Positions 1 to 64,000 of a stretch of 64,000 nt of DNA are shown here, piece by piece. A program made the position numbers and the translations under genes. Source of the stretch: Glutamicibacter nicotianae (GTDB lineage: Bacteria > Actinomycetota > Actinomycetes > Actinomycetales > Micrococcaceae); the NCBI RefSeq assembly GCF_006539525.1, contig NZ_BJNE01000001.1:372001-436000 (forward strand). Reading direction: 5' to 3'. Every line of letters starts with the position of its first letter. Positions within the stretch are counted from its first letter, which is position 1. A model generated the notes under the pieces. That model searched no databases. It was not told the DNA's origin and worked only from the letters and a program-made list of their open reading frames with translations.

Positions 1-23
1 CAGGCGTAAACCTGCTTGGATCA

Positions 24-440
24 TTAGTTCTTCTTACGCGGGGCGAGGCGGATTGCGGACCAATCCTCCGAGACACCTTCACTAGTAGTTACGTGCAGTC
101 CTGCAGATGGGGCCTCCTGCTGGATCAGGGATGGCGATACATGTCCCTCGCGGCCCTGCTTCGGGGTGAGCAGCCAAACGACACCCTTCTCATCCAAGCA
201 GTTCAGCGCGTCCATCAATGCGTCAACAAGATCTCCATCGCCGTCACGCCACCAGTAGATGACTGCGTCGACAACGTCATGGTCCTCTTCGGTGAGCAGC
301 TCTGAACCAATCAGGTCCTCAATCGAATCGCGCAGATCGTAGTCCACGTCATCGTCATAACCCAGTTCCTGAATAAGGTCTTCATTAGCGAAGCCCAATT
401 TTTTGGCGGGCTCCAAGTTTGCCGATACGGCGTCGCTCAC
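24..440 (-). CDS. DUF3052 family protein
   Basis: A 138-residue acidic cytoplasmic protein of the DUF3052 family, whose function is unknown. I chose the GTG at 440 because an AGGAGG ribosome site lies about 7 nt upstream; the frame runs 20 codons further but that stretch looks non-coding. The middle is rich in Asp and Glu (residues about 20-75) with a WWRDGDGDLVDALMD segment, and the end is basic (RKKN). It is divergent from aceE, an arrangement I know from other actinobacteria, including the mycobacterial aceE locus, which supports the family call. No membrane segment or signal peptide is visible. Confidence 0.85.
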   Translation of the reverse strand: MSDAVSANLEPAKKLGFANEDLIQELGYDDDVDYDLRDSIEDLIGSELLTEEDHDVVDAVIYWWRDGDGDLVDALMDALNCLDEKGVVWLLTPKQGREGHVSPSLIQQEAPSAGLHVTTSEGVSEDWSAIRLAPRKKN

Positions 441-802
441 TTCATTCCTCCTGCTGGTGCAAAGCGTTACTACCAACGAAACACGGTTTTGCTGTTCCAT
501 TCAAGCGCTGCAGCGATAACACGCCGAACAAATATAACCCAGATTCCAGTGACCCACACCATAATGACATGAGCATAAAGAAGATAGACACCATACACAG
601 TTGCGTAAGTCACTTTAAATATCTGCTTTAAACCGGTTTTTGCTCGAAATCTCGACTCCAAAGATGATCTTTTGACACTAGAGTTGCATATGAACCGGCA
701 GTGCACATCATTCCAGTGTTACTGCACCCGTTGTCCCAATACCGGTGCACCGCAGCGCAAAACTGCACAGCGTCGGAGCCGCAATTCAATCAAGGAGCTT
801 CA
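441..802. other. Divergent intergenic region DUF3052/aceE
   Basis: About 360 bp between two divergent genes and clearly AT-richer than the genes. It must hold both promoters. A perfect 10-bp palindrome AAACCGGTTT lies at 630-639 and a TTGACA hexamer at 672-677, but I see no well-spaced -10 partner for the latter. The short frames here lack ribosome sites and are not called. Confidence 0.5.
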
Positions 803-3547
803 GTGGCTGTAGAGGAACACATCTCCCAGATCCGTAGCGGGTTGACTTACCAGCTGTCCGATCGGGATCCTGAGGAAACTCAGGAATGGATGGACTCGTT
901 TGACTCCCTCGTAGAAACCCAGGGCACCGAGCGTGCCCAGTTCATTATCCGTTCGCTGCTGCAGCGCGCAGGTGCCAAGTCCGTGGGCGTGCCGCACGTG
1001 ACCACCACCGACTACGTGAACACCATTCCTGTAGACCAGGAACCAGAATTCCCAGGCGATGAGGCCATCGAGCGCCGCTACCGCGCCTTCATGCGCTGGA
1101 ATGCCGCCATCATGGTGCACCGCGCGCAGAACCCTAATATCGGCGTTGGCGGACACATCTCCACCTACGCTGGTGCAGCGACCCTGTATGAAGTAGGTTT
1201 CAACCACTTCTTCCGCGGCAAGGACCACCCAGGCGGCGGCGACCAGGTCTTCTTCCAGGGCCACGCTTCGCCGGGCATGTACGCCCGCGCCTTCCTCGAA
1301 GGCCGCCTGTCCGAGGAGGACATGGACGGGTTCCGCCAGGAGAAGTCGAAGGAAGGCCACGCGCTTCCTTCCTACCCGCACCCGCGCTCCCTGCCTGACT
1401 TCTGGGAATTCCCGACCGTGTCGATGGGCATCGGCCCGGCCAACGCCATCTACCAGGCGCAGCTGAACCGCTACCTGCACAACCGCGGCATCAAGGACAC
1501 CTCGGACCAGCAGGTCTGGGCCTTCCTGGGTGATGGCGAAATGGACGAGCCGGAGTCGCGCGGCTTCCTGCAGCTGGCCGCCAACGAGAAGCTGGACAAC
1601 CTGAACTTCGTCATCAACTGCAACCTGCAGCGCCTCGATGGCCCGGTTCGCGGCAACGGCAAGATCATGCAGGAACTGGAAGCCTTCTTCCGCGGTGCCG
1701 GCTGGAATGTCATCAAGGTCGCTTGGGGCCGCGAGTGGGATGCCCTGCTCGAAGCAGACAAGACCAACGCCCTGGTTGACATCATGAACCAGACCCCAGA
1801 TGGCGACTACCAGACCTACAAGGCCGAGTCCGGCGCGTTCGTCCGCGAGCACTTCTTCGGCCAGCGTCCGGAAACCAAGGAATTGGTTGCCGACATGACC
1901 GACGACGAGATCTGGAACCTGAAGCGCGGCGGCCACGACTACCACAAGGTCTACGCCGCCTACAAGGCTGCCGTGGAGTTCAAGGGCAAGCCGACCGTCA
2001 TCCTGGCGAAGACCGTCAAGGGCTACGGCCTGGGTTCGCACTTCGAGGCTCGCAACGCGACCCACCAGATGAAGAAGCTGACCATGGAAGACTTGAAGAA
2101 GTTCCGTGATCACCTGCGCATCCCGATCACCGACGAGCAGCTCGAAGCCGACCTGTACACTCCTCCGTACTACCGCCCAGCCGAGGATTCGGCCGAGTAC
2201 AAGTACATGATGGAGCGCCGTGCGGCCCTGGGCGGTTCGGTGCCTACCCGTCGCCAGGAAACCTCGAAGAAGCTGGCCCTGCCAGGCGAAAAGACCTACG
2301 CGATCGCCAAGCGCGGCTCGGGCAAGCAGCAGGCGGCCACCACCATGGCCTTCGTTCGCCTGCTCAAGGACCTGATGCGCGACAAGGAATTCGGCCACCG
2401 CATCGTGCCGATCGTTCCGGATGAGTCCCGCACCTTCGGCATGGACTCGTTCTTCCCGACCGCGAAGATCTACAACCCAGGTGGCCAGAACTACCTGTCC
2501 GTGGACCGCGACCTGGTGCTGGCCTACAAGGAATCCCCTCAGGGCCAGCTGATCCACCCGGGCATCAACGAGGCCGGCGCCGTCGCCGCGTTCACCGCTG
2601 TCGGCACCAGCTACTCGACCCACGACGAGCCGCTGATTCCGATCTACGTGTTCTACTCGATGTTCGGCTTCCAGCGCACCGGCGACCAGTTCTGGGCCGC
2701 CGGGGACCAGATGACCCGTGGCTTCATCATCGGTGCCACCGCCGGCCGCACCACCCTGACCGGTGAGGGCCTGCAGCACGCCGACGGCCACTCGCCGATC
2801 CTGGCGTCGACCAACCCGTCGGTGATCACCTACGATCCGGCCTACGGCTACGAAATCGGCCACATCATGCGTTCCGGCCTGGAGCGCATGTACGGCGGAA
2901 CCCACGCCGATCCGAACGTGATGTACTACCTGACCGTGTACAACGAGCCGATCAGCCAGCCAGCTGAGCCGGAGAACGTCGACGTCGAAGGCATCATCAA
3001 GGGCATCCACCTGCTCAAGGAAGCTACCACCGACGGCCCACGCGCACAGCTGCTGGCTTCGGGCGTGGCCGTGCCATGGGCACTGGAAGCGCAGTCCATC
3101 CTGGCCGAGGAGTGGGGTGTCTCCGCCGATGTCTGGTCGGTCACCTCGTGGAACGAACTGGCCCGCGACGGCCAGCGCGCCGACGCCGAGGTGCTCGTGG
3201 ATCCGTCGAAGCCGCGCCGCACCCCGTACGTGACCTCGAAGCTGGAGTCCACCCCGGGCCCGGTCATCGCGACCACCGACTACATGCGCGCCGTTCCTGA
3301 GCAGCTGCGCCCATACGTGCCAGGCGAGTTCCACACCCTGGGCGCTGACGGCTTCGGCTTCTCGGACACCCGTGCGGCAGCCCGCCGCTTCTTCAAGATC
3401 GATGCGCACTCGCTGGTCGTGCAGACCTTGCAGTCGCTGGTTGAGCGTGGCGAAATCCCTGCGGACACCGCAGTGAAGGCGCACGCAAAGTACGATCTGA
3501 ACAACCCGAATGCCGGCAAGTCCGGCAACGCTGGCGGCGACGCCTAG
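803..3547 (+). CDS. aceE: Pyruvate dehydrogenase E1 component, homodimeric type
   Basis: The 914-residue thiamine-diphosphate enzyme that decarboxylates pyruvate and passes the acetyl group to the E2 lipoyl domain of the pyruvate dehydrogenase complex. The length matches actinobacterial AceE (about 910-930; E. coli 887). The ThDP/Mg motif begins [10 protein letters not shown] near residue 243 and ends in the [19 protein letters not shown] stretch. A transketolase-like pyrimidine domain follows in the second half. The start is the GTG at 803, preceded by AAGGAG at 792-797. The frame stays open 34 codons upstream, but that part lacks a ribosome site and resembles no AceE N-terminus. The E2 and E3 genes are not in the window. 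Confidence 0.98.
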
Positions 3548-3701
3548 CATCCGGGTTCCCGGCGCTGGACTGGCATCTGGCACCGGCCCGGCCGGCCGCC
3601 CGGCAACGAGGATTCTTCGTTGCCGGGCGGCCGGTTCATTTAACCCCGGTTTCACCTGCAGTGCCGGGCACGGGAGCGGAAAAGAAACTAAGCTGGAAAC
3701 C

Positions 3702-4913
3702 ATGAGTCCTGACATGGATGCCGCCGCAGCTCCGAAGAACCGTCCCAGCCGATCCCAGGCACCCAGCAGTGAAACGCTCAAGCGACTCAAGAGCCATATC
3801 GGCGTGCTGTCCACCGCAGCACTGAAATACCTGGACCAGCAGCTGCCCTGGTACCGCTCGCTGGCGCCCAACGAGCGCGCCGCCCTGGGACTCATCGCCC
3901 AGAAGGGCATCTCCACGTTCGTGACCTGGTACGAAGACCCTTCCTCCACCCCTTCCTGGGTGGTCACCGATGTCTTTGGCGCCGCCCCCACGGAGCTGAC
4001 CAGGTCCATCTCCCTGCAGAAGGCCCTGGGCCTGCTGCGCACCATTGTGGAAGTGGTCGAATCCCAGGTGCCGGACATCGCCGCCGAACACGAGCAGGCA
4101 GCCCTCCGCGAAGCCGTGCTGCGCTATTCTCGCGAGGTCGCCTTTGCCGCCGCCGATGTCTACGCCCGCGCCGCGGAAACCCGCGGGGCATGGGACTCGC
4201 GCCTGGAGGCGCATGTGGTCGACGCGGTGCTGCACGGCGAAGCCCACGACTCGCTCTCCTCGCGCATTGCCGCCATCGGCTGGAAGTCGCAGAAGAACAT
4301 CCGCATCCTGGTCGGGACCACCCCTTCGTCCAACCCGGCAACCTTCGTCTCGGCGCTGCGCCGCATGGCCATCCGCTACTCGCGCGACTCCCTGGTGGGC
4401 GTGCTTGGCGACCGCTCGGTGCTGATGCTCTCGGACACCAAATTCGAGGAAGCCGACCTGAGCCGGCTGACCCGGTTCTTCGGTCCCGGCCCGCTGGTCT
4501 ACTCCCCTCTGGCCCCGACGGTCAAGGAAATGCACCACGCCGCGGCCGCGGCCGTGGCCGGATTCAGTGCCGCCAGGGCTTGGCCGCAGGCACCGAATCC
4601 AGTCAGTGCCGATGACTTGTGGCCAGAACGCGCCTGCAACGGCGACGAGCTGGCCCGCACGGCACTGGTGGAGCAGGTCTATCTGCCGCTGCAGCAAGCA
4701 TCCAACGGCCTGGCCGAAACGCTCTCCAGCTACTTGGCCCTCGGCCACTCGCTGGAAGGCACCGCCCGCGAGCTGTTCGTCCATGCGAACACGGTGCGCT
4801 ACCGGCTCAAGCGGGTCAGCGAAGTCACCGGCTGGGATCCGCTGGTTCCCCGCGATGCCTTCGTGCTGCAAACCGCATTGCTTTTCGGCCGGCTCCACGA
4901 ATCGAACTTGTAG
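3702..4913 (+). CDS. fasR: PucR-family regulator, FasR-like
   Basis: A 403-residue transcription regulator of the PucR/CdaR class. The C-terminal helix-turn-helix (about residues 340-395) contains the hallmark HANTVRYRLKR segment. The N-terminal two thirds match the diverged GGDEF-like middle region of this class. It lies directly upstream of fabD, the position of FasR (SCO2386) in Streptomyces coelicolor, which activates the fabD-fabH-acpP-fabF operon. Control of the neighbouring fatty-acid genes is therefore the likely role, inferred from position. The ATG at 3702 has only a weak ribosome site; another in-frame ATG lies at 3714. Confidence 0.85.
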   Translation: MSPDMDAAAAPKNRPSRSQAPSSETLKRLKSHIGVLSTAALKYLDQQLPWYRSLAPNERAALGLIAQKGISTFVTWYEDPSSTPSWVVTDVFGAAPTELTRSISLQKALGLLRTIVEVVESQVPDIAAEHEQAALREAVLRYSREVAFAAADVYARAAETRGAWDSRLEAHVVDAVLHGEAHDSLSSRIAAIGWKSQKNIRILVGTTPSSNPATFVSALRRMAIRYSRDSLVGVLGDRSVLMLSDTKFEEADLSRLTRFFGPGPLVYSPLAPTVKEMHHAAAAAVAGFSAARAWPQAPNPVSADDLWPERACNGDELARTALVEQVYLPLQQASNGLAETLSSYLALGHSLEGTARELFVHANTVRYRLKRVSEVTGWDPLVPRDAFVLQTALLFGRLHESNL

Positions 4914-5089
4914 GCTTCAGCCAAAGAACGCCGGGCCGCCATGACGGATATTTCCGTGTTGATCGCGCATTACCGCGGAATTCAGCTTCTGGATACGCTA
5001 GGCTTTTGTGGAGATCCTACAAACAGTCACCTCGAGCTTGGTACTCAAAAGAAGCGCCAAAAGCTCCCAACATTTGGAAAGCTGTAAGA

Positions 5090-6013
5090 GTGTTAGCAAT
5101 CGTTTGCCCCGGACAGGGCTCCCAGACCCCAGGTTTCCTTACCGAATGGCTCGACGTCGATGGCGTTGCCGAGCATCTGCAGGCGCTCAGCTCGATCACC
5201 GAGCGCGACCTCACCGCCCACGGCACCACCTCCGATGAAGAGACCATCAAGGACACTGCCGTCGCCCAGCCGCTGATCGTCGCCGCTGGCCTGGTCACCG
5301 CGCGTGCGCTCTTCGGCGAATCGCTTCCAGCCGGTGCCATCGTTGCCGGTCACTCCGTTGGCGAGATCACCGCTTCGGCATTGGCCGGCGCGCTCGACGA
5401 GGCTGACGCCATGAATTTCGTGAAGGTGCGCGCCAACGCCATGGCCGAGGCCGCAGCCGCCACCCCGACCGGCATGGCCGCCGTGCTCGGCGGAGATCCC
5501 GAGGAAGTCCTGGCCAAGCTCGACGAACTGGGACTGACCCCTGCCAATGCCAACGGCGGCGGCCAGATCGTGGCCGCAGGCACCCTGGAGCAGCTCGCTG
5601 CCCTGGGCGAGAACCCGCCAGCCAAGGCGCGCGTGATCCCGCTGAAGGTTGCCGGCGCATTCCACACCGCGCACATGCAGCCAGCAGTCGGCACCCTGCA
5701 GGAACTGGCCGATACCATCACCCCAAAGAACCCCTCGGCATCGCTGCTCTCGAACTTCGATGGCCAGGCCGTAGCCGATGGCCAGGCGAATCTCGATTCG
5801 CTGGTCGCCCAGGTCTCCCGTCCGGTCCGCTGGGACCTGTGCATGCAGACCCTGGCCGAGGCTGGCGTGACCGGCGTGCTGGAACTGGCACCGGCCGGAA
5901 CCCTGGTGGGCTTGGCCCGCCGCGGCCTGAAGGGCGTGAAGACCCTGGCAGTGAAGAGCCCCGCGGATCTGGAAGCAGCCAAGGCGTTTATCGCCGAGCA
6001 CACCGCCAACTAG
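5090..6013 (+). CDS. fabD: Malonyl-CoA:ACP acyltransferase
   Basis: A 307-residue acyltransferase that loads malonyl groups from CoA onto acyl carrier protein for fatty-acid elongation. The start is the GTG at 5090 and gives the expected N-terminus VLAIVCPGQGSQ. The nucleophile elbow GHSVGE places the catalytic Ser near residue 89, and the catalytic His lies in AGAFHT near residue 192. The length is normal for FabD. It follows the PucR-type regulator and precedes acpP. The usual fabH is missing between fabD and acpP (see findings). Confidence 0.97.
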   Translation: MLAIVCPGQGSQTPGFLTEWLDVDGVAEHLQALSSITERDLTAHGTTSDEETIKDTAVAQPLIVAAGLVTARALFGESLPAGAIVAGHSVGEITASALAGALDEADAMNFVKVRANAMAEAAAATPTGMAAVLGGDPEEVLAKLDELGLTPANANGGGQIVAAGTLEQLAALGENPPAKARVIPLKVAGAFHTAHMQPAVGTLQELADTITPKNPSASLLSNFDGQAVADGQANLDSLVAQVSRPVRWDLCMQTLAEAGVTGVLELAPAGTLVGLARRGLKGVKTLAVKSPADLEAAKAFIAEHTAN

Positions 6014-6232
6014 GCTGGTGCGCGATTCGAAGATTGTGCTCGCCGGTAACGTCATGTTGCCTGCCCCGAGCGCATCTCTGGCCTAAGCTTTAAACCGACG
6101 AAACCTGCCACGCATCGCTGATGCACCAGCAAAGTTTCATTAAGCCGGCTGGAACCGGCTCCTGGAAACAGGATCCGGACCCAGCCACAAAAATGACCGG
6201 AGTCCTCCGGCTAAGAAGAAAAGGAGCCATCC
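6014..6232 (+). promoter_or_regulatory. acpP leader with three short hairpins
   Basis: The 219 bp between fabD and acpP can form three compact inverted repeats before the ribosome site: AGCCGG/CCGGCT (6143-6148 with 6155-6160), TCCTG-GAAA-CAGGA (about 6160-6173) and CCGGAG/CTCCGG (6197-6202 with 6205-6210). None is followed by a T-run, so they look like RNA processing or stabilising structures rather than a terminator. No fabH-like coding remnant is visible. Confidence 0.4.
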
Positions 6233-6478
6233 ATGGCTAGCAACGAAGAAATCCTGGCGGGCCTCGCCGAAATCGTCAACTCCGAGACCGGCCTGGACGA
6301 AGCAGACGTGCAGCTGGACAAGTCCTTCACCGAGGACCTGGACATCGACTCGATCTCGATGATGACCATCGTCGTTGAGGCCGAGGAAAAGTTCGAGGTC
6401 AAGATCCCTGACGAAGAGGTCAAGAACCTGAAGACCGTCGGCGACGCCGTCAACTTCATCGCTGCGGCACAGGCCTAA
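6233..6478 (+). CDS. acpP: Acyl carrier protein
   Basis: An 81-residue acidic protein that carries growing acyl chains on a 4'-phosphopantetheine arm. The attachment site is the Ser at about residue 40 in DLDIDSISMM, the standard DS(L/I) context at the start of helix II. The size and acidic composition are typical. The ATG is preceded by AAAAGGAG. It lies between fabD and fabF. A GGGCCGG/CCGGCCC hairpin (6528-6534 with 6544-6550) follows the gene and may favour higher expression of acpP than of fabF, which is inference. Confidence 0.98.
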   Translation: MASNEEILAGLAEIVNSETGLDEADVQLDKSFTEDLDIDSISMMTIVVEAEEKFEVKIPDEEVKNLKTVGDAVNFIAAAQA

Positions 6479-6595
6479 GCTTCCTGGCGTTCATCGCCAC
6501 ACCGTTGCGCGGGCAAGCCGCGCACGCGGGCCGGTACGTCAAGCCGGCCCCCTGAATTTCCAAGCACAGTTCTTATTCGCACAGTAGAGAGTTTG

Positions 6596-7846
6596 ATGAT
6601 GGCGCGCAAAGTAGTGATCACCGGTCTCGGAGCCACCACCCCAATCGGCGGCGATGTCCCCACCCTATGGGAAAACGCCCTGAAGGGCGTCTCCGGTGCC
6701 GCACCCCTGGAAGACGACTGGGTCAAGGAATACGACCTGCCGGTCACCTTCGCCGCCCGCGCTGCTGTGCAGCCGACCGAGGTGCTGACCCGCCCGGAGA
6801 CCAAGCGCATGGACCCATCGACCCAGTTCGCTGTAGTAGCGGCCCGCGAAGCCTGGGCCGATTCCGGTCTGGTCAAGGAAGAGATGGACCAGAACAAGCT
6901 GGCCGTAGCCTTCGCTACGGGCATCGGCGGTGTCTGGACCCTGCTCAACGCCTGGGACACCCTGCGTGAAAAGGGCCCGCGCCGCGTGCTGCCGATGACC
7001 GTGCCAATGCTGATGCCCAATGGCCCTGCCGCTGCCGTCTCGCTGGATCTCGGTGCTGCCGGTGGCGCGCACACCCCGGTGTCGGCGTGCGCTTCGGGTA
7101 CCGAGGCGATGCACGTAGGCCTGGATCTGATCCGATCAGGCAAGGCCGATGTGGTCATGGTCGGTGGCGCGGAAGCCGCGATCCATCCGATGCCGCTGGC
7201 CGCCTTCTCGTCCATGCACGCGCTCTCCCGCCGCAACGACGATCCAGCCAAGGCTTCGCGCCCCTATGATGTCGACCGCGATGGCTTCGTCATGGGCGAA
7301 GGCGCCGGTGCGCTGGTGCTGGAGGCCGAAGAGCATGCCATCGCCCGCGGCGCCCGCATCTACGCCGAACTGGCAGGTTCCTCGGTGACCTCCGATGCGC
7401 ACCACATCACCGCTCCGGATCCGGATGGCCTGGGCGCGACCCGTGCGCTGAAGGCCGCCATGTTCGACGGCCGCATCCAGCCAGAGGACGTCGTTCACGT
7501 CAACGCCCACGCAACCTCCACTCCGGTCGGCGACAAGCCGGAATACACTGCGCTGAAGAGCGCCCTGGGCGATCAGCTCGACAACGTCTGGGTTTCGGCG
7601 ACCAAGTCGCAGATGGGCCACCTGCTGGGTGCCTCGGGCGCTGTGGAGTCCGTGCTGTGCGCACTGGCCGTCTACAACCGCAAGGCCCCGGTGACCATCA
7701 ACCTGGACAATCAGGATCCGGAGATCCCCTTGAAGGTCGTCACCGGCGAGCCAGCGCAGCTGCCAGCCGAAGGCACCATCGTTGCTCTGAACAACTCGTT
7801 CGGCTTCGGCGGCCACAACGCTGTCGTAGCCATCCGCAGCGTCTAA
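6596..7846 (+). CDS. fabF: Beta-ketoacyl-ACP synthase II
   Basis: A 416-residue condensing enzyme that elongates acyl-ACP with malonyl-ACP. The catalytic triad is intact: Cys in SACASGTEA (about residue 165), His in NAHATSTPVGD (about 305) and His in SQMGHLLGASG (about 342). The glycine-rich NNSFGFGGHN C-terminal motif is present. Two adjacent ATG codons, 6596 and 6599, are equally possible starts, because the upstream AGAGAG is a weak ribosome site. It is the last gene of the fab cluster and is followed by a strong terminator. Two positions must be read as KAS II rather than KAS III, so it cannot obviously replace FabH. Confidence 0.97.
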   Translation: MMARKVVITGLGATTPIGGDVPTLWENALKGVSGAAPLEDDWVKEYDLPVTFAARAAVQPTEVLTRPETKRMDPSTQFAVVAAREAWADSGLVKEEMDQNKLAVAFATGIGGVWTLLNAWDTLREKGPRRVLPMTVPMLMPNGPAAAVSLDLGAAGGAHTPVSACASGTEAMHVGLDLIRSGKADVVMVGGAEAAIHPMPLAAFSSMHALSRRNDDPAKASRPYDVDRDGFVMGEGAGALVLEAEEHAIARGARIYAELAGSSVTSDAHHITAPDPDGLGATRALKAAMFDGRIQPEDVVHVNAHATSTPVGDKPEYTALKSALGDQLDNVWVSATKSQMGHLLGASGAVESVLCALAVYNRKAPVTINLDNQDPEIPLKVVTGEPAQLPAEGTIVALNNSFGFGGHNAVVAIRSV

Positions 7847-7874
7847 TCGCTTCGGCAGCAACACGAACGCACAC

Positions 7875-7921
7875 CACTGGGTTGGCTGGAGGAAATCCTT
7901 CCGCCAACCCAGCGGCTTTTA
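7875..7921 (+). terminator. Terminator after fabF
   Basis: A ten-base-pair stem, CTGGGTTGGC (7877-7886) with GCCAACCCAG (7903-7912), is followed by CGGCTTTT. It ends the fab transcription unit. Confidence 0.85.
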
Positions 7922-8040
7922 ACCTGGGAGGAATTGGCGGGCAGCCATTGCTTCGATCCTGACGTGTTGGTTAGGCTCAAGTACCGCCTCGAATCGGAGG
8001 CACCTGACGGTACTTGGCCTAGAGCAAAGGATCCTTTCCC

Positions 8041-8616
8041 ATGCGCACCCTGATTGCCACTTCTTTCGTATCCCTGGATGGCGTCGTCGAGGCGCCGGGC
8101 GGTGAACCGGGCTACCGCAATTCAGGCTGGACGGTGGATTCGGTCGACTTCGACCCGGCCGCCTATGAGCTGAAGGGCACCGAGCAAGCCGAGGCCAGCG
8201 CGATGCTCTTGGGCCGGCACAGTTACGAGTCGTTCTCTGCGGTATGGCCGTCAATGACCGAGGAATTTCCGCAGTACAACGCGATGCCCAAGTTCGTGCT
8301 GTCCACGACCTTGCGGGAGAAGGACCTGGCCACGAACTGGGGCGAGACCACCATCCTGCGTTCGGTAGCCGATGTAGCGCGGCTTCGAGCCGGCGACGGC
8401 GGACCAATCAGCATCCACGGTTCCGCGACGATGGTCCACTCCCTGCAGGAGCATCAGCTCATCGACCAATACAACCTGCTGGTCTTCCCGGTCTTGCTCG
8501 GTGCCGGCAAGCGCCTGTTCAGCGACACAAGCCTGGATGCGCAGAAGCTGAAGCTCGTCGATTCCCAGGTGTACTCCAACGGGATCCAGAAGAACATATT
8601 CAAGGTCCAGCGCTAG
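8041..8616 (+). CDS. Dihydrofolate reductase family protein (RibD C-terminal domain)
   Basis: A 191-residue single-domain protein of the RibD-C/DHFR-like fold, members of which are NADPH-dependent reductases, mostly of unknown substrate. Seen: the N-terminal strand TLIATSFVSLDGVVEAPGG, the LLGRHSYESFSAVWP segment, and the nucleotide-binding IHGSATMVHSL segment near residue 125. The ATG at 8041 has AAAGGA upstream. It stands alone after the fab terminator and is convergent with the following VOC gene. No pteridine or riboflavin gene lies near, so the substrate cannot be inferred. Confidence 0.85.
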   Translation: MRTLIATSFVSLDGVVEAPGGEPGYRNSGWTVDSVDFDPAAYELKGTEQAEASAMLLGRHSYESFSAVWPSMTEEFPQYNAMPKFVLSTTLREKDLATNWGETTILRSVADVARLRAGDGGPISIHGSATMVHSLQEHQLIDQYNLLVFPVLLGAGKRLFSDTSLDAQKLKLVDSQVYSNGIQKNIFKVQR

Positions 8617-8622
8617 AGGATC

Positions 8623-9009
8623 CTAGCCAGCCGCTGGCAGATAGGACCGGGTAATTAATTCCAGGTAGTGCCCGGAAGGGTCATGCAGATAGACGCCCCT
8701 GCCACCATGGTCCCGATTGATCCGCCCTGCCAGCTGCCGTTGCGGGTCTGCCCAGTGCTCGATTTCCCGCTTGCAGACCGTGGCGTACGCACGATCGAAA
8801 TGCTCATCATCAAGCAGGTAGGCGTAATGCTGCGGCGGGAAGTCGATCGGTGGTGCGGCGAACTGCAGCAGGACGCCATGGGCCAGGATGATGTTGGCAA
8901 ATGGTCCCCAGCCCGGTTCCTCGCGTGCTTCGAGCAGTTCCAGGTAGAACTTCACCATGCGCTGCGGGTCCAGTGAAGCGATGATGGTGTGGTTGAACTG
9001 TGCGGTCAT
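8623..9009 (-). CDS. VOC family protein (glyoxalase/bleomycin-resistance fold)
   Basis: A 128-residue protein of the vicinal oxygen chelate superfamily: MTAQFNHTIIAS with a candidate metal His at residue 7, then HDPSGHYLELI near the C-terminus with the typical Glu ligand. It is a single VOC module, so a dimer is expected. Members include glyoxalases, fosfomycin or bleomycin resistance proteins and dioxygenases; nothing here picks one. It ends 6 bp from the convergent RibD-C gene, without a hairpin between them. Confidence 0.85.
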   Translation of the reverse strand: MTAQFNHTIIASLDPQRMVKFYLELLEAREEPGWGPFANIILAHGVLLQFAAPPIDFPPQHYAYLLDDEHFDRAYATVCKREIEHWADPQRQLAGRINRDHGGRGVYLHDPSGHYLELITRSYLPAAG

Positions 9010-9309
9010 TCTCTCCCTTTCGTGTATCAGATGTGCTGTTCATCGGTTGAATGCATCTGGCACGGGAGGTCCGCGAATCAGGGAACGACCAGATAGCCGT
9101 TCCGGGAGTGGCCTGCAACGGCCTGGTTGGTCTTCATCGCCACCGAGCATAGCACTGGCAAGCGACGCGACGCCACAATCGCAGTTCTAATGGCAAGAAG
9201 TGGGATCCCCGGCATGGGATCCCACTTCTTTGTTGGTAACAACCCCGCACCAACGGGGTCATTTCTGGGTGAACTATGAAAAGTCACCCAGAGACTAATT
9301 AACCAGTCG
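9010..9309. other. Intergenic region with stacked hairpins
   Basis: About 300 bp between the VOC gene and the end of the DUF3145 gene. Apart from the strong hairpin at 9195-9230, it holds ACCCCG-CACCA-ACGGGGT (about 9241-9259) and GGGTGA/TCACCC (about 9267-9289), so DUF3145 transcripts face several stops in a row. I see no gene here. Confidence 0.5.
9190..9234 (-). terminator. Strong terminator hairpin, probably bidirectional
   Basis: A perfect 15-bp stem: AAGAAGTGGGATCCC (9195-9209) pairs with GGGATCCCACTTCTT (9216-9230) around a 6-nt loop. Its position downstream of the minus-strand DUF3145 gene fits termination there. Confidence 0.8.
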
Positions 9310-9813
9310 TTATACCACCTGGTTGAGCCATCGTACAGGCGCATCTTCGCCCGCGTGGCGGAAGGGTTCAAGTTCTTCATCCCAGGGCTCGCCAAGGGCG
9401 ATGGACATTTCCTGGTAGAACACCGACGGGTTGCCGTCGCCTTTTTCATAGGCCCAGCGGATGCGTTCTTCACTGACCATGACATTGCCAGCGCAATCGA
9501 CAGTGGCGTGGAAGATACCGAGGTCAGGGGTTACGGACCAGCGGCTTCCGTCAGCCCCAGGGCTCGGGTCTTCGGTGATTTCGAATCGAAGGTGCTGCCA
9601 GCCGTGCATTTCGCTGGTCAGCAAGGCGCCGGTACCTTGGGTACCAACCCACTCGATTTCGGCGCGACAAAATCCGGGTGCGACGTGCTGTTCGGTCCAC
9701 TCCATCTTTACTGGAGTGCCGAGCACGGACCCGATTGCCCATTCCAGATGTGGGCATAGCGCTGCAGGGGCGGAATGAATATAAATCACGCCTCTGGTCA
9801 TCGGTGCAGACAT
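9310..9813 (-). CDS. DUF3145 domain-containing protein
   Basis: A 167-residue protein of the actinobacterial DUF3145 family (function unknown), recognised from MTRGVIYIHSAPAALCPHLEWA at the start and from the WHFE-type ITEDPSPGADGSRW centre. GGAGGA lies just upstream of the ATG at 9813. In Streptomyces a DUF3145 gene (SCO2391) follows fabF directly. Here it is about 1.5 kb away and on the opposite strand, with two small genes between. The link to fatty-acid synthesis is positional only. It is soluble, with no signal peptide. Confidence 0.88.
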   Translation of the reverse strand: MSAPMTRGVIYIHSAPAALCPHLEWAIGSVLGTPVKMEWTEQHVAPGFCRAEIEWVGTQGTGALLTSEMHGWQHLRFEITEDPSPGADGSRWSVTPDLGIFHATVDCAGNVMVSEERIRWAYEKGDGNPSVFYQEMSIALGEPWDEELEPFRHAGEDAPVRWLNQVV

Positions 9814-9954
9814 GCCATCCTCCGTTGCGGTGTTGATCGTCTTCCCCTACGTCAACATCGTTCCGGTGCCATCGCCGCCGATACTTCCATTTTGCCTGAT
9901 GATGAGGGCTTTCGCCACCCAGAAAGGCCATTTTCGCGGATTCATGCCAAATAG

Positions 9955-10950
9955 TCAGGCTCGCGGATGGGCTTGGCGATAGCTTTGCCTCAGCCGATCG
10001 ACCGAAACATGCGTATAGAGCTGGGTCGTTGCCAGTGAAGCGTGTCCGAGGAACTCCTGGACAGCACGCAAATCAGCCCCGCCATCAAGCAGATGGGTGG
10101 CCACGGTGTGCCGTAACGCGTGCGGACCGCTAGCAGCGGTATCCCCCAGCGATTCCAGCGCCTTGGAAATGACCTCTCGCGCTTGGCGCACGTTCAAGCG
10201 CGCACCGCGCACGCCGACAAGCAATGCCGCCTTGGCCTCCTGCCGGGCCAAGACCTTGCGATGGGAGCGGATCCACGCGATGATCACGCGCTCTGCAGGC
10301 TTACCGAAAGGAACAACCCGTTCCTTATTTCCCTTGCCAAGAACCTTCAGGGTACGTCGTTCGAAGTCGATGTCGTCCACGTCCAGGGCCACGAGCTCGC
10401 TGATGCGCAATCCGGACGCGTATAGCAGCTCCGCGATGACCTTGTCGCGTGCCGCTACCGCCTGGCTCCTGGCATCCGGGCCTGATTCCGCTGCGCTTTC
10501 GCTATCGCCTGCACCGGCAGTCACCTCAGTTTTTTCGGAGAGCAGGCGATCGATCTGGCTTGGCTGCAAAACGTGCGGAAGCCGCCGCTCCTTCTTGGGC
10601 GCGGCCAGCCGCAAAGCGGGGTCGGTGTCGATCAATTGGTGCTTCAGCGCCCATGCGAAGAAATTCTTCACCGCAGAGATCCGCCGGGCCAAGGTAGTTC
10701 GGGAAACCTGCGCTTCGTGAAGCTGGGCCAACCAGTCGCGGAGCATCTCGACCGTAATCTGCTTGAGGCTCGGATCCTGGGACTGGTGCTGCAGGAACTG
10801 GCCAAGGTTGCGCAAGTCCACGTCGTAGGCTCGCAGAGTATTAGCGCTTCGGCCGCGTTCGCGTTGCAGGTACTCCAGGTAATCCGCAACCGGCTCGGCG
10901 AACTTTGCCGACAGCGCAGTGCTGGTGTGCGTCGTTGGTTCTTGCTTCAT
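9955..10950 (-). CDS. xerC: Tyrosine recombinase XerC
   Basis: A 331-residue site-specific recombinase that with XerD resolves chromosome dimers at dif. All catalytic residues are visible: Arg182 (ASGLRISEL), Lys206 (LGKGNKERVVPF), His277 and Arg280 (HALRHTVATHLL), His303 (FLGHASL) and Tyr312 (TQLYTHV). The N-terminal SAM-like domain covers about residues 18-105. Odd: a Ser/Ala/Gly/Glu-rich insert of about 25 residues (about 141-166) lies between the N-terminal and catalytic domains. Start codons are GTG 10953 or ATG 10950; neither has a good ribosome site. It is housekeeping in context (next to dprA), not a mobile-element integrase. Confidence 0.93.
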   Translation of the reverse strand: MKQEPTTHTSTALSAKFAEPVADYLEYLQRERGRSANTLRAYDVDLRNLGQFLQHQSQDPSLKQITVEMLRDWLAQLHEAQVSRTTLARRISAVKNFFAWALKHQLIDTDPALRLAAPKKERRLPHVLQPSQIDRLLSEKTEVTAGAGDSESAAESGPDARSQAVAARDKVIAELLYASGLRISELVALDVDDIDFERRTLKVLGKGNKERVVPFGKPAERVIIAWIRSHRKVLARQEAKAALLVGVRGARLNVRQAREVISKALESLGDTAASGPHALRHTVATHLLDGGADLRAVQEFLGHASLATTQLYTHVSVDRLRQSYRQAHPRA

Positions 10951-10983
10951 CACTATTGAGAATACCCCCAGCTGCTTCTCTGG

Positions 10984-12228
10984 CTAGTTCTGGCGCACCA
11001 GCTTCCAGGTCAAGCCATCGGTAGCGGCCATGTCCAGCGACTCCAACCGGTTGATGGCCCGGAGCGTCTTGATCAGTGGCACGCCACTGCGCGCCGAGAT
11101 TTCATCGACCAGCATCCCTTTGGCGAAGGACATCGTGTCGTACACCATGCCTTCATCTTTGCTCAGGTTGTCAGTAAGGCGCGGCTGGGCTTTGGAACTG
11201 GGCGACTCTGTTTGGCGATGCTGGCCCAGCAGGCCCAGTGCGTCTTGCGGACTGGCAAGCAACGCCGCACTGCCCTCCGCAATCAAGCGATGGCATCCTG
11301 CCGAGTTGGGAGCGAAAACACTGCCTGGAACAGCTGCAACATCGCGTCCGAGCTCGACCGCATGGCTGGCGGTGTTCAGCGCACCGGAACGGTGGCGCGC
11401 TTCGCTGATGATGACTAGCCTGCTCAATGCGGCGATCAGCCGGTTGCGGTTCAGGAAGCGGAAGCGAGCGGATGTGGTCCCGGGCGGCACCTCGGATATC
11501 AGCACGCCGCGGGCAATAATCTGGTTCAGGAGATTGCTGTTGCCCGAAGGGTAAAGCCGATCGATGCCACCAGCCATAACGGTGATCGTTGGCGGACCCG
11601 GGTGCTGCCAATCCTCCACGCTCAGCGCTGCACGGTGCGCGCTGGCATCAATGCCGTAGGCGCCGCCCGAGACGACGGTATACCCACTCAATGCCAATGT
11701 CCGGCCAAGATCAAAGGTGACTTGATCACCGTAGTCGCTGGCGTCGCGTGAGCCGACGATGGAAACGTTGCTGGCCAGCTCTTGGCCTTCAAGCAGCTGG
11801 GGGTTTGCCGATCGCCACCATAGGCACAGCGGACGACCGAGATGCAGGTCGGCTAGCTGACGTGGCCAGGCGGCATCGGTGGGGATCAGCAGTCCTCCGC
11901 CAACCCGAGCGGCGGCATCCAGGGCGCCCACCGGGTTGCTCAGCGGCAGGCGTTTCCGCCATCGGGTCAGCGCCACTTTCAGGTCTTGCGCGGAATCCCC
12001 GGAAGGGTGGAATCCCAGGATTCCGTCCACTGGAAGCTTGAGCGCAGACGGATAGAAATCCTCTCGCTGGATCAAGCGCAGCAACTCCTGTGTGCTCATG
12101 AGTTCCAGCAGGGCCGTGGCCACGTAGTCGTTGGGCTCTATGAGCTGGTTCAAGTGAGCATAGACCCGACGCTCCTGGGAGCTTGGGGTCACCGATCCCC
12201 CGGCAGTGTTCGTATTACTGGAAGTCAT
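10984..12228 (-). CDS. dprA: DNA-processing protein DprA
   Basis: A 414-residue protein that binds incoming single-stranded DNA and loads RecA during transformation; it is also kept in many bacteria not known to be competent. The Rossmann-like core begins SIVGSRDASDYG, continues with SGGAYGIDASAHRAAL and MAGGIDRLYPSGN, and ends with a winged-helix-like C-terminal domain (about residues 350-410). The ATG at 12228 is used because it lies 8 bp after the comM stop with AGGTAAGG between; longer readings overlap comM. It sits in the comM-dprA-xerC order common in Micrococcales. Confidence 0.94.
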   Translation of the reverse strand: MTSSNTNTAGGSVTPSSQERRVYAHLNQLIEPNDYVATALLELMSTQELLRLIQREDFYPSALKLPVDGILGFHPSGDSAQDLKVALTRWRKRLPLSNPVGALDAAARVGGGLLIPTDAAWPRQLADLHLGRPLCLWWRSANPQLLEGQELASNVSIVGSRDASDYGDQVTFDLGRTLALSGYTVVSGGAYGIDASAHRAALSVEDWQHPGPPTITVMAGGIDRLYPSGNSNLLNQIIARGVLISEVPPGTTSARFRFLNRNRLIAALSRLVIISEARHRSGALNTASHAVELGRDVAAVPGSVFAPNSAGCHRLIAEGSAALLASPQDALGLLGQHRQTESPSSKAQPRLTDNLSKDEGMVYDTMSFAKGMLVDEISARSGVPLIKTLRAINRLESLDMAATDGLTWKLVRQN

Positions 12229-12236
12229 GACCTTAC

Positions 12237-13793
12237 CTAGCTGCTTTCCAAGTTCTGGCGGAGATGACCGGCGATGGCCAAATCGTCCGCGGTCGGTGCT
12301 GTGTGTTCCTGATGATCTGCCACAGTCCACGCGACCCTCAAGAGGCGGTGGATTGCCCGGGCAGAGAGCCCGCGCCGCGTGGCAAGCTGCTCAAGCGCCG
12401 CCCGCGTCCTGGCCGGGTAGTCCAGCTCATTCTTGAGGATTTGCGTTGGAATCTGCGCGTTGCAGGCAATTGAGAACTTTCCCAGCCGAGCCTGGCTGCG
12501 TGCTCGGGTGGCCACGACTCGTTCACGAACCTGAGCACTGGATTCGTTCGGTGCCGAGTTCAGCAGCTGGGCTTGCGGAACCGGGTTGACCCTGACCTGC
12601 AGATCGACACGGTCGAGAATCGGTCCCGAGAGCCGGGCGAAGTAGCGCCGGCGAGCCATGGGAGTGCAGGTGCATCCGGTACCGGTTCCGAAATTCTTTC
12701 CGCAGGGACACGGGTTGGAGGCCATGATGAGTTGGAAACGGGCCGGCAGACGCTGGTGCCCTCGGATCCGCGCAAGGTTGATATACCCTTCTTCGATCGG
12801 TTGGCGCAGCGCATCGAGTACGCCTGTATGGAATTGCGCTGCTTCATCGAGGAACAGGATGCCGTGGTGGGCGCGCGTAATGGCGCCGGGAATCAGTTGT
12901 GCTGTTCCACCGCCAATCAGCGCTGATCGGGACGCGGTGTGGTGCGGTGCGACAAAAGGCGGCGTGCGTTGCAACTGGTCCAGTTCACCGGCACCTCCCC
13001 GGGTAATGGAATGCACCGCTGTGGCTTCGAGAGCCTGGAGATCATCCAAAGGCGGCATGATTGTCGGCAGGCATTTGGCCAGCATGGTTTTTCCGGCGCC
13101 GGCCGGCCCAACCATGATCAGGTGGTGTCCCCCGGCCGCTGCCAATTCCAGTGCGAGCCGTGCTTCCTGTTGCCCGTTGACCAGGCCCAGATCCACCTCG
13201 TCGGCAGCGGCTCCGACGGCATGCCCACCAGTTTGGTTAGCTGATTGCGGTGGCCGGTGGCGCAGGTAGGTAGTAATTTGATCCTTTGCCGCTCCACAGA
13301 ACGCCATGACCTGCCCGAGGTGGCGCAGCGCAATGACCTCTACGCCACCCACCAGCCGGGCTTCCGCTCCGTTCTCTTCGGCCACGATCACCTGGTCAAG
13401 TCCATGGGCGCGAGCCAGTTGCACGGCTGGCAGCACCCCAGGTACCGGCCTCAAGGTGCCATCCAGGCCGAGTTCTGCCATGTACAGGGTGCTTGCTGAA
13501 GCGAACAGTTGCTGATCAGCGGCCAAGGCGGCAATGACGATGGCAAGGTCAAAAGCTGACCCGTATTTCGGCAGCGTGGCCGGGGATAAATTGACCGTCA
13601 GCTTTCGGTTGGCTAGCGGGATTCCTGAATTCCGTGCCGCTGCCTTGATCCGTTCGCGGGCCTCGCTCAAGGATGCGTCGGGCAAACCCAGCAGGACGAA
13701 TCCCGGGATGCCGTTGCCTAGGTCGGCTTCGACTTCCACCAAGGAAGCGCTGACCCCGTGCAGGGCCACGGCACTGGTTCGAGCGGTACTCAT
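12237..13793 (-). CDS. comM: YifB/ComM-family Mg-chelatase-like AAA+ ATPase
   Basis: A 518-residue AAA+ protein. ComM is a branch-migration helicase that extends recombination during transformation. The Lon-protease-like N-terminal domain covers about residues 1-170. Walker A is GPAGAGKT (229-236) and Walker B is GILFLDEAAQF. A Cys-rich CPCG...CTCT loop follows, then the Mg_chelatase C-terminal domain. The start overlaps the yraN stop by 4 nt (ATGA), so translation is probably coupled. It forms an operon with yraN upstream and dprA downstream. Confidence 0.95.
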   Translation of the reverse strand: MSTARTSAVALHGVSASLVEVEADLGNGIPGFVLLGLPDASLSEARERIKAAARNSGIPLANRKLTVNLSPATLPKYGSAFDLAIVIAALAADQQLFASASTLYMAELGLDGTLRPVPGVLPAVQLARAHGLDQVIVAEENGAEARLVGGVEVIALRHLGQVMAFCGAAKDQITTYLRHRPPQSANQTGGHAVGAAADEVDLGLVNGQQEARLALELAAAGGHHLIMVGPAGAGKTMLAKCLPTIMPPLDDLQALEATAVHSITRGGAGELDQLQRTPPFVAPHHTASRSALIGGGTAQLIPGAITRAHHGILFLDEAAQFHTGVLDALRQPIEEGYINLARIRGHQRLPARFQLIMASNPCPCGKNFGTGTGCTCTPMARRRYFARLSGPILDRVDLQVRVNPVPQAQLLNSAPNESSAQVRERVVATRARSQARLGKFSIACNAQIPTQILKNELDYPARTRAALEQLATRRGLSARAIHRLLRVAWTVADHQEHTAPTADDLAIAGHLRQNLESS

Positions 13794-14152
13794 GAGTGCA
13801 CATTTTCATGCAGGTTGCAGTCGAATCCGGTCGCCGTCGCGTAGACCTCGACGACATCCACGCGAACTTCGGGCAGAAACAGGCGATGGGTGCGGGCCCA
13901 GAAGAGAAGCAGCTTGTTGAGCCGGCGAAACTTGGCCGGGGTGATCGCGTCGAAGCCGGAACCGAAGCGTTGCGACGACCGCGTTTTAACCTCGACAGCC
14001 ACGATCTGGCCATTTCCAGCCCGCGCTACCAGATCCAGCTCCCCTGCCGGGCATCGCCAATTGCGATCGAGGATTTCGTAGTGCTGTCCTGCGAGAAATG
14101 CGGCGGCGGCTCGTTCCCCGTCGGCACCTAGCCGTTGTTTCTCGGTCTGCAT
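13790..14152 (-). CDS. YraN (UPF0102) family nuclease-like protein
   Basis: A 120-residue protein of UPF0102, a predicted endonuclease-fold family. The conserved GADGERAAAAFL, the AGELDLVAR segment and VAVEVKTRSS give the D-x(n)-E-x-K pattern of the restriction-endonuclease-like fold (Asp in ELDLV, Glu and Lys in EVK). A GAGGAG ribosome site precedes the ATG at 14152. It is first in the yraN-comM-dprA set. The biological role is not established. Confidence 0.92.
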   Translation of the reverse strand: MQTEKQRLGADGERAAAAFLAGQHYEILDRNWRCPAGELDLVARAGNGQIVAVEVKTRSSQRFGSGFDAITPAKFRRLNKLLLFWARTHRLFLPEVRVDVVEVYATATGFDCNLHENVHS

Positions 14153-14254
14153 GCTTGCTCCTCGATGTCTATGATCCGTTATGGAAACATCGTCGGAGAT
14201 TCATAAGCCACGGCAGCAGCACGGGCCGCGGAATGTGGATATCTCGTTGCCAAC

Positions 14255-14296
14255 GAGAAAGCCAGCCCTGTTCTGGAAACAGAGCCGGCTCTCGGA
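14255..14296 (-). terminator. Probable terminator after DUF2469 gene
   Basis: An imperfect hairpin, AAAGCCAGCCCTGTT with AACAGAGCCGGCT, lies just downstream of the minus-strand DUF2469 stop. On the minus strand it ends in CTTTCTCG, a short pyrimidine tail. Confidence 0.5.
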
Positions 14297-14313
14297 TACC
14301 TATGCAGCTTGAG

Positions 14314-14634
14314 CTAGTTTCCCAGTCCGTCTTTGGGAATCTGGAACTCGTCGGGGTTGAGTTCTTCGACGTTGACGTCCTTGAACGTCAGCACCTTGAC
14401 GGACTTCACGAAGCGGCCTTGGCGGTAGATGTCCCAAACCCACGCGTCCGTGAGGTTCAGCTCGAAGTACACTTCCCCGGCATTGGACAGGGTCTTCACG
14501 TCCACCTGGTTGGCCAGGTAGAAGCGGCGTTCGGTCTCGACCACGTAATTGAACAGCCCCACCACGGTCTTATACTCGCGGTACAGCTGCAGTTCCATGT
14601 CGGACTCGTAGTTTTCCAGGTCGTCGGCAGCCAT
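14314..14634 (-). CDS. DUF2469 domain-containing protein
   Basis: A 106-residue actinobacterial conserved protein (DUF2469, homologous to mycobacterial Rv2901c), recognised from AADDLENYESDMELQLYREY and the FKYVVETERRFYLAN-like centre. It has no signal peptide or membrane segment and its function is unknown. It directly follows rnhB: the rnhB stop and this start overlap as TGATG (ATG 14634), or GTGA if the GTG at 14637 is used. Translational coupling is likely. The conserved rnhB-DUF2469 pairing supports the call. Confidence 0.92.
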   Translation of the reverse strand: MAADDLENYESDMELQLYREYKTVVGLFNYVVETERRFYLANQVDVKTLSNAGEVYFELNLTDAWVWDIYRQGRFVKSVKVLTFKDVNVEELNPDEFQIPKDGLGN

Positions 14635-15359
14635 CACTTTGCTTTCTTTGTCGTGGCTTCACCTTGGGCCTGATCAGCGCCCGAAGTCAAGTTCCAGCTC
14701 TTTCGGTGGTAGTCGCAGGGACCCTGTACGACAATCGCGGCACGATGCGCTGCGGTGGCATAGCCCTTGTTGATCTCCCAACCGAAGTACGGATGCTCCG
14801 TGGCCAGGCCTACCATGATGCCGTCACGTTCGACCTTGGCCAGTATGGATGCACCGGCGATAGCCTGGCAGGTCATGTCCCCCTTCACGATGGTAGCCAC
14901 GGGGATATGCAGGCCGACGGGCTCGCGGTCATCGGCCAGGATATCGAACAGGTCCCGTTCGGGCGCGGTCAGCCAGTCGTAGCTGCCATCCAGAAGCGCC
15001 GCTTCAGGCTGGACGGCGCACTGCGCCATGGCCCGTGATCCGGCCAGGCGCAGGGCTCCAGTGACACCGAGCGCGTCGATTTCAGCTGCCGAGGCATGCC
15101 CCACGCCATAGCCGACGGCCCATTGGCGCACTGGGTCAACCAGTGCCATCCGGGTGTCCGGGCTCAGGAGCTTGGAATCGCGCAGTTCAGGGAATTCGGT
15201 GACTTGCTGGATATCGATCACTGTCATTCCGACGGTAATCGGACCAGCCAGCGCGCCGCGTCCCACCTCATCGACTGCGGCGATGTAGCGGACGCCATGT
15301 CTGGCGGCCAGGGCGCGCTCGTGTTCGAGTGTGGTTGCCTTGCTCTTGGAATCAGCCAT
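14634..15359 (-). CDS. rnhB: Ribonuclease HII
   Basis: A 241-residue endonuclease that removes RNA primers and misincorporated ribonucleotides from DNA. The metal-binding motif AAVDEVGRGALAGP (Asp and Glu near residues 30-31) opens the catalytic domain, and KGDMTCQAIAGASILAKVERD carries further conserved acidic and basic residues. The C-terminus includes HPYFGWEINKGYATAAH, typical of RNase HII. It lies 11 bp downstream of lepB and overlaps the DUF2469 start. Confidence 0.96.
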   Translation of the reverse strand: MADSKSKATTLEHERALAARHGVRYIAAVDEVGRGALAGPITVGMTVIDIQQVTEFPELRDSKLLSPDTRMALVDPVRQWAVGYGVGHASAAEIDALGVTGALRLAGSRAMAQCAVQPEAALLDGSYDWLTAPERDLFDILADDREPVGLHIPVATIVKGDMTCQAIAGASILAKVERDGIMVGLATEHPYFGWEINKGYATAAHRAAIVVQGPCDYHRKSWNLTSGADQAQGEATTKKAK

Positions 15360-15370
15360 GTGCAGGTACG

Positions 15371-16096
15371 CTACTCAGCCACTGGGTGCGGGACATCGGA
15401 GAAGACTTCTTCATGGGAGTCGATGGTGCCCCAGCGCGAAGTAGGCCACGAGATCACCGAAGCTCGGCCTTGGACGGATTCGATGTCGACGAAGCCGCCT
15501 TGGCGGTCGGCGTGGAAGCGGGAATCCGCGCTGGCTGCACGGTGATCGCCCATCACCCAGAGCTTTCCTTCTGGGACGGTCACCTTGAATTCCATATCTG
15601 ATGGGCTGTCTCCGTCGTAGATGTACGGCTCGTCGATGGGCTCGCCATTGATCGTGATGGCACCTTCTGCGGTGCAGCATTCCACGGTGTCACCGGGCAT
15701 GCCGATGATGCGCTTGACCAGGTACTGCTCGTCGGCCGCGGGAAGCACGCCGACAAAGGAAAGCACGTTCTGTAATGCGGTGGGGTACTCGGTCAGCGGC
15801 GGCAGCCACTCCTGGTCATCTCGGAATACGACGACATCTCCGCGTTCCAGGTCGAAAGGACCGGGAACCATGAGGTTGGCGAAAATCCTGTCGTCGACCT
15901 CGAGAGTATGCTCCATGGAGCCGGATGGGATGTAGTAGGCACGGAAGAAGAAGGTCTTGATCACAAATGAGAGCAACAGCGCGATCGCGATAATGATGAC
16001 AATCTCGCGAACGAAGCGCCATAGTTTGTAAAGTGGTCCCCGGCTTCGAGGAGTCTCTGCTGATGCTGCACTCACGATTCGATTAGTGCCTTCCAT
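15371..16096 (-). CDS. lepB: Type I signal peptidase
   Basis: A 241-residue membrane protease that removes signal peptides from exported proteins. One N-terminal membrane helix (about residues 31-49) precedes the catalytic region: Ser60 in PSGSMEHTL and Lys128 in LVKRIIGMPGD. The conserved WVMGDHRAASADSR box E is present. A Cys pair (VECCTAEGA) follows box D, as in the second signal peptidase at 19598. It is the first gene of a lepB-rnhB-DUF2469 run. Confidence 0.95.
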   Translation of the reverse strand: MEGTNRIVSAASAETPRSRGPLYKLWRFVREIVIIIAIALLLSFVIKTFFFRAYYIPSGSMEHTLEVDDRIFANLMVPGPFDLERGDVVVFRDDQEWLPPLTEYPTALQNVLSFVGVLPAADEQYLVKRIIGMPGDTVECCTAEGAITINGEPIDEPYIYDGDSPSDMEFKVTVPEGKLWVMGDHRAASADSRFHADRQGGFVDIESVQGRASVISWPTSRWGTIDSHEEVFSDVPHPVAE

Positions 16097-16169
16097 TGTC
16101 GCGTGTTATCCCCATCTTACGTGCCGAATCAGGCGCAACGTATCATTGCACGGCTACGGCCAGTTGCTC

Positions 16170-16222
16170 CGGAACGCGCCAACGGCCAGTCCCGGCGAAG
16201 GGACTGGCCGTTGGCGCGACCG
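16170..16222 (-). terminator. Long perfect terminator-like hairpin
   Basis: A 19-bp perfect stem: 16175-16193 pairs with 16200-16218 around GGCGAA. It lies between the end of the lipoprotein gene and lepB. There is no clear T-run on the minus strand, but the stem strength and position suggest that it ends the lipoprotein transcript. Confidence 0.7.
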
Positions 16223-16239
16223 AGACAGCGGAGTCTGGG

Positions 16240-16827
16240 CTACTGGGTGGCTGCTGGCGTCATGATGCCGCCGCTCTCCTTGTAGTCCACAGGGATTTCG
16301 CCGATGGGCTTCTCATCGTCGATCAGCTTTTCGACAGCTTCGAGCTGGCTCTTGTCCACCGACAAGGTGATTCCCCCGGTCTCAGGATTCAGCGTGTAGG
16401 CATGGATGGCGTTGCGCACAGGGTTTTCCTGCTTGCTTTGCCACTTCATGATTTCGGCGATTGCCGAGCGGAGTTCTTCGCTGCTGAATTGGACCAGGTG
16501 CCCGACGGCACCGGCTTCTTCAATGGTGGATAGCTGTTCTTCGCTGGTCGTTGAAACGTTCAGCTTCCCGTCCTTGATCCAGCCTTGGACGTAGTCGTCG
16601 CCCAATGCTTCGGAAAGCTGGTCATTGGTTTGGAGCAGTGTATCTTGGTCCACGGCATTCTCACTTGAATTGTCTGTTTGCTGCGAGGATTCCGATGCCG
16701 TAGCGCTTGCCGAAGGCTGCGTGCCTGGATCGGTTCCCTGTCCGCAGCCGGTAAGCAAAAGTGCAGCCATGGCGGCGGTAGATGCCAGCATGATTGGCGT
16801 GCGTGAAGTTCTAGCATTCGAATTCAT
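16240..16827 (-). CDS. Putative lipoprotein, unrecognised family
   Basis: A 195-residue exported lipoprotein. A signal peptide of about 27 residues ends in the lipobox LLTGC (Cys28). Behind it is a Ser/Thr/Gln-rich linker (to about residue 60) and then a mixed charged domain with no motif I recognise (WIKDGKLNVSTTSEEQ is near its centre). It resembles no enzyme. It lies between lepB and the secreted protease, each in its own transcription unit, so its role cannot be read from context. Confidence 0.75.
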   Translation of the reverse strand: MNSNARTSRTPIMLASTAAMAALLLTGCGQGTDPGTQPSASATASESSQQTDNSSENAVDQDTLLQTNDQLSEALGDDYVQGWIKDGKLNVSTTSEEQLSTIEEAGAVGHLVQFSSEELRSAIAEIMKWQSKQENPVRNAIHAYTLNPETGGITLSVDKSQLEAVEKLIDDEKPIGEIPVDYKESGGIMTPAATQ

Positions 16828-16923
16828 AATTTACACCTCGGTGGTATTCACGTTGCCGCAACGATCTTAGCTATCAGGCTAGTGCTAATTTCGTAGAGCA
16901 ACCAAGGAGCTACATGTGTGCCA

Positions 16924-16970
16924 AGTAAAAATGCCCCGCTACTTGTTCCAAAGTAGCGGGGCACTTTCAG
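16924..16970 (-). terminator. Rho-independent terminator of protease gene
   Basis: The stem TGCCCCGCTACTT (16932-16944) pairs with AAGTAGCGGGGCA (16951-16963). Read on the minus strand it is followed by TTTTTAC, a classical terminator after the protease gene. Confidence 0.92.
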
Positions 16971-17000
16971 CAGGATCTATTCCCGTGGGTCAAGAATCCC

Positions 17001-19172
17001 TTAGCCGTGACGGCGTGCGCTGCGGCGGAACAGCAGGAATGCTGCACCGGCCAGAGCCATTGCACCACCAGCGGCGATCAGCGGAACGCTGCTCGAACCG
17101 GTGTCTGCCAATGGATCTTCCTTCTTAGGAGTTTCCTTTGGAGTTGCAGACTTGCTTGGCTCGTCGTCCTTAGGCGCTTCCGACTGCTCCTCATCTTCCG
17201 AAGCGGAAGGCGAGGTCGATGGCTCGTCGGATTCATCCTCGGACGGCGATGGCGAGGTGCTCTCGGAAGGCTCTTCGGTTGGCTCATCAGTCGGGTCCTC
17301 GGAAGGCGAGGTCGATGGCGTCTCCGAAGGTTCTTCGGTTGGCTCGTCAGTCGGAGTCTCAGTTGGCTCGTCAGTCGGAGTCTCAGTTGGAGTCGGCGTT
17401 GGGGTTGGGGTCGGAGTCGGCGTCGGAGTTGGGGTCGGCGCAGCAACGATCACGACGTTGGCGTTGACCCGCTCAGAGGTGTTGAATCCGTTCTTGGCCT
17501 GCAGGGTGAACGAGTACTCGCCCAGCTTCTCCGGTGCGGTGAAGCTGAAGTTGCCTTCGGCATCCACAGTCACGGTATCGACAACCTTGCCGTCAACGAT
17601 GATGTTGACCTTGGTGCCGCTGGCGGCGTTCTTGACGGTGCCGGTGATGGTATCGCCAGCCTCAACCTCGGTGCCGTTCTCCACGGACAGTGCAGGTGCG
17701 TTCACGAAGAACTTCACCTGGTAGCCGTCAATGTAGCCCTTCTTGAAGACATCGTCCAGTGAGGTGTACATCGCAACGTCGTCCGCGTTGTTCTCGATTC
17801 CGTCCTCGCCGCCGGAGTTGGCGGAGTTGATGCCCACGGCCTTGCTGCCGACGAGCACTGGTCCACCGGAGTCGCCCTGGTCCAGCACGGTCTGGCCCGG
17901 GTTCTCTGCGGAGTAGCCCCAGACCGAACGCACGGTGTCGTTCTGGCCGTAGACGAAGAAGACGCCTTCGCCGTAAATTTCCGAGCAGCTCCAGCCGGTG
18001 GTGCGGCCAGCCGAGCAGGCCTCGGACCCGATGACTGCCTTGGACACGCCGGTCACGTTAATGACCTTGTCACGCTCGTCCTGGCCTTCTGGCCACTGCG
18101 AGACCGCAGCGTGCAGGTTCAGCTCAGGGTTGATGTCGTCGATCACCGAGATGTCGGTGCCCGGCTCCAGGTTCTCGAACTCTTCTTCAGTCATCGAGTT
18201 CAGTTCTTCGATGGTTAAGCCCGAGTTGTCCGGGCCACCGAACTGGTTGAAGCCAAAGGTGCCCAGTTTCGCGCCGATGCCTTCGATCACATTGGGTGCC
18301 GACTGCTCGACCAGACCAAGAATCTTGGTGGTGCCATCCTCGGTGCAGTGGCCTGCGGAAATGACTGCATCCTCGCCGGCGGAGTTCCAGGCGTTGAAGC
18401 CCAGCGAGCAAACGGTGGTTGCGTCGGAAGGCTGGCCGGACTGGTCCATGGCGTATCCCATTGCACCGTAGACGTCTTCCAGGGCGGTAGTCTCGGCGAC
18501 GCCGGAGCCTTCTTCACCCTCGACGTACTTGGCCTGGCTGACGAATTCTTCGATGGTCAGGTCCTCGGCCGAGAGCTCGGCAGACTTGGATTCGAGAGCC
18601 TTGGCTTCCTTCTTCTCGAAGCCTTCAGCATAGATCTTCAGGCCTTCGGCGGTGTTCAGAATCGCGGTAATGCGCTTCATTTCCTTCGGCGCAACGGTCT
18701 TCGCAAGTTCCTTGTAAACCTGTCCTGGAGTCTTGACCTCGGCGTCGAGGACCTTCATTTCCAACTTGGTGGGTGCTGGAGTTGCGGTCTCGGCGATGAT
18801 CTTCTTCGCCTTGTCTGCGTCGTCCTTGCCAACGGTGATTTCGGCCTTGCCGTCCTTCACCGAGGCAGTGGCTTCCACGCCCTTTTCGTTCAGTTCGTCG
18901 CGAACCTTGGAAACAGCGTCGCTGGTTTCCCCGTCCTCGACGTACTCTTCAACCGACTTGTCGAGGTCTCGCTCGATAGCCTTGTCGAGACCTTCGGTAT
19001 CGACAGCGCTTGCGCTCGGCGATGGCTTCTCGCTAGCCGGAGTGGAAGCAGTCGGCGATTCGGAAACCGTCGGCGCTGCCGCTGCAGGCATGAAGCTCGA
19101 ACCGACCACCAAAGCGGTCGCGGCTGCTGCAACGATGCCGCGCTGCGCAGTCTTCTTTTTTGGATGTGGCAT
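17001..19172 (-). CDS. Secreted trypsin-like serine protease with sortase anchor
   Basis: A 723-residue exported protease of the alpha-lytic/streptogrisin type (chymotrypsin fold). In order: signal peptide (about residues 1-33), acidic pro-region (about 55-225), protease domain with catalytic His in SAGHC (about 273) and Ser in GDSGGP (about 434), a bacterial Ig-like domain (about 470-560), a PT repeat and Asp/Glu/Ser/Pro-rich stalk (about 565-685), and the sorting signal LADTG (688-692) with a hydrophobic helix and RRSARRHG tail. The LAxTG form suits a class E sortase, so wall anchoring is expected. No sortase gene is in the window. GGAG precedes the ATG. An inverted repeat with an iron-box-like half lies about 40 bp upstream. 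Confidence 0.88.
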   Translation of the reverse strand: MPHPKKKTAQRGIVAAAATALVVGSSFMPAAAAPTVSESPTASTPASEKPSPSASAVDTEGLDKAIERDLDKSVEEYVEDGETSDAVSKVRDELNEKGVEATASVKDGKAEITVGKDDADKAKKIIAETATPAPTKLEMKVLDAEVKTPGQVYKELAKTVAPKEMKRITAILNTAEGLKIYAEGFEKKEAKALESKSAELSAEDLTIEEFVSQAKYVEGEEGSGVAETTALEDVYGAMGYAMDQSGQPSDATTVCSLGFNAWNSAGEDAVISAGHCTEDGTTKILGLVEQSAPNVIEGIGAKLGTFGFNQFGGPDNSGLTIEELNSMTEEEFENLEPGTDISVIDDINPELNLHAAVSQWPEGQDERDKVINVTGVSKAVIGSEACSAGRTTGWSCSEIYGEGVFFVYGQNDTVRSVWGYSAENPGQTVLDQGDSGGPVLVGSKAVGINSANSGGEDGIENNADDVAMYTSLDDVFKKGYIDGYQVKFFVNAPALSVENGTEVEAGDTITGTVKNAASGTKVNIIVDGKVVDTVTVDAEGNFSFTAPEKLGEYSFTLQAKNGFNTSERVNANVVIVAAPTPTPTPTPTPTPTPTPTETPTDEPTETPTDEPTEEPSETPSTSPSEDPTDEPTEEPSESTSPSPSEDESDEPSTSPSASEDEEQSEAPKDDEPSKSATPKETPKKEDPLADTGSSSVPLIAAGGAMALAGAAFLLFRRSARRHG
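17320..17450. repeat. Short tandem repeats coding the protease stalk
   Basis: Two identical 24-bp units abut at 17341-17364 and 17365-17388. They code for the repeated TETPTDEP-type unit and are followed by a run of related hexamers coding Pro-Thr dipeptides (17389-17445). Such arrays can change length by slippage and keep the frame, because the unit sizes are multiples of three. Confidence 0.85.
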
Positions 19173-19597
19173 TAACGCTTCTCCCAGATTTATGGTGCGA
19201 GTGCTTGCGTTTCCCCTTACCTAAGGGCGCACGCGTAAGCACAGGTGTTGTTACCAAAATGAAACAATACTTCGTTCCCGCACAGCTTTTCAAGCATCGA
19301 ATCCAACAGAAATATAAACTCCGAACTTTGTTTCACCTAGTCAAATAGGCCTGCCCAAATCGACTCAGGTCACAAATTACGAGCCAGTAGCGTTGGTTTA
19401 AGATTGGACTACTCTTTCTCATCCCAAGTCAGCTTGGTAGATCCTGAGCGTTATCACAATATTTGCACACCAACTGCACAGCAACACGGGCCCCGTGAAA
19501 ATCCATCCAAATTAAGTACATGAAGATAGAAAAAATGGTGCCGGATGGGTAGTTCTACCCATCCGGCACCAGCAAATTCGTTGCTTGTGACGGCGTG
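19173..19597. other. AT-rich intergenic region upstream of the protease
   Basis: About 425 bp, much AT-richer than its surroundings. It holds CCCTTA-CC-TAAGGG at 19214-19227, close to the protease start, and the terminator of the second signal peptidase at its far end. No convincing reading frame was seen. The protease promoter must lie here; TATATT and TTGACT are visible on the minus strand but spaced too far apart to call. Confidence 0.5.
19530..19575 (-). terminator. Terminator of second signal peptidase
   Basis: A perfect 16-bp stem, 19537-19552 with 19555-19570 and a 2-nt loop as drawn (opened to 4 or more in practice). On the minus strand it is followed by ATTTTTTC. It is a classical intrinsic terminator. 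Confidence 0.93.
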
Positions 19598-20245
19598 TCA
19601 CCTGATATCTGAGCGCTGATCGAGAGGCCAAATTACCTCTGCGGCCTTACCAGTAACCCGTTCAACACTGATCATCCCGCCGCCGCTGGCACCCAGCAAC
19701 GAGCGCGAATCCTTGGAAGTGGACCGGTGATCGCCCATGACCCACAATCGGCCTTCCGGCACTTCTACGGAAAATTCCTGTTCACTTGGAGCATCCCCGG
19801 GGTAGATGTACTGCTCATCTACAGGCTCTCCGTTAACGAGCAGCCGCCCATCAGCACCGCAGCATTCCACGGTGTCTCCCCCGACGCCGATGACGCGCTT
19901 GACGTACTTGTTATTGCTGCCAGCGAGGCTGAACGCCGAGAGCAGATCATCAGCGAAACTGGCCTTGGCGTAGGGCAGGAACGAGCCGCGGCCATCGAAA
20001 ACGATGATGTCTCCGCGCTGCGGTTCGGAATCAAAGTAGGCGCGGCGGTCCACGGAGATGCTTTGGCCAGGGTTGAGCGTGGGCTCCATCGAGTTGGAAT
20101 CGATACGGAAGACATCGATCACCGTGGCACGAAGAAGAATGGTGGCCAGCAGGCCGAAAATAACCGCGAGTACAGCGAAGCGCCAGACCCATGAAAAGGC
20201 CTGGCGCTTCATTGTTGCCCGCTCGGTGCGTGCAATCCGGTTCAT
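19598..20245 (-). CDS. lepB: Type I signal peptidase, second copy
   Basis: A 215-residue second signal peptidase. One membrane helix (about residues 21-40) is followed by catalytic Ser52 (SNSMEPTL), Lys116 (YVKRVIGVGGD), a VECC Cys pair and WVMGDHRSTSKDSR. All active-site boxes are intact, so both copies should be active. The ATG at 20245 was chosen because it lies 13 bp after the rplS stop; upstream codons run inside rplS. It follows rplS in the translation operon and has its own strong terminator. The two copies flank the secreted protease gene. Confidence 0.94.
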   Translation of the reverse strand: MNRIARTERATMKRQAFSWVWRFAVLAVIFGLLATILLRATVIDVFRIDSNSMEPTLNPGQSISVDRRAYFDSEPQRGDIIVFDGRGSFLPYAKASFADDLLSAFSLAGSNNKYVKRVIGVGGDTVECCGADGRLLVNGEPVDEQYIYPGDAPSEQEFSVEVPEGRLWVMGDHRSTSKDSRSLLGASGGGMISVERVTGKAAEVIWPLDQRSDIR

Positions 20246-20258
20246 GGAAGAACGCAGA

Positions 20259-20618
20259 TTACTTCTTTGCGCCGAAGTCGCGCTTCTCGCGGATGCGAGC
20301 AGCCTTGCCGTGGCGATCGCGCATGTAGTACAGCTTTGCACGACGCACGTCGCCCTTGGTCACGACCTCAATCTTGTCGATGATTGGGGAGTGGACTGGG
20401 AAGGTACGCTCAACACCGGTGCCGAAGGAAACCTTGCGAACGGTGAAGGTCTCGCCAATACCGCGGCCCTGGCGGCCAAGGACGTAGCCCTGGAAGACCT
20501 GAACACGGGAGTTCTTGCCTTCGATGATGTTGACGTGCACCTTCAAGGTGTCGCCTGGGCCGAAGGCTGGAACGTCGGAGCGCAGCGAGGCTGCGTCAAC
20601 AGAGTCAAGAATATGCAT
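20259..20618 (-). CDS. rplS: 50S ribosomal protein L19
   Basis: A 119-residue ribosomal protein at the 30S/50S interface. Seen: [24 protein letters not shown], the [25 protein letters not shown] core and the basic C-terminus RDFGAKK. The ATG at 20618 has AGGAG upstream. It is the last member of the rpsP-khpA-rimM-trmD-rplS set. It is separated from trmD by a 249-bp leader with two hairpins, listed separately. Confidence 0.97.
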
Positions 20619-20867
20619 GGTGCATCTCCTAGGATCAATGCCGCAGGTCACCGAATCCTCGTAGCGGGGCCCGACACCGGTTGAAACCAGTGAAATCCCC
20701 GGAACGTTGTACCATCGATTGCCCCTAGCAATCGATGCGGCGGTCTTCTATGGCTCGAACTTCCCCCTGCGGCAGGAGTCGAACAAAAACACACCAAGAA
20801 ACAATTATGCCGTATCAGCGAAGCCGACGCGAGTCTGCCCGAAATGGCTTCGAGTGATTTTCCCCTC
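20619..20867 (-). promoter_or_regulatory. Structured rplS leader (candidate)
   Basis: A 249-bp gap, unusually long for this operon. On the minus strand it can form a perfect hairpin CATCGATTGC/GCAATCGATG (20713-20737). Closer to rplS it can form a two-tier element in which CGGGG/CCCCG encloses CACTGGTT/AACCGGTG (about 20667-20704). Neither has a T-tail. A ribosomal-protein-responsive leader is possible, but so is a promoter plus mRNA-stability elements. Confidence 0.4.
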
Positions 20868-21692
20868 TTAGCCGTTCCCAGTGCCGGCGCCGGTGGCCCA
20901 GTCCAGTTCGGCCTTGGGGGTAATGGCACCGTCAACGAGCGCAAATCCGTTGTGCCACAGGGCATCGCGGTCTTTCCGGTTCAGGCTCTCGGGATCCAGC
21001 TGCATGATCAGATCGGGGCGGCGCGCAGCGGTGCGCTTGATCTGCTCATCTCGGCGGAACCGTCCCACACGCTGGTGGTTGCCGCCGAGCAGCACCTCCG
21101 GGACATCGCGGCCTCGCCAGGATGCCGGCTTGGTGTAGACCGGGTATTCCAGCAGGACATCCGAGTGGGATTCTTCGACCAGGGATTCAGGGTTGCCGAT
21201 CACCCCGGGGATCAGCCGGGCGATGGCTTCGACCATCACCATCACAGCGACCTCTCCCCCGTTGAGCACGTAATCGCCGATGGATACCGGGATGACGTTG
21301 AAGTTCTCGTGCGCATACTCGATGACGCGCTCGTCGATGCCCTCATAGCGGCCGCAGGCGAAGACCAGGTGCTCTTCTTCGGCAAAGTCGTAGGCCATTT
21401 GCTGGTTGAAGACAGTGCCTGCAGGCGACGGGACGATCAACGTCGGCTTGGGACCGGCAGCGTCGGCTGGGCGCACCGAGTCAAGTGCCTGACCCCACGG
21501 CTCGGGCATCATCACCATGCCGGCTCCACCACCGTAGGGGGTATCGTCGACCTTTCGGTGCTTGTCGGTGGTGAAGTCGCGCAGGTTGGTGACATTCAGA
21601 TCCAGGATGCCGTCTTGCGCGGCGCGTCCGATCAGCGACAGCGAGAGCGGCTGCAGGTACTCAGGGAAAATCGAGATGACGTCCAGACGCAT
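20868..21692 (-). CDS. trmD: tRNA (guanosine(37)-N1)-methyltransferase
   Basis: A 274-residue SPOUT-class enzyme that methylates G37 of tRNAs, preventing frameshifting. The knot region is clear: [17 protein letters not shown] and [31 protein letters not shown]. The N-terminus [13 protein letters not shown] is typical. It starts 3 bp after the rimM stop, so it is co-transcribed with rimM. It is slightly longer than E. coli TrmD (255) owing to a short C-terminal extension. Confidence 0.97.
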
Positions 21693-21695
21693 GGC

Positions 21696-22238
21696 TTACT
21701 TTGTTCCCTCTTCTTCGCTGCCTTCTTCATCGCTGTTCAAGGTCAGCAGTCCTGCCGGCGGGGTGATGACCACGATGCCGGCTTCCGGATCGATCTCCGG
21801 CACGAACTCGTCGACGAACGGCAGGTAGATTTCCTCGCCGTCAGCGTCTTCGAAGACCAGCAGATCCTGGGCTGGATTGGTGCGCAGTGCGGTGATGACG
21901 CCGACCTGCTCGCCATCGAGCATGACCTTCAGATCCAGCAATTCGTGCTCGTACCATTCGTCCGAGTCGTCTTCCGGCTCGTCCGAGACCTCGATTTCCA
22001 GGCGTGCGCCACGCAGGGTTTCCGCCTGGTTGCGGTCGGCAATTTCCTTGAAGGCGAGCAGCAGGATGGTCTTGTTCCAGCGGGCGTTCTTGATGGTCAG
22101 GGTTTTGACCGGGCCGTCGACGACGATGAATTCTTCGCCAGCGGTGAAGCGCTCTTCCGGGTTGTCGGTCATGACCTGGACGGTGACTTCACCACGGATG
22201 CCGTGGGGCTTGCCGATGCGGGCAACCTGCAATCGCAT
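21696..22238 (-). CDS. rimM: 16S rRNA processing protein RimM
   Basis: A 180-residue ribosome maturation factor for the 30S head. It has the N-terminal RimM barrel (MRLQVARIGKPHGIRGEVTVQV) and the C-terminal PRC-like barrel ending in VDEFVPEIDPEAGIVVITPPAGLL, plus an acidic tail. The start is the ATG at 22238; upstream codons in frame look non-coding. It is followed by trmD. Between khpA and rimM lies a terminator hairpin, so rimM may need its own promoter or depend on read-through. Confidence 0.95.
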   Translation of the reverse strand: MRLQVARIGKPHGIRGEVTVQVMTDNPEERFTAGEEFIVVDGPVKTLTIKNARWNKTILLLAFKEIADRNQAETLRGARLEIEVSDEPEDDSDEWYEHELLDLKVMLDGEQVGVITALRTNPAQDLLVFEDADGEEIYLPFVDEFVPEIDPEAGIVVITPPAGLLTLNSDEEGSEEEGTK

Positions 22239-22309
22239 AGTCTGCTGCTCTTTCTGCACTAAGTTCCGTGGCGTGCGCCGGGAGACTGGTTTGGAAATTC
22301 TAGGGTAAA

Positions 22310-22356
22310 CACGAAAAGGAGTTCCCGTCACTTCTCAGGACGGAAACTCCTTTCGT
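22310..22356 (-). terminator. Terminator/attenuator between khpA and rimM
   Basis: An inverted repeat, AAAGGAGTTCCCGTC with GACGGAAACTCCTTT (one mismatch), around a 9-nt loop. On the minus strand it ends in CTCCTTTTCG. It sits inside an otherwise conserved operon. Confidence 0.75.
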
Positions 22357-22392
22357 TTCGAAGCCAACTTACAAGTCAGACTTCTAAGTTGT

Positions 22393-22635
22393 TCAGCCTC
22401 GGCGACGGTCGGTGTCGATTACATCGACACGTACCGGCTCCTTGGCCAACGCTGCCATCACGGTGCGCAGTGCTCGCGCGGTGCGTCCCTGGCGTCCGAT
22501 CACACGACCGAGATCCTCAGGATTCACACGAACTTCGAGCAGGTCGCCGCGGCGGGTTGACTTCAAGGCAACCTTGACGTCTTCCGGTTCCTCGACAACC
22601 CCGCGTACCAGATGGTCTAGCGCGTCAACGAGCAC
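22393..22635 (-). CDS. khpA: KH-domain RNA-binding protein KhpA
   Basis: An 80-residue single KH-domain protein with the signature VNPEDLGRVIGRQGRTARALRTVM (GRxG loop GRQG). KhpA binds RNA, often with KhpB/Jag. The GTG start at 22635 lies 2 bp after the rpsP stop, so the two are translationally linked. The position between rpsP and rimM is conserved in Gram-positive bacteria. Confidence 0.93.
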   Translation of the reverse strand: MLVDALDHLVRGVVEEPEDVKVALKSTRRGDLLEVRVNPEDLGRVIGRQGRTARALRTVMAALAKEPVRVDVIDTDRRRG

Positions 22636-22637
22636 TG

Positions 22638-23048
22638 TTACTCAGCCTCGGTAGCTTCGGCCTCTGCCTCTTCAGCAGCTGGCTTCTCAGCCTTCTTGGT
22701 GATTGCCTCTGGGAGGATCACGGAACCCTTTTCAGGAGCAACGAATGCTGGCTTAGGCTCGGCAACCTTGTAGGTGCCTTCCTGGCCATCGATGCCCTTG
22801 AACTTCTGCCAGTCACCGGTGACCTTCAGCAGTGCGTGTACCTGCTCGGTTGGCTGTGCGCCAACGGACAGCCAGTACTGTGCACGATCCGAATCGATCT
22901 CGATAACCGATGGGTTCTCGGTTGGGTGGTACTTGCCGATCTCCTCGATGGCACGGCCATCGCGCTTGGCGCGCGAGTCCATGACGACAACGCGGTAGAA
23001 AGGTGCGCGCATCTTGCCGAAGCGCTTCAGACGAATCTTTACGGCCAC
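22638..23048 (-). CDS. rpsP: 30S ribosomal protein S16
   Basis: A 136-residue ribosomal protein. The core [21 protein letters not shown] and [14 protein letters not shown] is unmistakable. The start is the GTG at 23048 with AGGAG 9 nt upstream; the open frame further upstream is not part of S16. A C-terminal extension rich in Glu, Ala and Lys (about residues 105-136) makes it longer than E. coli S16 (82), as is common in actinobacteria. It is first gene of the rpsP-khpA-rimM-trmD-rplS set. Confidence 0.97.
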
Positions 23049-23298
23049 TTTTGTGGTCTCCTGTTTCTCAACATGGTCGAATCCAATTTTTGGCACCTGT
23101 GGGGCAGGCCTTACTGGTTGGACTCTAAAAGGACAGGATTCGTAGCGGAGAGAGGGGCCACTGCGAATCGAGTACCCTGCAATTATGCCAGAGAGCAGGC
23201 TGGCTGGCCAACTCCATCTGGCGCAACGTGTCGGGCAATGATCATGAGCTTGCTCACCCCGGAGGCCATGCTGATTTGCAGCTCGTAGTATTTATTCT

Positions 23299-23928
23299 AT
23301 GACCGTCACTTCCGCTTTGCTGGCCTTCAGCGCCGTTGCCGCCTTGATGACCCTGATTCCGGGTGTCGATACTGCGTTGATCCTTCGTTCGGCGATCACC
23401 CGTGGGCGCGGCGAGGCCATGCTGGCCGGGCTGGGGATTTGCACTGGTGTCTTCGTCTGGGGCGTGGCCGCGGCCGCCGGAGCATCGGCCATTCTGGCCG
23501 CGTCGGCGCTGGCGTACCAGATCCTCACTTACGCCGGCGCTGCCTACCTGGTCTTCCTGGGCGGGCAGATGATCTACCGGAGCCTGCGCAAGAAGCAGCT
23601 GCCGAGCACCGAAATCCCGGTGCCGCAAAGCGGCATTCGAACCTACCTGACCGGCCTGGTCACCAACGTGCTGAACCCGAAGATCGGCGTTTTCTATATC
23701 GCGGCCATCCCACAATTCACCCCTGCCGGCAGCAATGCCCTGCTCATGGGCGTCGGCCTGTCCGCCGTGCATGTTGCCCTCACCCTGATGTGGGCCGCCA
23801 TTCTGGTATTCGGAGTACGGATCGCTGGACGCTGGCTGAGCTCAGCCAAGGCGGTGTCCTGGATGGATCGGATCACCGGGACGGTACTGATCGGTTTCGG
23901 GCTGAAGGTCGCGCTCTCGCGGCCGTAA
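23299..23928 (+). CDS. LysE/RhtB-family exporter
   Basis: A 209-residue inner-membrane transporter of the LysE superfamily, members of which export amino acids. About six hydrophobic segments are visible. The N-terminal signature LMTLIPGVDTALILRSAITRGRGEAMLAGLG and the mid-protein TGLVTNVLNPKIGVFYIAAIPQF match the family. The substrate cannot be told from the sequence. It is divergent from rpsP across about 250 bp and stands alone, with no Lrp-type regulator next to it. Confidence 0.9.
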   Translation: MTVTSALLAFSAVAALMTLIPGVDTALILRSAITRGRGEAMLAGLGICTGVFVWGVAAAAGASAILAASALAYQILTYAGAAYLVFLGGQMIYRSLRKKQLPSTEIPVPQSGIRTYLTGLVTNVLNPKIGVFYIAAIPQFTPAGSNALLMGVGLSAVHVALTLMWAAILVFGVRIAGRWLSSAKAVSWMDRITGTVLIGFGLKVALSRP

Positions 23929-23975
23929 CCTCGTGCACCAGCCGCCGTGGCGGCGCAGCTGGGCATTCGGCGTGC

Positions 23976-25703
23976 TCAGGCAGCTACCGGGACACAGTTT
24001 CTTCGCGGCATTTGCAGCGGATCCAGGTGCTTGGGCAGCAGGATGTGCGCCAGTCCCCCGACCGTAACCACGGAGAGCAACCCGGCATGGACGGCATGGT
24101 GGTGCCGCCGGCACAGGCAGCTGCCGTTGCGCGTCGAGGTGCATCCGCCTCGCTCCCACCAATTGTCGTGGTGGTATTCGATCATTTCCGGTGGTGCGCT
24201 GCATCCCGGGACAATGCATCCACGGTCTCGGGCGAAGATCGCCCGTTTCATCGCTTCCGTGAAGAAGCGTTCCTTGCGCCCCACATCCAGCGGCTGGCCA
24301 TCGGGCCCGAACACCACCCGGTAGATCTCGCCCTGGCAGATCAGCTGGGCGGTATCCACGGAATCGAGTTTCAACCCATGATCTGTGGTGGCTCCCAGCT
24401 TGCCTGGATCACCCAGATCCTGCAGGTCGTTCAATTGGATGTGGATGCCGATCCTTGGCGTGATGCCCTTGGCTGGCGACCCTGTCGAACGCTGCTTCAG
24501 CGCGGCCAATAGTGCATTGAGCCGACGCTGAGGCACGGGCACGTCCCCATCGCCAAGCAAGGCGGAATCCTTAGAGCCATTAGTGCCATCAGTGCCTTGA
24601 GCATCTTGGGTGCCTGGCTGCCACTCGGAGGACCTGGACTCTGCGTCCTCCTGGTACTCAGACTCGCAGTGCTCTTCGTGTTCTTCGTGTTCTTCTTGTT
24701 CTGCTTGGGCCCACGGTGGCGGAGGTTCGCTGCTGCTGAACAAGTCGTCGCTGGCTGGCTCGTCCGCGGCGTTAGCCTGTTGGCGTGGCGCCGCGTCTGG
24801 GGCGGCTCCGGCCGCACGGGCGGCCTTGCCTGCGGTGGTGCGCGGATTGTCCGCCTGGGCCAGGGTGGAGCGGAATTCCTCGCGCTGGGTTCCGCCGATC
24901 AGCAGCTCGTACTTGTCGCAGTCCCCGACGGTGCCCCGCGGATAGATGCCCGGTTGCGGAGTCCGTGTCTGCGTGCGGGCCTTGCGTTCGGCGCTCAGCA
25001 TGGCCGACAGCTTGGTTTCGCGGGTGGCGCGATCGGGTTCCTGCAGCAGCTCGGCGGCTTGTTCTTCGAGCAGCTGGCCCTGGGCATTGCAGGCGGTGGG
25101 TTGCAGCGGCTGGCCCTGGAAGCTGGTGTCTGCCGGCTCGAACTTGTCAAGGGCGCGGGCCGCGCGGGCCACCATCCGCGGATCCAATGCAGGAGCCTCG
25201 GCGTAGAGCTTGGCCAGTTGCGCGAAGCGCGGTGCGGCGGTGCTGCCATCCATCAGCCGGCGGGCGATGAGCAGGTGGGCGTCGCTGACCCGATGCTGCC
25301 CTTCGTGGGCGTTGATTCCCAGCCACCCGGCCAGGAAGTCGCCGGTGTTCTGGTAGTGGGCGCGTCCCGAATGCTGGCGGGCTGGCCGGGCCAAATTGAC
25401 TGTTGAATCCGCGACGGCCGCCAGCTCATCGTCTTCCAGCAGGTGGGCACCGGTTGATTCGAGGTGGATGGCGCTGCGCAGCTGCTCGCGCAGGGCGTAG
25501 CGGTAGAGCAGTTCAACCAGCCGGGCATAGGCGGCCGCCACCCGCGGGTCATCGCTCTCGCGCAGGGCTTCAGAAAGCTTGGCCAGCAGCGCGAGGCAGG
25601 ACGCCATCAGCTCCAGGAGCACGCCGGCCGCTTGGCGCGGCAGGGCCCCGGTGATGGCTTCGCGCAGGATCTGCGTCGCTGCGGCTAGCTGGTGAATTCC
25701 CAT
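23976..25703 (-). CDS. DUF222 / HNH endonuclease domain protein
   Basis: A 575-residue actinobacterial protein of the DUF222-HNH type (similar to the mycobacterial 13E12 repeat proteins). The N-terminal helical DUF222 region covers about residues 1-250. A low-complexity acidic linker follows (about 290-400). The C-terminal HNH site is intact: CIVPGCSAPPEMIEYHHD, then NGSCLCRRHHHAVHAG. The physiological role is unknown; these genes are often multicopy and poorly conserved in position. The ATG at 25703 was chosen over an in-frame GTG/ATG 24 nt upstream. It lies alone between the exporter and the iron permeases. Confidence 0.85.
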   Translation of the reverse strand: MGIHQLAAATQILREAITGALPRQAAGVLLELMASCLALLAKLSEALRESDDPRVAAAYARLVELLYRYALREQLRSAIHLESTGAHLLEDDELAAVADSTVNLARPARQHSGRAHYQNTGDFLAGWLGINAHEGQHRVSDAHLLIARRLMDGSTAAPRFAQLAKLYAEAPALDPRMVARAARALDKFEPADTSFQGQPLQPTACNAQGQLLEEQAAELLQEPDRATRETKLSAMLSAERKARTQTRTPQPGIYPRGTVGDCDKYELLIGGTQREEFRSTLAQADNPRTTAGKAARAAGAAPDAAPRQQANAADEPASDDLFSSSEPPPPWAQAEQEEHEEHEEHCESEYQEDAESRSSEWQPGTQDAQGTDGTNGSKDSALLGDGDVPVPQRRLNALLAALKQRSTGSPAKGITPRIGIHIQLNDLQDLGDPGKLGATTDHGLKLDSVDTAQLICQGEIYRVVFGPDGQPLDVGRKERFFTEAMKRAIFARDRGCIVPGCSAPPEMIEYHHDNWWERGGCTSTRNGSCLCRRHHHAVHAGLLSVVTVGGLAHILLPKHLDPLQMPRRNCVPVAA

Positions 25704-25767
25704 GCACCGATCATCGCCCCGGCCCATTGCGCTGGCCGGGCCGATGCCGCGAAATGTGGATAAGCGG

Positions 25768-26823
25768 TTATCCGCGCTGGCGGATCTTGGACTGGCGGAT
25801 CACCAGGAAGATCAGGTACGGGGCGCCAATCACCGCGGTGGCCACCCCGGCGGGCAGGATCACCGGGAAGGCGCGGGCCGCGAGCAGGTCGGCCAGCAGC
25901 ACGAAGATCGCCCCGATCAGCGCCGCATGCGGCACCGGCGGGATGGTGCCGCGGGCCACCAGCCGGGCGGCGTGCCCGCTGGCCAGCGCGACGAAGGCCA
26001 GCGGCCCGGCGATCACGGTCGCGGCGATGGCCAGCAGCGAGGCGATGCCCAGCATCAGCACCCGGTCGCGGCCCAGGTGCATGCCCAGGGCGCGGGAGGT
26101 GTCCGAATCCAGGGCCAGCACCTCGCGCTGGTTGCGCAGCAGCGCCGCGGCCACCAGTCCCAGCACGATTACCGCCGGGGCGATGGCGAGGTCGGCCCAG
26201 GAGATCGCGTTGATCGTCCCGGCCAGCCAGGTCAGCGCCTGCTGCGCGTTGTAGATCTCGCCCAGGGTGAGCATCCACGAGGTCAGCGCCGCGCACAGCC
26301 CGGAGAACCCCAGTCCGACCAGCACCAGCCGGTTGCTTTCCAGCGAACTGCGCCAGACCAGCGCGAAAACCAGTGCGGAGACCAGCAGTCCGCCGACGGT
26401 GGCGGCGACCGGCAGCCCGTAGAGCACCAGCAGTTCGGATCGGCCGGCGGTGTGCGCGCTGATCGCCAGCACACAGACCGCGCCCAGGGCCGCGCCGTTG
26501 GTCACCCCGAGGATGTCGGGGCTGGCCAGCGGGTTGCGCGCCACGTTCTGGGTCAGCGCCCCGGCCACGCCGAACCCGGCTCCGGCCAGCACCGCGGCCA
26601 CGCTGCGCGGCAGGCGGAATTCGAGGATCGCCAGTTCGGTGCGCGCATCCGGGGCCGCGCCGAAGAGCGTGGCCAGCACATCGCCGATGGCGATCGGGGT
26701 GCCGCCGATGGCCAGGTGCAGGCAGAAGGCGGCGAAGGCCACGGCCAGCAGCAGCAGCCCGGTAGCCGCCGCGCGCCGGGCGCGCAGCACTTGGGCTGGC
26801 TTGGGAATCGCCCGAGTGCTCAT
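25768..26823 (-). CDS. FecCD-family iron-siderophore permease (second)
   Basis: A 351-residue membrane permease of a siderophore ABC importer (FecCD/BtuC family) with about nine to ten hydrophobic helices. Family segments: EFRLPRSVAAVLAGAGFGVAGALTQNVARNPLASPDILG near residues 65-105 and GPLAFVALASGHAARL near 270. The variant 'FVALASGHAARL' replaces the usual FVGLxxPHxAR, so the conserved Pro-His is altered. Its ATG overlaps the end of the first permease gene by 4 nt. The two permeases probably form the heterodimeric channel. Confidence 0.92.
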   Translation of the reverse strand: MSTRAIPKPAQVLRARRAAATGLLLLAVAFAAFCLHLAIGGTPIAIGDVLATLFGAAPDARTELAILEFRLPRSVAAVLAGAGFGVAGALTQNVARNPLASPDILGVTNGAALGAVCVLAISAHTAGRSELLVLYGLPVAATVGGLLVSALVFALVWRSSLESNRLVLVGLGFSGLCAALTSWMLTLGEIYNAQQALTWLAGTINAISWADLAIAPAVIVLGLVAAALLRNQREVLALDSDTSRALGMHLGRDRVLMLGIASLLAIAATVIAGPLAFVALASGHAARLVARGTIPPVPHAALIGAIFVLLADLLAARAFPVILPAGVATAVIGAPYLIFLVIRQSKIRQRG

Positions 26824-27938
26824 ACGGACACCGCCTTGCGCCGGCGGGCCACGTAGATGAAGAAGGGTGCGCCGAGCAGCGCGATGACCACGCCCACCGG
26901 CAGTTCCCCGGGCCGCGCGAGCATCCGGCCGAGCACATCGGCCACGCACAGCAGCAGCGCCCCGCACAGCGCGGAGCCGGGGATCACCCAGCGGTAGTCG
27001 GCGCCGAAGATGCGCCGGGCAATGTGCGGCACCAGCAGGCCGAGGAAGGCGATCGGCCCGGCCAGGGTGACCGCCAGCCCGGACAGCGCCACGATCGCGG
27101 CCAATCCCAGGCCGCGGGCGTGCAGGGCGGTGATCCCGAGGCTGCGTGCCGAATCCTCGCCCAGGGTCAGCGCGTTCAGCCCGCGGGCATTGGCCAGCGC
27201 CAGCACGGTGCCGGCGATCAGCAGCGGCCACAGCGACAGGAAGGACTCGTAGCCCTGGACCACGGAGCCGACCTGCCAGAAGCGCAGGGTTTCCAGCGCG
27301 GCCTCGCTGAGCAGCACGATCGCCGAGACCACCCCGGCGCACAGCGCGGTGACCGCGGCACCGACCAGCAGCAGGGTGATCGGCGATCCGCCGCGCCCGT
27401 CGATGCGCCCGATGCCGAAGACTACCAGGGCCGCGAGCAGCGCCCCGCCCAGCGCCAGCAGCGCCTGGGTCCATGCCGGCTGCGGGCCAGTGAAGGCGGC
27501 CACCGAGACGATGGCCAGGGCCGCACCCTGGTTGATGCCCAGCAGGCCGGGTTCGGCGATCGGGTTGCGGGTGTGCCCCTGGATCAGCGTGCCGGCCATG
27601 CCCAAAGCGGCGCCGGCGGCCAGTGCGGTGACGGTGCGCGGCCAGCGGATCTCCCGGATGGCGATGTCGCTGACCTGCCCGTCGGGTGCCAGCAGTGCGT
27701 GGCGCAGCTCGGCGAAGCTGGAGGTGGTGCTGCCGATCCACAGGCTGAGCCCGATGGCGGCGCCCACCGCGGCGGCCAGGACCAGCAGTGAGCTGATGCG
27801 CGGTGTGGTGCGGTTGATGGTCGGTGGCCTTTCTCGGGCCGCGAGGTGCGCGGCGGGTGCGAACGGGGGTTGCGATCGATTATGTCGCAGGATGTTGACC
27901 GGTGCGGCCGGAATCGTGCTACTGTTCATCTCGCGCAC
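26820..27938 (-). CDS. FecCD-family iron-siderophore permease (first)
   Basis: A 372-residue permease of the same importer. Family signatures are REIRWPRTVTALAAGAALGMAGTLIQGHTRNPIAEPGLLG and GPIAFLGLLVPHIARRIFG, here with the canonical Pro-His. A hydrophilic N-terminus of about 45 residues precedes the first helix. The GTG at 27938 follows an AAGGG; an ATG at 27929 is also possible. The start lies directly against an iron-box-like operator. It is divergent from the binding-protein gene. No ATP-binding subunit gene is present nearby. Confidence 0.92.
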   Translation of the reverse strand: MREMNSSTIPAAPVNILRHNRSQPPFAPAAHLAARERPPTINRTTPRISSLLVLAAAVGAAIGLSLWIGSTTSSFAELRHALLAPDGQVSDIAIREIRWPRTVTALAAGAALGMAGTLIQGHTRNPIAEPGLLGINQGAALAIVSVAAFTGPQPAWTQALLALGGALLAALVVFGIGRIDGRGGSPITLLLVGAAVTALCAGVVSAIVLLSEAALETLRFWQVGSVVQGYESFLSLWPLLIAGTVLALANARGLNALTLGEDSARSLGITALHARGLGLAAIVALSGLAVTLAGPIAFLGLLVPHIARRIFGADYRWVIPGSALCGALLLCVADVLGRMLARPGELPVGVVIALLGAPFFIYVARRRKAVSV

Positions 27939-27957
27939 TGAGCTTACCCTTACCTAA
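27939..27957. promoter_or_regulatory. IdeR/DtxR-type iron box (candidate)
   Basis: Read on the minus strand, TTAGGTAAGGGTAAGCTCA matches 15 of 19 positions of the DtxR/IdeR consensus. It sits between the divergent permease and binding-protein genes and overlaps the permease ribosome-binding region, as expected for an iron-dependent repressor site. Confidence 0.7.
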
Positions 27958-28019
27958 ATGGGGCTGGCAAAAATACATCATGCGTCATTTAGTAAATCGT
28001 CTTCACGGAAAGCACTCGC

Positions 28020-29027
28020 ATGCATACTCCCCGCATCCTCGCACTGACCGCGGCCTTGGCGGCGGCCTCGCTGGCCCTGTCCTCCTGCGCAAGCTCGGCG
28101 CCGAGCACCGAACCGGCCGAAACCGCCGCCACCGCGCAGGCCGATGCCAGCTTCCCTGCGAGCATCAAGCATTTCCGCGGCACCACCGAATTGGCGCAGC
28201 GCCCGCTGCGCGTGGCCGCGCTGGATCCTTCCTATGTGGATGCAACCATGCTGCTGGGCGCCGAGCTGGTGGCCTACACCGAGTACCGCCAGGGCGACAA
28301 TCCCTTCCCGGAGTACCTCGGCGACATCTCGGATTTGACCGATGAGGCAGTGAACGTCGGCACCATCGCCGAACCGGATTTGGAGAAGCTGCTGGCCACC
28401 GCGCCGGATGTGATCATCTCCGCCGACGTGCGCCAGGGCGCCATGTACGACCAGCTGAACAAGATCGCCCCGACCATCTTCTCCGAGTCCACCGGTCCGA
28501 CCTGGAAGGAGAATGTGGTGCTGCTGGGCGAGGCCCTGGGCAAGAAGGAGCAGGCCGAGCAGGCCGTCGCCGACTACGAGGCCCGTGCTGCCGCGGTGGG
28601 TAAGGAAATCCTGGCGAAGAAGCCTGAAACCACCTATTCGCTGGTGCGCTTCGCCGGCGAGGACACCGCCCGCCTGTACGCCACCGATTCGTTCATCGGC
28701 GAGATCATGGTCGACATGGGCATCCCGCGCCCGAAGGACGCGCCGGACACCACCGAGTCGATTTTTGTTCCGCTCTCGCCGGAAGAAATCCTGAAGGCCG
28801 ACGCCGAAGTGATCTTCCAGTCCACCTGGGCGCCGGAAGGTGCCGAGGGTGACGCATCGCGCGCCCAGGAGAAGAAGTTCACCTCCAACCCGCTGTGGGA
28901 GAAGCTGGAGGGCGAGGTCATGCCGGTTGACGACTCGATCTTCCTCTCCTCGGTTTCGCTGCAGGGCGCCGGTGAGGTCATCACCCAGGTGGCCGAGCAC
29001 TTCGAGGTCGACCCGCAGCTGCCATAG
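28020..29027 (+). CDS. Iron-siderophore ABC transporter substrate-binding lipoprotein
   Basis: A 335-residue lipid-anchored binding protein of the FepB/FhuD class (class III periplasmic-binding fold). The signal peptide ends in lipobox LSSC (Cys23). The PLRVAALDPSYVDATMLLGAELVAY segment and the later APDVIISADVRQGAMYDQLNKIAPTIF segment match the PF01497-type domain, with the long connecting helix in the middle. GGAAAG precedes the ATG. It is divergent from the two permeases, shares the iron box, and is followed by a terminator. Confidence 0.92.
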   Translation: MHTPRILALTAALAAASLALSSCASSAPSTEPAETAATAQADASFPASIKHFRGTTELAQRPLRVAALDPSYVDATMLLGAELVAYTEYRQGDNPFPEYLGDISDLTDEAVNVGTIAEPDLEKLLATAPDVIISADVRQGAMYDQLNKIAPTIFSESTGPTWKENVVLLGEALGKKEQAEQAVADYEARAAAVGKEILAKKPETTYSLVRFAGEDTARLYATDSFIGEIMVDMGIPRPKDAPDTTESIFVPLSPEEILKADAEVIFQSTWAPEGAEGDASRAQEKKFTSNPLWEKLEGEVMPVDDSIFLSSVSLQGAGEVITQVAEHFEVDPQLP

Positions 29028-29054
29028 CGGCCGCGAGCAGCTCCAACCATTAAA

Positions 29055-29106
29055 AAGAATCGAGTCCCTGCCCGGCGTCATTCGCCGTAGGCAGGGACTC
29101 GATGCT
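29055..29106 (+). terminator. Terminator after binding-protein gene
   Basis: A 14-bp stem, 29059-29072 with 29090-29103, enclosing a small inner CGGCG/CGCCG hairpin. GCTGTTAAC follows. It ends the plus-strand transcript. Confidence 0.85.
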
Positions 29107-29147
29107 GTTAACTAGCGGCCCCGAAAGGTGCCGCGCTCAATCAGTGG

Positions 29148-29276
29148 TTATCTGGCGGCCTTGCGCACCGGATCGACAGCGCTCTCCGCGTGCTTCAGCC
29201 GCTTCTCAGCGCGCTTCTCCTTGATGCTCTTGCCTGGTTTTTTCGCTTCGCCCTTGCGCGGGGATTTGCTCGACAT
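29148..29276 (-). CDS. Small basic protein
   Basis: A 42-residue very basic protein (MSSKSPRKGEAKKPGKSIKEKRAEKRLKH, then AESAVDPVRKAAR). AAGGA stands upstream of the ATG at 29276. Short Lys/Arg-rich proteins with a GKSIKEKRAxKR core are common in actinobacteria and are usually left as hypothetical. Nucleic-acid or ribosome contact is plausible from charge alone. The longer reading of this frame (to 29405) adds unlikely sequence and lacks a ribosome site. Confidence 0.6.
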   Translation of the reverse strand: MSSKSPRKGEAKKPGKSIKEKRAEKRLKHAESAVDPVRKAAR

Positions 29277-29454
29277 GACGTGCCGTCCTTTACCGGAGAC
29301 GCACTGCGCCTCCAACAAATGCGGGGAGAGTACCCCATGACCACGACCATAGGAAGTTTCGCCCAGAAGGGCAAGGGATACTGCCAACTGGGCGATTCTT
29401 CCCATGATTCCGGCGCACTAAGCTATCACGACAGTTCAAGCATGCTTGCACTAC

Positions 29455-30285
29455 TCACGAACGTAGATCCGCTCGGTCTAGCCTCCATGAGAAAACCGGC
29501 TTTTGCCCTGCCAAAAATGAGGCTCTTCCATGTGCTAAATCTTCATGAGTTTGGAACTCAGCCCACAGTTCTGCCCATCGCTGGTCAATGTCATCCGCTT
29601 GCATCTGATCGATGAGATGACCCATACTCGTCACCGCGAACTGCGAAAGGGAAGCAACTGTCTTGCAATACTCCCGCGCTTCGACTTCAAACAGGTTTGC
29701 TTCCATCAGCTCACTAACCAGCCCCCAGGCTGCGGCCTTTCTGGGCGAAACTTCGATGCCCGAGTAGAGCAGGAATTTTGCACGGTCGGCACCTATCCGT
29801 TCCACTAAGCGCTCTAGGCCCGGACGAGGATAAAGTATTCCAAGTTTTGCCGGAGTGATGGCAATACGGCAATCGTCGGCAGCTAATAGAATGTCGCAGG
29901 CCGCAGCGATTTGCCAAGCACCTCCCATGCAAACTCCGCGAACCAGAGCGATCGTAGGCTTACGCACTGACCTGATTGCAGAATCCGCACGTGACAAATA
30001 ATCTATCGTTTCACCGTTGCCCACCTCTGCGAAGAGCACGTGCTCCAGGTCATTGAGCGCAGCCCCGGCCGAGAAATCTTGGCCTTCACCGCGGAGAACT
30101 ATCACTGTGGTCTGCGGATCACGATCGAGATCGAGAATGAGTTTTTCAAGCTCGATGCACATCGCTTGGTCGAGTGCGTTCCTTTTCTTCGGATTCGAGA
30201 TTTGCAGTGTGGATACTCCCGAATCGCGAAAAACTCTAATTCGGCCAGTTGCTTTGACAGTCTTCACAACTTCTGAATTCATCAT
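29455..30285 (-). CDS. Enoyl-CoA hydratase/isomerase (crotonase) family protein
   Basis: A 276-residue crotonase-fold protein. The oxyanion-hole segments GQDFSAGAAL and GVCMGGAWQIAAACD are present, with the CoA-binding region between. Where hydratases usually carry a catalytic Glu (PE-x(2)-G), this protein reads TPAKLGILYPRPGL, so it may be an isomerase, hydrolase, decarboxylase or dehalogenase-type member rather than a true hydratase. Its ATG overlaps the CoA-transferase stop (ATGA). It is AT-richer than neighbouring genes, as is the whole cassette to 33.8 kb. Confidence 0.85.
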   Translation of the reverse strand: MMNSEVVKTVKATGRIRVFRDSGVSTLQISNPKKRNALDQAMCIELEKLILDLDRDPQTTVIVLRGEGQDFSAGAALNDLEHVLFAEVGNGETIDYLSRADSAIRSVRKPTIALVRGVCMGGAWQIAAACDILLAADDCRIAITPAKLGILYPRPGLERLVERIGADRAKFLLYSGIEVSPRKAAAWGLVSELMEANLFEVEAREYCKTVASLSQFAVTSMGHLIDQMQADDIDQRWAELWAEFQTHEDLAHGRASFLAGQKPVFSWRLDRADLRS

Positions 30286-31475
30286 CGCTGTTTGTCCGTT
30301 TCTTTTCGGCCAGCTGCAACCAGCATGTTCCTCACGATTCCCATTTCATGAAGGATCTCGTCAGTGTGCTCACCCAAGTCGGGTGCAGCCATACGCACCA
30401 TGGTTGGCTGACCATCCATACTTAGCGGGTTGCGAACCAAGGGTATGCTGCTGCCATCCGAACGTCGGGCGACTTGGGTGATTCCCAAGGCCTGAGCCTG
30501 TTCTGACTCAAATGCCTGCTTGTAATCATTAATTGGCCCGCTCGGGATACCCGCCGCTCTAAAGGCCGCAATCCATTTTTCGGCGGGCTTGGCCGACAAG
30601 GCTTCGGTGATGGCTCTATCCAAAGCGTCACGGTTCGTGGTCCGTGCAGCGCTGGTAGCAAATCTTTCGTCCTGAACCCACTCCACGCGTTGCAGAATCT
30701 CGGCAAAGGCTAGCCAATGCTTGTCAGTAGAGACCGCCACGACCAACGAATCGGTCTCCGTTTCAAAAGCACCATAAGGAGCGATCGACGGATGGCTATT
30801 GCCTTGTGCTACAGGTGCTTCACCCAATGAAATCGCCTGTTGCCCTTGAAACACGGATAGGGCCAGTGCCGATTCGAACAGTGATGTAGATACCTTCTCG
30901 GTGGCAACACCACGCGTCTTGCCAAGTAAGGCAGTCACCACGCCGTAGGCTGCATTCATGCCTGAAACGATATCGACAATTGGTAGGCCTACACGATATC
31001 CAGATCCACCGGACGGGCCAGTAACTGAAGTCAATCCACTGGCTGCCTGAATCACTTGGTCTAGACCTGGCAAGTTGTGCAACGGTCCGCTTTGCCCGTA
31101 GGCGTTGATCGATACGTGGAGAAGGCCTGGATTAAGCTCAGACAATTTAGCAGGACCGAAACCCATTGCTTCGAGAGTTCCGAACTTGAAATTTTCCACT
31201 AGGACGTCGGCATGCGTTATTAAAAGTTCGAGTTTCTCTCTGCCTTCTTCGCTGTAAAAGTCAATTGACATCGAGCGCTTGTTACGATTCACCGAGTCGT
31301 AGTACAGGCTTCGCCCGTCGGAATCAAAAGGTGGCCAGTTCCGCGAGGGATCACCTCCAGTGCAGCTCTCAACCTTTATAACATTGGCTCCGAAATCTGC
31401 AAGCATCGTAGTGCAATACGGTCCAGCCAATGCGCGGCTGAGGTCTATTACAGTAAAACCTTCTAATGGCAACAT
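30282..31475 (-). CDS. Class III CoA-transferase (CaiB/BaiF family)
   Basis: A 397-residue CoA-transferase that moves CoA between a donor thioester and a carboxylic acid. The N-terminal MLPLEGFTVIDLSRALAGPYCTTMLADFGANVIKVE is diagnostic. The catalytic Asp is expected at about residue 139 in GLDQVIQAASG. AAGGAG precedes the ATG at 31475. It is downstream of the transporter and coupled to the crotonase, so it probably activates the imported acid to its CoA ester (inference). Confidence 0.92.
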   Translation of the reverse strand: MLPLEGFTVIDLSRALAGPYCTTMLADFGANVIKVESCTGGDPSRNWPPFDSDGRSLYYDSVNRNKRSMSIDFYSEEGREKLELLITHADVLVENFKFGTLEAMGFGPAKLSELNPGLLHVSINAYGQSGPLHNLPGLDQVIQAASGLTSVTGPSGGSGYRVGLPIVDIVSGMNAAYGVVTALLGKTRGVATEKVSTSLFESALALSVFQGQQAISLGEAPVAQGNSHPSIAPYGAFETETDSLVVAVSTDKHWLAFAEILQRVEWVQDERFATSAARTTNRDALDRAITEALSAKPAEKWIAAFRAAGIPSGPINDYKQAFESEQAQALGITQVARRSDGSSIPLVRNPLSMDGQPTMVRMAAPDLGEHTDEILHEMGIVRNMLVAAGRKETDKQR

Positions 31476-31492
31476 GTGGTTCTCCTTAATTG

Positions 31493-32881
31493 CTAAAACA
31501 TTGTCGGAATGACGAGAGCACCAATAAGTCCGATCGGCCCGACCACGACCATGGACATCCCCCAACGGGTCAGAAGCTTGCTCATTCGGGGGCGTTCATC
31601 CACGTCAACCGTCGCTACCAGCGTTGCTCCGACGGTGGAGAACGGAGACACATCAACGATTGAGGAACAGACACCCAGCGCGGCGATCACCGCCCACCCG
31701 GTTATGTCTCCATTGGCTACTAAAGGGATCGCGAGAGGGACCAACGCAGCAAGCATGCCGGTAGTCGACGCGAAGGCCGAAATCAAACCACCAATGAAGC
31801 AAATGAATAGAGCGGCGAGAAGCGGAGTGCCAACCTGGCTAGCAGCATGCCCAAGAAGGTCGACCGCACCCATTTCTTGCAAAACACCAACGAAGGTAAT
31901 GATGCCGCCGACCATCAGCACCGTCGACCAATCAATCTTGGAAACAGCACCCTTTCCGGTCGCTGGGTCTACCAGCGTCATGACACTTGCAAAGACAAAG
32001 CAAAGAACCCCAATATCCGGATCCTGACCAATGAGAGAAAGTGAGACCACGCTAGCAACTAGGCCCATCATGCAGAGAATCGTAGTCTTCTGAACCAGGG
32101 TGAATGGGGCTAGCGACGAGGAAGTAGCGATGGGTGCCTCATTGATGCGCACCTTGATCTTTTCCGCTACTAAACCACTACGCGTGGCAAATCCCTGACG
32201 TTCAAAAGGGTGCTCTGGCATACCAGAGGACCGCGCGAAATTCGGCTTGTGATTCGAGCCGAATGCACCCGTTCGCTTTGAACGGAGAAGCTTTGGCCCA
32301 CCAAACATGAAGAATGCCGCGATCAACAGGATAAAGTTAGCAACCAACGCAACGCCGAAAAGAACGAGCGGATTCAGTTCAATATCCACCGCATGCGCGG
32401 TTCCGTACGTGACAATTCCGAACAGGCTCGTGGGCGCGAATCCACCAGCACTCAGGCCACAGCCTATGGCAAGCCCCATCAGCATGCGATCTATCCCATA
32501 CTTCTTTGCCAGGGGCATGCCGATGGGCGTCATCACCAAGCCGGCCAATGGGGACCCCATTGCAGCAATACCGGCGGTCAATGCAAAAAATACGAACGGA
32601 AGCAAGACTGCGCGATCACCCACTCGCAATACTGCACGCTCAATTATTTGGTCTACGGTTCCGTTAACTTGCGCAATGGCGAAGAAGTAGGTGACACCAA
32701 CAAGCAGAACCAGAATTGAGACGGGGAATCCAGAAATCACGTCCTTGAGCGCCATATTTGCCAGCCAGATTCCAACTCCAGCTGCAGCTGCAAACATAAT
32801 GACACCTAGATGCACTTTTCTCAGCGTCGCTACTGCAAAGACTAAAACGAACAATACGAGTGCGATGACTTGCGTTGTCAT
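31493..32881 (-). CDS. SLC13/MatC-type dicarboxylate carrier
   Basis: A 462-residue membrane protein with about 11-13 hydrophobic helices and a basic cytoplasmic loop near the middle (about residues 220-260). The N-terminal half resembles the malonate carrier MatC N-terminal domain (VHLGVIMFAAAAGVGIWLAN, then GSPLAGLVMTPIGMPLAKKYGID). AAGGAGG precedes the ATG at 32881. As first gene of the transporter/CoA-transferase/crotonase operon it should import the substrate, presumably a carboxylate or dicarboxylate. The exact compound is not known. Confidence 0.87.
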   Translation of the reverse strand: MTTQVIALVLFVLVFAVATLRKVHLGVIMFAAAAGVGIWLANMALKDVISGFPVSILVLLVGVTYFFAIAQVNGTVDQIIERAVLRVGDRAVLLPFVFFALTAGIAAMGSPLAGLVMTPIGMPLAKKYGIDRMLMGLAIGCGLSAGGFAPTSLFGIVTYGTAHAVDIELNPLVLFGVALVANFILLIAAFFMFGGPKLLRSKRTGAFGSNHKPNFARSSGMPEHPFERQGFATRSGLVAEKIKVRINEAPIATSSSLAPFTLVQKTTILCMMGLVASVVSLSLIGQDPDIGVLCFVFASVMTLVDPATGKGAVSKIDWSTVLMVGGIITFVGVLQEMGAVDLLGHAASQVGTPLLAALFICFIGGLISAFASTTGMLAALVPLAIPLVANGDITGWAVIAALGVCSSIVDVSPFSTVGATLVATVDVDERPRMSKLLTRWGMSMVVVGPIGLIGALVIPTMF

Positions 32882-32906
32882 GACAAACCCTCCTTTAACT
32901 ATAAAC

Positions 32907-32940
32907 AATCGGTTCACTCAATGAACCGACGGTTCATTTT
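32907..32940. promoter_or_regulatory. Palindromic operator for the IclR regulator (candidate)
   Basis: A perfect palindrome, AATGAACCGACGGTTCATT, occupies 32920-32938. A third half-site, CGGTTCA (32910-32916), lies inverted relative to the left arm, giving three alternating half-sites. It is located between the divergent carrier operon and the iclR-type gene. Confidence 0.75.
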
Positions 32941-33001
32941 CGATTATTTGTAGGCTAGCTCACATTTTTAGGTCGGTCAACGAATCTTCTAGACTGCTTT
33001 C

Positions 33002-33754
33002 ATGAGCACTCAAAGCGTGGTGAACGCCATACACGTCATCGAAGCGATTTCCAACTTCCAACCCGTAGGTTTGTCAGAGCTGGCTAGGACACTTGAGCAA
33101 CCGAAAGCGACTGTTCTACGCGCATTACGAACCTTGGAAGAGCTCGGATGGGTAGAGCAAAGCGAAGCTCCTGCTTCGCATTGGTCCCTCACCTACCACG
33201 CTTACGCAGTCGCCGCCAGGACCGGAATGCGCCAAAACATTCGCGATTTGGCGCTCGCTCCGATGAGCGCGTTACAGGAAGAAACCTCTGAAACAATTCA
33301 TCTTTGCGTTCCGGATGCGCGCAACATGGTCGTGGTAGAACGCTTAGACTCCTCACATACTTTGCGGGCCTTCATAGCGCTGGGAACAGCCCTCCAAATG
33401 CATGCATCCGGAACCGGGCTAGCTTTTCTCTCAGCGTCGGACCCCAAATTCATCGATGAGTATTTGTCTGGCCCACTTGAGGCACGAACTTCGAGCTCGT
33501 TGACCTCGCCTGCGAAAATCAGAGATGAACTTCAGGCTATTCGCGAACGTGGTTACTCGATCAACGTGGACGGGCGTAGCGAGGGCATCACCTCGTTGGG
33601 CGCTGCCATCTGCGATCGCTCGGGCGCACCCATTGGAAGCGTCTCAATCTCCGGTCCGACAAGTAGAATCACCGAATCACATTTCGAGGAATACGGTGAA
33701 AGCCTCGTTCAAACGGCCAAAATGATCACAAACCGTCTGTCCGGGACGCACTGA
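33002..33754 (+). CDS. IclR-family transcriptional regulator
   Basis: A 250-residue regulator. The N-terminal winged helix-turn-helix (about residues 5-65: SVVNAIHVIEAISNFQPVGLSELARTLEQPKATVLRALRTLEELGW) and the C-terminal IclR effector domain (SINVDGRSEGITSLGAAICDRSGAPIGSVSISGP) are clear. It is divergent from the carrier/CoA-transferase/crotonase operon and faces a strong palindrome, so it very likely controls that operon in response to the substrate or its CoA ester. It shares the lower GC of the cassette. Confidence 0.93.
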   Translation: MSTQSVVNAIHVIEAISNFQPVGLSELARTLEQPKATVLRALRTLEELGWVEQSEAPASHWSLTYHAYAVAARTGMRQNIRDLALAPMSALQEETSETIHLCVPDARNMVVVERLDSSHTLRAFIALGTALQMHASGTGLAFLSASDPKFIDEYLSGPLEARTSSSLTSPAKIRDELQAIRERGYSINVDGRSEGITSLGAAICDRSGAPIGSVSISGPTSRITESHFEEYGESLVQTAKMITNRLSGTH

Positions 33755-34410
33755 CGCCCTTTGCGCCCGAGCATGTGCTGTGTTTAATTCTGGCAACAAC
33801 AATTCGGGTCGTCGCCAGTAAGACCTAGCATTCCACCAAACGTGCAGGCAGTACTTTCCCCTTGTGCGATTGGGCTGCTCGAGAGCTGAATCGCCGAACG
33901 GCGAGTACAGCAAACAACGTACTTTAAGCGTCGCTCAGAGCTCTTATCCATGTCGTGGAACGAGAAAACGCATCTATTGATAAATTTCGCCGCTCGATAA
34001 GCGGCGGTCGGTCGAAGCCTTGGAATCTCGCATGGCAGAAATGTGATCTCGGTGCAGTAGTTCATCTTTCGTTTCAGTCCCTGTACGATCCTGCTTGCAG
34101 CCCCTGACAGTAACTAGGTAGACCTGAGTCAGCCATCCCACCGAATGACCTATCTAAATACCGCACCGCATTCATTCAATCTGGGTGGCTATAGTTGCCC
34201 TTCTTCCTCCGGACAACTTCCCGACGACGTCCGAGGGTCCGAATCGGAATCGAACCACGATACGCTGGGCAGATGACGCGGTGTGACCGGCACAACGGCG
34301 CATTCCCAGCGCCCGCCTAGCTTCACCGCGTAGGCTGAAATCTGGCGCGGGGTACTGCCTATCCTCGTGTGAAATTAACTTTCCTGTGGTCAACCTAAGG
34401 ATCCTTCACC
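33755..34410. other. Non-coding, low-GC stretch at the cassette edge
   Basis: About 650 bp without a convincing gene. A minus-strand frame at 33784-34065 (93 codons) ends in a Cys-rich tail (DPNCCCQN) but lacks a good ribosome site. Other frames are short and compositionally poor. A T-arm-like string near 34240-34262 does not extend into a tRNA. It could be a scar of insertion or decayed genes. Confidence 0.5.
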
Positions 34411-36216
34411 GTGGTATTCAAGGAACAGCATGTGGACGCCTATATGGTGACGTGGAAGCTGGAGCGCGAATTCGGCGGGATGACCACCGTCTGCACCCAG
34501 CGCGCGGCGGCTTTCGCCGAGCGCCATGGCTCGGCCGCTGTGATCACCTTCGCGCCGAATGCGCAGATTCCGCAGATCGCCGAAGAGCTCGTGGAACGCG
34601 GCAAGCTCTCACCGAAGGTCAAGGTGCTCAACCCCTATCTCTACCTGGCGGAGCACGACCTGCAGCCGCAGGAGCGCATCCCGGGCAGGAAAGCGGAACC
34701 CGCGCACCAGGACTTCACCCTCAGTGATTCCGTTCGCCATCCCGGCGGGACCGGCGTGTTCTGCGAGCACAGCGTGGCCGGTCCGGAGGGCGAGGTCAGG
34801 CAGACCGCCTACTTCCGCAACGACGGCACCGTCTTCCTGACCGATACGAAGTTCCACGACGGCAAGCACCGCCGCATCCTCGAGGCGTTCGACCGCACCG
34901 GAATGCTGGTGGCGCGTTTCAACAGCGCTGCATCGTTCTACCGCTATTGGCTTTCGCAGATCGTCGACCACCCGGATTCCCTGGTGGTCATCGACAGCAA
35001 ATTCACCGCGGCCATGCTCGCCTCCTGGAAAACCGTGCATGTGCCCAAGGTGTTCGCCTTCCACAGCATTCATGTGGCCAAGGGACAGGATTTGGCCACC
35101 GGCAAGCTTTCCAAGGGCCACGGCCCGATCATCGAGGAACGCGCCAACTGGGATGCGTTCGTCTTCCTGACCCGCGCGCAGCGCCAGGCCTATGTCGAGC
35201 GCTTCGGGAATCCGGACTCGGCATTCGTGATTCCCAATCCGCTGAAGCCTTCGTTTCTCCAGCCGCCAGAACCCGAACGCGGCGCCACGGATTTGATCGT
35301 CGCCGGTTCGCTGACCCCCAACAAGAATGTGGCCGCCGCACTGGATGCCGTCCATGAGCTGTCGCGCCGCGGCAAGCATCCCACCTTGCACATCGTGGGC
35401 GAGGGCAGCGAGCGCGACGCGCTGGAAGTGCGGGCCGCCGAGCTGGGCTTGGGCGAGCAGGTGGTCTTCCACGGCTTCTCCGATCAGCTCCCCCGCCGCT
35501 TCGCCTCCTGCCTGGCCCAGCTGTTCACCTCGACCAACGAGGGCCAGGCCCTGGTGATCCTCGAAGCCCAGGCGCAGGGTTGCATTCCGGTGTCCTTCGA
35601 CATCAACTTCGGCCCCGCCGACAGCATCACCGATGGGAGCAACGGCTTTTTGGTCCCCCATGGGGATATCCAGCTGATGGCGGACCGCGTCGAGCAGCTC
35701 ATGGATGACCCTGCGCTGGCGGCGAGGATGTCGCAGCAAGCCCGCACTTTTGCCCGCGAGTACCAGTCTCGCGATCTCGTCTCGCTCTGGGAGGAAACCG
35801 TGTCCATCGCCAAGCTGTTCAAGAAGAAGGCCGCAACCAGCGACGTCCCGCATTTCGATGCGCGGCTGAGCGGCGTGGAATTCCCCGCGGGCCAGGGGCT
35901 GCAGGTGAAGGTGGAGCATCATGCGGACCTCGACGCCCTGTCCGCCGATGCCGTTTTCGAGCTGGTCTTCGTCAACCGCGGCAGCAAGGAAGAGCTCGCC
36001 TCGGTGCCCAGCACCGGCGTGGAGGGAGAACTGGCCTTCTTCGATGTGGATCCCCAGCTGCTGGGCGAGATCCCGGAGCAGGACACGGCAGTGGACGTGA
36101 ACCTGCGCCTGCGGGTGGGCAAGGATGCTGAAGACAAGCGCCTGGGCCTGCCCGAATCGATGATCCTGCCTTACTTCACCACGCAGAAGAACCTCTCCTT
36201 CCGCCCCGAGCAGTAG
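34411..36216 (+). CDS. TagE-like glycosyltransferase (GT4)
   Basis: A 601-residue GT-B glycosyltransferase resembling poly(glycerol-phosphate) alpha-glucosyltransferases of wall teichoic acid. The N-terminal domain (about residues 1-280) is followed by the GT4 nucleotide-sugar domain: DLIVAGSLTPNKNVAAALDA, LHIVGEGSERDALE, VFHGFSDQLPRRFA and the EGQALVILEAQAQGCIPVSFD EX7E-type segment. A C-terminal beta-rich extension (about 480-601) has no assigned role. The GTG at 34411 has AAGGA upstream. It is probably co-transcribed with the acyltransferase 67 bp downstream; cell-wall polymer decoration is the likely pathway. Confidence 0.85.
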   Translation: MVFKEQHVDAYMVTWKLEREFGGMTTVCTQRAAAFAERHGSAAVITFAPNAQIPQIAEELVERGKLSPKVKVLNPYLYLAEHDLQPQERIPGRKAEPAHQDFTLSDSVRHPGGTGVFCEHSVAGPEGEVRQTAYFRNDGTVFLTDTKFHDGKHRRILEAFDRTGMLVARFNSAASFYRYWLSQIVDHPDSLVVIDSKFTAAMLASWKTVHVPKVFAFHSIHVAKGQDLATGKLSKGHGPIIEERANWDAFVFLTRAQRQAYVERFGNPDSAFVIPNPLKPSFLQPPEPERGATDLIVAGSLTPNKNVAAALDAVHELSRRGKHPTLHIVGEGSERDALEVRAAELGLGEQVVFHGFSDQLPRRFASCLAQLFTSTNEGQALVILEAQAQGCIPVSFDINFGPADSITDGSNGFLVPHGDIQLMADRVEQLMDDPALAARMSQQARTFAREYQSRDLVSLWEETVSIAKLFKKKAATSDVPHFDARLSGVEFPAGQGLQVKVEHHADLDALSADAVFELVFVNRGSKEELASVPSTGVEGELAFFDVDPQLLGEIPEQDTAVDVNLRLRVGKDAEDKRLGLPESMILPYFTTQKNLSFRPEQ

Positions 36217-36283
36217 CCGGCATCCAGCGCGTGCTCCGTGCCCATGGACAATTCTCCAAGCCCGCTTCGATAAACTCGATCGC

Positions 36284-37075
36284 ATGCGAATCAAGATGTC
36301 CCAGCTGCGGCCGCTGCTCAAGAGCCACCGGATCCTCATGACGGTTCCTGGCATGAAGGATTTCGAGGACACCGGAAGCACCTACAACCCCGATGCCTGG
36401 GTCAGCTACGAGGAAGACCTCGCCTTGGATCCCTACACCACCTTCTGGGGCACCAGCGGAACAGCACTGCCGCGCATGGGAGCGTTCTCCTATACGCATT
36501 CGAAGCTCAACAAGGCCATCAGCGTCGGACGCTTCACCTCGATCGCCAAGGGCCTGTCGGTCATGGGTGCCAAGCACCCTTTGGAGTGGGCTTCGACCAG
36601 TCCGGTGTTCTACAACCAGCGGCTGCTGATGCAGACCTACTGCGCCGATCGCGGCGTGGAACTGGGCACGACGAAGTACAGCTACACGCCGGGGAAGATC
36701 ACCATCGGCAACGATGTGTGGATCGGCGAGAAGGTCACCCTGGGCCATGGGGTATCGATTGGCGATGGAGCGGTCATCGCCTCGAATTCGGTGATCACCA
36801 AGGACGTGGCGCCATTCACCGTGGTGGGCGGGCTGCCGGCGAAGAAGATCCGCGACCGCTTCGATGCCCACACCACCGAAGCGCTGAAGGCCTCCCAATG
36901 GTGGCGGTACGCCCCGGAGGATCTCACGCCGCTGCAGGTGTCGGACCCTGCGGCCTTTGCCGAGCAGGTGCTTGAACGGGCAGCGGCCGGCACGCTGCAG
37001 CCCTTAGAAACCCAGCCGCTGACCGCCAGGCATATCGCCGAACACCTGGAGTCCCTGCAGTCCGCAAGCAACTGA
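36284..37075 (+). CDS. Hexapeptide-repeat acyltransferase (CatB-like)
   Basis: A 263-residue transferase of the left-handed beta-helix type. Hexapeptide repeats run through ISVGRFTSIAKGLSV and ITIGNDVWIGEKVTLGHGVSIGDGAVIASNSVITKDVAPFTVVGGLPAKKIRDRF, the standard ending of CatB/VatD-like O-acetyltransferases. The loop with HPLEWASTSPVFY carries the expected His. It follows the TagE-like gene and probably modifies the same surface glycan or a similar sugar acceptor (inference). There is no membrane segment. Confidence 0.87.
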   Translation: MRIKMSQLRPLLKSHRILMTVPGMKDFEDTGSTYNPDAWVSYEEDLALDPYTTFWGTSGTALPRMGAFSYTHSKLNKAISVGRFTSIAKGLSVMGAKHPLEWASTSPVFYNQRLLMQTYCADRGVELGTTKYSYTPGKITIGNDVWIGEKVTLGHGVSIGDGAVIASNSVITKDVAPFTVVGGLPAKKIRDRFDAHTTEALKASQWWRYAPEDLTPLQVSDPAAFAEQVLERAAAGTLQPLETQPLTARHIAEHLESLQSASN

Positions 37076-37082
37076 ACATGGG

Positions 37083-37126
37083 AATGCCCCGGGCGCTCGC
37101 CAATTTGGCGGGCGCCCGGGGCAATT
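37083..37126. terminator. Bidirectional terminator
   Basis: A long GC-rich inverted repeat, TGCCCCGGGCGC...GCCCGGGGCA (left arm about 37085-37101, right arm about 37107-37123), flanked by AAT and AATT. It sits between two convergent genes. Confidence 0.88.
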
Positions 37127-37149
37127 AAGCTGTCGGGCCAGAGTCTGGA

Positions 37150-38019
37150 TCAGCCCACTGCCACGCGCAACTCGTTGTTCCATGGGTCCTTGAAACGCAG
37201 CTCGGCGCCGGTATGGTGGTTCTCCACCTTGGCGAAGGCCAGCCGTTCGGCCAGCTTGCCCACCTCATCTTCGGTCGGGACGTTGATCAGCACCTCGCCC
37301 AGGCCCAGGGTGTCCTTGCGCGGTCCGGCGCCGCGCGAGTTCCATACATTCATCGCCATGTGGTGGTGGTATCCGCCAGCGGAGACGAACAGCGCCTGGT
37401 TGCCCAGTGCGGTGGTCTCGTCGAAGCCCAGGGTGTTGACGTAGAACTGGCGGGCGGTGGCGACATCGCCAACCTGCAGGTGCACGTGCCCGATATCGGC
37501 GGCGGCCTGGCGCTGTCCGGTGATGGCCTGCTCGTTCAGGTGCTCATTGAGGAACTTGTTCGGATCCAGGTAGATGGTATCCATCGCCACCTCGCCGCCG
37601 CTCCAGCTCCAGGTATCGCGCGGACGGTCCCAGTACAGCTCGATGCCATTGCCTTCCGGATCGGTGAAGTAGAAGGCCTCGGAGACCAGGTGATCCGAGC
37701 TGCCCACGAAGCGGCTCTGGTCGAACTGGGCCGCCGAGAGCACGGTGGCTGCCAGATCTGCCTTGGTGCCGAAGAGCAGTGCGGTATGGAAGAGCCCCGC
37801 TTCGTTGCGCGATGGCAGCTGCAGGCCTGGCGCGTTCTGCAGGTTGACCAGTTCCTGGGTGCCGCGGCCCAGGCGGGTGCCTTCCGCGGTTTCATCCAAA
37901 ACAGCCAGTCCCAACGCCTGCTGGTAGTACTCGCTCATGGCCTTCATGTCGCCGACCTTCAGTTGCACGGCGTTCATGTGGGTGGTTGCGGCGAGCTTGT
38001 CTTCTTTGATCATGGTCAT
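37150..38019 (-). CDS. Two-module VOC protein, catechol-2,3-dioxygenase-like
   Basis: A 289-residue protein with two VOC modules (about residues 14-135 and 172-285), the architecture of extradiol ring-cleaving dioxygenases such as B. subtilis CatE. Candidate metal ligands are His in DIGHVHLQV, His in GGYHHHMAMNVW and Glu in the second module, with GIELYWDRP in the first. The substrate is not determinable. A perfect TTGA/TCAA palindrome lies about 55-75 bp upstream of the start, typical of MarR-type control of quinone or catechol detoxification genes. Confidence 0.87.
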   Translation of the reverse strand: MTMIKEDKLAATTHMNAVQLKVGDMKAMSEYYQQALGLAVLDETAEGTRLGRGTQELVNLQNAPGLQLPSRNEAGLFHTALLFGTKADLAATVLSAAQFDQSRFVGSSDHLVSEAFYFTDPEGNGIELYWDRPRDTWSWSGGEVAMDTIYLDPNKFLNEHLNEQAITGQRQAAADIGHVHLQVGDVATARQFYVNTLGFDETTALGNQALFVSAGGYHHHMAMNVWNSRGAGPRKDTLGLGEVLINVPTEDEVGKLAERLAFAKVENHHTGAELRFKDPWNNELRVAVG

Positions 38020-38071
38020 CTCCAGCGCCTTCTTTCCGATCAGGACTTCCTGTTGGCTATCACCCTACTCC

Positions 38072-38097
38072 AATTTACTTGATGTTTCAAGTAAATT
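38072..38097. promoter_or_regulatory. Palindromic operator upstream of the VOC gene (MarR-like)
   Basis: A perfect inverted repeat, AATTTACTTGA (38072-38082) and TCAAGTAAATT (38087-38097), with a 4-nt centre. It has the size and composition of MarR-family operators. No marR gene is in the window. Confidence 0.7.
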
Positions 38098-38146
38098 CTC
38101 GTGTTCCGGTGATCACGCCATTGAACGCATCGGGTGCACCGCTCCG

Positions 38147-39007
38147 CTAGGCTGGCAACTGGGCGAGCTTCGGGTGCAGATGCCTGCTCGATAGCGCTGC
38201 CGCCGCACTGCTGGCAGCCGCCTCCATCGACGCCTGCACTGGCGCGCCGCGCAGCCGGGCCGCCAAGAATCCCGCCATGAAGGCATCTCCGGCACCATTG
38301 GTATCGACCACCTCGACCTTTGGTGCGGCCACTTCCCAACGCCGGCCCTGGCGATCCATGGCCACCGCGCCCTGCTCCCCCAGCGTGCAAATACCCAGAC
38401 CGGGGCCGCGGCGCAGGCAACCGGCCAGCAGCTCCCACGGGTCACTGGTGGCATCATCGTTCATGAAAACCACAGATGCCGCGCCCAGGAATGGCTGATG
38501 GAACGAGGTAAAGCCATCAAAGTCATGCAGGTCGACCCACAGCGGCACGGCCGGCCCACGCAATCGCTCAATGACCCGCAACCCCAACTCGCTCAGATCA
38601 ATCACCGCCAGATCGGCTTCGCGCACCGCGGCGCAAACGGCTTCGACATCCGCATCCGCGGGAGTGGACGGCGTGGCAAGATAGACCGAGACCCGCTGGC
38701 CGCCAGCCATGAGGTTAACGTGCTGCTCGGTGCTCGCGCTGGGCACCACCTGCAGGTTGATGCCAGCGCCCAAGAGCGCACGCCGCAGCGCACGCCCGGA
38801 TTCATCGTCGCCCACCTGGGTAAAGAGCTCGGTGGCGACACCCAGCGAACTCAAGTGCAGTGCCTTGCCCGCAGAAGTGCCACCGACGGTACGCCATGCG
38901 CTGTTCGCGAGGAGTTGCTGGGGTCGGGGATCGGGCAGGTGGTCAAGCTCAACCAGCTGATTCCAGCTGGATGGACCACAGACAAGCACCTTGGGCTGCT
39001 GGCTCAT
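38147..39007 (-). CDS. PfkB-family carbohydrate kinase
   Basis: A 286-residue ribokinase-like sugar or nucleoside kinase. The N-terminal GGTSAGKALHLSSLGV and the C-terminal DTNGAGDAFMAGFLA (anion hole and catalytic Asp) are both intact. Short for the family (usually 300-330), with a trimmed lid region. It is monocistronic between the VOC gene and the acyl-CoA synthetases, so the substrate is not indicated. The ATG at 39007 has no strong ribosome site. Confidence 0.9.
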   Translation of the reverse strand: MSQQPKVLVCGPSSWNQLVELDHLPDPRPQQLLANSAWRTVGGTSAGKALHLSSLGVATELFTQVGDDESGRALRRALLGAGINLQVVPSASTEQHVNLMAGGQRVSVYLATPSTPADADVEAVCAAVREADLAVIDLSELGLRVIERLRGPAVPLWVDLHDFDGFTSFHQPFLGAASVVFMNDDATSDPWELLAGCLRRGPGLGICTLGEQGAVAMDRQGRRWEVAAPKVEVVDTNGAGDAFMAGFLAARLRGAPVQASMEAAASSAAAALSSRHLHPKLAQLPA

Positions 39008-39155
39008 GCACTAATTAAATACCCCCAGCCTCAGGTGATTCAAGACTTCGGTCGGCAACAACGCTTTCAAACCCTTGGACTTCCAAGTATATTGGCCAGT
39101 GATCCGCCTCACTCTATCGACGGGGCGCCATTGTCCACGCGAGGGAAGGTTAGTT

Positions 39156-40862
39156 GTGAGCGTTACCGATGAATTCAGAGCTGCCCGAGATCGGCTCCTG
39201 GAATTGCGCAACGATTACCAGCAGGCACGGGCCGAGTTCAGCTGGCCTCAGTTCAGTGAGTTCAATTTCGGCTTTGACTGGTTTGACCAGGTTGCCAAGG
39301 ATCCGCAGCGGGCGGATCAGCCGGCGCTGATCATCACCGAACGAGACGGCAGCTCCATCAGGCGCACCTGGGCCGAGCTCTCCGAGCGCTCCACCCAAGT
39401 GGCCCGCTGGCTCGCCGACCAGGGCGTGAACCGCTCGGACTCCATTGCCATCATGCTCGGCAACCAGGTTGAGCTCTGGGAGTCGATGCTCGCCGGAATC
39501 AAGCTCGGCGCCATCCTGATCCCGTGCACCACGCAGCTGACGCCCACGGACCTGGCCGACCGGATCGATCGCGGCCGGATCCAATGGGTGATCACCAACG
39601 AGGCCGAGATCCAGAAGTTCGACACCGTGCCCGGGGACTACACGCTGATCCAGATCGGTGGCAGCGTGCCAGAAGAAAATCTCGACTACGCGAAGTCCCA
39701 CCAGGCCGAGGCCAGTTTCCAGCTCGATTCCCCCACGCGCTCCAATGAAACGCTCTTGCGCTACTTCACCTCTGGCACCACATCCAAGGCCAAGCTGGTT
39801 GAGCACACCCATACGTCCTACCCGGTGGGCCACTTGAGCACCATGTTCTGGATCGGCCTGGAACCTGGTGATGTGCACCTGAATGTCGCTTCGCCGGGCT
39901 GGGCAAAACATGCGTGGTCCAACCTGTTTGCGCCATGGATCGCCGAGGCGACTGTTTTCCTCTATAACTATGACCGCTTTGACCCGATCGCGCTGATGAA
40001 CCAGATGGACGCCGAAAAGGTGACCAGCTTCTGCGCGCCGCCCACCGTGTGGCGCCTGCTTATCCAGGCAGACCTGGGCGCGCTGGCCAATCCCCCGCAG
40101 AAACTGGTCTCTGCTGGCGAGCCGCTCAATGCCGAAGTCATCGACCAGGTCAACAAGGCCTGGGGCCAGGTGATCCGCGACGGGTTCGGGCAGACCGAGA
40201 CCACGGTGCAGATCGCGAATCCGCCAGGCGAGCCGATCACCATCGGCGCGATGGGCCGGCCGATGCCCGGCTACGAGGTGGTGCTGCGCGATCCGGCCAC
40301 CGGCGAGGAAGGCGACGTGGGAGAAATCTGTCTGGCCACTTCCCCGCGTCCGCTGGGCCTGATGAAGGGCTACTTCGAGAACGAGGACAAGACCAACGAG
40401 GTCTTCCGGGACGGCGTGTACCACACCGGGGATATCGCCGAGCGGGACGAGCGCGGCGTGCTGACCTACGTCGGGCGTGCCGATGACGTATTCAAGTCCA
40501 GCGACTACAAGATCAGCCCCTTCGAGCTGGAATCGGTGCTGATCGAGCACCCCGGCGTGGCCGAAGCGGCGGTGGTCCCGGCACCCGATGAGCTGCGGCT
40601 GACCGTGCCCAAGGCCTACATCGTCGCCTCCGGCGGGCACGAGCCGGGCCCGGAATTGGCCGAATCGATCCTCGCCTACTGCCGCGAGCACCTCTCGGCC
40701 TTCAAGCGCATCCGCCGGCTGGAATTCGCCGATCTGCCCAAGACCATCTCGGGCAAGATCCGCCGCGTGGAACTGCGCCAGGCAGAAGAACGGCGGCACA
40801 CCGGCGATACCCCAGCTGGCACCGAATACCGGGATACCGACTTCCCGAAGCTCAAGGGGTAA
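39156..40862 (+). CDS. AMP-dependent acyl-CoA synthetase (medium/branched-chain type), copy 1
   Basis: A 568-residue ANL-superfamily ligase that activates a carboxylic acid via acyl-AMP to acyl-CoA. The P-loop reads YFTSGTTSKAKLV (about residues 202-214), the variant seen in medium-chain (ACSM-like) enzymes. GQTETT, the YHTGDIAERD hinge region and the catalytic Lys in PKTISGKIRR (about 533) are intact. The SPGWAKHAWS segment also fits ACSM/MbcS-like enzymes. The GTG at 39156 has GGAAGG upstream. It is a close paralogue of the next gene, with its own terminator. Confidence 0.92.
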   Translation: MSVTDEFRAARDRLLELRNDYQQARAEFSWPQFSEFNFGFDWFDQVAKDPQRADQPALIITERDGSSIRRTWAELSERSTQVARWLADQGVNRSDSIAIMLGNQVELWESMLAGIKLGAILIPCTTQLTPTDLADRIDRGRIQWVITNEAEIQKFDTVPGDYTLIQIGGSVPEENLDYAKSHQAEASFQLDSPTRSNETLLRYFTSGTTSKAKLVEHTHTSYPVGHLSTMFWIGLEPGDVHLNVASPGWAKHAWSNLFAPWIAEATVFLYNYDRFDPIALMNQMDAEKVTSFCAPPTVWRLLIQADLGALANPPQKLVSAGEPLNAEVIDQVNKAWGQVIRDGFGQTETTVQIANPPGEPITIGAMGRPMPGYEVVLRDPATGEEGDVGEICLATSPRPLGLMKGYFENEDKTNEVFRDGVYHTGDIAERDERGVLTYVGRADDVFKSSDYKISPFELESVLIEHPGVAEAAVVPAPDELRLTVPKAYIVASGGHEPGPELAESILAYCREHLSAFKRIRRLEFADLPKTISGKIRRVELRQAEERRHTGDTPAGTEYRDTDFPKLKG

Positions 40863-41216
40863 TCACTTCTGGCACCAGGGCGCTTTCCGGAGATGGGTTC
40901 GGCAGGCGCCCTGGTTTTTTCTTTGCCGCCAATGCACCTTGCGGATACTGGCTGCACGTCTGCGCCGAGGCCAGCCAATGACAACCACCGCCTGTCGGCA
41001 CAAGGCGGCAGGCACCACCGCAAAGTTCGCAGAACGTCTTCATTCAGGCACTATGTATGCCTGCAGTGGAATTTGTTGGGCAAAATTTGCGAACTTCAAC
41101 ACTCTTACCGCGCATGATGTCGCAACAATTCGTCAGAACTGGGCACTGAAGTATATTGATTCCAGAAGACCGAAGAATTCTCTTGGGCGCTGGCGCCCAT
41201 CATGCAAAGGACTCTA
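40863..41216. other. Gap between paralogous synthetase genes
   Basis: About 350 bp holding the copy 1 terminator and, further down, AT-richer sequence (about 41020-41200) that should contain the promoter of copy 2. No gene is visible. Confidence 0.55.
40872..40923 (+). terminator. Terminator after acyl-CoA synthetase 1
   Basis: ACCAGGGCGC (40874-40883) pairs with GCGCCCTGGT (40906-40915), followed by TTTTTC. A textbook intrinsic terminator that separates the two paralogues. Confidence 0.93.
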
Positions 41217-42929
41217 ATGAGCAATACCGGCAAGTTCCGGGCAGCACGCGATCTGCTGCTGGCAGCACGCGATGACTACGACCGGGCCCGGGCCGAGTTC
41301 TCCTGGCCGGAATTCAACGATTTCAACTTCGCCTACGACTGGTTCGACCAGGTGGCCAAGGACCCGGCGCGGGCCAATGAACCGGCACTGATCCTCACCG
41401 AACCCGATGGCAGCTCCGCACGCTACAGCTGGGCCGAGCTCTCGCGCCGCTCCACCCAGGTGGCCCGCTGGCTCTCGGATGAGGGCCTGCAGCGCGGCGA
41501 CACCATCATCGTCATGCTGGGCAACGAGGTGGCCCTGTGGGAGGTGATGCTGGCGGGCATGAAGCTCGGCGCGGTGATCATCCCGTCGACCACGCAGCTG
41601 GTCAGCGCGGATCTGGCCGACCGCATCGAGCGCGGCAACGCGAACTGGGTGATCACCAGCCATGACCACGTCGCCAAATTCGACACGGTCCCCGGGGACT
41701 ACCGGATCGTCCAGGTGCGCGGCGAGGCCAGCGAAGGCACCTTGCACTACGGCAAGTCCCACGAGGCGCCGGCCGAATTCAGGCTGGACTCCCCGACGCT
41801 GGCCGATGAGAACATGCTGCTCTACTTCACCTCGGGAACCACCTCGCTGGCCAAGCTGGTGCAGCACACCCACACCTCGTACACCGTGGGCCACCTGGCA
41901 ACGATGTTCTGGATCGGCCTGGAACCAGGCGACGTGCACCTGAATGTGGCATCCCCCGGGTGGGGCAAGCACGCCTGGTCCAACTTCTTCGGCCCGTGGA
42001 TCGCCGAGGCGACGGTGTTCGTCTACAACTACGAGCGCTTTGATCCGCTGGCGCTGATGAACCAGATGGCGGTGGAGAAGGTCACCAGCTTCTGCGCGCC
42101 GCCCACCGTCTGGCGCTATTTGATCCAGGCGGACCTGGGCACCCTCAAGACTCCCCCGCGCAAGCTGGTCTCCGCCGGCGAGCCGTTGAATGCAGAGGTC
42201 ATCGACCAGGTGCGCAAGGCCTGGGGCCAGGTGATCCGCGATGGCTACGGGCAGACCGAAACCACGGTGCAGATCGCCAATTCGCCGGGCACCGAAGTGA
42301 AGGTCGGCGCGATGGGCCGCCCGATGCCGGGCTACGCGGTGGAACTGCGCAACCCGACCACCGGGCAGCTGGCCGAAATCGGGGAAATCTGCCTGCGCCT
42401 CGATCCGGCTCCGGCAGGCTTGATGAAGGGCTACTTCGCCGATGAGGAGAAAACCGCCAAAGCGATGCAGGGCGGCGTCTACCACACCGGCGATATCGCC
42501 GAACGCGATGAGGAAGGCGTGCTGACCTATGTGGGCCGCGCCGATGACATCTTCAAGTCCAGCGACTACAAGCTCAGCCCGTTCGAGCTGGAGTCGGTGC
42601 TGCTGGAGCATCCTGCGGTGGCCGAAGCGGCCGTGGTGCCCTCTCCTGATCCGCTGAAGCTCTCGGTGCCCAAGGCCTTCGTGGTGCTGGCCGGCAACCT
42701 GGAGCCATCCGCCGAGGTGGCCAAGGACATCCTCGGCTTCTGCCGCGAGCAGCTGGCCCCCTACAAGCGGATCCGCCGGCTGGAATTCACCACCCTGCCC
42801 AAGACCATCTCGGGCAAGATCCGCCGCGTGGAGCTGCGCCTGGCCGAGGAGGAACGGCATGCGTCCGGCACCACCGTCAGCGGAGAGTACCGGGATACCG
42901 ATTTCCCTGAACTGAAGGACCGCGGCTAG
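41217..42929 (+). CDS. AMP-dependent acyl-CoA synthetase (medium/branched-chain type), copy 2
   Basis: A 570-residue paralogue of copy 1, alike almost throughout by eye (for instance RAEFSWPEFNDFNF and SPGWGKHAWSNFF). The P-loop is YFTSGTTSLAKLV, the catalytic Lys lies in PKTISGKIRR near the end, and all ligase motifs are kept, so both copies should be active. The ATG at 41217 is preceded by AAAGGA. It has separate promoter space and a separate terminator, suggesting different regulation of two related activities. Substrates could be branched or short-to-medium fatty acids (inference from family). Confidence 0.92.
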   Translation: MSNTGKFRAARDLLLAARDDYDRARAEFSWPEFNDFNFAYDWFDQVAKDPARANEPALILTEPDGSSARYSWAELSRRSTQVARWLSDEGLQRGDTIIVMLGNEVALWEVMLAGMKLGAVIIPSTTQLVSADLADRIERGNANWVITSHDHVAKFDTVPGDYRIVQVRGEASEGTLHYGKSHEAPAEFRLDSPTLADENMLLYFTSGTTSLAKLVQHTHTSYTVGHLATMFWIGLEPGDVHLNVASPGWGKHAWSNFFGPWIAEATVFVYNYERFDPLALMNQMAVEKVTSFCAPPTVWRYLIQADLGTLKTPPRKLVSAGEPLNAEVIDQVRKAWGQVIRDGYGQTETTVQIANSPGTEVKVGAMGRPMPGYAVELRNPTTGQLAEIGEICLRLDPAPAGLMKGYFADEEKTAKAMQGGVYHTGDIAERDEEGVLTYVGRADDIFKSSDYKLSPFELESVLLEHPAVAEAAVVPSPDPLKLSVPKAFVVLAGNLEPSAEVAKDILGFCREQLAPYKRIRRLEFTTLPKTISGKIRRVELRLAEEERHASGTTVSGEYRDTDFPELKDRG

Positions 42930-42939
42930 GACTTTGCGG

Positions 42940-42991
42940 CAAAGGCCAGCCCGGCAGGAAGCATTCTCGCTTCCTGCCGGGCTGGCCTTCG
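42940..42991. terminator. Bidirectional terminator
   Basis: A perfect 21-bp stem, 42942-42962 with 42969-42989, around ATTCTC. It is shared by the convergent synthetase gene and the next minus-strand gene. Confidence 0.92.
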
Positions 42992-43006
42992 GTTTGCTGC
43001 GATTAG

Positions 43007-44200
43007 CTAGCGGCTGCGCTTGGCTTTCAGCGCGTCGACAATGCCCTTGCCCAGGTAGAAAGCGCCATCGGCATACCAAGCCAGCATCAGCAGCTGGCGC
43101 GCCGGCTTGGGCAGCCACCCGAAGCGTTCGCTCTTGGCCAGCACCAGGTGCACTGCCGCACCGGATGCCAGCACCGCTGCGCCTGAACCGATCAGCGCCT
43201 TGGGGTTCCAGTTGTGCCGGTAGAGCAGCCGTTCCAGGCCCTTGGCTTCGCGCTCCTGCTCGGCCAGGGCCGACTTGATGGTCTTGTACGGGCCGCCGGT
43301 GGTGATCACCCGGCGTTCTTCGGGCAGCGGACGGCCGGTGAGGTAGTCGACGCTGCGCGCATCGAAGCCCAGCAGCGTCAGCAAACGCTTGAGATCCTTC
43401 AAATCCCTGCTGCCGCGAGCCAGCTGCTGCGCCTCCGCGCGGTGGGCAGGATCCTCGACCAGCTGCTCGACGAGCTCCAGTTCCGTCTCGTCCCAGCCAT
43501 GGAGCAGGCGATCCAGCTCTTCGAGGCGCACCGCTGCCGGGCTGCCCGCTTCCGGCTCCAGGATAACGGTGCGTTCCAGGTCCACCGTCATGGACATCGA
43601 GGAACCAAACAGCTCCAGCCGCGGCCCCTTGGCTTCGATGGTTGCGGTGATGACATTGCCAGTACGGTCCAGGGACAGGTACGGGCGGTTTGAACGCCCG
43701 ATGCTCGGGGCATAGACCGGTTCCTTGGGCATGGCCATCAGCCCGGCGCCGGTCTCCCACACGGTGATCTCGTTCGTCTCGAAGCCTGCCGCGAGCACCA
43801 GCTCGGAGCCCTTGAGCTTCGGACCGTGCAGCAGCTCGCTGGAAGTGCCGTAGTCGCCGAGCAGGTCCTCATCCGGATTGGGCCCGTCGATCTCGTCCCC
43901 GTCCACCAGCACGTAGTCGGCACCGGTGGAGTTCTTCAGCTCGTGGACCAGCTTGGTCACACGCGAGCCCTCGCGCAGCTTGCCCTTGGCATCGATGCGG
44001 TAGAGCACCGCATCGCGGGCTTCGCTCACCGTGGCCACCTCGGCCATCACTTCGGTGGAATGCTCGCGTTCAACTGCCCCGCCGATGAATCCGAGCAGGC
44101 GCCGGTCGGCCAGCGCGGTGCGGATCAGCGCCGCCGCATCAGGCTTGTCGCCCATGAAGATGAATTCGAGGTTGAGGTAGTTGAACTCGGTTGAATCCAC
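43007..44200 (-). CDS. Unrecognised protein with C-terminal membrane segment
   Basis: A 397-residue protein that I do not recognise. The N-terminal part has mixed alpha/beta character (ADRRLLGFIGGAV, ADYVLVDGDEIDG). The centre includes a run of beta-like segments (PYLSLDRTGNVITATIEAKG, MSMTVDLERTVILEPE). A likely long helical region (about residues 225-290) follows. One hydrophobic segment (ALIGSGAAVLASGAAVHLVLA) lies about residues 340-360, ahead of a basic C-terminus. The start is the GTG at 44200; an ATG at codon 16 is the alternative. It is monocistronic, between two terminators. It could be a tail-anchored cytoplasmic protein. Confidence 0.7.
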   Translation of the reverse strand: MDSTEFNYLNLEFIFMGDKPDAAALIRTALADRRLLGFIGGAVEREHSTEVMAEVATVSEARDAVLYRIDAKGKLREGSRVTKLVHELKNSTGADYVLVDGDEIDGPNPDEDLLGDYGTSSELLHGPKLKGSELVLAAGFETNEITVWETGAGLMAMPKEPVYAPSIGRSNRPYLSLDRTGNVITATIEAKGPRLELFGSSMSMTVDLERTVILEPEAGSPAAVRLEELDRLLHGWDETELELVEQLVEDPAHRAEAQQLARGSRDLKDLKRLLTLLGFDARSVDYLTGRPLPEERRVITTGGPYKTIKSALAEQEREAKGLERLLYRHNWNPKALIGSGAAVLASGAAVHLVLAKSERFGWLPKPARQLLMLAWYADGAFYLGKGIVDALKAKRSR

Positions 44201-44274
44201 GGAGGCGGACCCCTTTCGCGGGTGGGATTGTCGTTATCTATCAATCATAGGTGGCGCTGTGCTGCGCAAAGGAA

Positions 44275-44316
44275 AACCGCGCCATGGGAACTGGTTCCAG
44301 TTCCCATGGCGCGGTC
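44275..44316 (-). terminator. Terminator after ffh
   Basis: A perfect 18-bp stem, 44277-44294 with 44297-44314. It lies downstream of the ffh stop on the minus strand. No T-run is seen, but the stem is strong and also faces the start of the neighbouring gene. Confidence 0.75.
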
Positions 44317-44341
44317 ACTTCCCTGTACAGGGAATCAGGGC

Positions 44342-45904
44342 CTACTTCTTGCCCAGGTACTTCTCGAAGCCCGCTGGCAGGTTCAGGCTCGACGGATCGA
44401 AGTCCTGGTTGGCGCCTGCGCCGAAGGCGGCACCGCTCGGAGCTGCGGCCTTCTTGTTCTTGGCCTCCAGCTCGGCCTGCGCGGCCTTGGCCGGGTTGCC
44501 GTACTTCTGCTTTTTGCCCTTGCCCTTGGCCTTCGCCTTGCGGGCAGCGCCCTTGCCGGCACCCGGCATGCCCGGGATGCCGCCGCCGGCAGCCATCTTC
44601 TTCATCATCTTCTGCGCTTCGCCGAAGCGCTCCAGCATCTGGTTCACCTCGGAGACCGAGACGCCCGAGCCCTTGGCGATACGTGCGCGGCGAGAGCCGT
44701 TGATGATCTTCGGGGCCACGCGCTCATGCGGGGTCATCGAACGGACGATGGCCTCCACGCGGTCGATCTGGCGCTCGTCGAACTGCTCGAGCTGCTGGCG
44801 GGAGATCTGCGCGCCGGGCATCATGCCCAGCAGCTTCTTCATCGAGCCCATCTTCTTGATCTGGGCCATCTGGGCGAGGAAGTCGTCCAGGGTGAAGTCT
44901 TCCTGGTCGGCGAATTTCTTCGCCATGCGCTCGGCTTCGCCCTTGTCCCAGTTCTTCTCGGCCTGCTCGATCAGGGTGAGCACATCGCCCATGTCCAGGA
45001 TGCGGCTGGCCATGCGGTCCGGGTGGAAGATCTCGAAGTCGTCCAGGTTCTCGCCGGTGGAGGCGAACATGACCGGCTTGCCGGTCACCGAGGCCACCGA
45101 CAGGGCGGCACCGCCGCGGGCGTCGCCGTCCAGCTTGGAGAGGACCACGCCGGTGAAGTCCACGCCCTCATGGAAGGCCTGGGCGGTGTTGACCGCGTCC
45201 TGGCCGATCATTGCGTCGATGACGAAGAGCACTTCATCCGGGTTGATGGCGGCGCGGATGTTCGCTGCCTGGGCCATCATCTCGGTGTCCACGCCCAAGC
45301 GGCCGGCGGTATCGACAATCACGATGTCGTGCAGCTTGGCCTTGGCCTCGGCCACGCCGTCGCGGGCCACTGCTACCGGATCGCCGGTCGGGGTGTCGAA
45401 TTCGGAGGAGACGCCCGGGTGCGGTGCGTAGACCGGCACTCCGGCGCGTTCGCCGTTGATCTGCAGCTGCTTGACCGCGTTTGGGCGCTGCAGGTCGCAG
45501 GCCACCAGCATCGGGGTGTGGCCTTCGGCCTTCAGGTGCTTGGCCAGCTTGCCGGCCAGGGTGGTCTTGCCGGCACCCTGCAGGCCGGCGAGCATGATCA
45601 CCGTCGGAGGGTTCTTGGCCAGGTTCAGCCGGCGGGTTTCCCCGCCGAGGATGCCCACGAGCTCCTCGTTGACGATCTTGACGACCTGCTGGCCCGGGTT
45701 CAGCGACTCGGAGACCTCGGCACCCAGGGCACGTTCCTTCACCTGGGCCACGAAGCCGCGAACCACCGGCACGGCGACGTCGGCGTCAAGCAGGGCGCGG
45801 CGGATCTCGCGTACGGTACCGTCGATATCCGCTTCGCTCAGGCGGCCCTTGCCGCGCAGGTTCTTGAAGGTTTCTGTCAGGCGATCGGAAAGTGAATTAA
45901 ACAC
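44342..45904 (-). CDS. ffh: Signal recognition particle protein Ffh
   Basis: The 520-residue SRP54 homologue that, with 4.5S RNA and FtsY, targets membrane proteins to SecYEG. N domain about residues 1-90. G domain: P-loop GLQGAGKTT (107-115), DTAGRLG, TKLDG-like SKLDGDARGG. M domain rich in Met (QIKKMGSMKKLLGMMPG) with the RNA-binding GSRRARIAKGSG. The C-terminus ends in a long Ala/Lys/Gly-rich tail. The GTG at 45904 starts the expected VFNSLSDRLTETFKNLRGKG. The usual neighbours glnB and glnD are not adjacent, and ftsY is not in the window. Confidence 0.98.
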   Translation of the reverse strand: MFNSLSDRLTETFKNLRGKGRLSEADIDGTVREIRRALLDADVAVPVVRGFVAQVKERALGAEVSESLNPGQQVVKIVNEELVGILGGETRRLNLAKNPPTVIMLAGLQGAGKTTLAGKLAKHLKAEGHTPMLVACDLQRPNAVKQLQINGERAGVPVYAPHPGVSSEFDTPTGDPVAVARDGVAEAKAKLHDIVIVDTAGRLGVDTEMMAQAANIRAAINPDEVLFVIDAMIGQDAVNTAQAFHEGVDFTGVVLSKLDGDARGGAALSVASVTGKPVMFASTGENLDDFEIFHPDRMASRILDMGDVLTLIEQAEKNWDKGEAERMAKKFADQEDFTLDDFLAQMAQIKKMGSMKKLLGMMPGAQISRQQLEQFDERQIDRVEAIVRSMTPHERVAPKIINGSRRARIAKGSGVSVSEVNQMLERFGEAQKMMKKMAAGGGIPGMPGAGKGAARKAKAKGKGKKQKYGNPAKAAQAELEAKNKKAAAPSGAAFGAGANQDFDPSSLNLPAGFEKYLGKK

Positions 45905-46037
45905 GTGCCGGGCACTTCTTTCGATAGGTCTTGTGGTGCGCATTGGAAAATCGCACAGGACTCAACTCCCAAGAATATCAATAATCGGGCGCCGAACTAA
46001 CCAGCTGTGCAGCGTTTCACCAGCAGCCTATGGCGCA

Positions 46038-46084
46038 ACGCCGAAGCTGCTCCCCTCCAAAAGGACGGGAGCAGCTTCGGGTGC
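46038..46084 (-). terminator. Terminator after the M23 peptidase gene
   Basis: CCGAAGCTGCTCCC (46041-46054) pairs with GGGAGCAGCTTCGG (46067-46080) around CTCCAAAAGGAC, just after the minus-strand stop. Confidence 0.8.
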
Positions 46085-46097
46085 CAGCAGCCAAGGG

Positions 46098-48164
46098 CTA
46101 CGGCTTGGCCTCGCTGGCAGCAGGCGCGGTGCCTGCCGGCGGCTGCGGCACCTTGGCTGGGGCGGCAGCTTCAGCCGGTGCGGGAACCGCGGCCTTCGGC
46201 TTCGGCTTGGCCGGTGCCGGGGCGGCTTTCTGCACGGCTGGCGCCGCAACTGGCGGCTTTGGCTTCGGCTTCGGTTTCGGTTGCAGTTTTGGCTTGGGCT
46301 TCGGTTGCGGAGCCATTGCGGCCGGCGCCTTCGCGACCTTCTTCGCTGCAGGCGCAGCCGCCGCGGCCGGAGCTGCCGGCTTGAGTTTGGCCACTGGCGC
46401 CTTTGGTTTAGCCGGGACTGCCGGCTTTGGCTTAGCCGGTGCTGGCGCCTTCTTCTTCGTCGGAACAGCCGCCTTCGGCTTGTCCGCGACTGCCGGCTTG
46501 GGCTTGTCAGCCGCTGGCTTCTTTGCGCTCTTCTTCTCTGGAGCAGCAGGCTTGGCCGGCGCCAGCTCCTTGGCTTTGGATGGAGCCTTCTGGTCCTTCT
46601 CTGCCTGCATGTCCACGATCTTCGGCTGGGCTACACCGATGATCTTTTCTGTCCCGGCCGTGGGCTCGGTTTCCTCTTCATGGTCCGAGGTGTCCGGGTT
46701 CCCCGTTTCTTTCTCCTGCTGCGGTTCGATACCCGAGTCCGGGCTCGGTTCAGGAGCTAGGGTCGGTTCAGCCGTTGGAGGTGCCTGGGAGGATTCCACC
46801 TCCTCTGTTGGATTCTCCGGGGCTGGAGTCTCCACGGCGGTAGGTGATGCGGAAGCGCTGGGTTGCTCCACTGGCCCAGTGCTTGGCGTTGGTACTGCAG
46901 TCGGCGCACTTGGAGTCGGTGCTGCCGTTGGCGCGCTTGGAGTCGGCGCGCTTGGCTCAGCTGGAACAGGAGTTTGCGTTGGCGAAGGCGTTGGCTGGGC
47001 CTTCGGGCGTTCGGTTTCCAGCTTCTTCGGCGGCTTAGGCGCCTTGCTCGGCTGCGGTGCCGCCTGCGTGGTTCTTGGAGACGGGCTGGTTTTCGAGTGA
47101 TCCTTTTTCGGCTGGGTCTTGGGCTTGGCCGCCTTGGCCTTTTTATGGTTGCCGTCGGCAGATGGCTGCACCGGGTCAGCCTGGTAATGCTTCGCACGGG
47201 TTGGGCGTTCTTCGCCTGCTGAGCCGCGGTTGCTTGAGGTCCCGGAAGAATGCCCAAATGCTCCAGCAACCGATTGCTGGCGCAGGGCACTGCCGGCGTC
47301 CCCCGCAAATGGCCCGGCTGCAAGTACCGCTCGCCGTTGCCCGCCGGCCATCGGCAGGTAGTTGCTCGGATTCTGCCACTGCCCATTGACGATGACTTCG
47401 AAATGCACATGGCACCCAGTGGAATTGCCTGTTGTCCCGGACAACGCAATGACTTGGCCTTGGACTACGAATTCGCCAACGCTTACCAGCAGCAGCGAGT
47501 TGTGGCTGTATCCGGTCTGCACCCGATTCCCGTGGTCAATGGTGACCCGTTGGCCGGAATGGCCCGCCCAGCCGGCGACAATCACCCTGCCGGTCTCGCT
47601 GGCACGAACGGGCGAGCCGCAGGCAATGGGATAATCCTGGCCGATGTGGATTTGGTGCCCGGCACCTGTCGGGTTGGCTCTCCAGCCGAACGCACTGGAG
47701 ATTTGCCGGGTGGCCACTGGGTGCTCCAGCAGCAGGCCGGTGCGCAGCATGGCCGGCCGGATTTCCTGGGACGCGGCAATCGGTGCGGGCGGCACGGTTA
47801 TCCCCGTACTCGACGTTGCCGTCATGGCCGCTCGATGCTCGGCCACCTGTGCCACCGGGCCAGGCTCGGACCCGCCGAGCCTCTCAGTGCCAGATTTCAG
47901 GCCGGTGATTTCTATGCCGGCCACTTCGGGCATATCCGGTACGGTGACGACGTCGCTCCCGAGCAGCGGCCGGGATTCCGCGCTGAAGGCCACGGTGCTT
48001 GATTCGGCTCTGGCAGGCATTGCATCGGCCGCACCGGGCCACGCCAATGCACTGCTCAGGCCAAATGCCGCAGCGATAGCCAGTGCCCCATACGGCAGCC
48101 GGCGGCTGGTCCCCAAGACTCCGCGCGGCATAGAACTGCTTAAACCATGATGTTGTCGTTTCAT
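46098..48164 (-). CDS. Secreted M23 peptidase with long low-complexity tail
   Basis: A 688-residue exported LytM-type zinc metallopeptidase that cuts peptidoglycan cross-bridges. A hydrophobic signal segment (about residues 24-48) is followed by the M23 domain (about 145-270) with intact ligands: HIGQD (His about 172, Asp four residues on) and HVHF (about 252). The remaining 400 residues are low complexity: Ser/Thr/Pro-rich, then acidic, then Ala/Lys/Pro-rich (repeated KPKP and PAKP). The tail may span or bind the wall; no sorting signal is visible. The ATG at 48164 has GGGGGA upstream. Confidence 0.88.
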   Translation of the reverse strand: MKRQHHGLSSSMPRGVLGTSRRLPYGALAIAAAFGLSSALAWPGAADAMPARAESSTVAFSAESRPLLGSDVVTVPDMPEVAGIEITGLKSGTERLGGSEPGPVAQVAEHRAAMTATSSTGITVPPAPIAASQEIRPAMLRTGLLLEHPVATRQISSAFGWRANPTGAGHQIHIGQDYPIACGSPVRASETGRVIVAGWAGHSGQRVTIDHGNRVQTGYSHNSLLLVSVGEFVVQGQVIALSGTTGNSTGCHVHFEVIVNGQWQNPSNYLPMAGGQRRAVLAAGPFAGDAGSALRQQSVAGAFGHSSGTSSNRGSAGEERPTRAKHYQADPVQPSADGNHKKAKAAKPKTQPKKDHSKTSPSPRTTQAAPQPSKAPKPPKKLETERPKAQPTPSPTQTPVPAEPSAPTPSAPTAAPTPSAPTAVPTPSTGPVEQPSASASPTAVETPAPENPTEEVESSQAPPTAEPTLAPEPSPDSGIEPQQEKETGNPDTSDHEEETEPTAGTEKIIGVAQPKIVDMQAEKDQKAPSKAKELAPAKPAAPEKKSAKKPAADKPKPAVADKPKAAVPTKKKAPAPAKPKPAVPAKPKAPVAKLKPAAPAAAAAPAAKKVAKAPAAMAPQPKPKPKLQPKPKPKPKPPVAAPAVQKAAPAPAKPKPKAAVPAPAEAAAPAKVPQPPAGTAPAASEAKP
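46200..47060. repeat. Low-complexity repeat region in the M23 gene tail
   Basis: Over 800 bp of degenerate short repeats coding Pro/Ala/Lys and Pro/Ser/Thr runs, including adjacent near-identical APTPSAPTA units around 46905-46955. The frame is kept throughout. Length variation between strains is likely. Confidence 0.75.
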
Positions 48165-48569
48165 AACTTGCCAGTCCCCCAAAACTGCAATTACTCAACA
48201 GAACCTCAGAATAGCCCTAGCGCGATGAATAATCCATGGCTAGTTGAAGGCTTTTGCAACGGCGGGGATGATTCCGCGGAACACCGTTCTCCCGCGGCAC
48301 CGTCCCAGCCGTGCCGCCATCACGGGAATCCGGCATCAAATCGTTGCAATTCCGACGCCTGCTCGTCTTCCGGCGAGCGCTGATTCCACCCGGGATTCCC
48401 GCCTCGATTCGGCGCGTTGCCGATAACTAGCCGGCTGACGGAAACCCGGAATTCCCTGGGCGGGCAATGTCGCTTCCTGCCTGAACCGTGCTGATGTGCT
48501 GATAATGCTGTGAGGAGGGACCGCGGGGCAACCGGTCCCCGCAGCGCGGTGAAAAACGGAGGATTCACG
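48165..48569. other. Intergenic region, M23 gene / hydrolase
   Basis: About 400 bp between divergent genes, AT-rich next to the M23 start and GC-rich towards the hydrolase. Both promoters must be here. I see no conserved motif, RNA gene or credible small gene. Confidence 0.5.
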
Positions 48570-49295
48570 GTGGAGACCAGCACCCTGGCCGGCAGGCTTT
48601 TCCGGTGGGCAGTGCTGTCCTGCGCATGGCTGCAAGATTATCTCTATGCTGGCGTCTGGCAGCTGCGTTCGCTGCTGCCGGGCACGCCGGCCGACCAGCT
48701 GCGCACGGTCAGCGACCCGGCGGCCGAACCGGTGGTCCTGATTCCGGGAATCTGGGAATCCTGGAAATTCATGCTCCCGGTCGCCAAGGCGCTGCACCAG
48801 GCCGGCCACCCGGTGCATGTGATCCCGCAGCTCGGCTTCAACCACGGCACCGTACCGGAGATGTCCGAGACAGTTTCCCGCTACCTGGCCAAGGAGCAGC
48901 TGGACGGTGCGGTGCTGGTGGCGCACAGCAAGGGCGGCCTGATCGGCAAGTACCTCATGGCCGCCTCGCTGCAGGGATACCGGATCAATCGGATGATCGC
49001 CATCGGCACTCCTTTCTCCGGTTCGCGCTATGCACGCTATGCTCCGATCCGCTCCCTGCGGGCCCTGTCCCCCAATGACCAGGGGCTGCTCAAGCTCTCG
49101 GCCAACTTGAGCGTGAATTCGCGGATCATCTCCATCTACAGCAGCTTCGACCCGCACATCCCCGGCGGCTGCGACTTGGCCGGAGCCACCAATATCAAGC
49201 TGCCCACGCTGGGGCATTTCCGGTTGCTGTCCGATGAGCGCCTGCATGCAGCAGTGCTCAAGCACCTGGGGCATGAATCGCCTTCGGCCGGCTGA
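48570..49295 (+). CDS. Alpha/beta hydrolase (lipase/esterase-like)
   Basis: A 241-residue alpha/beta-hydrolase resembling triacylglycerol lipase/PGAP1-like esterases. PVVLIPGIWESWKFMLPVAKAL carries the HG-equivalent oxyanion strand. The nucleophile elbow is VAHSKGG (Ser about residue 119), with the catalytic His likely in TLGHFRLL near the end. The GTG at 48570 follows a perfect GGAGGA at 48558. The N-terminal 45 residues contain a hydrophobic stretch (FRWAVLSCAWLQDYLYAGVW) but no clear cleavage site, so it may be membrane-associated. Substrate unknown. Confidence 0.82.
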   Translation: METSTLAGRLFRWAVLSCAWLQDYLYAGVWQLRSLLPGTPADQLRTVSDPAAEPVVLIPGIWESWKFMLPVAKALHQAGHPVHVIPQLGFNHGTVPEMSETVSRYLAKEQLDGAVLVAHSKGGLIGKYLMAASLQGYRINRMIAIGTPFSGSRYARYAPIRSLRALSPNDQGLLKLSANLSVNSRIISIYSSFDPHIPGGCDLAGATNIKLPTLGHFRLLSDERLHAAVLKHLGHESPSAG

Positions 49296-49436
49296 TCCCC
49301 GGCAGGCAGAGCACCGCAATCCGAGCGTTCGGTGTGAATTGCTCCTTGCTGTTGAACCCGCCGCTGAGCGCTGTCTAGCGTGAGCGGACAAGGGCTGGAC
49401 TCTCACCTCCAGCAATCATGCAGACAGGAGCACCCG

Positions 49437-49652
49437 ATGAACCCGCAGGAATTCTCCGCGCCGCAGGACGATGGCGAACGCGACGATGCACACGACGATG
49501 CGCAATCAGCCAACCGCGAGGCCGCGGCCACATCAAACCCCGATCCAGAAGAGCAACTGATTACCGGGCTGGAACCGGGCGGTTCGGTGCCGCCGGGTGA
49601 AACCCCGCCCGGTGAAGGTTCGATGAGCCAAGACCAGGGCCATGGCGAATAG
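49437..49652 (+). CDS. DUF6480-like small acidic protein
   Basis: A 71-residue acidic protein with the conserved NPDPEEQLITGLEPGGSVPPGETPPGEGS core that I associate with DUF6480 of actinobacteria (function unknown). The N-terminal half is Asp/Ala-rich and probably disordered. The ATG at 49437 has CAGGAG upstream. Its end overlaps the next gene start by 11 nt, so the two are likely co-translated. Confidence 0.72.
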   Translation: MNPQEFSAPQDDGERDDAHDDAQSANREAAATSNPDPEEQLITGLEPGGSVPPGETPPGEGSMSQDQGHGE

Positions 49653-50277
49653 CCTGGCGCAGCGTCCAATCAGCGATGCACGCATTGGACGCTGGCTGGA
49701 GGAGCTGGCTGAATCGGACGGGAACCCGGGCGGCGGAGCCGCGGCGGCGCTGATGCTCGCAGCCGCCGCCGCGCTGATGTCAATGTCGGGCGGCTACGTA
49801 TCGGCTTCGGGGACCGCACAGTCCGAACTCACCGGCCTGCTGGCACGGGCCAAGCAGCTGCGGCTCGACGCGCTGGCCATGGCAGACCGTGATGCGCGGG
49901 CTTCCGCGGAGTTCGGGGTAGCCTACGCGCAACCGGCCTCGGAGCAGCGCGACCGCCGCCTTGCACAGGCCTGCTTGCAGGCCGCGAAATCCTCTGCCGC
50001 ACTCGGTGCGCTGGCCACGACCGCTCTGGATGACCTGCGCTGGCTCTCGCAGCAAGCCAAGCCGCAACTGGTGGCCGATGTCGCCACGGCCCTGGGCATG
50101 CTGAGCGCAGTGCTGCAGGCTGCCAGCAGCAATCTGCGCTATGACCTTTCCCAGTTGGCTTCCGGCCCGGCGCAGGTCAAGCACGCCGGGTTATGGGATA
50201 CCGCAGCATCGCTGGACCGGGCGATGCAAAATGCAGGAGAGCTGGCCGCGCGCATCGATGCGCGCATCAAGCGCTGA
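49642..50277 (+). CDS. Cyclodeaminase/cyclohydrolase family protein (FTCD_C-like)
   Basis: A 211-residue all-helical protein of the formiminotransferase-cyclodeaminase family. The signature is GNPGGGAAAALMLAAAAALMSM near residue 28, followed by long Ala/Leu/Gln-rich helices. Members include formimino-THF cyclodeaminase and methenyl-THF cyclohydrolases; single-domain forms act in one-carbon metabolism. It overlaps the DUF6480-like gene. No folate enzyme lies nearby, so the exact reaction is uncertain. Confidence 0.83.
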   Translation: MANSLAQRPISDARIGRWLEELAESDGNPGGGAAAALMLAAAAALMSMSGGYVSASGTAQSELTGLLARAKQLRLDALAMADRDARASAEFGVAYAQPASEQRDRRLAQACLQAAKSSAALGALATTALDDLRWLSQQAKPQLVADVATALGMLSAVLQAASSNLRYDLSQLASGPAQVKHAGLWDTAASLDRAMQNAGELAARIDARIKR

Positions 50278-50322
50278 TCCGGCTGCACGCACTGCCGATG
50301 GCAAAGGCATCGATGACAAGGA

Positions 50323-50946
50323 ATGATGACCACGACCCAGACGCCTATTAATGCATTGATCCTGGTATGCACCCTCTCCCCCTCGCCCAAGGCCTCCAGC
50401 AGCGATTTGCTGGCCCGGCAGGTGGCGGCCGAATTCAAGGAGCACCAGGTGTCCACCGAGATCCTGCGCATTGCCGATTTCAATGTGAAGCCCGGGGTGC
50501 TCAAGGACATGGGAGACGGCGACCAGTGGCCGGCGATTCGGCAGAAGCTGCTGTCCGCGGACATCCTGGTGCTGGCCACCCCGATCTGGGTGGGCCACCC
50601 CTCCAGCCTGGCCCAGCGGGTGCTGGAACGGCTCGATGCCGAGCTGTCGGAAACCGACGAGCAGGGCCGCCCGATCCTCTTCGGCAAGGTCGGCCTGGTG
50701 GCAGTGGTGGGCAATGAGGACGGTGCGCACCACGTGATCGCGGATCTGGGCCAGGGCTTGTCCGATGCCGGGTTCACGCTGGCGGCCCAGGGCTCGACCT
50801 ACTGGGTGGGGCAGGCCATGCACACCACCGACTACCAGGACCTGCAGCAGACCCCGGAGGTCACGGCCAATGCCACGGGCATTGCCACCCGCAACTCAGC
50901 CCATCTGGCGCGGCTGCTCAAGGCCAGCCCCTACCCTGCCGGATAG
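50323..50946 (+). CDS. NADPH-dependent FMN reductase/flavodoxin-family protein
   Basis: A 207-residue flavodoxin-fold protein. The FMN phosphate loop is at CTLSPSPKASSSDLLAR (residues about 16-32) and the second flavin contact at TPIWVGHPSSLAQRVLERLD (about 86-105). Such proteins are quinone or azo reductases or supply reduced FMN. It begins 46 bp after the cyclodeaminase gene on the same strand and precedes the helical protein/oxidoreductase pair by about 120 bp. It could serve as an electron source for the latter, but nothing proves that. Confidence 0.87.
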   Translation: MMTTTQTPINALILVCTLSPSPKASSSDLLARQVAAEFKEHQVSTEILRIADFNVKPGVLKDMGDGDQWPAIRQKLLSADILVLATPIWVGHPSSLAQRVLERLDAELSETDEQGRPILFGKVGLVAVVGNEDGAHHVIADLGQGLSDAGFTLAAQGSTYWVGQAMHTTDYQDLQQTPEVTANATGIATRNSAHLARLLKASPYPAG

Positions 50947-51067
50947 CCGCCGAAGGCTGGGTGCAGCCTGCAGATCAGCGGTGAGCCATTGGCCTGCGGC
51001 GGCCGGTGCCCTAGCGTTCGAGCCAGCAGAAGACTGCAACCGCTTTCGAGAACTAAGGACGGGCACG

Positions 51068-51598
51068 ATGCCGAACAACACCATCGACCAGATGACCCTG
51101 CACAGGTACTTGGGCGAGCACCTGCTGGGTTCCGAATCGGGGCTGAACCATTTCAAGGCGGCGCACCACACCTGGGCGGGCACGGCGTACGCCGACCGCT
51201 TCGAGTCGCTGCACCAGCAGGTGAAGGACGACCAGGCGGATCTGAAGCGGATCATGGACCGGCTGGGATGCAGGCAGCGTCCGCTGGCCCGCCTCCTGGC
51301 ACCGGTGGCCAAGCTCGCCGGTCATGTCAACCCGTTCAATCCGCTGCGGATGCGCAAGCTAGCCGCCGCGCAGGTGCAGCTCGATGTGCTCACCGGACTG
51401 CTCAATGCCAAATTGCGCATGTGGCAGACGCTGCTGCTGATGCTGCCCCACGATCCGCGCCTGGACCAGGCGCTGCTGCAGGACCTGTCGCATCGTGCGG
51501 AGTCGCAGATCAGCCAGCTCAAGGCGCTCAGCGATGAGACCTGGCCCGAGCGCTTCGCCCCGCAAGAACACGAGAACCAGGAGGAACGCCGCCGATGA
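51068..51598 (+). CDS. Unrecognised helical protein coupled to FAD oxidoreductase
   Basis: A 176-residue, probably all-helical soluble protein. Segments with regular His/Glu/Asp spacing (LHRYLGEHLLGSESGLNHFKAAHHTW, then FESLHQQVKDDQADLKRIMDRLG) recall ferritin-like four-helix proteins, but no complete di-iron ExxH pair is clear, so I do not assign it. AAGGAC precedes the ATG at 51068. The gene end overlaps the following oxidoreductase start by 4 nt (ATGA), which suggests coupled expression and possibly a complex. Confidence 0.65.
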   Translation: MPNNTIDQMTLHRYLGEHLLGSESGLNHFKAAHHTWAGTAYADRFESLHQQVKDDQADLKRIMDRLGCRQRPLARLLAPVAKLAGHVNPFNPLRMRKLAAAQVQLDVLTGLLNAKLRMWQTLLLMLPHDPRLDQALLQDLSHRAESQISQLKALSDETWPERFAPQEHENQEERRR

Positions 51599-53022
51599 GC
51601 AATGGGAAGGCGAATGTCGTCGGGGCCGGCCCCAATGGGCTGGTCGCCGCGGCGGTGCTTGCGCAGAACGGTTTCGATGTCCAGGTCTTCGAGCGCAATG
51701 CCCATCCGGGCGGCGCCGCGGCCTCCGGCAGCACGCTGGGCGAGGGCACCATTGTGGATTTGGGAGCTGCCGCCCACCCCTTCGCCTACGGCAGCCCGGC
51801 ATTCGCGCATTTCGACCTGGCCGGCCACGGCCTGCAATGGGATTTCCACGATTACCCGCTGGCCCACCCGCTGGACGACGGCCCCTCGGTCTTCCTGCAC
51901 CAGAGCCTGGACGCCACCAGCAGGCAGTTCCCCGCCGATCGGAAGATCTGGCGGCTGCTGCATGGGCCGCTGGTGCGCAATCCGCAGGAGATCCTGGAGA
52001 ACGCCACCAGCCCGCTGCTGGGCATCCCGCCGCATCCGGTGCTGATGGCGCGCTTCGGGCTGCGCTCGCTGCCGCCGGCGAAGCTCCTGTCCGCCGCGGC
52101 CTTCCGCACCCGGCAGGCCGCGGCGCTCTTCGCCGGATCCAGCGCGCATTCCATGCTGCCGCTCGTCCACCCGTTCACCTCGGGATTCGGCGTGCTTTTC
52201 GGTGCCCTGGGCCAGTCCTGGGGGTGGCCGGTGGCGCACGGCGGCACCGGCAGCATTATCGACGCGCTGCTGCGGGTGCTCGATGGGTTGGACGTGCAGA
52301 TCCACACCGGGCACCAGATCACCAGCCTCGCCCAGCTTCCCGATGCCGAACTCACTTTCCTGGATGCCACGCCCCGCCAGGTGGTGCAGATCGCCGGCGG
52401 CCAGCTTCCGCCACGCCTGCGCCGCCGGTTCGAACGCTGGCGCTACGGCACCGCCGCCTTCAAGGTGGACTACCTGCTCGATGGCCCGATCCCCTGGCAG
52501 GATGCGCGCACCGCGCGGGCTGGCACCGTGCATGTGATCGGCGATGCCGCCGAGCTGGCCGCCGCCGAGCACCAGGTCGCCTCCGGGAAAATGCCCGACC
52601 GCCCCTTCGTTATGGTGGTCCAGCCTTCGAGCGCCGATGCCTCGCGCGCCCCGGCCGGCCGCCACGTCATCTGGTCCTACGCCCACGTGCCCCAGGGCCA
52701 TGCCGGGGATGCCGGTGCGCTCATCGATGCGCAGATCGAGCGGTTCGCGCCGGGCTTCAGGGACCGGATCGTGCAGCGGGTGGACACTTCCCCAGCGCAG
52801 CTACAGGCCTGGGATCCCAACCTGGTCGGCGGCGATATCGGCGGCGGATCACTGTCCGGCACCCAGCAATTCTTCCGCCCCTCCGCTTCGCCCAACCCAT
52901 ATTCGCTGGGCGTTCCGGGGTTGTACCTGTGCTCCTCTTCCACGCCTCCGGGCGGCGGGGTGCATGGGATGGCCGGCTGGCATGCGGCGCATCGGGCACT
53001 GCGCGAGCTTGGGCGCACCTGA
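51595..53022 (+). CDS. Phytoene-desaturase-like NAD(P)/FAD oxidoreductase
   Basis: A 475-residue flavoprotein of the CrtI/amine-oxidase group. The N-terminal dinucleotide fold is VVGAGPNGLVAAAVLAQNGFDVQVFERNAHPGG (residues about 8-40), and the C-terminal FAD contact segment is GLYLCSSSTPPGGGVHGMAGWHAA. It is most similar in layout to CrtI-related proteins lacking carotenoid partners. No carotenoid genes (crtE, crtB) are in the window, so the substrate is unknown. It is translationally coupled to the helical gene. Confidence 0.87.
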   Translation: MSNGKANVVGAGPNGLVAAAVLAQNGFDVQVFERNAHPGGAAASGSTLGEGTIVDLGAAAHPFAYGSPAFAHFDLAGHGLQWDFHDYPLAHPLDDGPSVFLHQSLDATSRQFPADRKIWRLLHGPLVRNPQEILENATSPLLGIPPHPVLMARFGLRSLPPAKLLSAAAFRTRQAAALFAGSSAHSMLPLVHPFTSGFGVLFGALGQSWGWPVAHGGTGSIIDALLRVLDGLDVQIHTGHQITSLAQLPDAELTFLDATPRQVVQIAGGQLPPRLRRRFERWRYGTAAFKVDYLLDGPIPWQDARTARAGTVHVIGDAAELAAAEHQVASGKMPDRPFVMVVQPSSADASRAPAGRHVIWSYAHVPQGHAGDAGALIDAQIERFAPGFRDRIVQRVDTSPAQLQAWDPNLVGGDIGGGSLSGTQQFFRPSASPNPYSLGVPGLYLCSSSTPPGGGVHGMAGWHAAHRALRELGRT

Positions 53023-53332
53023 GCCGATGATCAGCTTCCTTGGTTGCCGGCGATGGATCAGCGGCACGCAACTACATGGGCGAACCGATCCCGCGCAGCC
53101 CAAGCCAATTCCTGCAATAAAGCTTTTGACTAGCAAAAAATAAAGTCTGGGAATTTCCTCAGAATCGGGACGTGCGCACAAGAACTTGGTGGGCCAATGA
53201 TAATTTCATACCAAGTCCCCACCGCTTGGCGTATGGTCGACAGCGTCACTGCAGGCCATGCCGCCGCCTCAGGGGCCGGAAAACTGCATAGTTGAAGTGA
53301 GAAGTATCGTCTAGAAGTGGAGGGTAGTTCAC
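53023..53332. other. Intergenic region before the 53.3 kb gene
   Basis: About 310 bp with a local drop in GC from 53095. An inverted repeat, ACTTGGT (53184-53190) with ACCAAGT (53210-53216), is present. No gene or terminator is clear; the promoter of the next gene should lie here. Confidence 0.5.
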
Positions 53333-53776
53333 ATGCCAGGAAGGCTAGTCAGATCCCAGACCGCGGTGCGCGTTGCTGAGTTGCTGGGATCACGCGAGGG
53401 CAGAAGACATTTGGGCAATTATGGCTGGACCCAGGGAATGCCAGTGGTCATGACACAGCCTGAGGAATCGCTCGACGATGTCATGGGCCTGGTTTCGGTG
53501 CATAAGCGGCCGGTGCTGGTCGCGATGCTTGAAAAGCAGACCGAGGAGCTGAAATTCTTGCACATTTCCGAGCCTTCTCCAGTCTTGGAAGTGGTTCCGG
53601 CCAGTGCGCCGCGCAGCACGATCAAGGATTTGTTCGCGCAGGCCGAGCACAGCGGCATGGCCGCATTCCGCGTAAAGTACTGGCAGTACAGTGCGGTCGC
53701 CCACGCGGTGCCCCATTTCGACGCGAATGCTCCAGGACACAGGCACGCCGCACAGGAGTCCGGCAGCAGCTTTTAA
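53333..53776 (+). CDS. Unrecognised 147-residue protein
   Basis: A 147-residue soluble protein of no family I recognise. GGAGGG precedes the ATG. It is mixed alpha/beta with no Cys, no signal peptide and no known motif; the C-terminus is His/Gly/Ser-rich (HFDANAPGHRHAAQESGSSF). It is convergent with the glycosyltransferase operon and ends at a strong bidirectional terminator. Being a single gene with a good ribosome site, it is probably real. Confidence 0.65.
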   Translation: MPGRLVRSQTAVRVAELLGSREGRRHLGNYGWTQGMPVVMTQPEESLDDVMGLVSVHKRPVLVAMLEKQTEELKFLHISEPSPVLEVVPASAPRSTIKDLFAQAEHSGMAAFRVKYWQYSAVAHAVPHFDANAPGHRHAAQESGSSF

Positions 53777-53795
53777 CAGCTGGCAACGCTGCCAC

Positions 53796-53851
53796 TGGCA
53801 CAGCCCCCTGGTAATCTGCGCACCGCGCAGTTCACCAGGGGGCTGTTTCCA
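53796..53851. terminator. Bidirectional terminator
   Basis: ACAGCCCCCTGGT (53800-53812) pairs with ACCAGGGGGCTGT (53834-53846), enclosing an inner CTGCGC/GCGCAG stem; TTCC follows. It separates convergent genes. Confidence 0.88.
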
Positions 53852-53880
53852 TGCCAGGGACCAGGTCTGCTTGCTGGATG

Positions 53881-54615
53881 CTAGCCGGTGTTGAGCATCC
53901 GGTGTTCCAGCGCTGCCAGATAGTCCGCGAAGCCTTCGTCCAGCCGGCCGCGCAGGCGCCCAGAGGTGGTTGCCTGCAGCCGGGCCGTGGCCTGGACCCG
54001 GTAGCCGGCATGGCGCAAGGCTTCCACCAGTGCCACATCCTCCCGGGCCGCCAGCGGCTCGAAGCCTCCGACAGCCAGATAGGCGGCAGCGCACACGCCG
54101 AAGTTCGCGCCGTGGATATGGCCATGCCCCTCCACCGGTTGGTATTCCTGCTGCCAAAGGGCGAAGAGGTGCTCATCGAGTTCGCTGCGGTCCGGTTCCA
54201 CGGTTCCCGCTACCGCATCTGCCCCACCGGCGTGCAGGCGGGCAAAGCCCTGAAGCCAATGCTCTGGGACGCAGGTATCCGCGTCGGTGCTGGCCAGCCA
54301 GATGGCGCCCGGGTCGCCGGCCGCAGCGAGCAGGCCAAGGGCATGGCGTGCTCCGGCGGCCCGGCTCGCACCGACATTGCCGAAGCCCACCTGCTGCACG
54401 CTGATCCGCCAATCCTCGCTGGCATGCCGCCCGGCGATCTGCGCCGTGCCGTCCGTGCAGCTGTCGGCAACCACGATAACCCTGGACTGGATCTGCGGGC
54501 GGGCACACGCCAGTCGGTCCATGGCCGCGCGCACCGAATCCAGGCAACGGCCCAGGCGTTCTTCCTCGTCGCGGGCCGGGATGATCACCGCCATGGCCGC
54601 CAGCTGGCTACCCAT
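53881..54615 (-). CDS. Family 2 glycosyltransferase
   Basis: A 244-residue GT-A glycosyltransferase. MAVIIPARDEEERLGRCLDSVRA opens the nucleotide-sugar fold, and the metal-binding DxD is in ASTDADT (Asp111, Asp113). No membrane helix is visible, so it is probably cytoplasmic. The ATG at 54615 overlaps the stop of the upstream gene by 8 nt (ATGGGTAG), so it is translated together with it. Third gene of the acyl-CoA-dehydrogenase-like/PIG-L-methyltransferase/GT2 operon; acceptor unknown. Confidence 0.9.
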   Translation of the reverse strand: MGSQLAAMAVIIPARDEEERLGRCLDSVRAAMDRLACARPQIQSRVIVVADSCTDGTAQIAGRHASEDWRISVQQVGFGNVGASRAAGARHALGLLAAAGDPGAIWLASTDADTCVPEHWLQGFARLHAGGADAVAGTVEPDRSELDEHLFALWQQEYQPVEGHGHIHGANFGVCAAAYLAVGGFEPLAAREDVALVEALRHAGYRVQATARLQATTSGRLRGRLDEGFADYLAALEHRMLNTG

Positions 54616-55978
54616 GGGCACCAGCTGGCTTGCGCAGTATTTCAAGCAGGAAATCGGCTTCGCGATGCTCCACGATGCGCTCCCACCCCAGCTGGCCCGC
54701 CATGCGATGGACTTCTTCCCCGTCCAGCGGCCAGCCTTCAATGGGATGCAGCCAATGGCAGACCACCAGCTCTCCGCCGGCTTGAAGTGCCGCCGCGCTG
54801 GCGGCGAGCACCTGCTCCAGTTCGTCGGCGGCCAGGAAGTAGCCCATCTCGCTGAGCACCACCAGCTGCAAGCTGCCCGGCTCCAGTTGCGGAAATTGCC
54901 GGGGCACCGTGGCCTGCAGCAATTCGACGTGGTCCATTCCGGCCACGGCCCGCCTCGCCTGGGCCAACGCGGTGGCGCTGGCATCGACCGCCAGCAGGCG
55001 CGTGCTGCGGCGGGCCAGTTCGGCGCTCTGCACACCGATGGAGCAGCCCAGCTCCAGCACCGCCGCATACCGTTCCTGTGGCAGGCAGGCGAGCAGGATC
55101 TGCTGCTTGCGCCGCTCATAGCGGCTGCTGCGGTATTCCCACGGATCCTCGCGCTCCCCGTAGAGCTCGTCGAATACTGCCGGAGCCGATGCGGCATCCC
55201 TGTGGCCGGGCCAGGTGGCGCGGAAGATCTCGGCACCGCGGGAAAAATGCTGCAGGAAGCCTTCGCTAAGGAGGACTTCGTCTCCTGGCAGGGCGGACAG
55301 CGGCGTGGTTTGGGAACGGTGGGCCTCCAGGGCGCGGGCCTTGGCATCCGTGCTGGAAGCATCCAGGGCCAGCCGGAACCAATGCCTGAAGCTGGGCTGC
55401 CGGTCCGGTTGCGCCCAGTGCCAGAACCAGATGGGGAATTCCAGGTGGCAGGCATTGTGCGCCAGGGCGCAGTCCGCGGCGAGCAGACCGAGGATTTCGT
55501 GGTCCGGGTGCCCGTCGCCGCGGTAGGTGCTGGCGATTAGGCAGCGCTCGCCGGCGTGCTGCTCAAGGGCTGCGCGGATCGGCTCCTGCTGCGCTGCGAG
55601 TTTCCCGTCGTCCAGGCCCAAGCAGTGCAGATGCAGCGTTCCGCTGCGCGGTCCCTGTGCGCGCAGCATGTCCATGGCCTCGGCCAGTTCGGCGTGGCGC
55701 AGCGCGGCCAACTGGGCCGCGGAGTGTGTGGTGGAGTCCGGATGCGATGCTTCCCCGAAGCTGCAGACGATCACGTGGACATCGGTCCCCTGGCCAAGCG
55801 CCATGCGGATCAGCCCTCCGGCTCCCAGCGTCTCGTCATCCGGGTGGGCGGCCAGAACAATCACCGATGCCATTGCGTGGAAGAGCTTCTCCGGATCCAG
55901 TGCGGCGATCTGCTCAAGCCCAGCTTGCTGCCAGCAGCTTGCAGAGGTTCCCTGGTCCTGATGCGTGAAGTTCACCAT
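54608..55978 (-). CDS. Fused PIG-L deacetylase and class I SAM methyltransferase
   Basis: A 456-residue two-domain enzyme. The N-terminal PIG-L (LmbE) deacetylase has AAHPDDE (45-49) and GDGHPDHE (157-160), the usual zinc-site pieces. The C-terminal methyltransferase begins about residue 270, with SAM motif I VLELGCSIG (307-315) and the LSEMGYFL segment also found in NodS-like N-methyltransferases. Expected reaction: remove an N-acyl group from a sugar and then methylate, perhaps the exposed amine (inference). It overlaps the preceding gene by 7 nt and the following by 8 nt. Confidence 0.9.
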   Translation of the reverse strand: MVNFTHQDQGTSASCWQQAGLEQIAALDPEKLFHAMASVIVLAAHPDDETLGAGGLIRMALGQGTDVHVIVCSFGEASHPDSTTHSAAQLAALRHAELAEAMDMLRAQGPRSGTLHLHCLGLDDGKLAAQQEPIRAALEQHAGERCLIASTYRGDGHPDHEILGLLAADCALAHNACHLEFPIWFWHWAQPDRQPSFRHWFRLALDASSTDAKARALEAHRSQTTPLSALPGDEVLLSEGFLQHFSRGAEIFRATWPGHRDAASAPAVFDELYGEREDPWEYRSSRYERRKQQILLACLPQERYAAVLELGCSIGVQSAELARRSTRLLAVDASATALAQARRAVAGMDHVELLQATVPRQFPQLEPGSLQLVVLSEMGYFLAADELEQVLAASAAALQAGGELVVCHWLHPIEGWPLDGEEVHRMAGQLGWERIVEHREADFLLEILRKPAGAHG

Positions 55979-57033
55979 GCGCTGCCACCTTCCTTGCCGG
56001 CACGGTCCGCAATCAGCTGGCCCAGCGCCGCGTCATCGCGGGCCGCGTGGTGCTGGCGCAGATAGATGCCCAGGTCTGCTGCGCGCCGCGCATGCTCCTC
56101 ATCGGCGGTCAGCGGGCCCGGGCCGGTAGACTCGCCGCTGAGCTGCAAGATGCGGGTGCAGGCCCAGGCCACCTGGCCGCGGATCCGATAGGCGGCAATG
56201 GCATCCAATTCTCCGTCATCCGCCAGCCTGGCTGCATGTTCCAACAGCGCGGCGCTGCCGGCGAGCAAGCGGTCCGCTTCGCCGAGCCAAGCAAGGGCCA
56301 GCTGATCCGGGGTACGCGCTTGGGCGCTGCGCTGCAGATGGCGGTAGATTCCCACCGCTCCCCCGAACCAGCAGGCGGCAACACCGACGCCGCCAACGGC
56401 GAACCCCGGGCGGGACAGGTACCAGCCAGCGTCTTGCACCGGTTGGGCCGGTACTCCGGTGAAGTCCACGGAACCGCTGGGCAGCTGGGCCATGCCACGG
56501 CTGACCCAGGCACCTGTCGCCGGTTCAACGCCGGGGTGACGCAGGGAAACCATGAACAAGCGGTCTCCCTCCGGTGTTCGGGCGGTGACCAATGCATGCG
56601 TCAGCGCGGCGGCCAAGGAGCACCAGGGCTTCGTGCCATTCAGCTCCCACTCTCCGCCGGATTGGCGGACCGCTTCCAGCGTGGTGGTGGGCGACTGCGC
56701 GGCGAAGACGCCCCATGAGGTGCCTGCCGGCCACGGCATGCCCGCCTGGCTCAGGATTCCGGCTGCATCCAGATGCGGTTCCAGCGTCCTGGCCGCAACC
56801 AGGTCGGTGGCGGCCACGGACGCCAGCAGCTCCCAGAGCCGCTGCGTCTGGCCAGCGGCTGGGACCGGAGGATCTTCCCCCGAGCCTTCCAGCACGCGCA
56901 GCATCGCGTCCGGGTTGCCCTCGCAGCGCACGGCGGCCGCACGCACCGCTTCTTCGGCGCCCCACCATAACTCGCTGTTGCGGGGGCGGGATCCTCGTTC
57001 GGCTGCACTAAACGACACCGGCCGCTGGTCCAT
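55972..57033 (-). CDS. Acyl-CoA-dehydrogenase-like flavoprotein
   Basis: A 353-residue protein of the acyl-CoA dehydrogenase fold, a little short for the family (about 380). The central FAD/substrate segment GGEWELNGTKPWCSLAAALTHALV is present. The C-terminus reads IYLRQHHAARDDAALGQLIADR; the usual catalytic YEG context with its Glu is missing, as in flavin monooxygenases of this fold and other divergent members. AAGGAG precedes the ATG at 57033. First gene of an overlapping three-gene operon. Confidence 0.8.
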   Translation of the reverse strand: MDQRPVSFSAAERGSRPRNSELWWGAEEAVRAAAVRCEGNPDAMLRVLEGSGEDPPVPAAGQTQRLWELLASVAATDLVAARTLEPHLDAAGILSQAGMPWPAGTSWGVFAAQSPTTTLEAVRQSGGEWELNGTKPWCSLAAALTHALVTARTPEGDRLFMVSLRHPGVEPATGAWVSRGMAQLPSGSVDFTGVPAQPVQDAGWYLSRPGFAVGGVGVAACWFGGAVGIYRHLQRSAQARTPDQLALAWLGEADRLLAGSAALLEHAARLADDGELDAIAAYRIRGQVAWACTRILQLSGESTGPGPLTADEEHARRAADLGIYLRQHHAARDDAALGQLIADRAGKEGGSAW

Positions 57034-57293
57034 CAGCTCTCCTTCTCTGCGCGGAACTTTTGGCCAGTCTAGGTCACGGCCCATTCTTGCCCGGCCCAGC
57101 TGAATGACTCCTGATAACCGCAAAGGACCACGCAACGCAGCGAGCCAGCTTATGGGATTGGTCGCCGCGAAGGCGGCATTGTGATGATCTGCAAAGTTGG
57201 CCGCAAGCAAACTTTCAGCTTCGGGACCTCGATTTGCAATCTGCCCTATAGTTCAAATTGTCAGTAACCAGATCCACACAGGAGGTAAGAATC

Positions 57294-57485
57294 ATGGGAA
57301 TTGGAGACAAGATCCAGAACAAGGCCCAGGAAGTATCTGGCAAGGCCAAGGAGGCCTACGGCGATGCCACTGATAATGAGCGTCTGCAAGCCGAAGGCGT
57401 GAAGGACCAGGCCGCAGCCAAGGCAAAGCAGGCAGGTGAACACGTCAAGGACGCCGCCAAGGATGTCAGAGACGACCTGTCCTAA
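57294..57485 (+). CDS. CsbD family stress protein
   Basis: A 63-residue hydrophilic protein (MGIGDKIQNKAQEVSGKAKEAYGDATDNERLQAEG). CsbD-family proteins are induced by general stress; their mechanism is not known. A GGAGG ribosome site lies 9 nt before the ATG. It is highly charged, helical and likely disordered until bound. It stands between two strong hairpins, next to a PNPOx-like and a catalase gene. Confidence 0.93.
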   Translation: MGIGDKIQNKAQEVSGKAKEAYGDATDNERLQAEGVKDQAAAKAKQAGEHVKDAAKDVRDDLS

Positions 57486-57496
57486 ACCGCACTACC

Positions 57497-57534
57497 GGCT
57501 ATGCCCCATGGATGCGTATCCATGGGGCATAGCT
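57497..57534 (+). terminator. Terminator after the CsbD gene
   Basis: A 16-bp perfect stem, 57498-57513 with 57518-57533, around GCGT. It ends the short csbD-type transcript. Confidence 0.9.
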
Positions 57535-57559
57535 CTGCGCCAGGCAATGTGCACAGCGA

Positions 57560-57603
57560 TACGGCCGCTGCTCCGGGAATTCGGAGCAGCGGCCGTTTGC
57601 GGT
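57560..57603. terminator. Second terminator hairpin before PNPOx gene
   Basis: A perfect 15-bp stem, ACGGCCGCTGCTCCG (57561-57575) with 57582-57596, followed by TTTGCGGTTTTT. It serves the minus-strand PNPOx gene and backs up the CsbD terminator. Confidence 0.87.
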
Positions 57604-57613
57604 TTTTGGCGCC

Positions 57614-58090
57614 CTAGAGTTCGACGCTATTCGAGTCCCCGGGCTCGGCGGGTTTTCCGGTGAGTTTCTGCTTCACCCAGCCGGCCATCAGGCTCGCTGC
57701 CCCACCGGGGTTCTCCCAGTATTCAGCGGAGTCGGCATCGATGCGCAGCAGCACAGTCTGCGCAGATTCCGGGCCTTCGCTGGCGAAGGTCTCCACCGCG
57801 GCGTTCCACAGCTCCTTCTTCTTGGCGACATCGAGCACCACCTCGGCGTGGCCGCTGACCGACATCCACGCCTTGGATCCGCTGAACGCGGCATTGACCA
57901 GTCCCTGGGCCCGGATTTCCTTGACAATCCCGGCGTCGGCGGCAGAGAAGAACCAGAGCTCTCCTTCGTCGGTGGCTTCAATCAGCGTCAGGGGGCGGCT
58001 GGCCAGCCGTCCAGCGCTGTGGGTTGTGACCATGGCGATCCGCATGTCCTTGATGATGCTGATGACTTTGCTTGCTTCGTCGTTGGCCAT
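57614..58090 (-). CDS. PNPOx-like general stress protein
   Basis: A 158-residue split-barrel FMN-binding protein of the pyridoxamine-5'-phosphate-oxidase-like family, similar to general stress protein 26. Seen: AMVTTHSAGRLASRPLTLIEATDEGELWFFS, and VSGHAEVVLDVAKKKELW with WENPGG near the end. The start is the ATG at 58090 with AAGGAG. It is probably a flavin-dependent oxidoreductase or FMN carrier; the exact substrate is unknown. It lies among other stress genes. Confidence 0.88.
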   Translation of the reverse strand: MANDEASKVISIIKDMRIAMVTTHSAGRLASRPLTLIEATDEGELWFFSAADAGIVKEIRAQGLVNAAFSGSKAWMSVSGHAEVVLDVAKKKELWNAAVETFASEGPESAQTVLLRIDADSAEYWENPGGAASLMAGWVKQKLTGKPAEPGDSNSVEL

Positions 58091-58192
58091 GATGAGCTCC
58101 TTTGTCTTGGAATAATCTGGTCGTTTCACACGCTACCGAGGTGCCGGCCCGCGCCAAGGGGCGCCCAGGCGATTGCCAGCTTCGGCTCCTGC

Positions 58193-59323
58193 TCAGCTTT
58201 CCGGGTTCCGTCTGGAATCCGGATCCGCTTGCTCTTCGGCGTCCAGCTCGCTGGCAAAGCGCAGCTGCCGCCCGTCGCTGATGTCCTGCTCTTCTTCTTC
58301 CTCCTGCTTCATGCTGGCCTTGGTATCCCGCGGCGGAAGCTGGACCGAGCGCTCGGCGGCAATCCCCGCCTGCAGCTGGCGCCCGCGCTCGGCTTCCGCG
58401 TCGAAGACCGCGCCGAACAGCAGCGACAGGTTGGCGATCCACAGCCACAGCAGCAGCACGATGACCCCGCCGATGGCACCGTAGGTCTTGTTGTAGTTGC
58501 CGAAGTTCGAAACGTAGAAGAAGAAGCCGACGGTCGCCACCGCCAGCACGAGCAGCGCGATGGCCGAGCCCAGGCTGATCCAGCGGAACTTCGGTTGCTT
58601 CACATTGGGAGCCCCGTAGTAGAGCACGGCCACCAGCACAATCGCGCACAGCACGATCACCGGCCATTTGGCGATATTCCAGATCGCCACCGCGCCCTCG
58701 CCCAGCCCCATGGCGTTGCCCAGCGCCTGGGCCAGAGGACCGGAGACGATCAGCAGCATCCCCAGCACGGACACGGCCACAAGAAGTACCAGTGTCAGCA
58801 GCAGCATCAGCGGGCGGAGCTTGTAGAACGGGCGGCCTTCGTCCACCTCATAGATCTGGTTCATGGCCCGTCCGAACGTCCCGACATACCCCGAGGCGCT
58901 CCATAGCGCACCGAGCAGACCGGCAATCAGCGCAAAGCCTGCCGACGGGGCCGACGCCAGCTGCTCGATGGGCTGGCGCAGGGTTTCGACCACTTCCTTG
59001 CTGGCCAGTTCCTGGATCAGCGAAAGGATGTTGCGGGTCATGTTCTCCGCCTGGCCGGCAACTCCGAGCAGGGAGACTACCGCCAGCAGGGCCGGGAAAA
59101 TGGAGAGCATCGCGAAATAGGTCAGCGAGGCCGCCATATCCGTGCATTTCTTCCGGGAGAATTCCCTGATGGAGCGCTTGGCCGCGTACTTCCATGACCG
59201 CGGGTGCATGTCCGGAGGGGAATCGGGCTTGGATCGGGCATCGGGTGCCGGAGCACGCCTGGCTTTCGCAGCCGTTGCGCCCGCGCTGCCTTTTCCATCA
59301 TGGCTCTCGGATTCTGAAGTCAT
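58193..59323 (-). CDS. YihY/BrkB-family membrane protein
   Basis: A 376-residue membrane protein with about six hydrophobic helices, flanked by hydrophilic termini (an N-terminal region of about 50 residues and a C-terminal Glu-rich region with a run of Glu near residue 350). The YihY signature is visible: MAASLTYFAMLSIFPALLAVVSLLG and NYNKTYGAIGGVIVLLLWLWIANLSLLFGAVFDAE. Formerly annotated as ribonuclease BN, which it is not; the function is unknown. The ATG at 59323 is preceded by GAGGAG. Confidence 0.92.
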   Translation of the reverse strand: MTSESESHDGKGSAGATAAKARRAPAPDARSKPDSPPDMHPRSWKYAAKRSIREFSRKKCTDMAASLTYFAMLSIFPALLAVVSLLGVAGQAENMTRNILSLIQELASKEVVETLRQPIEQLASAPSAGFALIAGLLGALWSASGYVGTFGRAMNQIYEVDEGRPFYKLRPLMLLLTLVLLVAVSVLGMLLIVSGPLAQALGNAMGLGEGAVAIWNIAKWPVIVLCAIVLVAVLYYGAPNVKQPKFRWISLGSAIALLVLAVATVGFFFYVSNFGNYNKTYGAIGGVIVLLLWLWIANLSLLFGAVFDAEAERGRQLQAGIAAERSVQLPPRDTKASMKQEEEEEQDISDGRQLRFASELDAEEQADPDSRRNPES

Positions 59324-59418
59324 GTGCAAATCTCCTCAACAATTACTTGTGCCAGCGGGCAGCGCTGGCGCAGGCGCACCAGCTGATGCACCTGCCGCGC
59401 CGCACCCGCCTGGCTGCG

Positions 59419-61521
59419 CTAGTCCTTGACCGGGAAGCGTTCCCAGGCGCGGTGGGTGGACAGCAGCTGTTGCGCGCTGTCGGCAACCCCGTCTACCTCG
59501 ACAAGTTCAATGCCTGGGGCATCGTCTTCCAGGCCGACTGCCTGGAGCAGGCCATCGGAGAGCCCGTCAAGGGTGATGATGGCCTTGTTGTGCCGGTAGG
59601 CCTCCGCGACCAGCAACGCCACGCGCGGGTCGATGGGAACCCCGCCTGCCCCCAGGGCGCCGGCCTTGGCATCCAGCGCAACCGCGGCGTCCGGGGCCGG
59701 CGGCAACGGGCCGATGAGCACCAGCGCATCGAATTCGATGGAGCGCGCCGTCAGGTAGGTGCGGTCAACGGGCAGGTCCGGGGCCACTTCGCCGCCGGAG
59801 GCCGAAACGAGCAGCGGGGACATGCCCCGTTCGGCCAGCGCCTGGGCTATTGCCGGTACGTGCTGGTGGTTTCCGCTGTTGAACACCACCCCGACCTTGC
59901 GCCCGTCCACCGGCCAGGCTTTTCCGATCTGCGACAGCGCGGGGCTCGCCACCGGGTCATCCAGCTGCACTGCGGCCGGTGCCGGCAGGCCCAGTGCCTG
60001 GGCCACCCCGGAGGCCAGCTGGGTATCGATCTTCGCCAGGCATTCCACCTGCCGCTGGCGGATCGCGGTATCGGTGCACTTGCCCAGTTCAAAGGAGTAG
60101 GCCTGCTGCACGTGGGCGCGCTCCACGGCCGAGAGGCTGATGTAGAACAGGCGGGCCTGGCTGTAGTGGTCCGAGAAGCTGGCCGGCTCGGAACGCACCT
60201 TCTTCCCGGAGGCCACAGGCTGCGGGAAGTCCAGTGGAGGCTGCTGGCCAGATAGAACCTGCGACATGTAGGGGCAGCCGCCATCCAGCGAGTTCGGCTT
60301 GTACGGCGCGATGCCCTTGGGCACCCGGTGCTGGTGGAAGCCGTCGCGGAACATGTCATTGACCGGCGAGTCCGGCGAGTTGATCGGGATCTGCGCGAAG
60401 TTCGGCCCGCCCAAGCGGGTCAGCTGGGTGTCCAGGTAGGAGAAGAGCCGCGCCTGCAGCAACGGGTCGTCGCTGATATCGATGCCCGGAACCAGATGCC
60501 CGGGGTGGAAGGCCACCTGCTCGGTCTGCGCAAAGTAGTTCTCCGGGTTGCGGTCCAGCACCATCTTGCCCAGCGGCTGGACCGGAGCCAGCTCTTCTGG
60601 GACGAATTTCGTCGGATCCAGCAGGTCGATGCCTTCGAAGACCGCTGTGCCGTCATCGGGGAAAATCTGCACGCCCAGTTCCCATTCGGGGTAGGCGCCG
60701 GCATCAATGGCTTCGGCCAGATCGCGGCGGTGGAAGTCCGGATCCGCGCCGGCGGCCAGCTGGGACTCTTCCCAGGCCAGCGAGTGCACGCCGAGCTTGG
60801 GCTTCCAATGGAACTTCACCAGGGACGCTTTGCCCGCCTCGTTGACCATGCGGAAGGTGTGCACGCCGAAGCCTTCCATCATGCGCAGCGAGCGGGGTAT
60901 CGCCCGGTCGCTCATCTGCCACATCACATGGGCTTGGGCGGGGGTATGCAGGGAGACGAAATCCCAGAAGGTGTCGTGGGCGGATTGCGCCTGGGGGATC
61001 TCGGTATCGGGATGCGGCTTCGCGGCGTGGACGAGGTCCGGGAACTTGATCCCGTCCTGGATGAAGAACACCGGGATGTTGTTGCCCACCAGATCGAAGA
61101 TGCCTTCGTTGGTGTAGAACTTCGTCGCGAAGCCGCGGGTATCGCGGGCCGTGTCCATCGAACCGCGGGATCCGACCACGGTGGAGAAGCGGACGAAGAC
61201 CCGGGTCTGGCGTCCCGGCTTGAGGAAGTCCGCACGGCACAGCTTGCCGGCATTGCCGTAGCTGGTGAATGTGCCGTGGGCGCCGGCACCGCGCGCATGG
61301 ACAACGCGCTCGGGAATCCGCTCGTGATCGAAATGCATGATCTTCTCGCGCAGGTGGTGGTCCTGCAGCAGGGTGGGCCCCCGCTCGCCGGCTTTCAGCG
61401 AGTGATCGGTGTCGTTGACTGCAGCGCCCTGGGTCGTCGTCAGGAACTCGTTGTCCTGTCCGGGGCCGGACAGTACCGGCTTCTGTCCGTGAGTTGATGG
61501 CTGTTGTGGTTCGCTGGTCAT
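59419..61521 (-). CDS. katE: Large-subunit catalase (KatE/HPII type)
   Basis: A 700-residue heme catalase, the large-subunit clade. Catalytic His75 (ERVVHARGAGAHGTF), Asn in the NNIPVFFIQD segment, and the heme-ligand Tyr in RLFSYLDTQ (about 361) are all present. A C-terminal flavodoxin/GATase-like domain (about 545-700, KVGVVFNSGNHQHVPAIAQAL) is characteristic of this clade. AAGGAG precedes the ATG. It is the main peroxide-removal enzyme of this stress region. Confidence 0.95.
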   Translation of the reverse strand: MTSEPQQPSTHGQKPVLSGPGQDNEFLTTTQGAAVNDTDHSLKAGERGPTLLQDHHLREKIMHFDHERIPERVVHARGAGAHGTFTSYGNAGKLCRADFLKPGRQTRVFVRFSTVVGSRGSMDTARDTRGFATKFYTNEGIFDLVGNNIPVFFIQDGIKFPDLVHAAKPHPDTEIPQAQSAHDTFWDFVSLHTPAQAHVMWQMSDRAIPRSLRMMEGFGVHTFRMVNEAGKASLVKFHWKPKLGVHSLAWEESQLAAGADPDFHRRDLAEAIDAGAYPEWELGVQIFPDDGTAVFEGIDLLDPTKFVPEELAPVQPLGKMVLDRNPENYFAQTEQVAFHPGHLVPGIDISDDPLLQARLFSYLDTQLTRLGGPNFAQIPINSPDSPVNDMFRDGFHQHRVPKGIAPYKPNSLDGGCPYMSQVLSGQQPPLDFPQPVASGKKVRSEPASFSDHYSQARLFYISLSAVERAHVQQAYSFELGKCTDTAIRQRQVECLAKIDTQLASGVAQALGLPAPAAVQLDDPVASPALSQIGKAWPVDGRKVGVVFNSGNHQHVPAIAQALAERGMSPLLVSASGGEVAPDLPVDRTYLTARSIEFDALVLIGPLPPAPDAAVALDAKAGALGAGGVPIDPRVALLVAEAYRHNKAIITLDGLSDGLLQAVGLEDDAPGIELVEVDGVADSAQQLLSTHRAWERFPVKD

Positions 61522-61647
61522 GGCACTCTCCTTATTCGCAGGAATGATCGGCTGGTAAGTGCCACGCTAGGGGCCTTCGCGGTGCCGATGCCACCGGGCA
61601 AGCTGATTCCCATGGTTTGCACATGTGCCAGCTGGCGCATCGGTAAA

Positions 61648-61692
61648 TGCCAAGACCGCCGGTGGCTGCATGGCCCACCGGCGGTCTTGTCG
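61648..61692 (-). terminator. Terminator after the ammonium transporter gene
   Basis: AAGACCGCCGGTGG (61652-61665) pairs with CCACCGGCGGTCTT (61675-61688). It lies downstream of the minus-strand amt stop. Confidence 0.82.
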
Positions 61693-61753
61693 GACGTTTC
61701 AGAAACGTCCTGCCCCTCGTGCTTGTACTGCGTTATTTTCCAGATTCCACTCC

Positions 61754-62974
61754 TTACTTGGAAACCAGCTGGTATCCATTTTCGTTGTGTTCGGCCTCGT
61801 CGATCCCGGCAATCTCGATGTCTGCCGTGACACGCCATGGGCTGAACTTTCCAATAACCGTTGCGATGACCCAGGTCATCACCGCGGAGAATGCCATGAC
61901 CACGATCAGGGTGGCTGTCTGGGCGATCAGCTGGGCTACGCCGCCGCCGTAGAACAGGCCGCCGGCGCTTTCCTCGGTCGGCAGTGCGAAGAAGCCGAGG
62001 AACAGGGTGCCGATCAGGCCGGCGACCAGGTGCACGCCGACAACATCCAGCGAGTCGTCGTAGCCGAGCTTCCACTTCAGGTTCACGGCCCAGGCGGCAC
62101 CGGCCCCGGCCAGCACGCCCAGCAGCATGGCGGCCCATGGGGCAACGTCGGCGCAGGATGGGGTGATGGCTACCAGGCCGGCCACCAGGCCGGAGGCAAC
62201 GCCCACCGAGCTGGGGCGCGAGCCGCGCAGCTTCTCGACCAGGATCCAGCCGAGGACTGCGGCACCCGGAGCTGCCAAGGTGTTGACCCAGATGAGCCCT
62301 GCCTGCTCGACGGTGGTTGCCGCCCCGGCATTGAAGCCGAACCAGCCGAACCACAGCAGGCCGGCACCGAGCATCACCAGCGGGGTGTTGTGCGGCTGCG
62401 GACGGTCGTGGAAGTTGTGGCGCTGGCCGAGCTTCAGGGCCAGGACCAGGGCCGCGATACCTGCGTTGGTGTGGACCACTGCGCCGCCGGCGAAATCGAT
62501 GGCTTCGCCGAAGATGCTGCCCAGGAAGCCGTCGGCGGAAAGCAGGCCGCCGCCCCAGACCCAGAAGGCCACCGGTGCGTAGACCAGGGTGACCCACAGC
62601 GGCACGAAGAACAGCCATGGTGCGAAGCGCGCACGGTCGGCGATGGCGCCGGAGATGATGGCCACCGAGATCATGGCGAAGGTTCCGGCGAAGCCGGCGG
62701 CGAGCAGCTCAGACTGCTCGGTGTTGTGCATAGCGAAGTCACTGATCGGGTTGCCGACAATCCCGGCGATGGCTGGTTCTCCGGCGGAGAACGAGTAGCC
62801 CCAAAGCGCCCAGACGACTGCAGTGATCGCCGCGGCGGAGAAGCTCATCAGCATCATGTTCACTACGCCGGTGGCGCGAGTCATGCCGCCGTAGAAAAGT
62901 CCCAGTGCCGGTGTCATCAGCAGCACGAGCGCGGCAGCTATCAGGATCCATAAGCTGGCAACATCCAACTCCAT
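61754..62974 (-). CDS. amt: Ammonium transporter
   Basis: A 406-residue Amt/MEP/Rh channel protein, mediating ammonium uptake. About 11 hydrophobic helices. Family segments: DFAGGAVVHTNAGIAALVLALKLG, the WFGWFGFNAGAA motif, and VVGVHLVAGLIGTLFLG, with the twin pore His in VHTNAG and GVHLVAG. The ATG at 62974 lies about 10 nt after GGGGA; a GTG 9 nt upstream is also possible. No glnK/glnB lies next to it, although amtB-glnK pairs are common; it is monocistronic. Confidence 0.95.
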   Translation of the reverse strand: MELDVASLWILIAAALVLLMTPALGLFYGGMTRATGVVNMMLMSFSAAAITAVVWALWGYSFSAGEPAIAGIVGNPISDFAMHNTEQSELLAAGFAGTFAMISVAIISGAIADRARFAPWLFFVPLWVTLVYAPVAFWVWGGGLLSADGFLGSIFGEAIDFAGGAVVHTNAGIAALVLALKLGQRHNFHDRPQPHNTPLVMLGAGLLWFGWFGFNAGAATTVEQAGLIWVNTLAAPGAAVLGWILVEKLRGSRPSSVGVASGLVAGLVAITPSCADVAPWAAMLLGVLAGAGAAWAVNLKWKLGYDDSLDVVGVHLVAGLIGTLFLGFFALPTEESAGGLFYGGGVAQLIAQTATLIVVMAFSAVMTWVIATVIGKFSPWRVTADIEIAGIDEAEHNENGYQLVSK

Positions 62975-63167
62975 CTGGATCACGTCCCCTCAAGTTATTC
63001 GGTGTATCGGTGGTGATATGACTATTGAACTAACCCGATGTTTCCGAATGCTCGCTGCTTCGTTTCCGCTGTGTATCAAGTTCTTGCCGGGGGTAACGGT
63101 TGCTTCTCGGCGATGTTTCGCCGTCGTTTCGAGCAGTTCACGCTGCTGCTGGCGGCCGGTGAAAACG

Positions 63168-63216
63168 GGCAGCCCGGCATCGGCAGAAAGTATTTTCTGC
63201 CGATGCCGGGCTGATC
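63168..63216 (-). terminator. Terminator after the coiled-coil lipoprotein gene
   Basis: A perfect 19-bp stem: 63171-63189 pairs with 63194-63212 around a 4-nt loop. It lies between the lipoprotein stop and amt. Confidence 0.88.
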
Positions 63217-63235
63217 GCGCTGACGCCGCGTGCGG

Positions 63236-63895
63236 CTACAGGCGCTTGATTTTCACGACCTGGAACTGCGGCACCGTGGTTGAGCCGCCGATGGTGGTGT
63301 CGTAGCTCAGCGAACCGGTGACCGTCGCGGTGATTTGCACGATGTCCTCGGCCACGATGTCATCAAGCACCTTGCAATCCACCAGGCCGTCGCCGGCGGT
63401 GAACATCGAATTGTGCTCGTAGTCGTATTTGCCGACGTGCGCATGGCTCAGATCAGCTCGGAAGGTGCAGGGACCGGTCGCGGAGTCGAACTGCGTGACC
63501 CGCCCATAGACGATCACGTTCTCGTCGATGTGCGCGTCCGGCTTCTTCACGATCTGCGCCAGTTCACGCTTGGTGATTTTCCGTGCCTTGTTGGCCTTGG
63601 CTTTCTCCGCCTTGGCCGCGGCTTCCTTGTCCTTCTTCTCCTTCGCCTTGCGGGCCTTCTCGGCTTCTTCGGCAGCGACCCGTTCTTCTTCGGCCGCGCG
63701 AAGCTCTGCAGCTTCGTCCTGGGCCAGGGCCAATTGCGATTCAGTTTCGGTCAGCTGCGCCTGAAGCGTTTCTACTTCTGCGGCCATGGCCGAGCTTGAG
63801 GCCTGCGCGGCCTCGAAATCTTCCGTGGAGACGCCGCAGGCGGCCAGCGAGAGAATTCCGGCAAGTGCAGTTGCCGTCAGAATGGACTTTTTCAT
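63236..63895 (-). CDS. Coiled-coil lipoprotein
   Basis: A 219-residue exported lipoprotein. The signal peptide ends in lipobox LAAC (Cys20). A long Ala/Glu/Lys coiled coil follows (about residues 25-110). The C-terminal globular domain (about 112-219) has two Cys in GPCTFRADL and GLVDCKVLDD that could pair, and a beta-rich layout (VIVYGRVTQFD, TATVTGSLSY) suggestive of an OB-like or small beta-barrel fold, which is inference. GGAGG precedes the ATG at 63895. No partner gene is seen. Confidence 0.8.
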   Translation of the reverse strand: MKKSILTATALAGILSLAACGVSTEDFEAAQASSSAMAAEVETLQAQLTETESQLALAQDEAAELRAAEEERVAAEEAEKARKAKEKKDKEAAAKAEKAKANKARKITKRELAQIVKKPDAHIDENVIVYGRVTQFDSATGPCTFRADLSHAHVGKYDYEHNSMFTAGDGLVDCKVLDDIVAEDIVQITATVTGSLSYDTTIGGSTTVPQFQVVKIKRL

Positions 63896-63922
63896 GGTCC
63901 ACCTCCATTTCACGAGTGCGAG

Positions 63923-63949
63923 TTACTTGAACCCCCGAGTTCCAAGTAA
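63923..63949. promoter_or_regulatory. Inverted repeat upstream of the lipoprotein gene
   Basis: TTACTTG (63923-63929) and CAAGTAA (63943-63949) form an inverted repeat about 28-54 bp before the lipoprotein start. The half-site TTACTTG is the same as in the palindrome before the VOC gene, but the spacing differs (13 instead of 8 bp). Confidence 0.4.
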
Positions 63950-64000
63950 AAAGAATCGTGGCATGCGCCAGGGACAATTAGGCTTCAGCAGGCACACTGG

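Follow-up and report, generated by a model that had tools for sequence, protein, structure and literature searches.

A conserved cassette of an ACAD-fold enzyme, a PIG-L/methyltransferase fusion and a GT2 glycosyltransferase in Glutamicibacter nicotianae, with a predicted amino-sugar glycoside product

Gene arrangement at the locus

The window, a stretch of 64,000 nucleotides of the Glutamicibacter nicotianae genome, carries three overlapping minus-strand genes. The first (55972..57033; P0001, 353 aa) encodes an enzyme of the acyl-CoA dehydrogenase (ACAD) fold, with a Pfam Acyl-CoA_dh_M match of 39.5 bits; its start is the ATG at 57033, after AGAAGGAGAG, and the mechanically called open reading frame begins at a TTG further up. 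The second (54608..55978; P0002, 456 aa) encodes a PIG-L de-N-acetylase fused to a NodS-like SAM methyltransferase, and the third (53881..54615; P0003, 244 aa) a GT2 glycosyltransferase (Pfam Glycos_transf_2, 57.9 bits). The stop/start overlap of the ACAD-like and fusion genes is the 7-nt ATGGTGA (55972..55978, minus strand), and that of the fusion and GT2 genes is the 8-nt ATGGGTAG (54608..54615, minus strand); the overlaps given in the initial annotation are exact when read from the sequence. The three genes are presumably carried on a single transcript. Scans for sigma-70 promoters and for terminators returned no match, and an Rfam search of positions 53000-58500 returned no RNA element.

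Upstream and divergent lies csbD (57294..57482, plus strand; Pfam CsbD, 64 bits), which encodes a CsbD-like protein and which we place outside the pathway. Further stress-type neighbors, assigned by Pfam and all on the minus strand, are genes for a pyridoxamine-oxidase-like protein (57614-58129), a BrkB/YihY protein (58193-59329) and a large catalase (59419-61521). The next downstream gene in the open reading frame list (53333-53776, plus strand) is convergent, and an FMN reductase gene is found in the window at 50323-50946, 3 kb from the cassette.

The fusion protein and the glycosyltransferase

The PIG-L domain occupies about residues 1-265 of the fusion protein and the methyltransferase about residues 267-456, with Pfam scores of 79.3 bits for PIG-L, 47.3 for Methyltransf_25 and 40.3 for NodS; these matches, like those of the other two proteins to Acyl-CoA_dh_M and Glycos_transf_2, exceed the Pfam cut-offs. 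Matches of the fusion in the PDB include 4isc and the NodS structure 3ofj. The zinc and catalytic motifs HPDDE and HxDH are present in all 49 PIG-L proteins of the window and of the named loci where one was found, and the closest solved structure to the PIG-L protein of locus L045 is a diacetylchitobiose deacetylase. On the methyltransferase side, the Pfam NodS cut-off of 24 bits is exceeded in the window and in L060 (78.8 bits); the triple fusion of L015, described below, scores 21.3, and L009 is not listed. The NCBIfam NodS equivalog cut-off of 300 bits is not reached by the window protein (44 bits) or by four relatives (48.4-90.4 bits). A motif count for the methyltransferase (17/49) was set aside because the pattern was too narrow. 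A defense-system assignment was also rejected, PADLOC having given a methyltransferase-domain match alone (mads_2, 40.9 bits).

The GT2 protein is modeled as a GT-A fold with a pLDDT of 95.7, and the sequence TDAD is kept in 46/46 GT2 proteins (window plus named loci where found). A fold search gave generic GT-A matches that pointed to no donor or acceptor. None of the three window proteins has a membrane-like stretch by hydropathy; the highest 19-residue value of the GT2 is 1.44 over its 244 residues, and it is probably soluble.

The ACAD-fold protein

The model of the first protein (pLDDT 89) has the ACAD fold, with Foldseek E values down to 2.7e-13. TdsC and DszC head the Foldseek ranking, DnmZ is 11th, true ACADs appear from rank 14 and KijD3 is 23rd; TdsC is also the best match in a single-sequence search of the PDB. 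A CS(G) stretch common to DszC, TdsC and MsuC, taken here as a mark of group D flavin monooxygenases (DszC/nitrososynthase type), is present. KxWCS is kept in every one of the 48 ACAD-like proteins from the window and from the named loci that yielded the gene, with FASG in its place in the distant members from L063 and Deinococcus radiodurans.

Public records label these proteins acyl-CoA dehydrogenases. On that view the cassette protein would act as a conventional acyl-CoA (or acyl-ACP) dehydrogenase and provide an unsaturated acyl chain for an amino sugar. The Pfam middle domain and the many ACADs among the fold matches agree with that label, as does a profile search of the PDB, in which cyclohexanecarboxyl-CoA dehydrogenase was best (9e-11) and TdsC stood behind it (1.2e-9); hhalign also slightly favors ordinary ACADs of the same genome (2e-10) over DszC-like proteins (2.8e-9). 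Acyl-CoA dehydrogenases carry their catalytic Glu either in an EGT motif close to the C terminus or on another helix. A conserved catalytic Glu was not found in the cassette subfamily: the EGT-motif column reads Ser in 15, His in 7, Asp in 1 and Glu in 1 of 24 sequences, in an alignment extended without gaps beyond the end of the hhalign match and in which one ordinary ACAD of the seven included, L138, also lacks the Glu. E85 is the sole Glu among the invariant columns, the top-ranked fold matches are monooxygenases, and the unit has neither an acyltransferase nor a CoA ligase, so that we consider the dehydrogenase quite unlikely. For want of a conserved catalytic Glu and of an acyltransferase in the unit, the acylated part that the initial annotation allowed for in the product is likewise unsupported. 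Its description of a flavoprotein of ACAD fold at the head of the operon stands as to fold and gene position, and falls short on the Glu usually conserved in dehydrogenases; that the protein binds flavin is a presumption. A monooxygenase is the more likely assignment, although these sequence and fold comparisons point both ways.

In Deinococcus radiodurans the ACAD-like domain forms residues 428-774 of a 779-aa protein; a glycoside hydrolase assignment for the N-terminal part was dropped for lack of confirmation in searches of Pfam and the PDB.

Conservation of the cassette

Members of the ACAD subfamily adjoin a PIG-L and/or a methyltransferase gene in 26 of the 27 actinobacterial genomes with an ACAD match and in 28 of 30 in the pseudomonad phylum; the lone matches are one actinobacterial (G008) and two pseudomonad-phylum ones, both weak. 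Both chromosomes and plasmids carry the cassette, and its hosts belong to Actinomycetota, Pseudomonadota and Deinococcota. PIG-L and methyltransferase are fused in 16/16 named actinomycete loci, and in three loci (L009, L015 and L019) PIG-L, methyltransferase and GT2 form one protein. The 7-nt overlap recurs in L004-L008 and L017, the 8-nt overlap in L004, L007 and L008, and the ACAD and PIG-L genes overlap by 4 nt at 28 of the 31 pseudomonad-phylum loci where the junction could be measured. Because other genera have full-length homologues joined in much the same way, with their motifs intact, the overlapping arrangement is beyond chance. The proposal that the genes act as one functional unit is thus borne out by a set, overlaps and fusions conserved across phyla, and the homologues co-occur in Actinobacteria and Proteobacteria alike.

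The tie of the GT2 gene to the cassette is looser than that of the other members. Among 32 pseudomonad-phylum loci it adjoins on the same strand in 12, adjoins on the opposite strand in 8, is distant in 9 and is missing from the stretch in 3. Other layouts depart further: a Paraburkholderia plasmid has methyltransferase and GT genes with neither ACAD nor PIG-L annotated, and in Cupriavidus catalase and PA2169 genes separate PIG-L from the rest. Mirror-tree correlations (0.96-0.97 among ACAD, PIG-L and methyltransferase; 0.91 with GT) would be expected under co-inheritance, but the relatedness of the species confounds them and we give them no weight.

The deacetylase itself differs in one lineage. 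Of 20 actinobacterial regions, 11 have PIG-L, 7 have a CE4 deacetylase, none has both and 2 have neither; in the seven CE4 regions, where no PIG-L was found, the CE4 gene adjoins ACAD in six and the methyltransferase in one. For the one CE4 protein scanned, that of L060, NodB was the best NCBIfam model, at 133.7 bits against a cut-off of 240. L076 has CE4 and methyltransferase genes and no ACAD match, and a Rubrobacter indicoceani plasmid carries CE4, ACAD, methyltransferase, FAD oxidoreductase and GT genes. FAD/NAD oxidoreductase matches also occur in 5 of the 7 CE4-type regions searched, the query's own included.

Neighboring genes

Genes for trehalose synthesis, catalase, CsbD and LigD/Ku are among the neighbors of the cassettes. 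Stress-type matches were found at 8/20 loci versus 0/18 controls, and a wider count of stress families gave 46/76 loci versus 0/20, or 35/65 after removal of the 11 loci from which queries had been taken; none of these families was seen at 30/76 loci, among them all seven CE4-type regions. Two Comamonas plasmids have the cassette between otsA and otsB, L158 and L164 have otsB-otsA immediately upstream, and an Acinetobacter plasmid with the cassette carries catalase, otsA and otsB. This setting points to stress protection, a role absent from the initial annotation. The neighbor genes may nevertheless be co-regulated and belong to separate pathways.

Some features of the surroundings would suit decoration of an oligosaccharide or glycolipid that is secreted or displayed on the cell surface, be it capsule, O-antigen or a signal resembling Nod factor, in place of synthesis of a cytosolic small molecule. 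In Sphingobium, a GT4 gene and two more annotated glycosyltransferase genes precede ACAD-PIGL-MT-GT, which would fit a longer glycan; chitin and peptidoglycan are substrates of the CE4 relatives, going by the names of the matched molecules; and MFS transporter genes lie near the cassette in Acinetobacter and Deinococcus NW-56. Yet the window proteins lack membrane-like stretches, the neighbors are catalase, trehalose and repair genes, not envelope genes, and flippase, polysaccharide polymerase and acyltransferase are each named in at most one of 14 annotated stretches (15 counting the Paraburkholderia plasmid), plasmid annotation being incomplete. We regard a surface glycan as possible but doubtful.

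Proposed pathway

The reading we favor, and hold to be slightly more likely than not, is that the three genes are dedicated to making a cytosolic amino-sugar glycoside, N-methylated and produced under stress, and that they have apparently spread as a unit by horizontal transfer. The GT2 would move an N-acetylated sugar, most likely GlcNAc, onto a small acceptor; the PIG-L domain would then strip the N-acetyl group, and the fused NodS-like domain would methylate the freed amine, presumably on nitrogen and not on oxygen. The ACAD-fold enzyme would oxidize the product with flavin, monooxygenation being the likelier mode and acyl-CoA dehydrogenation the less likely one, and the glycoside is probably flavin-oxidized. 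Protection in drying or oxidative stress is the role that this scheme would suggest. Nod-like chemistry (glycosyl transfer, N-deacetylation and N-methylation) is well supported by the conserved unit, the triple fusion and two lines of evidence new since the initial annotation, the methyltransferase match to Pfam NodS and the CE4 stand-in, whose best model is NodB at a score under the cut-off.

The best-ranked matches of long lists of open-access literature, including parts of PMC13232832, PMC6181384, PMC7142981 and PMC10325922, contained no description of the cassette, and the widely shared three-enzyme set is apparently uncharacterized. Often adjoining trehalose, catalase or end-joining repair genes, it probably makes a stress compound absent from the literature searched. 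With so small a gene set, and with window proteins that appear soluble, a direct search for the product is feasible. If the reading is right, Nod-type amino-sugar chemistry serves stress survival too, and a protein group now annotated as acyl-CoA dehydrogenase gains a function. A bolder version, which we consider improbable, is a new class of bacterial stress metabolite. This would be an N-methylated amino-sugar glycoside of the cytosol, perhaps with trehalose or a related sugar as its base, and the ACAD-fold enzyme would oxygenate its methylamine to a hydroxylamine or nitrone that scavenges radicals as cells dry; different lineages would have recruited two unrelated deacetylase families for one step.

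Comparison with known systems

PMC13232832 deals with an Acinetobacter desiccation operon, DtpC-KatE, and describes DtpC as a diiron enzyme of haem-oxygenase-like type. By that description there is a likeness on the Acinetobacter ursingii plasmid, where the 7 kb or so around the cassette include a catalase and a haem-oxygenase-like iron enzyme (Pfam Haem_oxygenas_2), the latter also matched at four Pseudomonas loci; the cassette, however, is known from genes alone, and acyl-CoA, deacetylase and glycosyltransferase are not among the terms used in that paper.

The ACAD fold is shared with the monooxygenases DszC/TdsC and the nitrososynthases DnmZ/KijD3, and the CSG stretch with DszC, TdsC and MsuC, but identity to the cassette protein is about 20% and ordinary ACADs score about equally. 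A group D enzyme would need a partner flavin reductase; beyond the CE4-type regions that were searched for one, most cassettes showed no such gene. DnmZ and KijD3 oxidize amines of amino sugars.

Mycothiol and bacillithiol synthesis (MshA-MshB, BshA-BshB) opens with a GT4 glycosyltransferase, after which a PIG-L enzyme deacetylates the GlcNAc glycoside. The cassette shares this logic, and a low-molecular-weight redox cofactor of that kind, with N-methylated glucosamine and a flavoenzyme-oxidized part, would agree with the catalase among the neighbors and with weak matches to the MshB, BshB1 and BshB2 models. Those matches fall far under the NCBIfam equivalog cut-offs (MshB 35 versus 224.35 bits, BshB2 32 versus 195.25, BshB1 32 versus 182.5), the cassette enzyme is GT2, not GT4, a methyltransferase and an ACAD-fold enzyme are added, and the annotated stretches around the cassettes name no cysteine ligase; we consider such a cofactor very unlikely.

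The parallel with NodB/NodS/NodC drawn in the initial annotation holds in part. NodC is a membrane-bound synthase; the window cassette has a small GT2 without a membrane stretch, a PIG-L deacetylase in place of CE4, an added ACAD-fold enzyme, scores under the Nod equivalog cut-offs, stress-type neighbors and no sign of symbiosis, and NodA is not named in the annotated stretches around the cassettes, where plasmid annotation is incomplete. In common with the Nod set, the cassette combines a GT2, an amino-sugar deacetylase and a methyltransferase that passes the NodS threshold of Pfam, and at L060, where CE4 stands in for PIG-L, the deacetylase scores best against NodB and the methyltransferase best against NodS.

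The cassette and its conservation

The cassette lies on the minus strand of the window and comprises an acyl-CoA-dehydrogenase (ACAD)-like gene (55972-57033), a PIG-L/methyltransferase fusion gene (54608-55978), and a GT2 glycosyltransferase gene (53881-54615), in that order. Their placing in the initial annotation was exact, and the two gene overlaps, ATGGTGA and ATGGGTAG, are present in the nucleotide sequence. The cassette has csbD as its divergent neighbor, and close to it are genes for a pyridoxamine-oxidase-like protein, a BrkB protein, and a large catalase. Also close by are an amino-oxidase-like FAD protein (51595-53022), whose relatives adjoin the cassette at loci L011-L014 in the other orientation, and a small protein without a Pfam match (51065-51598), with relatives, again in the other orientation, in Pseudoclavibacter (L012, L014). 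The named loci nearest to the fused protein are those of Arthrobacter sp. MYb214 (92%) and Glutamicibacter. The cassette is accessory in Glutamicibacter, since only 9 of 18 genomes, the window's genome counted, have the ACAD-like gene.

With the fused protein as query, 48 named loci were retrieved (16 actinomycete, 32 pseudomonad-phylum), a set biased toward loci having the query itself. Deacetylase and methyltransferase form a single protein in all 16 actinomycete loci, and GT2 adjoins or is fused to it in each; in two Citricoccus and one Micrococcus (L009, L015, L019) all three make up one protein of 711-724 residues. PIG-L and methyltransferase are separate genes in all 32 pseudomonad-phylum loci, with a 4-nt overlap in 28.

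Because of the bias of the fused-protein query, a separate search was made with the ACAD-like alignment alone. Matches were found in 27 of 296 actinobacterial genomes; in 26 of them the same contig has a PIG-L and/or methyltransferase match no more than about 1 kb away (the exception is genome G008), as counted by comparing coordinates of separate matches or, for G184, from its fetched region. Among 349 pseudomonad-phylum genomes there were 30 matches, 28 with PIG-L and/or methyltransferase inside 1.5-kb flanks; the remaining two matches are those that scored lowest. These counts and the triple fusions support the proposal that the three genes are one unit. The further expectation, that distant genera would carry the same gene set, holds for the co-occurrence of ACAD with PIG-L and/or methyltransferase but less tightly for GT2, which in the 32 pseudomonad-phylum loci is adjacent on the same strand in 12, adjacent on the opposite strand in 8, distant in 9, and absent from the stretch in 3. 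No ACAD match was found at L022, and that at L070 is divided between two frames. A second PIG-L gene lies near the cassette at L152, L153, and L154.

Replacement of the deacetylase

Twenty actinobacterial regions, representing 17 of the 27 ACAD-positive genomes and three genomes in which just the methyltransferase was matched (G041, G195, G290), were classified by deacetylase: 11 have PIG-L, 7 have a CE4 polysaccharide deacetylase (the NodB-type family), none has both, and 2 have neither (L058, L063). The L059 region begins at a contig end, beyond which a PIG-L gene may lie. The CE4 gene adjoins ACAD in six of its seven regions; in the seventh, L076, no ACAD was found and CE4 adjoins the methyltransferase. 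With the L060 CE4 protein as query, matches among the 74 loci L004-L077 were confined to these seven regions, and the CE4 model had no match in the further pseudomonad-phylum region sets scanned. We argue that N-deacetylation is the function required at this position, since two unrelated deacetylase families occupy it. The L060 CE4 protein and methyltransferase have as their best NCBIfam models NodB (133.7 bits, cut-off 240) and NodS (90.4 bits, cut-off 300), both below cut-off. The L060 methyltransferase has a 64%-identical counterpart on a Rubrobacter indicoceani plasmid, in a row of genes for CE4 deacetylase, ACAD, methyltransferase, FAD oxidoreductase, and glycosyltransferase, in that order.

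The ACAD-like protein

The AlphaFold model of the ACAD-like protein (pLDDT 89) gave the monooxygenases TdsC and DszC as top Foldseek matches, with the nitrososynthases DnmZ and KijD3 11th and 23rd and dehydrogenases from rank 14 onward at similar scores. TdsC was also the top match in a single-sequence PDB search; a profile search placed cyclohexanecarboxyl-CoA dehydrogenase first (9e-11), then TdsC (1.2e-9), DszC, and MsuC, and hhalign gave 2e-10 for the family against seven ordinary ACADs selected among the matches in this genome versus 2.8e-9 against three DszC-like proteins. Fold and profile thus do not discriminate between dehydrogenase and DszC-like types. At the EGT glutamate column, which comes just after the hhalign match stops and was reached by ungapped extension, 24 cassette proteins have Ser (15), His (7), Asp (1), or Glu (1), versus Glu in six of the seven ordinary ACADs. 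Arg326, Gln327, and His329 are invariant among the 24, and TdsC, DszC, and MsuC also have the family's CSG stretch. We infer that the protein would be oxygenase-like rather than an acyl-CoA enzyme.

Plasmid loci and stress genes

Methyltransferase matches occur in 62 plasmid records, seven of which were examined; on one, from Paraburkholderia, methyltransferase and glycosyltransferase (GT) alone are annotated. An Acinetobacter ursingii plasmid carries, within 14 kb, catalase, a haem-oxygenase-like iron enzyme, DUF2171, ACAD, PIG-L, methyltransferase (MT), GT, an MFS transporter, otsA, and otsB. Two Comamonas plasmids have the order otsA-ACAD-PIGL-MT-GT-otsB, and a Legionella lytica plasmid has otsB-GH65-PIGL-MT-GT plus an ACAD-like protein annotated as hypothetical. 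GlgE, PIG-L, catalase, PA2169, ACAD, MT, GT, and topoisomerase IB are found on a Cupriavidus plasmid, and CsbD is present on two Pandoraea plasmids. A Sphingobium plasmid (L194) has catalase, PA2169, and three further annotated glycosyltransferases upstream of ACAD-PIGL-MT-GT, one of them (339 residues) without a Pfam match; these extra enzymes suggest that the sugar chain may be longer in this lineage. In Deinococcus NW-56 the GT lies on the strand opposite ACAD-PIGL-MT, and no stress gene is named in the annotated stretch. On a Deinococcus radiodurans plasmid (L192:1175-3514), the ACAD-like domain (residues 428-774) follows a fused N-terminal region of some 420 residues to which Pfam and PDB searches gave no identity; PIG-L and methyltransferase genes are near, with a helicase gene between. 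Two records labeled Acinetobacter phage MD-2021a (H86, H87; 232 and 306 kb), possibly misnamed plasmids, encode a PIG-L 69% identical to that of the Acinetobacter plasmid, and a plasmid of the cyanobacterium Nostoc sp. UHCC 0926 (H54) has a methyltransferase match at 44% identity.

Stress-type genes were sought with 25 query proteins, some loosely of that type (SDR, PfpI, BrkB, GH15), in a search that overlooks proteins as small and divergent as the CsbD of the window. Of the 20 pseudomonad-phylum regions tested, which cover two thirds of the 30 ACAD matches, 8 had a match; none did among 18 control regions taken from contigs bearing a cassette match, 16 of these regions coming from tested genomes (Fisher P = 0.0035, indicative only, as queries were picked after the neighbors had been seen). 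A mixed set gave 46 of 76 loci versus 0 of 20, or 35 of 65 without the 11 query-source loci. DtpC and KatE protect drying Acinetobacter (PMC13232832); the terms searched in that paper did not return the cassette, and DtpC resembles the A. ursingii plasmid's iron enzyme by description rather than by sequence comparison. Four Pseudomonas stretches (L021, L023, L025, L027) contain a match to the latter enzyme.

Proposed pathway

The cassette would act in four steps: glycosyl transfer by GT2, deacetylation, N-methylation, and, last, flavin oxidation. The gene set, its conservation, the exchange of deacetylases, and the genomic context are observed, whereas every substrate is putative; the product is probably a methylated, oxidized amino-sugar glycoside. 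A cytosolic compound fits best, because no membrane-like stretch was found in the window's cassette proteins and none of the annotations for flippase, polymerase, or acyltransferase recurs from one annotated stretch to another, although MFS transporters occur in two (A. ursingii and Deinococcus NW-56). The trehalose genes that adjoin it in several lineages make it plausible that the product is a protectant based on sugar, or at least that the cassette is regulated together with trehalose.

The component protein families are already known. Searches of an open-access literature library gave no description of the gene set among the matches listed, and no NCBIfam model reached its cut-off for the window proteins among the matches listed (the best 25 of 30 for the fusion). 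The cassette would represent an amino-sugar glycoside pathway whose steps resemble those of Nod-factor synthesis, its own features being the ACAD-fold enzyme and the stress setting.
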